Source of the DNA: Christensenellaceae bacterium | GTDB taxonomy: Bacteria; Bacillota; Clostridia; Christensenellales; CAG-138 | Assembly (NCBI GenBank): GCA_022510765.1 | Contig: JAFLSU010000016.1 | Span: 1-36,403 of the forward strand | DNA: 36,403 nucleotides | Reading direction: 5' to 3' | Shown: one piece after another, positions 1 through 36,403 of the stretch | Position numbering within the stretch: position 1 is the stretch's first letter | Layout of the letters: each line of letters opens with the position of its first letter | The notes under the pieces: generated by a model | The model's database searches: none | Told to the model about the DNA's origin: nothing | What the model saw: only the letters and a program-made list of their open reading frames with translations | Position numbers and translations under genes: made by a program

Positions 1-81
1 TTATCAAAAATTATTCACTCCCCCCAATTGGGACGGGAATTTATCATGCCTGTTCGGCAACATTCAGCTTGCTCTGGCATA
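1..81. other. Short non-coding edge downstream of ligA
   Basis: These 81 bases lie after the ligA stop on the minus strand. On that strand a purine-rich stretch near positions 21-30 resembles a ribosome binding site. The next gene of the ligA operon could therefore begin at or just beyond the window edge (gatC often follows ligA in related genomes). No start codon can be fixed here, so no gene is called. Confidence 0.3.
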
Positions 82-2046
82 TTATCGCCCGAGCAAAGCA
101 AAAAACTCATTTTCATCGAGAACACGAATCCCTAGCGCATTTGCCTTATCAAGTTTGCTGCCTGCATTCTCGCCTGCAAGCACATAATCGGTCTTTTTGC
201 TGACGCTTCCGGTCGCCTTGCCCCCGAGAGAAGCGATCAAGTCCTCAATCTCTTTGCGGCCCATTCGTGTGAGCGTACCCGTTACCACAAAGGTTTTTCC
301 GCTGATAAAATCATTCTGCTGTTTCATTTCAGCCTCGCGAGGTTTTATGCCAAGTTCGAGCAACCTATCAATTTGAGCCGCTATGCGTTCATCCGAGAAG
401 AATTCAATTATGCTGTCCGCGACGATTTCACCAATGTCCTGGATGGAAAGCAATTCCCCGCGCTGCGCATTGCGAATACTTTCAAAGGTACGGAATGTAT
501 CGGCAAGATCCTTCGCGGTCTTATTGCCGACATTGGGTATGCCGAGCGCAAAAACGAACGCAGCAAGCTCGCAGTCCTTACTTTTCTCGATCGCGCCAAG
601 GAGATTTGCAACGCGCTTGTCGCCAAAGCCTGCAAGACCCGCAAAGCTTGACTCCGTAAGCTCATACAGCTCAGGTATGTTTGTAAGACCAATGCTGTCT
701 ATCAAAAACCCTGCGGTCTTCTTTGAAAAACCTTCAATATCCATAGCGTTTCGTGATGCGAAATGTTCGAGCCTACCTGCAATTTGTGGCTTGCAGGAAA
801 GCGAATTGGTGCAGAACGCGTGAACTCCGCGTCTCTCAACCTTTGCACCACAGGAGGGACAGAACTCAGGAATTGTTACGGGATTCTTGGGTTCGCCATC
901 ATCAAGGCTTTTCAAAATTTCCGGAATGACATCATTGCTGCGACGAATGATCACACTTGAACCAATACCTACGCGCTTGCGATTAATGTCATCGATGTTA
1001 TTAAGCGTTGCGCGCTTGACCGTAACACCCATAAAGTCCACGGGCTCAAGCTGCGCAAGCGGAGTGAGTTTTCCGGTTCGACCGACCTCCCAAGTTATAT
1101 TGGTTACGGTGGTGATCATCTCCTCGGACGCAAATTTGTAAGCGATTTCGCCGCGAGGGAATTTATCGGTATACCCCATATCATCGTGAAGCTGAATATC
1201 ATTGAGCTTCACGACCATGCCATCTATAAGAAAATCGAGATCGCTGCGACGTTCCGTCGTTCTTTTTATCTCGTCGATGACTTCATCAATCGTTCCAAAA
1301 AATACGAAGTCATCCATAGGAAAACCGCATTCACGCATGAAAGCAAACATCTCTCGTCTCGTGTTAAATTTGGTTCCCTCAATGTAGCCGATGTTGTAGC
1401 AGGCACAGTCGAGATTCCGCTTTGCCGTGATGCGCGGATCGAGGTTGCGTATGGCTCCGGCAGCGGCATTGCGAGCATTTTTAAGGGTCTCATCACCGCT
1501 GCTATTCAGCTTATCAAGAACAGAGAGGCGCATATAGCATTCTCCGCGAACTTCAAGCTTGCCCTTGTAAGGGATGGTAAGCGGAATGCTCCTTATCGTT
1601 CGCGCCTGAGCTAGGATGCCCTCCCCCGTTATTCCGTTGCCCCTGGTCGCTGCCTGAACGAGCGTGCCGTCCTCATAAGTAAGGTTTATGGTTAGTCCGT
1701 CAAATTTATATTCTAAAACGTACTCAAGATCATCCGTGCCATTTTGCGTCCCTGAAAATCGGGTGCAGCGCTGCGCCCACTCGCGCAATTCATCAAATGT
1801 TTTGACTTTATCAAGGCTCCAAAGTCTGGCAGCATGGGTGTGCGGAGCGAAAACGGTGCCAGGTTCGCCGCCAACGCGATGCGTGGGAGAATCAGGTAAT
1901 ACAATACCGCTCTGTTCCTCTAGAGATTTTAGTTCGTCTATTAGAGCATCGAACTCGTCATCGCTCACCTTTGGAGCATCGCTAAAGTAATATGCATTTG
2001 AATAATCGTTGAGTAGATCGACAAGATAACGCATTCGTTCAAGCAT
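82..2046 (-). CDS. ligA: NAD-dependent DNA ligase LigA
   Basis: Seals nicks between Okazaki fragments and in repair, using NAD+ to adenylate the enzyme. The 654 residues match the usual length for the family. The adenylation motif KFDG places the catalytic lysine at about residue 114. The OB-fold region follows, then a four-cysteine zinc finger (CPSC ... CTNSLSC, about residues 395-415), helix-hairpin-helix repeats, and a C-terminal BRCT domain beginning near GKTFVVTGTL. The ATG at 2046 sits behind GAGGA, which overlaps the pcrA stop codon; the two genes are 10 bases apart. It is the last visible gene of the iorA-iorB-aminotransferase-pcrA-ligA run. No defect is seen in any domain. Confidence 0.98.
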   Translation of the reverse strand: MLERMRYLVDLLNDYSNAYYFSDAPKVSDDEFDALIDELKSLEEQSGIVLPDSPTHRVGGEPGTVFAPHTHAARLWSLDKVKTFDELREWAQRCTRFSGTQNGTDDLEYVLEYKFDGLTINLTYEDGTLVQAATRGNGITGEGILAQARTIRSIPLTIPYKGKLEVRGECYMRLSVLDKLNSSGDETLKNARNAAAGAIRNLDPRITAKRNLDCACYNIGYIEGTKFNTRREMFAFMRECGFPMDDFVFFGTIDEVIDEIKRTTERRSDLDFLIDGMVVKLNDIQLHDDMGYTDKFPRGEIAYKFASEEMITTVTNITWEVGRTGKLTPLAQLEPVDFMGVTVKRATLNNIDDINRKRVGIGSSVIIRRSNDVIPEILKSLDDGEPKNPVTIPEFCPSCGAKVERRGVHAFCTNSLSCKPQIAGRLEHFASRNAMDIEGFSKKTAGFLIDSIGLTNIPELYELTESSFAGLAGFGDKRVANLLGAIEKSKDCELAAFVFALGIPNVGNKTAKDLADTFRTFESIRNAQRGELLSIQDIGEIVADSIIEFFSDERIAAQIDRLLELGIKPREAEMKQQNDFISGKTFVVTGTLTRMGRKEIEDLIASLGGKATGSVSKKTDYVLAGENAGSKLDKANALGIRVLDENEFFALLGR

Positions 2047-2056
2047 AATTCGTTCC

Positions 2057-4459
2057 TCAATCTATTGGTTTCATCGGCGCATACGCCGCAGCAATGCGCT
2101 TGGTACCGATGCTGTCAAAGCTCACGGTAACTATTGCTGTCGGACCGTATCCGCTCACATCAGTAACCGTACCCTTGCCAAACTGCGTGTGTTCAACTCG
2201 CATCAGCTTTCTGTAGGTGTTTCCTGATCCAAAGGAATTTATACTTTTTTGAGTGGAAACTTGGGACGAATCGTGCAAATTTGCATCAAAATTCTGTCGG
2301 CTGATCGCCCGACTGTCCTCTGTCGATCGTCCGATACCGTTAAGCTGCCTAATATGCTCTATAACATCGGGCGGCAGTGTGGGCATCTTGTCTCGATCGG
2401 CCTTTGCGGAAGCAGCATTGCGATGCCCTCCGAAAAGCGAGCTGCTTTTAGGATTACCATTGTGGGAGATATCATAACCACACCTGTTGAAATAATCCGA
2501 TCCGTAGTTACCTCTTCGTGCGCTGCCAAAGGAATTGCGCTTCATCGGGGTATCGGGATCAATTAGCTCCATTTCCTCCAGGAAAATGGATGGGTCATTG
2601 TGCTGCCGCGTGCCGTAGAGCATCCTTTCGCGCGCAGCATAGAGAAAAAGCCTTTCCTCGGCACGGGTAACGCCTACATAGCACAGTCTGCGCTCCTCTT
2701 CGATGCGTGTGGGATCCTCCTTGGAGCGGACTGAAGGGAACACCTTATCCTCCATGCCGGGCAGGAACACGACAGGGAACTCAAGTCCCTTTGCGCAATG
2801 CAGAGTCATAAGCTTCACCATTCCATCGCTTTCATCAACATTATCGGCTTCCGAATTCAAAGCTGCGGTCTCAAGAAAACTCTGCAAAGCATCGGTTCCT
2901 TCGGGAAGCTGCTCGCTATGCTCGCGCATCGCGCCGAGCAGCTCGTCTATGTTTTCCGTTCTTGTGTCCAGCGTTCCGTCCTGAAGATCCGCAAGATACT
3001 CGTAGTAACCTATCGATTGCATCAGATACTCCGTTAGAGCATCCAACGAAAGCTCATAACGCTTTGCAAACAGTTCCTTCATTGTGCTTGCAAATGGAGC
3101 AACCTTGGACACAATTTTGGGAGGTAGAATATCCGGCATAATGGTGGCCATGAACATGGACACATCATGCGCACGGGCGGCACTCTCGATGGTACTTATT
3201 GTAGCGTCGCCAATGCCGCGTTTAGGCACATTTATTATACGCTTAAAGGCAACATCATCGTTTGGATTGGAGATAAGCTTTAGGTATGCAAGCAGATCCT
3301 TAATTTCCTTGTATGAGTAAAAACGCATACCACCGATTATCGAAATAGGAATGCCGAAGCTCGTAGAAAGAATTGATTCTATAACGCGGCTCTGCGCATG
3401 AGTTCTATATAAAACCGCAAAATCGTTATAACTTCTTTTTTCGTTCCTATGCAGATCGGAGATGGTTTTAGCTATGTTGTACGCTTCTTCGCGCTCGTTT
3501 TCTACGATAGTAAACTCCACCGGATCGCCGCCGCGCTTTTCGGTCCACAGCTTCTTCGCCTTACGGCCCTGATTATAGGCAATAACCTTATTGGCGCAAT
3601 TAAGAATCGCCTTTGTTGATCGGTAGTTTTGCTCAAGCCGTATTACCTTTGCTCCCGAAAAGTCCTTTTCAAAATCAAGGATATTCCTTATATCGGCTCC
3701 GCGCCAGCCGTAAATGCTTTGATCATCATCGCCAACGACACAGATATTCCGATGTTCGCTGCAAAGGAGTTTGATGATCCGGTACTGCGGGAAGTTGGTA
3801 TCCTGATACTCGTCAACGAGCACATACCTAAACTTCCGACGGTATTTTTCAAGCACTTCGGGGCAGGTTTCAAGCATTTCAACCGTTTTTAGGAGCAGAT
3901 CATCAAAATCGAGTGCATTATTAGCCTTTAATCTTGCCTGATAAGCACGATACAGATCTACGATTTTGCCGTCAGCTTCGCCACCCTCGAGCAAATATGC
4001 TTCGGGCGAAGATGATGAATTCTTAGCCTCGCTGATGCGTGAACGAATCAAGCCTTTGGGATGACGCTTTTCGTCGATATTGCATTGCTTCATCAAATCG
4101 GCAATCACCGAATTCTGATCCTGATCGTCATAAATAACGAACCGATTATCGTAACCAAGCTTATCAATATCGAATCTCAGTATTTTTGCGCAGAATGAAT
4201 GAAAGGTCGTAACCCACATATCGGAATTGGGTTCACCTATCAGCTTATCCGTGCGCTCCTTCATCTCCCTCGCTGCCTTGTTTGTAAACGTAAGCGCAAG
4301 AATCGACCAAGGCGCTACACCGTGGTTTTCAATCAGATTTGCAATTCGATAAGTGAGTACACGTGTTTTTCCGCTGCCCGCACCTGCGAGAACGAGCAAC
4401 GGCCCATCAACGGTCTTTACGGCCTCTAACTGTTCTTTATTTAAAAGATGTAAATTCAT
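2057..4459 (-). CDS. pcrA: UvrD/PcrA-family ATP-dependent DNA helicase
   Basis: Superfamily 1A 3'-5' helicase acting in nucleotide excision repair, replication restart and removal of RecA filaments. The Walker A motif GAGSGKT is at residues 26-32. VDEYQDTN (Walker B), DDDQSIYGWRGAD, LEQNYRST and VTRAEERLF follow in the expected order. The 800 residues are a little longer than many PcrA proteins. The C-terminal tail after about residue 650 is low-complexity, then ends in a conserved-looking segment (HTQFGKGTVTDVSGYGPTA) typical of the Gram-positive PcrA C-terminus. The start ATG directly abuts the TAA of the upstream aminotransferase gene, with no clear Shine-Dalgarno before it, which suggests translation by re-initiation. 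Confidence 0.96.
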   Translation of the reverse strand: MNLHLLNKEQLEAVKTVDGPLLVLAGAGSGKTRVLTYRIANLIENHGVAPWSILALTFTNKAAREMKERTDKLIGEPNSDMWVTTFHSFCAKILRFDIDKLGYDNRFVIYDDQDQNSVIADLMKQCNIDEKRHPKGLIRSRISEAKNSSSSPEAYLLEGGEADGKIVDLYRAYQARLKANNALDFDDLLLKTVEMLETCPEVLEKYRRKFRYVLVDEYQDTNFPQYRIIKLLCSEHRNICVVGDDDQSIYGWRGADIRNILDFEKDFSGAKVIRLEQNYRSTKAILNCANKVIAYNQGRKAKKLWTEKRGGDPVEFTIVENEREEAYNIAKTISDLHRNEKRSYNDFAVLYRTHAQSRVIESILSTSFGIPISIIGGMRFYSYKEIKDLLAYLKLISNPNDDVAFKRIINVPKRGIGDATISTIESAARAHDVSMFMATIMPDILPPKIVSKVAPFASTMKELFAKRYELSLDALTEYLMQSIGYYEYLADLQDGTLDTRTENIDELLGAMREHSEQLPEGTDALQSFLETAALNSEADNVDESDGMVKLMTLHCAKGLEFPVVFLPGMEDKVFPSVRSKEDPTRIEEERRLCYVGVTRAEERLFLYAARERMLYGTRQHNDPSIFLEEMELIDPDTPMKRNSFGSARRGNYGSDYFNRCGYDISHNGNPKSSSLFGGHRNAASAKADRDKMPTLPPDVIEHIRQLNGIGRSTEDSRAISRQNFDANLHDSSQVSTQKSINSFGSGNTYRKLMRVEHTQFGKGTVTDVSGYGPTAIVTVSFDSIGTKRIAAAYAPMKPID

Positions 4460-5632
4460 TTAGCATTGAATGGAATCGACAGCGGTCTTTAGCCTAAAAA
4501 GCGCCTCGACAAGCTGTGCCTGTGGTAATGCCAGATTCCACCTTTCAAATCCATTTCCGTTTGTTCCAAATATATACCCTTCATCCAGTGCGAGGAAGTT
4601 TTTAAGCATAAGCGCTTCAAGCTCCTCGCCTGACAAGCCCAATTCGCGCATATCGATCCACGCAAGGTAGGTACCTTCCGCCCTCACGGCGTGAAGCATG
4701 GGCAAGTACGTTCCAAGATAATCATAGAGATACTTGAAATTACTGTCAATCACTCGATTCAGCTCGTCAAGCCATTCCTCCGCACCGGTATATGCCCCGA
4801 TGGTAGCCGCACGCGCGAAATAGGGAACGCAGCTTGTGTTCTCTCGATGTGCGGTGACTTCAAACCTTTTTGCAAGCTCGTCATTTGGTATGAAGATATT
4901 CGAGCATGATAGCCCTGCAAGATTGAAGGTTTTGCTAACAGCGGTGCAGATAACGCAATTAGCTTCCATGCCATCAAGCGTTGCAAACACCGTATGCTCA
5001 TACCCGGGATGAATAAGGTCATTATGTATCTCGTCACTAAGCACGATAACACCGTTCCGTTTGCAAATTTCACCCAAGCGAGTTAATTCGTCCCTGGTCC
5101 AAACGCGGCCAACGGGATTATGCGGACTGCACAGTATGAGCATCTTGACATCATCAGGTCTTGTCTTAATATCGAGATCCTTAAAATCCATCTCATACCT
5201 GCCGTCACGATAAATTAGCGGATTTTCGACCAAACGGCGGTCGTTTCCTTGTACAGCTCCCGCAAACGGTGGATAGACCGGTGGCTGGATAACGACACCA
5301 TCGCCCGGATCGGTAAAAGTGCGAACGGCGATGCCGAGCGCAGTTACAACGCCGTTTGTCGTAAACATATTGAGTTTCGAAGTGTTCCAGTTATGCCGTC
5401 TGAGCATCCAGGAATCGACCGCGTTTCGATATTCAGCATCCGCATAGGTATAGCCATAGATACCGTGCTGAGCAGCCTTAATTATCGACTCCTTAATTAC
5501 CGGCGCAACGGCAAATTCCTGATCCGCTATCGTTAATGGCACAAGCCCCGAGCCCTTTATGGGCTCGGGTGCCATATCGATCTTGATCGAACCCGTTAAG
5601 GCACGATCCATTGGTGTATTAAAATCAAACAT
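4460..5632 (-). CDS. MalY/PatB-type PLP-dependent aminotransferase or C-S lyase
   Basis: Fold-type I pyridoxal-phosphate enzyme of the MalY/PatB subgroup, whose members act as cystathionine beta-lyases or aminotransferases. The PLP lysine is K234 in AVSKTFNLAGL. SPHNPVGRVW and LSDEIHNDL carry the usual cofactor contacts. The start is placed at the ATG at 5632, giving 390 residues. An in-frame upstream extension to 5668 would overlap the end of iorB and does not resemble the family N-terminus. The iorB stop is four bases upstream and the ribosome site is weak, so coupling is likely. Next to iorBA it could supply aryl pyruvates by transamination of aromatic amino acids (inference). A beta-lyase role on sulfur amino acids is the main alternative. 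Confidence 0.88.
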   Translation of the reverse strand: MFDFNTPMDRALTGSIKIDMAPEPIKGSGLVPLTIADQEFAVAPVIKESIIKAAQHGIYGYTYADAEYRNAVDSWMLRRHNWNTSKLNMFTTNGVVTALGIAVRTFTDPGDGVVIQPPVYPPFAGAVQGNDRRLVENPLIYRDGRYEMDFKDLDIKTRPDDVKMLILCSPHNPVGRVWTRDELTRLGEICKRNGVIVLSDEIHNDLIHPGYEHTVFATLDGMEANCVICTAVSKTFNLAGLSCSNIFIPNDELAKRFEVTAHRENTSCVPYFARAATIGAYTGAEEWLDELNRVIDSNFKYLYDYLGTYLPMLHAVRAEGTYLAWIDMRELGLSGEELEALMLKNFLALDEGYIFGTNGNGFERWNLALPQAQLVEALFRLKTAVDSIQC

Positions 5633-5636
5633 GATC

Positions 5637-6206
5637 TCAGTAGTTATAACCTCTGTTGAATGCCTCAATGTTAACGCTCAAAAACTTGGGCTTAACGCAT
5701 TGCTCGATGGCCTTATGCCATTCGCTGGCATCGAACGGAAGCGTCTTGGCAACAACGCCCATGAGGACGACATTTGCAGCTTTATATGTACCGCACTCGT
5801 GCGCAATATCCACTGCGTTTATCTCGATGGTCTTGCAGGATTTTTCGACCCTTTCAAGGCAATCGGCGGGATACGCAGCCGTTCCGGTAATGACGGGCAT
5901 TGGCAGTATTTCCTGAGTGTTGATTACCATGGTTCCATCGGGTTTTACATACGGAATGGCACGGAGTGCTTCAAGGTTTTCGAACGCAAGAACGATGTCG
6001 GCCTGACCCTGTTCCACGATGGAGGAATACAGGGGCTGGTCGTTGCTGATGCGGACGTAGGTTACAACGCTGCCGCCGCGCTGGCTCATACCGTGAACCT
6101 CGCTTACGCGAACCTCATAGCCGTTGTTCATTGCAAGCTGACCAAGGATCTTGCTCGCAAGCAGAGTACCCTGACCGCCAACACCGACAATAACAATGTT
6201 AAACAT
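5637..6206 (-). CDS. iorB: Indolepyruvate ferredoxin oxidoreductase, beta subunit
   Basis: Smaller subunit of the enzyme that oxidatively decarboxylates aryl pyruvates (indolepyruvate, phenylpyruvate, hydroxyphenylpyruvate) to the aryl-acetyl-CoA, reducing ferredoxin. The 189 residues open with VIVGVGGQGTLLASKIL, the glycine-rich signature of the gamma-type domain of 2-oxoacid:acceptor oxidoreductases. HGMSQRGGSV is also characteristic. The ATG lies behind AAGGAGG, with 14 bases between genes. iorA is immediately upstream in the same direction, as expected for the two-subunit complex. The protein is cytoplasmic. Confidence 0.94.
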   Translation of the reverse strand: MFNIVIVGVGGQGTLLASKILGQLAMNNGYEVRVSEVHGMSQRGGSVVTYVRISNDQPLYSSIVEQGQADIVLAFENLEALRAIPYVKPDGTMVINTQEILPMPVITGTAAYPADCLERVEKSCKTIEINAVDIAHECGTYKAANVVLMGVVAKTLPFDASEWHKAIEQCVKPKFLSVNIEAFNRGYNY

Positions 6207-6220
6207 AATTCATTTCCTCC

Positions 6221-7948
6221 TTAGGCTTCGGTATGTAATGCGCCGAAATGGCAGAGCTGCTGGCAGAGACCGCAGCCCACGCATTGAGTTGGGTCGACGG
6301 CAACGCCTGTTTCCGTCTTGCGGATCGCTGGGCAGCCAATCTTCATGCACATACCACAGTTTTTGCACTTCTCCGTATCGCAGACAAATGGAATGCCCGG
6401 CTGCTTGACGATGAGTGCGCAGGGACGGCGGGTGATGATTACGGAAAGACCATCGCGCTCGGTCTCTTCTCTAACGACCTGCTCAAGCTCTTTAATGTTG
6501 AACGGGTCGACTATGCGAACACTCGCAACGCCCATTGCTTCGCAAAGCTTGACGATATCGAGCTGTGTAGTGGGCTCACCATGTATATCAAGACCGTTGG
6601 CTGGGTTGTTCTGATGACCGGTCATGCCGGTGATGGAATTGTCCGCGATGATGACGGTACCTACCGCACGGTTATATGCCATGTTGAGTAATCCCGTTAT
6701 ACCGCTGTGACAGAAAGTCGAGTCACCAAGCACGGCAACCGTCTTCTTGGCCTGTTCCCTACCTCTGGCCTTCTCCATACCATGAGCCATTCCGATGGAA
6801 GCGCCCATACATACGCAGGTGTCAACACCGCTGAGAGGCGGCAGAGCACCGAGGGTGTAGCAGCCGATGTCGGAGCATACCGTCAACTTAAGCTTGCCAA
6901 GAACATAATACAGACCCCTGTGCGGGCAGCCGGGACAGAGAACCGGAGGACGCATGGGGATGCCGGGTGTATTCATGGGACCCGCTTCCTCGGCACCTTC
7001 GAATTTGGAAGCTATCTTACGAGCAAAGAGTTCGCCCTGAACACCGGTGCGATCCTTGCCGCTGCAAGCTATGCCCCAAGCCTTGATGGTATCTTCAAAG
7101 AACGGCTCCATATCCTCGATAACATAGAGGGTTTCGACCTCTTTTGCAAAATCTTCGATGAGCTTGCGCGGGAGAGGATAAACAAGACCAAGTTTGAGTA
7201 CGGATGCGGTGGGCATTGCTTCCTTGACATAGTTATAAGCGGCACCCGATGTGATAACGCCTACCTTTTTATCGGCCCATTCTATTTTGTTGATTGAAAG
7301 GGTGGAAGCATCCTCAGCAAGCCTTGTCTCACGCTCCTCAACGTATAGGTGACGACCTATCATGTTCGCAGGCATGGAAACGTATTTTTTAATATCTCTC
7401 GTATATTCACGAAGGGGCAGCTCCTCACGTTCACCGATTTCTACCAGCGTTCTTGCATGAGCAATACGAGTGGTCAGACGAACGATGACGGGAGTGTCAT
7501 ATTCTTCGCTGATCTCATATGCGACCTTAATAAAATCCTTACACTCCTGACTGCTGGAAGGATCAAGACATGGCGCATGAGACGCGCGTGCAAGAAGGCG
7601 GGTATCCTGCTCATTCTGAGAAGAATGCATACCTGGGTCATCTGCAACCACGAGAACCATACCCGCATTGACGCCTGTATATGTAGCGGTGAAAAACGGA
7701 TCGGCAGCAACATTAAGACCGACATGCTTCATGCAGGCAAGGCTGCGCGCGCCGCTGACCGCTGCGCCAAGTGCGACCTCAACTGCAACCTTTTCATTGG
7801 GCGCCCATTCGGAATAAATTTCCGGGTAGGTAGCAACGTTTTCGTTAATCTCGGTACTGGGCGTACCAGGGTATGCGCTGGATACCCTTACGCCTGCTTC
7901 GTAAGCACCTCTTGCAATGGCTTCATTGCCGAGCAACAGCTTTTTCAA
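6221..7948 (-). CDS. iorA: Indolepyruvate ferredoxin oxidoreductase, alpha subunit
   Basis: Large subunit carrying thiamine pyrophosphate and iron-sulfur clusters. The N-terminus MKKLLLGNEAIARGAYEAG matches the family. The TPP-binding half contains CPGCPHRG and a GDSTFCHSG ... ADNSITGMTG region. The C-terminus has two 4Fe-4S motifs: C528, C531, C534, C539 and C556, C559, C562, C566. The start is set at the TTG at 7948, eight bases after AAGGAGG, giving 575 residues. The longer frame from 7981 would place this ribosome site inside the gene. It is the first gene of the minus-strand run. The enzyme is oxygen-sensitive in known anaerobes, which fits a fermentative lifestyle. Confidence 0.95.
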   Translation of the reverse strand: MKKLLLGNEAIARGAYEAGVRVSSAYPGTPSTEINENVATYPEIYSEWAPNEKVAVEVALGAAVSGARSLACMKHVGLNVAADPFFTATYTGVNAGMVLVVADDPGMHSSQNEQDTRLLARASHAPCLDPSSSQECKDFIKVAYEISEEYDTPVIVRLTTRIAHARTLVEIGEREELPLREYTRDIKKYVSMPANMIGRHLYVEERETRLAEDASTLSINKIEWADKKVGVITSGAAYNYVKEAMPTASVLKLGLVYPLPRKLIEDFAKEVETLYVIEDMEPFFEDTIKAWGIACSGKDRTGVQGELFARKIASKFEGAEEAGPMNTPGIPMRPPVLCPGCPHRGLYYVLGKLKLTVCSDIGCYTLGALPPLSGVDTCVCMGASIGMAHGMEKARGREQAKKTVAVLGDSTFCHSGITGLLNMAYNRAVGTVIIADNSITGMTGHQNNPANGLDIHGEPTTQLDIVKLCEAMGVASVRIVDPFNIKELEQVVREETERDGLSVIITRRPCALIVKQPGIPFVCDTEKCKNCGMCMKIGCPAIRKTETGVAVDPTQCVGCGLCQQLCHFGALHTEA

Positions 7949-8011
7949 TTCAATTTCCTCCTTGGGATATGTTAAGAGCATGTATTGCCCTCACTCTATT
8001 CGGTTCCTTCT

Positions 8012-8040
8012 ATTATATTGGATTTCACTGCGCAAATAAA
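8012..8040 (-). promoter_or_regulatory. Possible promoter of the iorA operon
   Basis: On the minus strand a perfect -10 TATAAT (8012-8017) lies 17 bases from a poor -35 TTTATT (8035-8040). Start of transcription would be about 55 bases upstream of the iorA TTG. The weak -35 leaves room for an activator or another promoter nearby. Confidence 0.4.
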
Positions 8041-8101
8041 GTGGAAAATGCTAATATATTGCAGTACGATTCAGAATAGATGATATACCGGTTTGCATGC
8101 G

Positions 8102-8130
8102 TTGACTTACAGACGAGTTATGATTATAAT
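8102..8130 (+). promoter_or_regulatory. SigA-type promoter of the ECF S-component gene
   Basis: TTGACT (8102-8107), a 17-base spacer and TATAAT (8125-8130) form a near-consensus housekeeping promoter. It is followed by AAAAGGAGG at 8151-8159, just before the gene start. The leader is too short for a riboswitch of the common vitamin classes. Confidence 0.85.
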
Positions 8131-8162
8131 TAACAAACGCAGATAGTTGCAAAAGGAGGAAA

Positions 8163-8774
8163 ATGGGAAAAATGAATTCAATCAACATGGGAAATACTCG
8201 CATGAAAACACGGAAGCTGACAGGTCTTGCGCTGCTGACCGCAGTCGTTGTTGTTCTTCAAATCATATGTACGTTCATACATTTCGGTCCGTTTTCGATA
8301 ACCCTTGCGCTTGCACCGATGATTGTCGGCGCAGCGATCTATGGTTTGGGTTCGGGAGCTCTTTTGGGCGGAGTGTTTGGCTTGGTGGTTCTTATCACCG
8401 GATTGATGGGACTTGACGGCGGCACGGTCAATCTCCTTATGGGTATGAATCCGATTGCAACGATTGCTATCTGCATACTGAAGGGTGCAGCAGCGGGAGC
8501 CGTTGCGGGGTACGTGTACAAGCTGCTTGAGAATAAAAATCAATTAGTGGCTGTTATTTGCGCCGGTATCGTTTGCCCGATAGTCAATACAGGTCTGTTC
8601 ATCCTTGGTATGCTGCTTTTCTTCAACGATACGTTGGTCAGTTGGGCAGGCGGTTCACCCCTTCTGAGCTACATCATTTTGGTACTTTGCGGATTAAACT
8701 TCCTTGTCGAGCTCGGTACAAACCTCGTTCTTTCGACAGCGATAACCCGTATAATCCGAATCGCAAAGAAGTAA
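8163..8774 (+). CDS. ECF transporter S component (substrate unknown)
   Basis: A 203-residue, very hydrophobic protein with about six membrane segments, consistent with the substrate-capture (S) subunit of an energy-coupling factor vitamin transporter. The first helix region (KLTGLALLTAVVVVLQII) and the glycine-rich segment IYGLGSGALLGGVFGLVVL are typical of the general ECF_trnsprt family. No energizing EcfA/EcfT genes are nearby, so it would use a shared module encoded elsewhere. The start is uncertain: ATG 8163 is only 3 bases after GGAGG, while in-frame ATG 8172 is 12 bases after it. Neighbouring genes do not reveal the substrate. Its own strong promoter and a downstream terminator make it a single-gene unit. 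Confidence 0.82.
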   Translation: MGKMNSINMGNTRMKTRKLTGLALLTAVVVVLQIICTFIHFGPFSITLALAPMIVGAAIYGLGSGALLGGVFGLVVLITGLMGLDGGTVNLLMGMNPIATIAICILKGAAAGAVAGYVYKLLENKNQLVAVICAGIVCPIVNTGLFILGMLLFFNDTLVSWAGGSPLLSYIILVLCGLNFLVELGTNLVLSTAITRIIRIAKK

Positions 8775-8864
8775 TTGCAATTGCGTAATGATTCCTGCTG
8801 ATTCTCCACAGCCGAAACGAGTGGAAGTCAGCAAACGGAACAGTTTATACGGCCAAAGAATTAT

Positions 8865-8910
8865 AACAAATCAGCACCTATGCCAAATTGGATTTAGATG
8901 CTGATTTGTT
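8865..8910. terminator. Bidirectional terminator between convergent genes
   Basis: A perfect 12-bp stem (AACAAATCAGCA at 8865-8876 with its complement at 8899-8910) closes a 22-base loop and is followed by TTAGT. It lies between the plus-strand ECF gene and the minus-strand small membrane gene. A second, bulged hairpin lies at 8796-8833 without a T-run. The T-tract is short, so termination strength is uncertain. Confidence 0.65.
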
Positions 8911-8926
8911 TTAGTAAAATCAGTTG

Positions 8927-9097
8927 TTACAGTTTAAAATACGCGATAATATACATCGCAGAGGCGATCAACTGTAAGAAAAACAGTGCATAGCATATGC
9001 GTGTCCTTAGCTTATCCTCACGCTTTCGATAGATTTCAGCACCGAACAGCGGCACAGCCGGAATAAGACCGGCCCAAAGAACGAAAAGTATCGTCAT
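8927..9097 (-). CDS. Small two-helix membrane protein, unknown function
   Basis: A 56-residue peptide that I do not recognise. It has an N-terminal hydrophobic segment (ILFVLWAGLIPAVPLF), a short charged loop (EIYRKREDKLRTR), and a second hydrophobic segment to the C-terminus (ICYALFFLQLIASAMYIIAYF). This pattern is a helical hairpin with a positively charged loop. The ATG at 9097 has AGGTGAG three bases upstream. A TTGCGA/TATTAT promoter ends 35 bases before it, which supports this start over an in-frame extension to 9160. It lies alone between the ECF gene and the divergent DUF1538 gene. A holin-like, leader or accessory membrane role cannot be told apart. Confidence 0.6.
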   Translation of the reverse strand: MTILFVLWAGLIPAVPLFGAEIYRKREDKLRTRICYALFFLQLIASAMYIIAYFKL

Positions 9098-9131
9098 GTA
9101 CTCACCTCGCCTATCGGAATTCACTGCAGTC

Positions 9132-9160
9132 ATAATAATGGATTCTTTCATTATTCGCAA
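9132..9160 (-). promoter_or_regulatory. Promoter of the 56-residue membrane protein gene
   Basis: On the minus strand TTGCGA (9155-9160), 17 bases and TATTAT (9132-9137). The predicted RNA start near 9125 lies about 28 bases before the ATG at 9097. Confidence 0.6.
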
Positions 9161-9248
9161 TCGTGGAAGTATGGTCGAAAAGGAAACAAATTCAATTATT
9201 AAACTTAATCTTTTAAATCTTGCAAAACGCTAATGCTCAATCATATGC

Positions 9249-9277
9249 TTGTTATGGCATCCTTTCTCTGTTATAAT
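9249..9277 (+). promoter_or_regulatory. Promoter of the DUF1538-PII operon
   Basis: TTGTTA (9249-9254), 17 bases, TATAAT (9272-9277). Transcription should begin near 9284, leaving a leader of about 50 bases that contains the hairpin at 9304-9324. Confidence 0.7.
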
Positions 9278-9303
9278 GATATTATTGGGTATAAATTGAG
9301 GTC

Positions 9304-9324
9304 GGGGCTGTTCCGCTAAGCCCC
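9304..9324 (+). promoter_or_regulatory. Stem-loop in the leader of the DUF1538 operon
   Basis: GGGGCT (9304-9309) and AGCCCC (9319-9324) form a 6-bp GC-rich stem around a 9-base loop. The stem ends three bases before the likely ribosome site GGTGAT (9327-9332). It could hinder or present the ribosome site. It matches no riboswitch I recognise. Confidence 0.45.
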
Positions 9325-9336
9325 ATGGTGATTAAC

Positions 9337-10917
9337 ATGCGCCATCAGCTGTTTGAAAAGCTAAAAGAATCTGTAGCTTCAGTTGTGCCGGTCACAGCAA
9401 TCGTTCTGTTGCTGCAATTCATCTCCCCTATGCCCTCGAACATGCTTGCTGCGTTTTTGATAGGTGCGGTATTGCTCATATTCGGCATGGGACTATTTTC
9501 GCTGGGAGCGGATATTTCAATGATGCCGATGGGCGAACGCATCGGTTCGCATATCATAAGGTCAAAGAAGTACAGCATACTTATCCCTGCGGTATTCTTT
9601 ATAGGCACGTTGATTACCGTTGCGGAACCCGATTTACAAGTGCTTGCCGATCAATTTGAGACTTTGAATCGCTGGGTCGTTGTTCTGACGGTTGCTGCCG
9701 GGGTCGGCGTGTTCCTTATGCTTGCGCTCATACGCGTATTAAAAGGGATAGAGCTTGTTCAAGTGCTGTTAGCTTTATATGTACTTGCTTTTGCCATTGC
9801 GGGAACGGCCGCCATAGATAACGGAACTATCATTCCTGTTGCGTTCGACTCAGGCGGCGTTACAACGGGGCCTATTACGGTTCCTTTCATCATTGCCCTT
9901 GGCATCGGATTCGCGACCGTCAGAGGCGGTAAAAATGCGCAGGATGACAGTTTCGGAATGGTCGCGCTTTGCTCGGTTGGGCCTATCCTTTCAATGCTCA
10001 TTCTTGGCCTTGCTACAGGCGTTGATAAGGTGTCGAGCGGTGCAAACGCCCTTCCCGATTATTCCAACTTTATTGATGTTTTGCGCGTCTTCGGGTCGGG
10101 AATTCCTACATATGTCCGTGAGGTTGCGCTTGCACTGCTGCCAATAATTGCGCTCTTTCTTGTGTTTCAGTTCCTGCTCCTGCACCTTCCCGGCAAAACT
10201 TTGGCAAGGCTCGGTGTCGGTCTTATCTATACGTTTGTAGGTCTTGTGCTGTTTCTGGTCGGAGTAAGCGTAGGATTCATGCCGGCAGGCACCTTCTTCG
10301 GGAACGCCCTTGGAAGCACCAGCATGCCGTGGATCCTTGTTCCGATAGGCATGTTGCTTGGCTTCTTTGTAGTAATGGCTGAGCCTGCGGTGCGCGTGGT
10401 CAACAAGCAGGTCGAAGAGATTACCGTCGGAGCGATTTCCGGAAAGGCGATGCTCCTGAGCCTCTCGATCGGTGTTGCCATTTCCGTGGGACTCTCAATG
10501 CTGCGTGTTGTAACAGGCATTTCGCTTTGGTATTTTCTTATCCCGGGATATGCGCTTGCGATAGAGCTTTCGTTCTTTGCACCGAAGATCTTCACCGTTA
10601 TTGCTTTTGACTCCGGCGGCGTTGCGTCAGGTCCCATGACGGCAACGTTCATGCTTCCGTTCGCGATGGGTGCCTGTCAGGCACTCGGCGGCAATGTGAC
10701 CACCGATGCCTTCGGCCTTGTTGCGCTCGTCGCTTTGACTCCGCTTATCACGATTCAGATTCTTGGCGTAGTGTACAAGATAAAGCTGGTGAGCGTGGAA
10801 CGGGCAAATCTGCGCTCGGAGGCAATCGAAGTAAAGAATTCCAGTTTGCCCATTTCAGGCGCATTGGCTGTTGATGCAGCGGTAACGATCGTCGAATTCG
10901 AATTGGAGGACATCTGA
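9337..10917 (+). CDS. DUF1538 family membrane protein (two repeats), putative transporter
   Basis: A polytopic membrane protein of 526 residues made of two homologous halves. Each half holds the signature FDSGGVxxGPxT, at about residues 170 and 424, so the repeat period is close to 254 residues. Each half also begins with a KxxxxxxVxPV-like hydrophobic lead and a GADISMMPMGE or AEPAVRVV type loop. This is the DUF1538 layout; its substrate is not established to my knowledge. The start is set at ATG 9337, with GGTGAT four bases upstream. ATG 9325 has no ribosome site. Two PII-like genes follow at once, so its activity is probably controlled by a PII protein (inference from context). The internal duplication resembles transporters built from inverted repeats. 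Confidence 0.88.
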   Translation: MRHQLFEKLKESVASVVPVTAIVLLLQFISPMPSNMLAAFLIGAVLLIFGMGLFSLGADISMMPMGERIGSHIIRSKKYSILIPAVFFIGTLITVAEPDLQVLADQFETLNRWVVVLTVAAGVGVFLMLALIRVLKGIELVQVLLALYVLAFAIAGTAAIDNGTIIPVAFDSGGVTTGPITVPFIIALGIGFATVRGGKNAQDDSFGMVALCSVGPILSMLILGLATGVDKVSSGANALPDYSNFIDVLRVFGSGIPTYVREVALALLPIIALFLVFQFLLLHLPGKTLARLGVGLIYTFVGLVLFLVGVSVGFMPAGTFFGNALGSTSMPWILVPIGMLLGFFVVMAEPAVRVVNKQVEEITVGAISGKAMLLSLSIGVAISVGLSMLRVVTGISLWYFLIPGYALAIELSFFAPKIFTVIAFDSGGVASGPMTATFMLPFAMGACQALGGNVTTDAFGLVALVALTPLITIQILGVVYKIKLVSVERANLRSEAIEVKNSSLPISGALAVDAAVTIVEFELEDI

Positions 10918-10918
10918 T

Positions 10919-11311
10919 ATGAGTGAGCAAATCTTCGAGCCAATAACTATGATATTCTGCATCGTAAACAGGGGCTCCGGCAAGATCGTAACGGAGCTTT
11001 GCACAAAGGAAGGACTTTCATGCCATCTGCTCATGCGTGGACGAGGCACCGCCGATAACGCGACGCTAGCCATGCTCGGCTTTGGTGAGCGCGAAAAGGA
11101 TATTATTCTTTTGTCCGTTGCAAATTCACGCAAGCAGGAACTGATGGATAAGATAGCCGCTGCCGCGCATTTGAACGAGCCGGGACGTGGCATCGCCTTT
11201 TCTGTGCCGTTTTCAAGCATCGCGTTTCAGATGAATTCCTATGATATGCTTGCAGGTAAAAAGGTTGAAACAGAAAAAACCGAAATGATTGAGGGAGCTA
11301 AGCATGATTAA
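10919..11311 (+). CDS. PII-like nitrogen-regulator family protein (first of pair)
   Basis: A 130-residue protein of the PII (GlnB-like) fold. GRGT (residues 41-44) precedes the T-loop region, and a B-loop-like NEPGRGIAFSVP lies at about 86-97. The T-loop is shorter than in GlnB and has no tyrosine at the place of the uridylylated Tyr51. The lysine of the usual GxGKIF is replaced (GRGIAF). Canonical uridylylation and ATP contacts may therefore differ. A C-terminal tail of about 30 residues (KKVETEKTEMIEG) is extra. The ATG is one base after the DUF1538 stop; GGAGGA lies eight bases upstream, inside the DUF1538 gene. The next PII-like gene starts inside this one. Confidence 0.85.
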   Translation: MSEQIFEPITMIFCIVNRGSGKIVTELCTKEGLSCHLLMRGRGTADNATLAMLGFGEREKDIILLSVANSRKQELMDKIAAAAHLNEPGRGIAFSVPFSSIAFQMNSYDMLAGKKVETEKTEMIEGAKHD

Positions 11312-11648
11312 GTACGACCTAATTATCATAATTGTAAATAGGGGTTTTGCGGATGAGGTTATGACGGCCGCAAAATCCGCAGGCGCGTTCGGCGGAACGG
11401 TTATGAACGCAAGGGGAACCGGAACTAACGAACAGCAGAAGTTTTTCGGCGCACTTATCCAGCCCGAAAAGGAATTGGTGATGATCTTGACAGAACGGGA
11501 AAAGCGCAATGCCATGATGGAAGCGATCAGCAGGGATGCGGGGCTTTCAAAGGAGGGTATGGGCATCTGCTTCTCGCTGCCTGTCGATGGGGTCGCCGGC
11601 ATACGCTCTTTCAGAGAAAAGGAAACCAATGAAATAAGCAAGCAGTAA
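11304..11648 (+). CDS. PII-like nitrogen-regulator family protein (second of pair)
   Basis: A 114-residue PII-family protein. NARGTG (35-40), QPEKELVMIL (53-62) and the B-loop-like SKEGMGICFSLPVDG (82-96) are readable landmarks. The T-loop is short (TNEQQKFFGAL) and has no Tyr51 equivalent, as in its neighbour. ATG 11304 is chosen because GAGGGAG lies six bases upstream; a TTG at 11289 would put this site inside the gene. The start overlaps the first PII gene by 8 bases, so the two are probably made in fixed ratio and could form a mixed trimer. A strong terminator follows. The two paralogues differ clearly in sequence, so this is not a recent duplication. Confidence 0.88.
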   Translation: MIKYDLIIIIVNRGFADEVMTAAKSAGAFGGTVMNARGTGTNEQQKFFGALIQPEKELVMILTEREKRNAMMEAISRDAGLSKEGMGICFSLPVDGVAGIRSFREKETNEISKQ

Positions 11649-11689
11649 GCTGCGATTTCGTTAAATATGTGTTGACATCCATTGCTAAT

Positions 11690-11740
11690 ACGCCCATTTC
11701 CTCGAGTTAAAGATTTCAAAGTGCGGAAATGGGCGTTTTA
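11690..11740 (+). terminator. Terminator of the DUF1538-PII operon
   Basis: A perfect 12-bp stem (ACGCCCATTTCC at 11690-11701 with its complement at 11725-11736) is followed by TTTATACTGTTT. The loop is 23 bases, and the stem is GC-rich at its base. Confidence 0.85.
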
Positions 11741-11821
11741 TACTGTTTCATAAATCAACTGTAACAATACTGCCTTTAAGCGTGTTAGATTAACTCGTTA
11801 TCAAATTTCGATAAAAAACTA

Positions 11822-11850
11822 TTGACAATCAACAACCAACCTGTTATCAT
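11822..11850 (+). promoter_or_regulatory. Promoter of the DUF4173-type gene
   Basis: TTGACA (11822-11827), 17 bases, TATCAT (11845-11850): a consensus -35 with a good -10. The gene starts at 11902, so the leader is about 45 bases. Confidence 0.8.
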
Positions 11851-11901
11851 TACAATCATGCAATGAATACGTCGGTATCTACTATTCCTTTGGAGGTTAG
11901 T

Positions 11902-13248
11902 ATGGAACAATTTAGTACAAATCAAGGCGATCGGCTGCCAAATGGTGCTGCTATGAATGATGCGTCCATCGAGAATGGCGTTTTGATACAAACGCGATCC
12001 ATGATACACAAAGAAAACTTGCTGCTTCTTGGAGCAGCGGTGGTCGCGATACTTTTCGATCGTTACATCACAAATGGTTTGGAGTGCTGGCTCTACTGCG
12101 CTTTCTTCGCAGTATTTACTGCAGTTATGCTAATCCTCAACCGCAGCTCGCTCAAGGAAAGCAAAGAAATATTATTCATTGTCGGTGCTGTTGTCGTTTT
12201 GATGATAAATCTCACCGTGGATTATTACAGAGGTGATCGTAATTCCTTTGATATAACGCTGGCGATGTTAAACACTCTCTTTGCTATACCGGCATTGCTG
12301 ATGTCAATTCCCGCCATCCTCACCTACGGGCTTTCTGCAAACGCTGTAGGTCGTTTTGCAAAATCCTACTTGACGACTGCATTCGTAAATACTTTCAGGT
12401 TTTTCGGAAAGCCATTCGGTGCGCTTATAAGAGTGTTCCACGGCAGGGACAAAGGCATCAAGCACGTTGCCCTCGGACTCACCATCGGAGTGCCTATCTT
12501 CATAATCCTGATAATGCTGCTTTCTTCGGCGGACGCGGTAATGAAGATCAGCATTGAAAGCATCTTCGACTTTGACGAGGATTGGTTTGGCAGGCTGCTT
12601 CTTCATCTGCTGTTCCTGATCCTGCCGATGTTCCTTATCTCTTATTCACTGATCTACTCCGTAATGAATAAACGTGATATTGGATTTACGACCGGACAAA
12701 CGAACATAAGGTTTAATGACACTAGTGCGGCAATTATAATGAGCTGCATGCTTATTGCGTATGCAATTTTCGCCGGCTTTCAGTTCACATATTTTACAGG
12801 GCTTCATGGTCTTCCGGAGGGCTTGACCTATTCCGAATATGCCGTAAACGGCTTTTCGGAGCTTAATGTAGTTACCATAATCAATATGTCCGTATTTGCA
12901 TTGGTGCTAACGTTCTGCAAGAACGGCTCCACCGGTATCAACAATCCGATAAAAGGACTTTTGATCGCTTTGCTTGCTTCCACAATGCTTCTTCTTGTTT
13001 CCGCAATGGCAAGGCTGATCATGTATATCGATGCATATGGACTCACCACCAAACGCGTGCTCGCATTTTGGCTTGAAATCGCAACATTTATCGTACTCAT
13101 TTTCGGAACAATAAAGCTGTTCAAACCGAAATTTCGAGCTGCATATTGGACAGCGGCAGCAATCATACTGTGGTATCTTGTGCTGAACATCGTGAACTGC
13201 GGCGCATTGATCGAAAAAAGTGCGTTAGTCTTGAACTGTCTACCGTAA
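11902..13248 (+). CDS. DUF4153/DUF4173-type multi-pass membrane protein
   Basis: A 448-residue integral membrane protein with roughly ten hydrophobic segments after a polar N-terminus of about 40 residues. The segment YSEYAVNGFSELNVVTIINM resembles the conserved YARxGFxxLxxVxxINL signature of the DUF4153/DUF4173 group. These proteins have no settled function; some are encoded near envelope or sensor genes. ATG 11902 is behind GGAGG with six bases between; a start at 11863 has no ribosome site. It stands alone, with its own promoter and a terminator at 13295-13320, and is convergent with spoIVA. No catalytic motif is seen. Confidence 0.72.
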   Translation: MEQFSTNQGDRLPNGAAMNDASIENGVLIQTRSMIHKENLLLLGAAVVAILFDRYITNGLECWLYCAFFAVFTAVMLILNRSSLKESKEILFIVGAVVVLMINLTVDYYRGDRNSFDITLAMLNTLFAIPALLMSIPAILTYGLSANAVGRFAKSYLTTAFVNTFRFFGKPFGALIRVFHGRDKGIKHVALGLTIGVPIFIILIMLLSSADAVMKISIESIFDFDEDWFGRLLLHLLFLILPMFLISYSLIYSVMNKRDIGFTTGQTNIRFNDTSAAIIMSCMLIAYAIFAGFQFTYFTGLHGLPEGLTYSEYAVNGFSELNVVTIINMSVFALVLTFCKNGSTGINNPIKGLLIALLASTMLLLVSAMARLIMYIDAYGLTTKRVLAFWLEIATFIVLIFGTIKLFKPKFRAAYWTAAAIILWYLVLNIVNCGALIEKSALVLNCLP

Positions 13249-13294
13249 ATGCGTTGAGTGTTTGTCAAAAGAGTAAGTATTTCTTTCAAAACGA

Positions 13295-13320
13295 ATGCCG
13301 GACAGTACCCTGCCCGGCAT
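13295..13320. terminator. Bidirectional terminator between DUF4173-type gene and spoIVA
   Basis: ATGCCGG (13295-13301) pairs with CCGGCAT (13314-13320) around a 12-base loop. On the plus strand CATTTATT follows; on the minus strand TCGTTTTG follows. It sits between the ends of two convergent genes. Confidence 0.7.
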
Positions 13321-13341
13321 CATTTATTACACTTAAGATTG

Positions 13342-14823
13342 TTACAGCATTATGCATATCAGACCATTGCAGCCCTCGTTGACCATCCTTGTGACGGCAT
13401 CGCGAAGCTTTAACTGAACATCTACAGGCAGCCTTGCGACCTTTCCCGCCATGCCCTCCTTTACGAGATCGTAGAGGGATTTACCGAAAATATCTGTTTG
13501 CCAAATTTCATCCGGACTGTGCTCGAATTTATCCATCAGATAATTGATAAGCTGCTCACTCTGTTCGGCGGTGCCGACAAGCGGATTTACCTCGCTCTCG
13601 ATATCAACGCGGATAATGTGCAGCCCTGATGCCCTCGCTTTAAGACGCACGCCGAACCTCCCGCCATGCTGGACGATCTCGGGACTATCGAGCTGCATCT
13701 CGTCTATGGCGGGCGGTACAAGTCCATAGCCCGTCTCCTCGGCCGCAGTCAATGCGTGAGCGATCCTATCGTAAGCACGTTTCGCCTTGACAAAATCCTT
13801 GAGTGATGCGATCAATTCCGCCTCGTTGGCAATATTGTACTCGCACTCCTCGCTGAGGATTCGATAGAACACATCATCGTTTGGGAGCAGCCGGTAAACC
13901 GCGCTGCCCGTACCGAGGCTGATGCGAAGCTGTTCAATGGGCTGAAAATCCTCGCACTGAGCATATGCTTCTCCGAGCAGAGCATAGTCGCGCATTTTGC
14001 TAAGCGCAGGCATGATGCGAGCCGCACGCTCGAGCAGTCCCTTTACAAGCGGATGCTCTACCCCGAGTGCCTTTATCCAATTTGGAAGCTCGATACTCAC
14101 AGTTTGCAGCGGGAATTCAAGCAGTATTCTCTCGAGCATAGAATGGATATCTTCAATGCTCATATCCATAACATCAAGCGCAGTGACGGGCGTATGGTAT
14201 TTTTCGGAAAGCTCGTTTGCGAGCGCAATGCTGTCCGGATCGGTTGGATTGATGGTGTTGAGTATGATGATATAGGGCTTACCCGTATTGTTAAGCTCCG
14301 AAATGACGCGTTCTTCGGCCTCCGCATAATCGCTGCGGGCAATTCCTGTGATGCTTCCATCCGTCATGATGACAACGCCGATCGTTGAATGCTCGGTTAT
14401 CACCTTCTGCGTTCCAATTTCAGCAGCTTCATCGAACGGAATATCATAATCATACCAAGGGGTGCGCACCATGCGCGGAAGCTCTCCCTCGGTATTGCCA
14501 AGCGCGCCGTTTACCATATAGCCAACGCAGTCGACCATTCGCACACGCAGTTCGATATTATCATCTCCGATATTCAACTCGACCGCCTCATTCGGAACGA
14601 ATTTGGGCTGAGTGGTCATTACGGTCTTGCCTGAGCCGCTTTGAGGAAGCTCATCGACTATTCGTTCGCGCGCAAACTCGTTCTCGATTTTCGGCAGAAC
14701 CATCAGATCCATGAACCGCTTGATAAAGGTGGATTTGCCGGTTCGCACGGGGCCTACGACGCCTATATAAATATCACCGCCCGTGCGCTCCTGAATATCA
14801 CGATAAATGCTTGTATTTGCCAT
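13342..14823 (-). CDS. spoIVA: Stage IV sporulation protein A, spore coat ATPase
   Basis: SpoIVA is made in the mother cell, binds the outer forespore membrane through SpoVM, and polymerises by ATP hydrolysis to form the base of the spore coat. The 493 residues match the family. The N-terminus MANTSIYRDIQERTGGDIYI is typical, followed by the Walker A motif GPVRTGKS at 24-31 and, near residue 200, IILNTINPTD, a nucleotide-specificity region. The ATG at 14823 lies behind GGAGG with seven bases between. A sigma-E-like promoter is just upstream. The gene is a single unit, separated from der by a terminator. Its presence marks the host as an endospore former. Confidence 0.98.
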   Translation of the reverse strand: MANTSIYRDIQERTGGDIYIGVVGPVRTGKSTFIKRFMDLMVLPKIENEFARERIVDELPQSGSGKTVMTTQPKFVPNEAVELNIGDDNIELRVRMVDCVGYMVNGALGNTEGELPRMVRTPWYDYDIPFDEAAEIGTQKVITEHSTIGVVIMTDGSITGIARSDYAEAEERVISELNNTGKPYIIILNTINPTDPDSIALANELSEKYHTPVTALDVMDMSIEDIHSMLERILLEFPLQTVSIELPNWIKALGVEHPLVKGLLERAARIMPALSKMRDYALLGEAYAQCEDFQPIEQLRISLGTGSAVYRLLPNDDVFYRILSEECEYNIANEAELIASLKDFVKAKRAYDRIAHALTAAEETGYGLVPPAIDEMQLDSPEIVQHGGRFGVRLKARASGLHIIRVDIESEVNPLVGTAEQSEQLINYLMDKFEHSPDEIWQTDIFGKSLYDLVKEGMAGKVARLPVDVQLKLRDAVTRMVNEGCNGLICIML

Positions 14824-14857
14824 ATAATTACCTCCGATTGCTCTATCCGATGGTAAA

Positions 14858-14887
14858 TGAGTATGTATTCATTTTCACTTATATTCC
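14858..14887 (-). promoter_or_regulatory. Sigma-E-like mother-cell promoter of spoIVA
   Basis: On the minus strand GGAATATA (14880-14887), 14 bases and CATACTCA (14858-14865) fit the Bacillus sigma-E pattern (GKCATATT, 13-15 bases, CATACAMT) at most positions. RNA would begin about 28 bases before the spoIVA ATG. spoIVA is a known sigma-E regulon member. Confidence 0.7.
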
Positions 14888-14895
14888 ATCTGCCA

Positions 14896-14927
14896 TGAAA
14901 AAGACCGAAGTTCGTTCAGAACCTCGG
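14896..14927 (-). terminator. Terminator of the DUF512-der operon
   Basis: On the minus strand CCGAGGTTC and GAACTTCGG form a 9-bp stem with one G-U pair and a 5-base loop, followed by TCTTTTTC. It lies 26 bases after the der stop and before the spoIVA promoter. Confidence 0.85.
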
Positions 14928-14952
14928 CCATTAATACAGTTAGCTTGTTCTA

Positions 14953-16281
14953 TCAGTTATTACCGTCCCGTTCCCTCTTTCTTATTATGAGATGGATCGG
15001 CGTCGCAACGATCTCAAACGATTTTCTAATATAGTTTTCAAGATAGCGCCTGTAGGAAAAATGCATAAGCTCAGGCTCGTTCACGAAAATCACGAAGGTG
15101 GGAGGCTTGATGCTGACCTGCGTCGAATAATAGATGCGCAGCCTTCTGCCGCTGCTTATTGGCGGCTCATTCATTGTGACCGCTTCATTGACTATATCGT
15201 TCAGCTTGCCCGTTGAGATTCTCATGCTGTTTTGGGCAAGAGCGTAGTTTGCCAGCTCCATGACACGGTTCACCCTCTGCCCCGTCTTTGCGGATATGAA
15301 CAGCATCGGAACATAGCTCATGAACGCAAGATCCACAAGCATCTTTTTCTTAAATTCCTCGGCGGTGTAAGTATCCTTTTCGATTAGATCCCACTTATTT
15401 ATGATGAGTACGCTTGCCTTGCCTTCCTCGTGAACATAGCCCGCAATGCGAACGTCCTGCTCACTGAGGCCTCGTTCTGCGTCCACAACGATAAGCGCAA
15501 CATCGCACCTGCGTATTGCGGCAAGCGAACGAATGACGCTGTATCTCTCAACTGTCTCATCCTCGATCGAACGCTTGCGGCGTATGCCCGCGGTGTCTAT
15601 AAGGGTGAAGTCCTGTCCGTTCCATGTAAATGGGGAGTCTATCGCGTCTCGCGTTGTTCCCGGGATATTGCTGACGATGGTTCTTTCATGCCCCAATAGA
15701 GCGTTTACAATGCTGGATTTTCCGACGTTCGGCCTGCCAACAACGGCGATACCGACAGACTCGGAATCCTCGGATTCGTCAATGCCCGGGAAATAGGATA
15801 CTATCTCGTCAAGCATATCGCCAAGCCCCAATCCCTGCTCAGCAGAGATGCTTATGGGCGTGCCGATCCCAAGGGAGTAAAAATCGTAGACAGTATCCTC
15901 GAATTTCGGATGATCCACCTTATTGACTACCAGCACTATTGGCTTTTTGCATCGGCGTAGCATATCGGAGACCTCCTCGTCTGCTGAGGTTATGCCCGCA
16001 CGTCCGTCCACAATGAAGACTATCACATGAGCGGTCTCGATCGCAAGCTCCGCCTGACGACGCATCTGCTTCGCAATGATGTCCTCGCTTTCCGGCTCTA
16101 TACCGCCTGTGTCAATCAGCGTAAACTTATAGTTGAGCCATTCGCCATCGGCATAAATTCGATCGCGGGTAACGCCGGGCGTATCCTCAACGATGGCTAC
16201 GCGCTTTCCAATTATTTTATTGAACAATGTGGACTTCCCAACATTTGGGCGTCCTACTATGGCAACCAAGGGTTTCATCAT
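14953..16281 (-). CDS. der: Ribosome biogenesis GTPase Der (EngA)
   Basis: Essential double-GTPase needed for maturation of the 50S ribosomal subunit. Two G domains are visible: GRPNVGKST at residues 10-18 with DTGG and NKVD (120-123), and GRPNVGKSS at 182-190 with DTAGIRRK and NKWD. The C-terminal KH-like domain ends in [11 protein letters not shown]. Length is 442 residues, as usual. The start ATG overlaps the TAA of the upstream DUF512 gene (TAATG), so the pair is translationally coupled. AAAGGA lies just upstream. A second ATG one codon later is equally possible. Confidence 0.97.
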
Positions 16282-17588
16282 TAAATCCTTTCAACTATAT
16301 CAGCAATATCATAAATAAAATCATAACCATCATCCGCCGAAACCTTATATACGGGCAGCTTCAGCTCCTCTGAAAGCTGGTCCATGGTCATTCCGTCAAG
16401 AAAAACGACATCGTTTTCACGGAGCATCGTATGCGGCAGTATGAGCGCCTTACCGTTCATCTTTCCCGTAAACTGAGAGATAATGTCCCTTGCGGTCGTA
16501 AGCCCGCTCACGGTAACGCTGTGACCGAAGAAATCATTGCGCACAGCGTGGACGGTGATTTCAATGTTGTACGATAGGAGCCAGTCAAATAGTTTTTGCA
16601 TCAGCGGGGCAATTGAAACACCGCTTACAGAGTCAAGTCTAATTAGGTTTTGAGGAGGCTCAAGCTCTTGTAACGCCTCCATAAAACCCTGTTCAAACTT
16701 GCGAAACAGCCCCACTCCGTTTTCGATCTGTTCAAACTCTCCGCATTCTTCATACGAAGGCAAATCTACACCCGCGCAAAGATACATCTCATCCGAAGCG
16801 TACACAAAGCCTTGAATGCCATGCCTTTGTCTGAACGCGTTGATTTGACTTATAACGCTATTTGCAATATCGGCGGTTACGGGTCTAAGCTCGATCAAAC
16901 CCTCCCTGTGGCAGGTCAGTCCAACGGGAACTACGGCAACAGATACGCATTCGGGGCGGAGGGAAAACAGATCCTCAAGCGTTCTTTCGAGTATTTCACC
17001 GTTGTTAAACCCCGGACATAGAACGATTTGACAATGAAACGCGAGACCCGCTACGTGTAGCGCGGTTAATCGGCTCATTATATTATCAGCATTTCTGCTG
17101 CGCATCATTGCCTTGCGCACAGCGCCGTCCGTGGCGTGAACCGAAACATATAACGGCGAAACCCGACGTTTGATTATCCTCTCAAATTCGGCATCGCTTA
17201 CATTGGTCAGGGTGACGTAGTTGCCCATTATCAACGACAGCCGCCAATCATCATCCTTAAAATAAAGCGTCTTTCTGTTCCCGTGCGGCATTTGATCGAT
17301 GAAGCAGAATATGCAGTGATTCGCGCATTGACGCACAGGGCTCATCAAACTGCTCTCAAAATTCAGACCAAGCGGCTCATACAGCTCTTTACGGATTCGC
17401 TTTTCGACGACTTCCCCACCCTTTTCGGTTTCCAGCATGAGTATAATCAGCTCGCTTGTTGTGAGCTGCTCATAGTCAATAACATCATAGACAGGGCTGC
17501 CGTTTATCGACAAAAGCGACCATCCGCTATTGATGCCGGATCGCTCTGCAGGAGAGCCAACGTCAACACTTGCAATTCGCTGCTTCAT
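16281..17588 (-). CDS. DUF512 family protein (PDZ plus radical-SAM-like iron-sulfur domain)
   Basis: A 435-residue protein. Residues 1-60 form a PDZ-like domain ([13 protein letters not shown] ... LLSINGSPV). A radical-SAM-type CxxxCxxC cluster motif (C88, C92, C95) follows in a [16 protein letters not shown] context. The C-terminal region is the DUF512 domain, containing [11 protein letters not shown] and [10 protein letters not shown]. Members are widespread in Clostridia and often sit beside der, as here. The biochemical role is not established; a link to ribosome maturation is suggested by location only. The gene is led by a strong SigA-type promoter and starts at ATG 17588 after AAGG. 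Confidence 0.93.
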
Positions 17589-17641
17589 TCAGACCTTCTT
17601 TCGACACGCATAGCGCATCGATGTAACTTTAATAACAAATA

Positions 17642-17670
17642 ATTATAGCATGTTTCTCAACAATTGACAA
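17642..17670 (-). promoter_or_regulatory. Promoter of the DUF512-der operon
   Basis: On the minus strand TTGTCA (17665-17670), 17 bases, TATAAT (17642-17647). The leader to the DUF512 ATG is about 50 bases. Confidence 0.8.
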
Positions 17671-17845
17671 ATGGGACAACTTGCTGAACTTTGCATTGTT
17701 TTGATGCTCGCGATCCTAATAAGGTTAAGAAGAAAGAATATGCTTTTCTAAAAATAAGTATTACTTAATTTTGCATTGGAATGCTCCCATTAAATTTAAG
17801 CAATTCTTATGTATGATATAAGTATAATTTAAACGTATGTGCATT

Positions 17846-17940
17846 ATGAGTTTCTCAATAGTTGGAGAACAGATACAGAAATTCCGAAAGGAAGCAGCAA
17901 GGCTTACTCAGAAGGAGTTGGGTGAAGCAATTGGCGCATT
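17846..17940 (+). pseudogene. Truncated XRE-type helix-turn-helix regulator (first 30 codons)
   Basis: Reading from ATG 17846, the first 30 residues (GEQIQKFRKEAARLTQKELG is the core) match the opening helices of an XRE/Cro-type DNA-binding domain. The expected recognition helix (VSxxxVSxWE) never appears; the frame runs into unrelated sequence and stops at 18082 inside the antisense of the recombinase-like gene. The piece therefore looks like the surviving 5' end of a regulator cut by insertion or deletion. TATAAT at 17823-17828 may be its old -10, though no good -35 is seen. The stretch 17589-17845 holds only the divergent DUF512 promoter and AT-rich sequence. Confidence 0.6.
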
Positions 17941-17993
17941 TACGCTCGGACGTCCTGATAATGCTGTTAATACTTTCTTTAAAGCGTCTTCGA

Positions 17994-19388
17994 TTACTGT
18001 TGTTTTTTCATCCCAATTGGTATTGGCGGAAGCTTTGCCTTTTCATCAAAATATATGCTTACAATGGTATCCTGCGGCCTGATCCGAACGCTCATAATGC
18101 TATGGTTAAGCATGAATCGTTTTTCCGCATTACCCAGCTCGTCCAGATGCTTAAGCCTCTCAAAGAAGAATTCAATAGCCTCCTTGCTCTGTGCGCATTG
18201 TTGGTAATTCACCTCCGCACGATGGATCGATCTTTTAGTTTCTATATATTTATGTTTTATCTCGTCGAAACGTGCCGTCCTGGCACCCGTAGTGTCATTC
18301 ACAAGAAAGCCGTTTGATTGCGAGATGCTCTGTTGAAGCTCACTAAGCTCGTTTTTCAGTGAATCGATCAAATTCGGCAGTTCCACGGTTTTCGTTTTCG
18401 CATACTCAAATATCAATTCCTTGCAGCGCTCCGCGTTTACACACGCCCAGTCCCTCATAGCGGCAATCACCAAGGACTCCAGTTTTTCCGCATCTATATA
18501 GAATGTCTCTCTTTCAGTAATAAAAACGTAGCTTGGCACGCGGTTCATGCGCTCATCATAGATGTAAGTAAAGGAGGGCTTTGTTCGTTCTATTCCTTTT
18601 CTATTGCGTATCGATGCATACACCATGATATCCGAGAAGATGTTGTCGTACTCGAACACTTCACTGGTGCTGTTTTTCTGACGTATCCCATCAGCAATGA
18701 GCCACATACGGTTGGTAACAAGCGCCGGTATCGCACCCCTCACACCTTTATCAACTCCGCTGTATCTCGGGTTGGATATGATGGAAAGAGCATTCGTTCT
18801 TGTAAAGCTCTTTCCGTCCGAGCTGCGTCTCGAAAGTTCCTCGGCAACTCCGGCAGTGCTTGACCCGCTGCAATACAAATCAAAAGCATCACTTATTAAT
18901 CGGCATTGTTCTTCATCGGCCTGCGGAAATCCGTTGACTATGCGGTATCCGTAAGGAAGATTGCTTTTAGTGATTCGATGCGGTTCAGGAGCTGTCCGTT
19001 CACCTAAACGAATGCTCCAATCAATGCCCACGGTGTTATATTCCTTTATGGCGTTTAAACAATGCTGAATGAATCCTATCGGTCGTTCGCCCGAAACGAT
19101 GGACAATTTAATGCCGCAAGCCATTAGGGAGTAGTAATTCTCTTCGAACATTAAATCATTATCTCCAAGCGACTGCTTGTCAGGAACGATCAACCTTGTT
19201 ATTTCAATTGCGCCGCTTTCCACGGCTCCAATTAGTTCGCTGAAGCACACGGCATTCGAACCAAACCTATCGCAGAACCGATGCGCTATATCATATCCAT
19301 GCGCCAATGCGTATGATTCTATATGAGCCATACGTTCAGCGTAATCATCACGTCCTTCGTATTTAAAGTATGAACAGACCGTCAACAT
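17994..19388 (-). CDS. Serine-recombinase-like protein lacking catalytic residues
   Basis: A 464-residue protein laid out like a large serine recombinase. Residues 1-110 resemble the resolvase domain (IESYALAHGYDI; RLIVPDKQSLGDNDL). Residues about 134-215 are the Recombinase domain (LPYGYRIVNG ... RTNALSIISNPRYSGV). Next come a zinc-ribbon-like region and a coiled coil at about 335-410. Key residues are missing. The YxRxS motif reads YFKYE, so the nucleophilic serine is absent. The usual RLxR motif reads QSLGD. The zinc-ribbon cysteines are absent (IFSDIMVYASIRN). The frame is nevertheless intact. ATG 19388 follows AGGA at a long distance; a TTG at 19415 lies beside the upstream terminator's T-run. 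It overlaps no complete gene, and strand-transfer activity is unlikely. Confidence 0.75.
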   Translation of the reverse strand: MLTVCSYFKYEGRDDYAERMAHIESYALAHGYDIAHRFCDRFGSNAVCFSELIGAVESGAIEITRLIVPDKQSLGDNDLMFEENYYSLMACGIKLSIVSGERPIGFIQHCLNAIKEYNTVGIDWSIRLGERTAPEPHRITKSNLPYGYRIVNGFPQADEEQCRLISDAFDLYCSGSSTAGVAEELSRRSSDGKSFTRTNALSIISNPRYSGVDKGVRGAIPALVTNRMWLIADGIRQKNSTSEVFEYDNIFSDIMVYASIRNRKGIERTKPSFTYIYDERMNRVPSYVFITERETFYIDAEKLESLVIAAMRDWACVNAERCKELIFEYAKTKTVELPNLIDSLKNELSELQQSISQSNGFLVNDTTGARTARFDEIKHKYIETKRSIHRAEVNYQQCAQSKEAIEFFFERLKHLDELGNAEKRFMLNHSIMSVRIRPQDTIVSIYFDEKAKLPPIPIGMKKQQ

Positions 19389-19405
19389 AGAAGTCAGTCC
19401 TGCAT

Positions 19406-19436
19406 AAAAAAGCAAATCGGGCGAATGACCGCCCGA
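19406..19436 (-). terminator. Terminator of the DUF885 lipoprotein gene
   Basis: On the minus strand TCGGGCG and CGCCCGA form a 7-bp GC stem with a 6-base loop, followed six bases later by TTTTTT. It begins 6 bases after the DUF885 stop. It should insulate the recombinase-like gene from upstream transcription. Confidence 0.75.
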
Positions 19437-19442
19437 AAATAA

Positions 19443-21266
19443 TCATGGTTCAATATCAAACTTATCAAACAGAATATCGAATTGGCATGGTCCGTAACCT
19501 AAATATTCCGTAAAGAAAGCGTTCTTTTCCTCAACTGTTTTCGGTCCTACCGAGTCATAGATTATCGTCGTATACATATACCCCAGCGCGTAGTCGAAAA
19601 AATAAAGCGGCATATCCACAGCGTACTCATAAAGTACATCAACATAGTCATCGACATCAAGTCCAAACTGAACGAGATACTCCCTGATCTCCGCCTTGGT
19701 GCTGCCACGCAGGTTCACCATCGTACTTACATACGCCGGGATAAGAATATTGCATAGAATGCTCTCGAGCTGTTTTATCGTGCAGATGCTTGTGCCGTAT
19801 TCTTCCGCTTCCCCGGCGATCATCAGTTCCGAGAACACCGCCCACCCCTCGGTGTATCCTATGGGAGCAGTTGCCTGCTGCGTCAACGAAAGACCGTCCA
19901 ACGCTCGGAAATACTGAGTTTGATACAGATGCCCCGGAAAACACTCATGCGCCATTGTGAACAGCATGTTATCATCTTGAGACGTTGAATTCAGAAGCAC
20001 AATATTCCTTGAAGGATCATCAAATGCGGAAATTAGATATGCAGCAGGGCTAAAATCCTCCGCAACTGCATCGGGTACAGTAACATATGAAATTTGCTGC
20101 TCCGACACACTCGGATATATATCCGCTATCAATTTCAGCAGATAATCCACGTCCTCCTCAACATTGCCCGATGTAACCGCCTTTTCATAGTCATTTATTG
20201 CCGACATGTCAGATATAATTTCTTGATACATACGAGTAAAGGTATCGCTGCATATGGTTTCAAGCATCCCTGCGATCTTATCGCTGTCGAGCATACACGC
20301 TCCCCTTGTTTGCATACCGAGTTTATAGTATTCAACAGTCTTTTCTCCGCGCTCACTTGCGCCAACAAAGTCACTGCATTTTCCGCGCAACGATTCAAGC
20401 GTATCTGCGAGTTCATCGTATGCTGGAAGCAGTTCGTTAATGACGCACGACTTGTTGCGCACGATATAAGCTTCAATCTCGGCATCCGAAAGGCCAAAAT
20501 CGTTTTCCGACATAACGCTTTCAAAATGATCGATGAGAAAACATTTTTCACCTTCAGCAGCAAAGTCCCTGCATGAAGCAAGCACCTGCCCCAGCGCATT
20601 TTCGGTCATAAACAGTCCCTCAGCAGCCTTTTCGATCTCAAACTGCGCGATCTGGCCAATATAGCGCGGGGTGTCCTCGAGAAGGTACAGATAATTCTCC
20701 ACATCCTCCGCATCGTTGATCTCATACAGAACCATCATGAGCGGGATCATCGTATGCTCACCGTTAAGGGTGGTCAATGGCTCACCATAATAGTAATAAT
20801 CCTCGCTTATATTGGACAATTCGATGCATTTAAGCAGGTTATCATATGCAAGCATATTCATGTCGGACAACTGCTCTCTATCTATACTGCTTAGTTTTGC
20901 AAGAATTTCACGGTTCTCAGCATATCCAACTCTATCGGCTTCCCGGGTAAGCTCGCCCCATCCGCGCTCGACATCGGCTTCGTCGATACCAAAGGATTCG
21001 GGATCGATAACGTACTGATGGTATGAAAGTCCGTCGGAAGTAACGGCAGAAATGAAGATTTCCAAGTCGATCGCTTCAAAATCAAAGTCCGCCTGTGTTT
21101 TTATATGTTGTGTAGGCTCCTCGGTTGCATTGGGTGTCTGTGTAATTGTGTCGGCACTTGCGCTCGGCTCAGGAGTATCGCTTGCTCCAGGCCTCGGCGA
21201 ACAAACACAGGCAGCGACACCTATCAACATTGCACATACAAGCAGAATGGAAATAAGCTTTTTCAA
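19443..21266 (-). CDS. DUF885 family lipoprotein, putative metallopeptidase
   Basis: A 607-residue exported protein. The N-terminus MKKLISILLVCAMLIGVAAC is a signal peptide ending in a lipobox-like VAAC, so the mature protein is probably lipid-anchored at C20. A Ser/Thr/Pro-rich linker follows. The body is a DUF885 domain with the signature HECFPGH at residues 440-446 (HExxPGH), thought to bind a metal, and a downstream GYTEGWAVFSELM that may supply the third ligand. Members are related to M32-like carboxypeptidases by fold; the substrate is unknown and may be extracellular peptides. The start is TTG 21266, with GGAGG five bases upstream. It has its own promoter and terminator. Confidence 0.9.
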   Translation of the reverse strand: MKKLISILLVCAMLIGVAACVCSPRPGASDTPEPSASADTITQTPNATEEPTQHIKTQADFDFEAIDLEIFISAVTSDGLSYHQYVIDPESFGIDEADVERGWGELTREADRVGYAENREILAKLSSIDREQLSDMNMLAYDNLLKCIELSNISEDYYYYGEPLTTLNGEHTMIPLMMVLYEINDAEDVENYLYLLEDTPRYIGQIAQFEIEKAAEGLFMTENALGQVLASCRDFAAEGEKCFLIDHFESVMSENDFGLSDAEIEAYIVRNKSCVINELLPAYDELADTLESLRGKCSDFVGASERGEKTVEYYKLGMQTRGACMLDSDKIAGMLETICSDTFTRMYQEIISDMSAINDYEKAVTSGNVEEDVDYLLKLIADIYPSVSEQQISYVTVPDAVAEDFSPAAYLISAFDDPSRNIVLLNSTSQDDNMLFTMAHECFPGHLYQTQYFRALDGLSLTQQATAPIGYTEGWAVFSELMIAGEAEEYGTSICTIKQLESILCNILIPAYVSTMVNLRGSTKAEIREYLVQFGLDVDDYVDVLYEYAVDMPLYFFDYALGYMYTTIIYDSVGPKTVEEKNAFFTEYLGYGPCQFDILFDKFDIEP

Positions 21267-21330
21267 ATCATCCTCCGTCCAATTAATTTAAGTAATCTTT
21301 TTTGCTGCACACAACAGCAATTACATCAAG

Positions 21331-21359
21331 ATTATAACCTATTGACGAAAATTATGCAA
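21331..21359 (-). promoter_or_regulatory. Promoter of the DUF885 lipoprotein gene
   Basis: On the minus strand TTGCAT (21354-21359), 17 bases, TATAAT (21331-21336). The leader to the TTG start is about 58 bases and contains a small GCTG/CAGC hairpin. Confidence 0.75.
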
Positions 21360-21364
21360 GCGCA

Positions 21365-21413
21365 CCACAAAAACTTAAATGTAGTTTTTGTGGACATGTT
21401 GCATTTCATGTCC
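21365..21413. repeat. Two adjoining palindromes between divergent promoters
   Basis: The first is an 11-bp perfect stem (CCACAAAAACT 21365-21375 with 21383-21393, 7-base loop). The second is a 7-bp perfect stem (GGACATG 21392-21398 with CATGTCC 21407-21413, 8-base loop). They share two bases. They lie upstream of both the DUF885 -35 and the dnaX -35. They could be operator sites or hairpins; neither has a T-run. The rest of the 309-base gap 21267-21575 holds only the two promoters and the dnaX leader. Confidence 0.55.
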
Positions 21414-21468
21414 ATGGCGGCATGAGCAATCTTTATGCTTATGCAATGCGCATACTGATCCAATCGCA

Positions 21469-21497
21469 TTGCAACATTAATATAATCGTGGTAAAAT
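21469..21497 (+). promoter_or_regulatory. Promoter of the dnaX operon
   Basis: TTGCAA (21469-21474), 17 bases, TAAAAT (21492-21497). RNA would start near 21504, giving a leader of about 70 bases. Confidence 0.65.
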
Positions 21498-21511
21498 AAT
21501 TCTGGAATACT

Positions 21512-21528
21512 GCTTGCCAAAGGCAGGC
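21512..21528 (+). promoter_or_regulatory. Small stem-loop in the dnaX leader
   Basis: GCTTGCC (21512-21518) pairs with GGCAGGC (21522-21528) with one G-U pair and an AAA loop. It lies near the predicted 5' end of the transcript and could stabilise it. No longer structure or SRP RNA motif is seen. Confidence 0.35.
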
Positions 21529-21575
21529 TTTACGCAGCGCCACGGCAGCATTTTCTATATATAATGGAGGCTCAT

Positions 21576-23186
21576 ATGTCGTACCATGCCCTATACCGCA
21601 AGTACCGACCGACCGATTTTTCAGAGGTAGTCGGACAGGATCATATTACATCAATACTTAAAAATCAAGTGCGTACGGGCAGGGTCGCTCACGCATACCT
21701 TTTCAGCGGCTCGAGGGGTACCGGCAAAACCAGTACTGCGCGAATCTTCGCAAGGGCAATAAATTGCCTGAATCCTAATGACGGCGAACCCTGCGGCGAA
21801 TGCGAAGCGTGCAGACTTGGAGTTTCCGATAGTATAGACATAATCGAGATGGATGCCGCGTCCAATTCCAAGGTGGACGAGATGCGTTCTTTGCTCGATA
21901 AGGCCGAGTTTGCTCCCATATATCTAAAAACAAAGGTTTACATAATCGACGAAGCGCACATGTTATCCAAGAGTGCGAACAATGCGCTTCTAAAAACATT
22001 GGAGGAGCCCCCCTCCCATGTCGTGTTCATTCTTGCAACGACAGAACCGCAGGCGCTTCCTGCTACGATACTGTCGCGCTGCCAGCGTTTTGACTTCCGC
22101 AGGCTGTCGGTCGCCGATATGGTTGCAAAGACAAAGATCGTTTTACAGGACGCAGGAGCAAGCATCGATGATGAGGGGCTCATGTGCATAGCCCGCGCCG
22201 CTGACGGCGGGATGCGCGATTGCCTGAGCATTGCCGATCAATGCCTTTCCTTCTGCGGAAACAATATAACATGTGATGACGTGCTTTCCGTTCTCGGCAG
22301 CATGAATACGGATTTCATGTTCGATTTCGCAGGAGCCGTGCTTGCCTCCGATACCGCTGCGGTTTTACGACATATTGAACAGGTCGTATCAAGCGGCAGG
22401 GACATTGGCGTATTCGTGCAGGATCTTGCAGGGCATTTCAGATCCCTGCTGCTTGCAAAGATCTGCGGCAGATGTACCGACATCATCGATTGCACTGCAG
22501 ATGCGATGGAATTGTTTATAAAGCAGGCGGAAACGACCTCGCGAGCCAGACTTGAACGCGCACTTGACGAATTGATGCAGCTCCAGCCGAATTTAAAATG
22601 GGTAATGATGCCAAGAGTCCTGCTAGAAAGCTCTTTGATGAAGATCTGCCGCCCCGAGGAGGAGAAAAGCGTACTTGCTCTTGCGGATAGGGTTGAAGAG
22701 CTTGAGCGCAGGTTAAAAGATGGAACATTTACCGTTTTAGCTGCTCCAACCACAGATTCCGATGCCGTGCCAAAAGATGGAAACACCGATGCTTCCCCTT
22801 GGGCTGATAGTGCATCCGATGAATCTAAATCTGCGGTAAACGCCGTTCCGGACTACTACGAGGTTCCCGCAGCAACGCCAAAGGCTGAGGAATTATATAA
22901 GAGCTTTATGGCTTCGCTTATGAAAAATGATTTCATGCTCGGCATACAGATCCAGCTCTCCTGTGCGCACTGGTGCGATGATGAAACGCTCTATATTTGT
23001 TTTGACAAATTAAAGCGCTCCAACTATAATTATGCGAACGGATCCGACGCAAGAGCAAAGCTCCGCCGTGCTGCGGCGGAGAGCATCGCTCCGATGAAAG
23101 TTGAGCTTGTTCTTAGGGACGGACGTATTGATTCACAGGATAATTCACCCACCGAGATATTCGGTGTGACAATAACGGAGGAGTAG
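21576..23186 (+). CDS. dnaX: DNA polymerase III subunit gamma/tau
   Basis: The clamp-loader ATPase that loads the beta clamp at primed sites. The start ATG 21576 is five bases after GGAGG and gives the typical N-terminus MSYHALYRKYRPTDF. Walker A GSRGTGKT is at 45-52. A zinc module uses C64, C73, C76 and C79. DEAHMLS is the Walker B, and LEEPPSHVVFILATTE and LSRCQRFDF (arginine finger) follow. At 536 residues it has the AAA+ module, the collar domain and a shortish tau-like tail. It is followed 14 bases later by hisS, rather than by the ebfC-recR pair that often follows dnaX in Firmicutes. Confidence 0.97.
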   Translation: MSYHALYRKYRPTDFSEVVGQDHITSILKNQVRTGRVAHAYLFSGSRGTGKTSTARIFARAINCLNPNDGEPCGECEACRLGVSDSIDIIEMDAASNSKVDEMRSLLDKAEFAPIYLKTKVYIIDEAHMLSKSANNALLKTLEEPPSHVVFILATTEPQALPATILSRCQRFDFRRLSVADMVAKTKIVLQDAGASIDDEGLMCIARAADGGMRDCLSIADQCLSFCGNNITCDDVLSVLGSMNTDFMFDFAGAVLASDTAAVLRHIEQVVSSGRDIGVFVQDLAGHFRSLLLAKICGRCTDIIDCTADAMELFIKQAETTSRARLERALDELMQLQPNLKWVMMPRVLLESSLMKICRPEEEKSVLALADRVEELERRLKDGTFTVLAAPTTDSDAVPKDGNTDASPWADSASDESKSAVNAVPDYYEVPAATPKAEELYKSFMASLMKNDFMLGIQIQLSCAHWCDDETLYICFDKLKRSNYNYANGSDARAKLRRAAAESIAPMKVELVLRDGRIDSQDNSPTEIFGVTITEE

Positions 23187-23200
23187 GAAGGGTAATAACT

Positions 23201-24457
23201 ATGCAGATTCAGGCACCGAAAGGAACTAAGGATGTTTTGCCGGGCGATAGCTATAAATGGCAATACATCGAAAACGAAATGCGTAAGCTTTGCAGCAGCT
23301 TCGGAATACACGAGCTGCGCACACCGATAATAGAGCATACCGAGCTGTTCATGCGCGGCGTGGGTGATACGACCGATATAGTACAGAAGGAAATGTATAC
23401 ATTTACCGACAAGGGCGACAGGTCGATCACTCTAAAGCCCGAGGGTACGGCGGGCATGGTGCGTGCTTTCCTTGAAAACCGACTTTTCAACGAGGCGCTG
23501 CCTCAAAAGATGTATTATCTTAATGCCCCCGTATTTCGATATGAAAAGCCACAGGCGGGCAGATTGCGCGAGCATCATCAGTTTGGCGTAGAATTCTTTG
23601 GTTCGCCTTCATTTGAGACGGATGCCGAAGTCATGCTCCTTGCCCTCACACTCTTTAGACATCTCGGCTTAGGAGAGCTTATTCTTCGAATAAACAGCAT
23701 CGGCTGTGCGGAATGCAGAAAAGAATATAACAAGGCCTTGTACGATTATCTGAAGGCGCATATCGACACCATGTGCGAGACCTGCAAGGGTCGGCTTGAA
23801 CGCAACCCCATGCGTATAATCGATTGCAAGGAGGAACACTGCAAGGAAATCTGTAAATCCGCTCCGAGAACGATCGACTATCTTTGTGATGACTGCAAAA
23901 AGCATTTTGAGGGCATTAAAAGCTACCTCGATGCCTGCGGCGTAAGCTATGAAGTCGATCCCGATATAGTTCGCGGTCTGGATTATTATACGGGTACGGT
24001 GTTTGAGATAGTGTCAACCAGAATCGGTTCACAGGGTACCGTATGCGGTGGCGGCAGATACAATAACCTCGTTGAAGAGCTTGGCGGTCCCTCCCTGCCC
24101 GCAGTCGGTTTCGGTCTCGGTATGGAGCGCCTGCTCATGGTCATGGAGAACTCAGGCTGTGTCATACCCGAACCTAAATCGGTCAAGGTGTATTTTGCCG
24201 CGATGGGTGATAAGCCAAGGCTCACTGCATTCAGTCTGGTGCAGCAGCTTCGCGAACATGGAATCTATGCGGAATTCGACCATATGTCTCGGAGCATGAA
24301 GGCGCAGTTCAAATATGCAAACAAGCTGTGTGCGGAATACACCGCAATCCTCGGAGAGGACGAGTTAGCAAACGGTACCGCGAAGATCAAGTGCATGGCG
24401 GATGGTGTGGAAAGCTATATCCGACTTGATGAGATAATAGAATTCTTTACCGAATAG
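23201..24457 (+). CDS. hisS: Histidine--tRNA ligase
   Basis: Class II aminoacyl-tRNA synthetase charging tRNA-His. The 418 residues match bacterial HisRS. The N-terminus reads APKGTKDVLPGDS. Motif 2 is RYEKPQAGRLREHHQFGVE. The histidine-binding motif is GLDYYTGTVFE, and motif 3 is GFGLGMERLLM. The anticodon-binding domain ends the protein. An unusual cysteine-rich patch lies mid-protein (C-x2-C near MCETCKG, then CKEEHC and CDDC), as seen in many clostridial HisRS proteins. No T-box leader precedes it, because dnaX ends only 14 bases upstream. aspS, its common partner, is not adjacent. Confidence 0.97.
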   Translation: MQIQAPKGTKDVLPGDSYKWQYIENEMRKLCSSFGIHELRTPIIEHTELFMRGVGDTTDIVQKEMYTFTDKGDRSITLKPEGTAGMVRAFLENRLFNEALPQKMYYLNAPVFRYEKPQAGRLREHHQFGVEFFGSPSFETDAEVMLLALTLFRHLGLGELILRINSIGCAECRKEYNKALYDYLKAHIDTMCETCKGRLERNPMRIIDCKEEHCKEICKSAPRTIDYLCDDCKKHFEGIKSYLDACGVSYEVDPDIVRGLDYYTGTVFEIVSTRIGSQGTVCGGGRYNNLVEELGGPSLPAVGFGLGMERLLMVMENSGCVIPEPKSVKVYFAAMGDKPRLTAFSLVQQLREHGIYAEFDHMSRSMKAQFKYANKLCAEYTAILGEDELANGTAKIKCMADGVESYIRLDEIIEFFTE

Positions 24458-24488
24458 TACGTTTTAACTTGCATAAGCGGAGGCGATT

Positions 24489-24908
24489 ATGGATAATTCG
24501 CTTAAATCGATCGGAACCGTTACGGAATTAAACGGCGATAAAGCAAAAGTGGTCTTCAAACGCTCCAAAGCCTGCGGAAACTGCAAATCATGCATAAACT
24601 TCGGGACGGACGAGGCCATTGTCGAGATCAATAACAGTCTTGACGCTAAAGTAGGCGATCGCGTGGAGATTGCGCTACATTCCTCAAGCATGCTTAAAGC
24701 AAGCTTGATAATGTATGGTATTCCGATAGTCGCACTGCTCCTTGGAGTGTATTTGGGCTGCAAAATCAACGACATTTGGGGCGCAGTAATTGGCATTACT
24801 GCCGCAATTTTGAGCCTTTCCGTAATTCGCCTTTTTGAAAGTAAACTAAGTAGACTCGGACAGTTTGACCCTTCCATGCTTTCGATAATTCAAAGTGACA
24901 ATGAATGA
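24489..24908 (+). CDS. RseC/MucC-family membrane protein (SoxR-reducing-system type)
   Basis: A 139-residue protein with an N-terminal cytoplasmic domain bearing a CGNCKSC cluster (C29, C32, C35) and two predicted membrane helices (about residues 68-86 and 90-110). This is the layout of RseC/MucC proteins. Some relatives belong to electron-transfer (Rnf/Rsx-associated) systems that reduce SoxR, and in Clostridia they are often found without these partners. ATG 24489 is behind GGAGG in the 31-base gap after hisS. It is the last gene of the dnaX-hisS transcript, before the terminator at 24924. Function in this host is not clear. Confidence 0.82.
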   Translation: MDNSLKSIGTVTELNGDKAKVVFKRSKACGNCKSCINFGTDEAIVEINNSLDAKVGDRVEIALHSSSMLKASLIMYGIPIVALLLGVYLGCKINDIWGAVIGITAAILSLSVIRLFESKLSRLGQFDPSMLSIIQSDNE

Positions 24909-24923
24909 TTCAAATATAAACCC

Positions 24924-24954
24924 AACCCTGTCCATTATGAATTAGGGCAGGGTT
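24924..24954. terminator. Terminator between convergent dnaX operon and trpS
   Basis: AACCCTGTCC (24924-24933) pairs with GGGCAGGGTT (24945-24954) with one G-U pair, around an 11-base loop. ATTGTATTAC follows on the plus strand. A second small stem (GCCTGC with GCAGGC, about 24985-25007) lies next to the trpS stop. Confidence 0.75.
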
Positions 24955-25009
24955 ATTGTATTACAGTGTTTTTGCTTTCTATCGGCCTGCAAGTGCCTTT
25001 GGCAGGCAG

Positions 25010-26002
25010 CTATCTGAGACCAACCTTTTTATAAACCAAGTCTATCGTCTTTTCGGCAACTTCGCTCGCCTGCTCCGCACCGCGCTTGACGATGGCTTCA
25101 AGTTCGCCTCTATCAGCAAGAATTCGCTTGTATTCGTTCTGAACCGGCTCGATTTCGGCAATAACCGCATCTGCAACGGTCTTTTTGAGTAGACCATAGC
25201 CCGATCCTTCGGGGAATGACGCTACTGCGTCCTCCATGGTCATGCCCGTCACCGCGCAATAGATCGAAAGCAGATTATTAACGCCGTGGCGCCCTTCCTC
25301 GTATGCTATCCTGCCCTCGCTGTCCGTAACGGCACGTTTAAACTTTTTGGTGATGACCGCAGGATCGTCAAGAATAGAGATGTATGAATTGGGATTCGCA
25401 TCGGACTTGCTCATCTTCTTTTCCGGATCCGTAAGGCTCATTACCCTGCCGCCAAGCTTGGGAATATAAGGCTCAGGCACTTTAAAAATCTCTCCATAAG
25501 CATTGTTAAACCTGATTGCAATGTTCCTCGCCAGCTCAACATGCTGCTTTTGATCATGTCCCACCGGAACCAAATCCGCCTGATAAAGCAGAATATCCCC
25601 CGCCATTAGCACGGGATAGGTGAAGAGTCCTGCGTTGATATTATCGGCATGCTTCGCGCTCTTATCCTTGAACTGGGTCATGCGATTCAGCTCACCCATG
25701 TAAGTGTTACAGGCAAGTACCCAGTTGAGCTGGGCATGCTGAACAACATCGCTCTGTATAAAAAGCGGTGAAACCTTGGGGTCGATTCCGCAGGCGATGA
25801 GAAGCGCAGCCATTCCCATGGATCTGCTGCGAAGCTCTTGAGCGTCCTGACGAACCGTTAAAGCGTGCATATTTGCAACGCAATAATAGCAAAACTTGTC
25901 ATCACTCTGGAGAAGTTTCCAGTTGCGAAGCGCACCGATATAGTTGCCTAGGGTTGGTACGCCGCTTGGCTGTATTCCGCTTAAAATTATCTTCTTTTCC
26001 AT
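25010..26002 (-). CDS. trpS: Tryptophan--tRNA ligase
   Basis: Class I synthetase charging tRNA-Trp. The 330 residues are normal for the family. The HIGH-type motif appears as PSGVPTLGNYIGAL (residues 13-26), and the KMSKS motif is KKMSKSDANP (near 195). GDILLYQADLVPVGHDQKQH is the tryptophan-pocket region. ATG 26002 is seven bases after AGGAGGT. It forms a single-gene unit on the minus strand, with a probable promoter at 26030-26057. The leader is too short for a T-box unless a further promoter near 26100 is used. Confidence 0.97.
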   Translation of the reverse strand: MEKKIILSGIQPSGVPTLGNYIGALRNWKLLQSDDKFCYYCVANMHALTVRQDAQELRSRSMGMAALLIACGIDPKVSPLFIQSDVVQHAQLNWVLACNTYMGELNRMTQFKDKSAKHADNINAGLFTYPVLMAGDILLYQADLVPVGHDQKQHVELARNIAIRFNNAYGEIFKVPEPYIPKLGGRVMSLTDPEKKMSKSDANPNSYISILDDPAVITKKFKRAVTDSEGRIAYEEGRHGVNNLLSIYCAVTGMTMEDAVASFPEGSGYGLLKKTVADAVIAEIEPVQNEYKRILADRGELEAIVKRGAEQASEVAEKTIDLVYKKVGLR

Positions 26003-26029
26003 GAGTATGACCTCCTATCAATTAAATTC

Positions 26030-26057
26030 ATTTTATACTAAAGTGCATAGAAATCAA
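26030..26057 (-). promoter_or_regulatory. Possible promoter of trpS
   Basis: On the minus strand TTGATT (26052-26057), 16 bases, TAAAAT (26030-26035). A second candidate -35 TTGACT lies further upstream near 26100 with a poorer -10. Confidence 0.5.
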
Positions 26058-26135
26058 TTATCGTATGTGCCGCTATTGTACAATTTAACGGCGCACAACA
26101 GTCAAGATTTCAGTAGTATATTAGTATTATACACA

Positions 26136-26162
26136 GTTGGGCGGTATTTGCAACCGCCCAAC
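26136..26162 (-). terminator. Terminator-like hairpin downstream of kbl
   Basis: GTTGGGCGG (26136-26144) pairs perfectly with CCGCCCAAC (26154-26162) around a 9-base loop, 34 bases after the kbl stop. There is no T-run on either side, so it may protect the RNA 3' end rather than terminate alone. Confidence 0.6.
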
Positions 26163-26196
26163 GTAAAAGTTCCAAGAATATCAGGAAATAAGCTGT

Positions 26197-27378
26197 TTAG
26201 ATGCCCATTTCTTCCTTGACTTCCTTGAAGCATTTGACCGCAAAATCGAGGTCTTCCTTGCTGTGACCTGCGGAAACCTGCGTTCTGATCCTTGCCTTGC
26301 CCATCGGGACAACGGGATAGCAGAAGCCGACAACATATACGCCCTTATCGAGCATACGCCTTGCAAATTCCTGTGCAACCTTTGCATCATACAGCATTAC
26401 GGGGACGATCGGATGGGTGCTTTCGGGAACATCGAAGCCGAGCTTTCCAAGCTCCTCGCGGAAATAACGGGTGTTCTCGTGCACCTTATCCCTCAAAGCG
26501 GTCGACTCGCTCAGCATATCGAATACGCGGATGGATGCGGCGCAGATAGCGGGTGCAAGTGTATTTGAGAAGAGGTAAGGACGGGATTTCTGACGAAGCA
26601 TATCGATGACCTCTTGGCGCGCTGCGGTATATCCGCCGCTTGCTCCGCCAAGAGCCTTGCCGAGGGTACCCGTGATGATGTCCACGCGACCCATCACGCC
26701 GCAATGCTCGTGAGTACCCTTGCCGTGCTCGCCCATGAAGCCTACCGCATGGCTGTCGTCAACCATGACGAGCGCACCGTACTCATCCGCAAGATCGCAG
26801 ATAGCAGGCAGATTCGCAATGAAACCGTCCATCGAGAATACGCCATCGGTTGCGATAAGCTTGATACGGCAATCCTTTGCAGCTTCAAGCTGAGCGCGAA
26901 GGTCTTCCATGTTGTTGTTCTTATAGCGGAACCTATGAGCCTTACAGAGACGAACGCCGTCGATGATGCTTGCATGGTTCAGTTCGTCCGAAATGATAGC
27001 GTCGTCCGGTCCGAGAAGCGTCTCAAACAGACCACCGTTTGCATCGAAGCAGGAAGTATAGAGGATGCAGTCATCCATGCCGAGGAAATCGGCGATCTTG
27101 CGCTCGAGATTCTTATGGAGCTGCTGAGTTCCGCAAATGAAACGAACCGAGGACAGACCGAAACCCCATTCGTCATAGCTTGCCTTAGCAGCCTCTATAA
27201 GTTCAGGATGATTCGACAGACCAAGATAGTTGTTTGCGCACATATTGAGAACGCCGTTCGTCTTGGTGGTATCGATGCGGGACTTCTGCGGAGTTGTGAT
27301 GATCCGCTCGTCCTTGTAGGTACCTGCGTCCTTTATGGAAGCGAGTTCGTTACGGAAAATTTCGTAAACCTGTTTCAT
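26197..27378 (-). CDS. kbl: Glycine C-acetyltransferase (2-amino-3-ketobutyrate CoA ligase)
   Basis: PLP enzyme that cleaves 2-amino-3-oxobutyrate with CoA to glycine and acetyl-CoA, the second step of threonine breakdown. The 393 residues show [17 protein letters not shown], the alpha-oxoamine synthase signature [11 protein letters not shown], and the PLP lysine K241 in [14 protein letters not shown]. The C-terminus ([19 protein letters not shown]) is as in Kbl. It follows tdh by 18 bases. Other alpha-oxoamine synthases such as BioF are less likely, given the tdh neighbour and overall match. Confidence 0.95.
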
Positions 27379-27396
27379 AGTTTTTATCTCCCAAAA

Positions 27397-28440
27397 TTAT
27401 TTTGTCCAATCAAGAACCACTTTGCCGCTGTTGCCGCTGTTCATTGCTTCAAAGCCCTTTTCAAAATCGCGATAGTTGAACCTATGGGTGATGATCGGGC
27501 TGAGATCAAGCCCCGCCTGAACCATCGCACCCATCTTGTACCAGGTTTCAAACATCTTCCTGCCATAGATACCCTGGAGGGTCAGCCCCTTGAAGATTAT
27601 TTCATTCCAATCGACTACCGTTCCGGGGCCTGCGATGCCAAGCAGTGCGACCTTGCCGCCGTTGCGCATGGAACCAATGAGCTGATTGAGCGCTCTGCCG
27701 TTGCCACTCATCTCAAGACCGACATCGAAGCCCTCCTTGATCCCAAGTTCCTTCATAACTTCGTTCAGATCCTCTTTAGCAACGTTTACCACACGGGTTG
27801 CCCCCATGGTCTTTGCTAAACTAAGCCTGTACTCGTTTACATCGGTGATAACGACATTGCGTGCTCCGTTGTGCTTGCAGATAGCAACTGCCATTATGCC
27901 GATGGGACCTGCGCCGGTGATGATGACGTCCTCTCCGACAACATCGAACATCAATGCGGTATGAGTAGCATTTCCGTAGGCATCGAAGAAAGAAATAATA
28001 TCCTCGGGTATGTCGTTATCATCCATTGGGATCACATTGCTTGCGGGAATGCAAACGTACTCCGCAAACGCGCCATTGCGTTCAACGCCAACGCCCTTTG
28101 TATGGGCGCACCACTGACCGTTTCCGCTGCGGCAGTTGCGGCAATGACCGCATACAATGTGGCCTTCACCCGAAACACGCTGTCCGACATAATATCCCGT
28201 CACGCCCTCGCCGAGCTCGGCAATCTCGCCAACGTATTCATGTCCGATCGTTACAGAAGGCGTTATATGCTGCTGCGCCCAAGGATCCCAGTTGTAGATA
28301 TGCACATCGGTACCACAAATGGCGGTCTTATGAACTTTGATGAGCACCTCTCCCATACCGGGCTCGGGAACGGGAACCTGCATAAGCGTAAGCCCCTTGC
28401 CGGCAACCGTTTTAACAAGAGCATCCATCATTTTTGTCAT
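27397..28440 (-). CDS. tdh: L-threonine 3-dehydrogenase
   Basis: Zinc-dependent NAD+ alcohol dehydrogenase-family enzyme oxidising L-threonine to 2-amino-3-oxobutyrate, the substrate of Kbl. At 347 residues, the catalytic zinc ligands are C42 and H67 with E68 ([23 protein letters not shown]). The structural zinc site is C97, C100, C103, C111. The nucleotide fold contains [13 protein letters not shown] 28440 is ten bases after GGAGG. It is the middle gene of the aminotransferase-tdh-kbl operon. Confidence 0.96.
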
Positions 28441-28470
28441 AGTATTATTTCCTCCGATAACTTAATTAAT

Positions 28471-29745
28471 TTATATGCCAAGCAGCTTTTCGACTGCGGC
28501 GAGCTTGATGCAGACGCAGAGAACCTGCATTGCTTTTTCAAGCTCGTCAAGCGGAGGGAAGCTGGGTGCAATACGTAAATTACTATTGTTAGGATCGTTC
28601 TTGTACGGGTAGGTGGCTCCCGCCTCGGTCATGACGACCCCCGCCTCCTTGCATAGTTCATGGACGCGCTTTGCACAGCCGCTCAAAACATTCAGGCTGA
28701 CAAAATATCCGCCCGTCGGCCTATGCCAGGACGCAATATCAAGCGGCGCAATATGTTCATCAAGATAATTAAGTACGACATCGAACTTCGGCTTTAAAAC
28801 TGCTGCGTGCTTTTTCATATGCATGAGGACTCCATCGGAATCCTTAAAGAACAGCACATGGCGAAGTTGATTGAGCTTATCGAAGCTTATGATTTGAGCA
28901 CTGAGAAGCTTCTTCATATGAGCCATATTGGCTTCGCTGCACGCAAAGCAGGCAACGCCCGCACCGGGGAATGTAATCTTAGATGTAGAAGCAAACTCAA
29001 ATACCATATCAGGATTCCCTGCCGAGGCACAGGCTTCAAGAATGTTTATAAACGGAACATAATTCCCTTCAAACTCATGAACGCAGTATGCGTTATCCCA
29101 AACAAGAACGAAATCCGATGCGGCAGGCTTCAAAGCTGCAATGCGGCGAACCGTATTATCGGAATAGGTTATTCCATCGGGGTTGGAGTACTTTGGTACG
29201 CACCACATTCCCTTCACGGAATCATCTTTGATAAGGTTTTCAACCATGTCCATATCAGGGCCATCCTCGTGCATCGGAATGGTGATAAGCTCCATGCCAA
29301 AGGAAGCGGAAATGGTGAAATGACGGTCATATCCCGGTGCTGGGCAAAGGAATTTTACCTTTTCAAGCTGCGACCAGGGTTTCTCTGAATGCAGCATTCC
29401 GTGAGTATATGCCTTTGCAATCAAGTCGTACATAAGGGTAAGGCTTGCGTTGCCGCCGACAAATACCTGCTCATGCCTTACTCCCAACAGATCAGCAAAC
29501 AGCCTGCGGCAAGCGGGCATACCCATTATCTCTCCGTAGTTCCGAGCCTCTACCCCATCAAGCATCGTGGCTTCGGGATCAATGTGCATGTTAAGAAGAT
29601 CGTTCGAAAGATTGAGTTGTTCCTTAGCGGGCTTGCCCCTTGACATATCAAGATGAAGCGCTTGAGCCTTACAAGCTTCGTACTCCTCAAGCGTTTGAGC
29701 GTGGAACTCCCTGAGTTCCGATGCGGACATTTCTTTAAGCTTCAT
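28471..29745 (-). CDS. Class I/II PLP aminotransferase (aspartate-aminotransferase-like)
   Basis: A 424-residue fold-type I aminotransferase of the bacterial group that opens with a helical segment and SRGKPAKEQLNLSN. VWDNAYCVHEF carries the cofactor-binding aspartate and tyrosine. The PLP lysine is K256 in STSKITFPGAG. SNLRIAPSFPP holds the carboxylate-binding arginine. The start is ATG 29745 after GGGGGA; an in-frame start at 29763 would include this site. It leads the tdh-kbl operon behind a consensus promoter. The amino donor may be aspartate or alanine; the sequence alone does not decide. Confidence 0.9.
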   Translation of the reverse strand: MKLKEMSASELREFHAQTLEEYEACKAQALHLDMSRGKPAKEQLNLSNDLLNMHIDPEATMLDGVEARNYGEIMGMPACRRLFADLLGVRHEQVFVGGNASLTLMYDLIAKAYTHGMLHSEKPWSQLEKVKFLCPAPGYDRHFTISASFGMELITIPMHEDGPDMDMVENLIKDDSVKGMWCVPKYSNPDGITYSDNTVRRIAALKPAASDFVLVWDNAYCVHEFEGNYVPFINILEACASAGNPDMVFEFASTSKITFPGAGVACFACSEANMAHMKKLLSAQIISFDKLNQLRHVLFFKDSDGVLMHMKKHAAVLKPKFDVVLNYLDEHIAPLDIASWHRPTGGYFVSLNVLSGCAKRVHELCKEAGVVMTEAGATYPYKNDPNNSNLRIAPSFPPLDELEKAMQVLCVCIKLAAVEKLLGI

Positions 29746-29788
29746 ATTTCCCCCATAAAGCATAATTTTCGAATATGTTCCTCATGAA

Positions 29789-29817
29789 ATTATAGTCCTA
29801 TCAATTAACCATGTCAA
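29789..29817 (-). promoter_or_regulatory. Consensus promoter of the aminotransferase-tdh-kbl operon
   Basis: On the minus strand TTGACA (29812-29817), 17 bases, TATAAT (29789-29794): an exact SigA consensus. The leader is about 35 bases. Confidence 0.88.
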
Positions 29818-29856
29818 ACTATATATTGGGATTGTTGTCAATCAATCCAACAGCAG

Positions 29857-29884
29857 TTTACAATTTATGATTATGTGATACAAT
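29857..29884 (+). promoter_or_regulatory. Probable promoter of the sirtuin gene
   Basis: TTTACA (29857-29862), 16 bases, TACAAT (29879-29884), with an extended -10 TG one base before the hexamer. It ends 20 bases before the GGAGG at 29905. Confidence 0.55.
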
Positions 29885-29919
29885 ACCATGAAATGAAGCT
29901 TAAAGGAGGAATGCGGTAT

Positions 29920-30651
29920 ATGTGTATGAATGAAACGGATGCGCTAAAGCGGATGATCGATGACAGCAACAGAATAGTTTTTCTTGGAGGCGCGGGCGTA
30001 TCCACCGAAAGCGGAATAGCCGATTTTCGCAGCGAAAACGGTATTTTTGAAGCCATCGAGAAATTCGGGTATCCACCCGAGACCCTGCTGTCCCATACTT
30101 TTTTCGTTCAGCAGCCCGATGTGTTCTTTCGGTACTATAAGAGTTTGCTTATGACCACCGACGCTAAGCCGAATGCTGCTCACGACGCACTTGCTGCTCT
30201 TGAAAAAAGCGGCAAACTCACCTGCGTCATCACGCAGAATATCGATGGGCTTCATCAGCTCGGCGGCAGCAAGAAGGTTTTTGAGCTGCATGGTTCAATC
30301 CATCGCAATCACTGCATGAAGTGCGACCGATTCTTTGACGCAGAATACGTAAAAAATTATGATGGTATCCCGTACTGTCCGTGTGGGGGCATGATAAAAC
30401 CCGATGTGGTGTTATATGAGGAGCAGCTCGATATGGACGTTCTCGAAGGGGCGATAGCGCATCTGATGCGTGCGGATATGCTAATCGTCGGAGGAACATC
30501 TTTAGTGGTGTACCCCGCTGCCGGTCTAATCAATTATTATAGCGGAAATCGGCTTGTGTTAATTAATAAGAGCGAAACACCCTATGATTCATACGCCAAT
30601 CTCGTGATCCATGAATCAATAGGAAGGGTGCTTTCCCAAGTCGTATCGTAG
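29920..30651 (+). CDS. cobB: NAD-dependent protein deacylase, Sir2 family
   Basis: Sirtuin removing acetyl or other acyl groups from lysines, consuming NAD+. From ATG 29920 there are 243 residues. NAD-binding GAGVSTESGIADFR is at 24-37 and TQNIDGLH at 105-112. The catalytic histidine is H124 in ELHGSIH, and the zinc ligands are C132, C135, C153, C155. The start is chosen nine bases after GGAGGA; ATG 29911 is too close to it and ATG 29926 rather far. It is a single gene, convergent with the PIN/TRAM gene 30 bases away and with no clear terminator between. A link to acetyl-CoA made by Kbl next door is only speculative. Confidence 0.94.
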   Translation: MCMNETDALKRMIDDSNRIVFLGGAGVSTESGIADFRSENGIFEAIEKFGYPPETLLSHTFFVQQPDVFFRYYKSLLMTTDAKPNAAHDALAALEKSGKLTCVITQNIDGLHQLGGSKKVFELHGSIHRNHCMKCDRFFDAEYVKNYDGIPYCPCGGMIKPDVVLYEEQLDMDVLEGAIAHLMRADMLIVGGTSLVVYPAAGLINYYSGNRLVLINKSETPYDSYANLVIHESIGRVLSQVVS

Positions 30652-30681
30652 CGGCGGCGCATGGAAACTTAGCTAATTACA

Positions 30682-31752
30682 TCAGTCATTCTTTGCCTTT
30701 GCAAACACCATACGCCCGGCAGAAGTTTGAAGCACGCTGGTTACAGTAGCGACTATTGTGCGTCCAATAAGATCCCTTGCTCCGTCGATAACTATCATTG
30801 TGCCGTCATCAAAATACGCAACGCCCTGTGTTGCTTCCTTACCTTCCTTAACAACTGTGACGGTGACGTCCTCGCCTGCCGTAACAATGATGCGCAGCGC
30901 ATTTGCCAGGTCGTTGATATTAAACACGGGCACGCCCTCAACTGAGGCGACCTTATTAAGATTAAAATCATTGGTTACTACCATTCCATGAAAGTCCAAT
31001 GCAAATCTAAGGAGCTTTGCATCAACTTCCGCAATCTCGGGGTACTCACGATTATAGACAGCAATGGACTGCGATTCCTGCATCTTTTCGAGCATATCAA
31101 GTCCACGTCTCCCCCGCGCACGTTTTGCGGGGTCGGCACTGTCTGAGATGTGGCGAAGCTCATCAAGAACAAATCGCGGGATGATGATCGTTCCTTCGAC
31201 AAGTCCTGTTTTGTATATGTCAAAAAATCTTCCGTCAATTATCGCGGAAGTATCCATCACCTTTGGTACAGCTATCGAACGCCCCGGACGTTCGCTTCGA
31301 CGAAACCATTTTGGAAGATTGATTTCTTTAATGCGCTTCGTAGGGATCATCCATCCGAGGTATCCAAGTATCAAAAATATGCCGACGCTGATAACAATGC
31401 CTACGATCTGCGGTCTTATCTTGAACGCAAGCGTGCTTAATAGATACGCAACGATAAGTCCAAGAATCAAACCTATGACACCGATAAAGATCTCTGGCAA
31501 CGGCACATCAAGAAAGCGCTTTTCTATGGACGATACAATGTATTTGCAAGCATTGATGATTTTAGGAGCAAACAGACATAGAATCAATCCAAGCAGTCCG
31601 CCTAGCACGATATAAAGAAGGGCATTGATCCACGCCGCAGTGCTTTCAGGAAAAACACTGAGCAAGGAACTGTCAATAATCAACTGAGCAACACTAAGCC
31701 CGGCAGCAATGCCCAATATCGCGCCTATTGTGCGGATTATCTTTTTATCCAA
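30682..31752 (-). CDS. PIN/TRAM-domain membrane protein (YacL type)
   Basis: A 356-residue protein with about four N-terminal membrane segments (residues 8-140). A PIN nuclease-like domain follows, with acidic residues in MDTSAIIDGRF, LDELRHISD, DAKLLRFAL and VTNDFNLN. A C-terminal TRAM domain (about residues 290-350) suggests RNA binding. It corresponds to Bacillus YacL, of uncertain function, possibly a membrane-bound ribonuclease. It starts at TTG 31752 behind GTGAGG. It lies 57 bases after carD, an association often seen in Clostridia, but the ispD-ispF genes that often follow are absent here. A separate promoter lies in the end of carD. Confidence 0.9.
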   Translation of the reverse strand: MDKKIIRTIGAILGIAAGLSVAQLIIDSSLLSVFPESTAAWINALLYIVLGGLLGLILCLFAPKIINACKYIVSSIEKRFLDVPLPEIFIGVIGLILGLIVAYLLSTLAFKIRPQIVGIVISVGIFLILGYLGWMIPTKRIKEINLPKWFRRSERPGRSIAVPKVMDTSAIIDGRFFDIYKTGLVEGTIIIPRFVLDELRHISDSADPAKRARGRRGLDMLEKMQESQSIAVYNREYPEIAEVDAKLLRFALDFHGMVVTNDFNLNKVASVEGVPVFNINDLANALRIIVTAGEDVTVTVVKEGKEATQGVAYFDDGTMIVIDGARDLIGRTIVATVTSVLQTSAGRMVFAKAKND

Positions 31753-31795
31753 TATGCCTCACTTCCATTCATAATAGTACAATGAATTGGGTTCT

Positions 31796-31824
31796 ATTAT
31801 AATAACGGTTTATCCGAGCAGCAA
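31796..31824 (-). promoter_or_regulatory. Internal promoter for the PIN/TRAM gene at the end of carD
   Basis: On the minus strand TTGCTG (31819-31824), 17 bases, TATAAT (31796-31801). The -35 lies inside the last codons of carD. Confidence 0.55.
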
Positions 31825-32277
31825 TTCGATTTCGTCCACATCCTTGCCGTATGCGACGGAAAGCTCACTCATGAGTATGGACTTTGCGGTCTGAAGCATC
31901 TTTCGCTCTCCTGACGATAGACCCTTTCCGCAATCCCTTGAGTTCAAGCATAATACGACATCCACAACACTATACGGATCACCAAGGCGCAGCTTGTCTA
32001 AGTTGTCACGATACCTTTGGTTCCAATTATCGCTTCCGTTGTTAGGGGGTGTGGATTTATAGTACTTTATGATATTCTCGCATTCGCCGGATGGCACTAC
32101 ATGGCGCAGGCCTACGCGCTCCGCCCCTTCTACAGGAATCATGGCAGTCATACGCGAGCTTACAAAGCGAAGCACATAGTATTCAGCGCTCTTGCCTAAA
32201 ACATCCTGAACTTCAATTGATTCTATTGTTCCGATACCATGCATTGGATAGCAGACGGTATCACCGATTGAAAACAT
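31810..32277 (-). CDS. carD: CarD/CdnL-family transcriptional regulator
   Basis: A 155-residue RNA-polymerase-binding protein. The N-terminal domain (MFSIGDTVCYPMHGIGTIESI) is the CarD_TRCF module that contacts the beta subunit. The helical C-terminal domain, which in mycobacterial CarD stabilises the open promoter complex, covers about residues 65-155. The start is ATG 32277, six bases after AGGAGG; an in-frame start at 32322 would place this site inside the gene. It is driven by a strong promoter at 32330-32358. The PIN/TRAM gene follows. Confidence 0.93.
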   Translation of the reverse strand: MFSIGDTVCYPMHGIGTIESIEVQDVLGKSAEYYVLRFVSSRMTAMIPVEGAERVGLRHVVPSGECENIIKYYKSTPPNNGSDNWNQRYRDNLDKLRLGDPYSVVDVVLCLNSRDCGKGLSSGERKMLQTAKSILMSELSVAYGKDVDEIELLLG

Positions 32278-32329
32278 AATATCCTCCTGCCGCTGAGTGG
32301 AAAACGCTCCATTCGCTTCCACTGTAGCA

Positions 32330-32358
32330 ATAATATCATTTTTTCAAACAAGTGTCAA
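32330..32358 (-). promoter_or_regulatory. Promoter of carD
   Basis: On the minus strand TTGACA (32353-32358), 17 bases, TATTAT (32330-32335). The leader of about 45 bases contains a GTGGAA/TTCCAC hairpin (32297-32322), just before the ribosome site. Confidence 0.8.
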
Positions 32359-32450
32359 GAAATTGAATAAGGCCAACTGCGATACATAGTTTTCATAAGC
32401 CGAAAAGGGCTTAAGAGCCTTCCCGACCAGCCAAACGATTTCGAGCGGTT

Positions 32451-33170
32451 TTAAGCGATTTCAAGCGCTATCTCCATCATTTGTGTAAAAGAATTTTGGC
32501 GTTCTTCTGCGGTGCAGTCCTTGCCCGGATTTAGGGGAAGGTCGGATATTGTACAGATGCAGAGTGCATTCTTCCCCGCCCTTGCAGCATTGCAGTAAAG
32601 AGCGGCGCTTTCCATTTCGACCGCCAAAACGCCCATCTTTTGCCAGTCTGCTAAGCTCAGCGCATCATCATAGAATGTATCCGACGAATAGAGATTGCCC
32701 ACCATATAATTTGCACCCGTCTTTTCGACTGCAAGGACGGCTTTTTTGAGTAATTCAAAGCTCGCTATCGGAGCAAAGGTTCCGGGAAGCCTGAATTGAC
32801 TTGCGTAATTTGAGTTTGTGCATGCACCCATGCCGATAACGATGTCCCGAATATTAAGCTTCGGGTGGATGGCACCTGCCGTACCGATGCGAATGATATT
32901 TTCAACATCATAAAAATTGTACAGCTCATACGAATATATGCCTATGGACGGCATCCCCATTCCGCTTGCCATGACCGAAACGCGCTTGCCATTGTAGTAA
33001 CCCGTATACCCTTGCACCCCTCGTACATCGTTAACAAGAACCGAGTCCGTGAGATAGTTTTCCGCAATGAACTTAGCTCTTTTGGGGTCGCCGGGCATGA
33101 GTACGGTTTTTGCAAACTCGCAAGCATTAGCAGAGATGTGCGGAGTCGGAATGTTCGTTATGTTATTCAT
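32451..33170 (-). CDS. deoD: Purine-nucleoside phosphorylase, DeoD type
   Basis: Phosphorolyses purine (deoxy)nucleosides to base and (deoxy)ribose-1-phosphate for salvage; DeoD enzymes are hexamers. The 239 residues match. The N-terminus holds MPGDPKRAKFIAENYL, the phosphate-binding region includes RIGTAGAI, the substrate-binding motif is VEMESAALY, and the catalytic aspartate is in CTISDLPL. ATG 33170 lies behind CAGGAGG. A -10 TATAAT is seen about 20 bases upstream, without a convincing -35. No clear terminator follows; only weak GGCT/AGCC stems lie in the 32378-32450 gap. Confidence 0.96.
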   Translation of the reverse strand: MNNITNIPTPHISANACEFAKTVLMPGDPKRAKFIAENYLTDSVLVNDVRGVQGYTGYYNGKRVSVMASGMGMPSIGIYSYELYNFYDVENIIRIGTAGAIHPKLNIRDIVIGMGACTNSNYASQFRLPGTFAPIASFELLKKAVLAVEKTGANYMVGNLYSSDTFYDDALSLADWQKMGVLAVEMESAALYCNAARAGKNALCICTISDLPLNPGKDCTAEERQNSFTQMMEIALEIA

Positions 33171-33318
33171 AAATTTCCTCCTGAAAGCACCTATTATAAT
33201 TACAGTATAGTGTACCGTTTCGTTTACATGTATTATTATATCATTTTTAACATTGCCTTACAAGCAAGCAATAAAACATTATATTTTTCAAAAGCTTGAT
33301 GTCAAGCGGAAAATACGG

Positions 33319-33347
33319 TTGACTTTTGGCCTTAATTAGTGTATAAT
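33319..33347 (+). promoter_or_regulatory. Promoter of rpsU
   Basis: TTGACT (33319-33324), 17 bases, TATAAT (33342-33347). RNA would start near 33354, giving a leader of about 75 bases with a long purine run (33409-33422) as the ribosome site. The gap 33171-33318 is AT-rich, with nothing else recognised. Confidence 0.88.
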
Positions 33348-33428
33348 GCTATGGTATTTGAGCAGACTGTGTTGGCATACGTCAATGCAGAAAGCAATTT
33401 CCCGCGTGAGAGAGGGGGGAAACTGATA

Positions 33429-33599
33429 ATGGAAATCCGTGTTGGAGAAAACGAATCCCTGGAAAGCGCAATTAAGCGTTGGAAGCGTAAATGTGCTCGC
33501 TCGGGTATTCTTGCTGATGCGAGGAAGCGTGAGCATTACGAAAAGCCTAGCGTTAAGCGTAAGAAAAAGGCTGAAGCAGCAAGAAAGCGCAAGTATTAA
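33429..33599 (+). CDS. rpsU: Small ribosomal subunit protein bS21
   Basis: A 56-residue basic protein, complete: it opens [20 protein letters not shown] and ends in a lysine/arginine-rich tail ([14 protein letters not shown]). bS21 lies near the 16S 3' end and helps initiation. ATG 33429 is preceded by a purine-rich ribosome site (GAGAGAGGGGGGAA); an in-frame extension back to 33339 would begin inside the promoter. It is a monocistronic unit with its own promoter and terminator. Confidence 0.97.
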
Positions 33600-33633
33600 T
33601 CGTTGATCATGCGTTTTAACTACTAAAGCATTT

Positions 33634-33660
33634 GGAGCGGCATATATGCTGCTCCTTTTA
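33634..33660 (+). terminator. Terminator of rpsU
   Basis: GGAGCGGC and its partner up to GCTCC (33634-33655) form a near-perfect stem with one G-U pair and a tight loop, followed by TTTTACG. It lies 34 bases after the rpsU stop. Confidence 0.8.
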
Positions 33661-33772
33661 CGTTGTAGTCATTTGCGTCTTTAAATATACCATTTTTTGC
33701 TTTCCTTTGGCTAAGCATTGTGATAGAATATTGTGATTATAGATATCGACATGCGAATCAGGAGGTAATGCT

Positions 33773-34651
33773 TTGGCACGCAGTATGACTGGCTTTGGAA
33801 GAGCCTCGCTCAACATAGACGGAAGAGAGCTTACTATTGAGCTTAAATCGGTCAATCATCGCTATCTTGACATTGGGTTTCGTATGCACCGCTCACTCGG
33901 CTTTCTTGAAGACACGGTTCGTACAACGCTAAGCTCGATGTTGTCGCGCGGTCATATCGATGTGTATGCAACGTATCGAAATACGCGCAATGATGCAAAA
34001 TGCGTGAACATTGATACAGCTCTGCTATCAGCTTATCTTGAATCTGCACGCATCGCGGGGGAACAGTTCATGCTGACCGATGACCTAACGCTATCCAATG
34101 TGCTAAGGCTTCCTGACATTGCAACTGTCATTGAGGCAGACGAGGATCGTGATTCGTTGACCGAGCTTATGAAGCGCACCGTTGCATGCGCTTGCGAGGA
34201 GCTTATCGAGATGCGCATCCGGGAGGGTGAGCGGTTGCGCAATGATCTTTTGCTGCGGCTCGATACCGTACTTGCTATCAGAAAACGGATAGAAGAACGT
34301 GCGCCGCTCGTTACCGAAGAATACAGGAACAAGCTGAATGAACGTATCGCTACCATCCTTTCGGAGGTCGAGGTCGATAGAGCCAGGTTGGCTACCGAAA
34401 TCGCGTTGTTTGCAGATCGCGTCAATATCGATGAAGAACTTGTTCGGCTTATGAGCCACATCACTGCTGCGCGTGATTTGCTTGAAAGCGATAAGCCGAT
34501 AGGAAGAAAGCTCGAATTTGTCGTGCAGGAAATGAACCGCGAATTCAATACGATAGGCTCCAAAGCAAACGATAAGGACATTTCTGCCCTTGTAATCGAT
34601 GGCAAAGCGGAGCTGGAAAAAATTCGGGAACAGATTCAGAATTTCGAATAA
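33773..34651 (+). CDS. YicC/YloC family endoribonuclease
   Basis: A 292-residue protein of the YicC/YloC family. The N-terminus MARSMTGFGRA is the hallmark. The C-terminal DUF1732 part (GRKLEFVVQEMNREFNTIGSK) is well conserved. Family members have been reported to act as endoribonucleases. It starts at TTG 33773, seven bases after GGAGG; a nearby ATG at 33768 is out of frame. It heads the yicC-gmk-rpoZ-priA run, a conserved Firmicutes order. The small remA gene often found between yicC and gmk is missing: only 26 bases separate them. Confidence 0.95.
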   Translation: MARSMTGFGRASLNIDGRELTIELKSVNHRYLDIGFRMHRSLGFLEDTVRTTLSSMLSRGHIDVYATYRNTRNDAKCVNIDTALLSAYLESARIAGEQFMLTDDLTLSNVLRLPDIATVIEADEDRDSLTELMKRTVACACEELIEMRIREGERLRNDLLLRLDTVLAIRKRIEERAPLVTEEYRNKLNERIATILSEVEVDRARLATEIALFADRVNIDEELVRLMSHITAARDLLESDKPIGRKLEFVVQEMNREFNTIGSKANDKDISALVIDGKAELEKIREQIQNFE

Positions 34652-34677
34652 ATTCTTTTATATTATCGAGGTGTACT

Positions 34678-35322
34678 ATGAATAAAAAGGGATTGCTTTT
34701 GGTTCTATCCGGACCATCGGGAGTCGGCAAAGGTACCGTTGCCGCTTCGCTGCTTGATAAGCATAATGACATCTGCTTTTCTGTATCGGCAACCACAAGG
34801 CAGATTCGCCCCGGGGAACAGGAGGGTGTGAGTTATTTTTATAAGTCCGTCGAAGAGTTTAACTCTATGATAGCCAATAATGAATTCCTTGAATACATGT
34901 GCGTATTCGGAAAGAATTATTACGGCACTCCTCGAGCCTATGTCGAGAACAAACTCAATCAGGGCATGAATGTGCTCCTTGATATAGACGTACAGGGCGC
35001 GATGAGCGTAAAAGCCAATTATCCTGAAGCGGTGATGGTCTTTATAGCTCCCCCCAGCCTCTCCGTACTTCGCAGCAGGCTTGTCGGCCGCGCGACCGAG
35101 ACACCCGAAGCTGTAGAGCGTCGACTTGCCGAATGCAAGACCGAGCTTGCATATATTCCAAAATATGATTACGTCGTCGTCAACGATGATTTGAACGCCG
35201 CGGTCGAAGCAATCGAATGCATATTGAGCAGCGCAAAATGCGCATCCAATCGCAACAACGATCTGCTTCAGCAGTTAATGAATGAAGAAATAGAAGAAAT
35301 GAAACCGGAGGTACTATCATGA
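34678..35322 (+). CDS. gmk: Guanylate kinase
   Basis: Phosphorylates GMP to GDP with ATP; essential for GTP supply. The P-loop is LSGPSGVGKGTV (residues 9-20). The GMP-binding region includes SVSATTRQIRPGEQEGV and the LDIDVQGAMSVK segment. The 214 residues are normal. ATG 34678 lies behind GAGGTG. Its final TGA overlaps the rpoZ ATG by four bases. Confidence 0.97.
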   Translation: MNKKGLLLVLSGPSGVGKGTVAASLLDKHNDICFSVSATTRQIRPGEQEGVSYFYKSVEEFNSMIANNEFLEYMCVFGKNYYGTPRAYVENKLNQGMNVLLDIDVQGAMSVKANYPEAVMVFIAPPSLSVLRSRLVGRATETPEAVERRLAECKTELAYIPKYDYVVVNDDLNAAVEAIECILSSAKCASNRNNDLLQQLMNEEIEEMKPEVLS

Positions 35323-35543
35323 GTAACCAGATGAACCATCCCCCTGTCGTTGAACTCGAGCAAAAGGCCGGCTGCCGCTACATGCTCGTTACTACGGTAG
35401 CAAAGCGTGCAAGACAACTGCTCGTATCGAAAAGCGAAGCTGAAACGAACACGAAGCCCGTTTCCCACGCCGTTGACGAACTCTATAACGATAAACTCAA
35501 AATCAAGTATCCCAACGAATATTTTCAGACTTCCGAAAAATAA
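35319..35543 (+). CDS. rpoZ: DNA-directed RNA polymerase subunit omega
   Basis: A 74-residue omega subunit that helps fold and assemble beta-prime. The recognisable core is CRYMLVTTVAKRARQLL, followed by KPVSHAVDELYNDKL. The start ATG overlaps the gmk stop (ATGA); GGAGG lies seven bases upstream inside gmk. It is typical of the gmk-rpoZ-priA order. Confidence 0.95.
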   Translation: MSNQMNHPPVVELEQKAGCRYMLVTTVAKRARQLLVSKSEAETNTKPVSHAVDELYNDKLKIKYPNEYFQTSEK

Positions 35544-35582
35544 TCTCTTTCAAAACAACTAAGTTTAATGGAGGTGAATGCC

Positions 35583-36403
35583 TTGTTTGCGCGGGTAATC
35601 GTTGATATCTCGAACGCTAATGTTGACAGGACATTCACTTATTTGATTCCCGATGAGCTGAATATCCGCCCAGGGCATCGGGTTCTCGTTCCATTTGCGC
35701 GAAACAACCGTCAAATCGAGGGCTTCGTCGTTGAAATAAGCGATCAAGTCAATACGAATCACGAGTTAAAATCCATTATAAGGGTCATGGAGCCGTACAC
35801 CCTGCTTCTTAGTGACCAGCTAAAGCTTGCTGATTGGATCTGCAAGGCATATCATTGTACCAAAGCGAGTGCCTTGCGCGTCATGCTCCCCGCAAAACTC
35901 CGAGGTTCTCGCATAAAGGAAAAGATAGTCCGAACTATACGCATTGCTGATGGCATCGATATCAACGCCACCCAGAAATTAATGCTGGACAAAAAAGGAA
36001 AACCGAAAGCGCCAAGGCAATACGAGGTAGTTGATCTGCTCGCAAAATCGAGCATCGAAATGTCAATATCGGACATTACTTCCTTCATCCCGGGAGCATC
36101 GGGCGCTATAGCGGCATTGATTCGCAAGGGTATATTGGTCGAACAGGGTCGAGTTACTTTTCGGAATCCATTTGGAAATAATGCTGTTACGAAATCTGAG
36201 CCGCCTGAGCTAACCTACGCGCAGTTCGATGCCGTAAAACGCATAACGGAAGCAGCTAACGGCGAATGTATTCTGCTTCATGGGGTTACCGGCAGCGGCA
36301 AAACCGAGGTTTACATGAACGCGATTGCTAAGGTGCTTGAAAATGACCTTGGTTCCATCGTGCTTGTACCCGAAATATCGTTGACACCGCAAACAACGGA
36401 TCG
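35583..36403 (+). CDS. priA: Primosomal protein N' (PriA), 5' part
   Basis: Replication-restart helicase that recognises stalled forks. Only about the first 273 codons are in the window and the frame is open at the edge. The N-terminal DNA-binding domain starts MFARVIVDISNANVDRTFTY. The Walker A motif GVTGSGKTEVYM and the following VLVPEISLTPQ are diagnostic. The TTG at 35583 lies eight bases after GGAGG; ATG 35578 is out of frame and GTG 35574 overlaps the ribosome site. It follows rpoZ by 39 bases. Confidence 0.95.
   Translation, partial: MFARVIVDISNANVDRTFTYLIPDELNIRPGHRVLVPFARNNRQIEGFVVEISDQVNTNHELKSIIRVMEPYTLLLSDQLKLADWICKAYHCTKASALRVMLPAKLRGSRIKEKIVRTIRIADGIDINATQKLMLDKKGKPKAPRQYEVVDLLAKSSIEMSISDITSFIPGASGAIAALIRKGILVEQGRVTFRNPFGNNAVTKSEPPELTYAQFDAVKRITEAANGECILLHGVTGSGKTEVYMNAIAKVLENDLGSIVLVPEISLTPQTTD

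Follow-up and report, generated by a model that had tools for sequence, protein, structure and literature searches.

What do two PII-like proteins, belonging to a family whose members are the archetypal carbon/nitrogen switches, do in an operon with a membrane protein of the DUF1538 family? The window (the whole stretch of DNA analysed, 36,403 nucleotides from a Christensenellaceae bacterium) contains such an operon, and the reading that we favour, and consider probable, is that DUF1538, PII1 and PII2 form a self-contained transporter-regulator operon, in which a putative monovalent-cation/H+ antiporter would be gated by dedicated, non-canonical PII-like proteins; binding and gating are proposed by analogy with known PII systems, and the substrate by homology to the UmpAB antiporter.

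Operon organisation and gene identity

The ORF list of the window places three genes on the + strand, DUF1538 (9337..10917), PII1 (10919..11311) and PII2 (11304..11648), with spacings of +1 bp and −8 bp. The first encodes a fused two-domain membrane transporter which matches PF07556 over two stretches (444 bits, E 5.8e-134, above the curated cut-off); its ORF can be extended to an ATG at 9325, a start which was rejected in favour of the ATG at 9337 after alignment with relatives. PII2 matches PF00543 (38.7 bits, cut-off 25), and its start was corrected from a TTG at 11289 to the ATG at 11304, which overlaps the end of PII1 by 8 bp. PII1 is a degenerate PII-like protein with no Pfam hit, which was recognised by a profile of DUF1538-linked PII proteins (A3; 58.5 bits, E 9.1e-16, at 10946-11224). 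By lineage, PII1 and PII2 correspond to the N-terminal and C-terminal domain, respectively, of tandem PII proteins. With these profile matches and the tight same-strand spacing, the initial annotation of a DUF1538 gene and two PII-like genes in one operon is confirmed.

That annotation had also described a closed unit bounded by a promoter, a leader hairpin and a terminator, of which the terminator held up, the promoter did so as a promoter-like site, and the hairpin was not supported. The promoter-like site is of σ70 type (9249..9277, +; TTGTTA-17-TATAAT with a TG before the −10 box, 10/12 matches), in a region where such sites occur at about the number expected by chance, and the intrinsic terminator (11690..11736, +) has a 12-bp stem followed by a T run, with none of 200 shuffles equally stable (z = −4.0). 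The inverted repeat GGGGCT/AGCCCC just 5′ of the first ATG (9304..9324, +) is real, but with a z of +0.5 versus shuffles and no Rfam family matched within the window it was discarded as a regulatory element.

With regard to the flanking genes, an ECF transporter substrate-specific (S) component gene (PF12822, 8163-8774) and a 77-aa ORF with two hydrophobic stretches and no Pfam match (8927-9160, −) lie upstream of the operon, the latter just next to it, and a thiamine-pyrophosphate ferredoxin oxidoreductase-like protein with 4Fe-4S domains (POR_N, TPP_enzyme_C) is encoded at 6221-7981 (−). On the other side, a strong σ70-type site (TTGACA-17-TATCAT, 11/12, 11822-11850) is found just before a DUF4153 gene (11863-13248), and the SpoIVA gene at 13342-14823 (−) places the organism in a spore-forming lineage.

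The DUF1538 transporter and its probable substrate

No solved structures related to DUF1538 by sequence were found, and the protein was modelled with AlphaFold2 using 66 relatives (pLDDT 91.2, pTM 0.89). The model has two similar helical halves, with the first DUF1538 domain (9394..10011, +) predicted to be N-in/C-out and the second (10144..10773, +) predicted to be inverted, N-out/C-in, and the protein most likely reads as a secondary transporter of 7+7 TM with an internal inversion. The most conserved stretches coincide with breaks in the modelled helices: these are near AEPDL in the first domain (residues 100-104; 9622..9636, +) and AEPA in the second (residues 352-355; 10378..10389, +), just after FDSGGVTTG in the first (residues 174-182, break at 180-184; 9844..9870, +) and within FDSGGVASG in the second (residues 428-436, break at 435-436; 10606..10632, +). 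Comparison of the model with PDB folds gave no match at E ≤ 0.001, the best (VIA Z 4.9, Pho90/DASS) being not significant; this is not taken as a sign of a new fold.

Lysine and arginine residues were counted in the loops as placed by the AlphaFold2 model, and the K/R bias was nearly balanced in single-gene DUF1538 proteins (+1.3), but opposite in paired genes (first +4.2, second −4.8) and in fused halves (F1 +7.8, F2 −5.7). Because of this near-neutral single form and the opposite bias of the paired and fused halves, we suggest that DUF1538 may have originated as a dual-topology 7-TM homodimer which was later duplicated and fused, as described for the DUF606, SMR and Fluc families (PMC3962082, PMC9574504, PMC3755343). 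Like DUF606, SMR/EmrE and Fluc, DUF1538 comes as a single gene, as a gene pair or as a fusion, the two halves being oppositely biased in charge, whereas it differs from them in having 7 TM per unit and in being accompanied by PII proteins.

The initial annotation regarded the transporter as uncharacterised, which does not wholly hold for the family: in the DUF1538 pair UmpAB of Halomonas zhaodongensis, both subunits are needed for Na+(Li+,K+)/H+ antiport in E. coli KNabc, and both contain highly conserved acidic residues (PMC5484666). The window protein shares with UmpAB the Pfam domain, two DUF1538 units and conserved acidic residues, but it is encoded by one fused gene instead of two, and its scores fall far short of the cut-offs for the UmpA/UmpB equivalogs (NF041627 157.5 vs 490 bits, NF041628 150.5 vs 500 bits). 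Judged by these sequence scores it is a distant relative of the UmpA and UmpB subunits, and its substrate, assigned by homology, may therefore differ from that of UmpAB. An alternative reading, possible but clearly less likely than the cation/H+ antiporter, is that the PII proteins gate the transporter while its substrate is another solute (an organic anion, metal or nutrient), the fused clostridial DUF1538 proteins having diverged from UmpAB. The low equivalog scores speak for it, as do the testing of one DUF1538 pair only (UmpAB) for transport and the weak, not significant resemblance of one repeat to the anion/Na+ DASS transporters mentioned above, but the acidic motifs AEP and FDSGG are common to single, paired and fused forms, and the acidic residues of UmpA/UmpB are conserved as well.

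Association of DUF1538 with non-canonical PII proteins

About 220 DUF1538 loci were annotated, of which 217 non-redundant loci from Clostridia, other Bacillota, Spirochaetes and two Alphaproteobacteria were tallied. PII-like genes are adjacent in 213 of the 217, the other four being cut at contig ends, and three loci beyond this tally all have an adjacent PII gene as well. Both genes are on the same strand in all 197 measured loci, with a median gap of −4 bp and 187 of them ≤60 bp apart, while no other conserved neighbours were found at DUF1538 loci beyond common transporter and kinase families. DUF1538 is present in 102/291 sampled Clostridia genomes and in 84/249 genomes of a second Bacillota draw, and is above the family cut-off in 26/149 genomes from the same phylum as the spirochaete Breznakiella; the evidence for Proteobacteria consists of two plasmid loci (Methylocystis, Chelativorans). 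Using a threshold of E ≤ 1e-12 and a comparison of the two genome lists by hand, matches to the profile of DUF1538-linked PII proteins were found in 97/102 Clostridia genomes with DUF1538 versus 2/189 without (Fisher p ~3e-68), the five exceptions being two loci at a contig end, two genomes with DUF1538 fragments only and one weak PII match. Counting against the favoured reading, orphan tandem PII genes were seen at two clostridial loci in genomes with no DUF1538 match, one (L308, 3821-4474) close to genes for a molybdate-type ABC transporter and cobalamin, the other (L309, 4230-4943) close to rubrerythrin-like and ClpX genes.

The association takes several forms. A single DUF1538 domain occurs with one PII (12 loci, and one more besides). 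The umpA-umpB pair is accompanied by one PII (including the Methylocystis and Chelativorans plasmids and Breznakiella), by two separate PII genes or by a tandem PII. Fused DUF1538 occurs with a tandem PII in 141 loci and with two PII genes in 15, including the window; in 8 loci (L034-L041) it bears a third PII at the C-terminus, and a tandem-PII gene was seen upstream in 6 of these. In the Spirochaetes loci L310-L315, a long-loop fused DUF1538 is followed by a protein of 364-392 aa with up to three PII domains. The fused DUF1538 proteins of these loci and of L322, where a protein with several PII domains likewise follows, have long inserts (~500-735 aa), and L310 contains two such units back to back. 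Viral contigs screened for natural DUF1538-PII fusions contained none. A phylogeny of PII copies, with poorly supported deep nodes, hints that PII may have doubled more than once. The initial annotation had set a survey of DUF1538 neighbourhoods beforehand as a test that could refute its core idea, that the PII proteins act on the membrane protein; adjacency in 213/217 loci leaves the idea standing, and together with the co-occurrence and the eight fusions gives it strong support.

The PII strand and helix order (beta-alpha-beta-beta-alpha-beta) was found in both modelled halves of the tandem PII of a relative (L121, pLDDT 85.8); its second half matches GlnK1 (Foldseek 4e-6), and PII, SbtB and CutA structures with Z up to 10.5. 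The residues Lys90 in the B-loop and Arg101 and Arg103 in the C-loop of GlnB/GlnK, which we take to be the ATP-phosphate contacts, are mostly missing from the aligned DUF1538-linked PII proteins: the canonical GDGK of the B-loop is PGxGI with a nearly invariant Ile at the Lys90 position, the Arg101 position is an invariant Gly, and the Arg103 position is not Arg in most, although window PII2 retains an Arg near it. The base of the T-loop (GRGTG.HE) and the B-loop glycines are kept. Neither PII1 nor PII2 has a Tyr in the T-loop region, where the Tyr51 uridylylation site would be, or the C-terminal CGPxGC redox loop found in some SbtB proteins. Given the replacement of the ATP-phosphate residues, classical sensing of ATP/ADP/2-oxoglutarate is improbable, and the nucleotide sensing put forward in the initial annotation is not implied. 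PII2 is the only Pfam P-II match in the window genome (95.6% complete), which has no match to an Amt transporter (PF00909) while all 14 controls gave a match, so that PII1 and PII2 are not regulators of Amt. The genome does contain a diadenylate cyclase, making c-di-AMP, bound by the PstA/DarA receptors, a possible ligand.

The loss of the canonical nucleotide-binding residues and the degenerate PII1, together with the universal linkage and the fusions, could also be explained if the PII proteins were obligate structural or assembly subunits and not ligand-responsive gates. We consider this improbable, as the conserved T-loop base and B-loop glycines are what is expected of a moving or binding loop, and UmpAB shows activity in E. 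coli from a construct for which no PII is reported; basal activity thus apparently does not require PII, which more likely modulates than enables transport. A much less likely arrangement still is that the transporter is the sensor, sequestering PII at the membrane depending on the ion state, while free PII controls other targets. It has a precedent in the reversible membrane association of GlnK with AmtB (PMC3831643, PMC4274968), but no other conserved partner gene is found nearby, and the fusion in eight loci would block release of that PII. That the adjacency is coincidental or mere local synteny has nothing in its favour and can be dismissed, being refuted by the co-occurrence and the 213/217 adjacency, with linkage in three phyla, at least six gene architectures and fusions.

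A proposed ion exchanger under PII control

In the favoured reading, the DUF1538 protein would be a UmpAB-like secondary transporter with 7+7 TM, which most likely exchanges monovalent cations (Na+/Li+/K+) for H+, and PII1 and PII2 would form a PII-type trimeric assembly, probably a hetero-trimer. By analogy with GlnK-AmtB and SbtB-SbtA, this assembly may dock on the cytoplasmic face of DUF1538, with the T-loops blocking or adjusting transport, so that an intracellular signal would make PII adjust or shut transport; candidates for the signal are pH, the transported cation itself, a metal ion or some other small ligand. In the clade of the window, the C-terminal tail of DUF1538 (10840..10914, +; predicted to be cytoplasmic, and disordered in the AlphaFold2 model) may help to tether the PII proteins, whereas in another clade the tether would be covalent, since a third PII is there part of the transporter chain. 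Many fused DUF1538 proteins without a PII fusion have an acidic-hydrophobic tail of the DDxIIEL type or a variant of it at their end, and that of the window, ending in TIVEFELEDI, is a divergent form which matches the loose pattern only. The loose pattern is found in 102/160 tails versus 9.6 expected from shuffled tails, and the strict pattern in 73/160 versus 1.0, counts which are read as sequence conservation inside one clade and not as repeated origin because the related sequences are not independent. Docking of PII by this tail is a guess, which fits with the PII domain being fused at the same end in the other clade.

The proposed system has partial counterparts among known PII partners. 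As with GlnK-AmtB, a PII-type protein is encoded beside the membrane protein that it presumably gates, but here there is no Amt in the genome, the canonical ATP residues are missing, the partner is DUF1538, and the relatives have tandem, triple and fused PII. SbtB-SbtA (PMC8352866) is similar in combining a dedicated PII-like protein in an operon with an inverted-repeat secondary transporter and in its non-nitrogen role; SbtA however has 5+5 TM, and SbtB is a binder of adenyl nucleotides with a redox loop at its C-terminus, whereas the window system is modelled with 7+7 TM and has no such loop. PII-NG is also a PII variant clustered with a proton/cation antiporter, although its partner is the RND efflux pump CzcABC and not DUF1538 (PMC7726332). 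A bolder view, which we put forward tentatively, is that of a new PII signalling class which has dropped nucleotide sensing, and in which a mixed pseudo-trimer (of PII1/PII2, tandem, triple or fused PII, two lineages having three PII domains for each DUF1538 pair) would respond to ion state, pH or a new ligand by directly gating a cation/H+ antiporter derived from a dual-topology ancestor.

Among the open-access papers searched, DUF1538 is mentioned in five, and the only one on the family itself does not mention PII (PMC5484666); with subscription journals mostly uncovered an earlier description is possible. The combination of an UmpAB-type DUF1538 with dedicated PII proteins points to a widespread, undescribed switch which would turn an ion exchanger up or down, and the compact natural DUF1538-PII fusions would provide material for structure work. 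If true, ion and pH homeostasis would come under PII control in many gut and environmental anaerobes, and hundreds of genes that bear no annotation beyond "P-II family nitrogen regulator" or "DUF1538" would gain a function.
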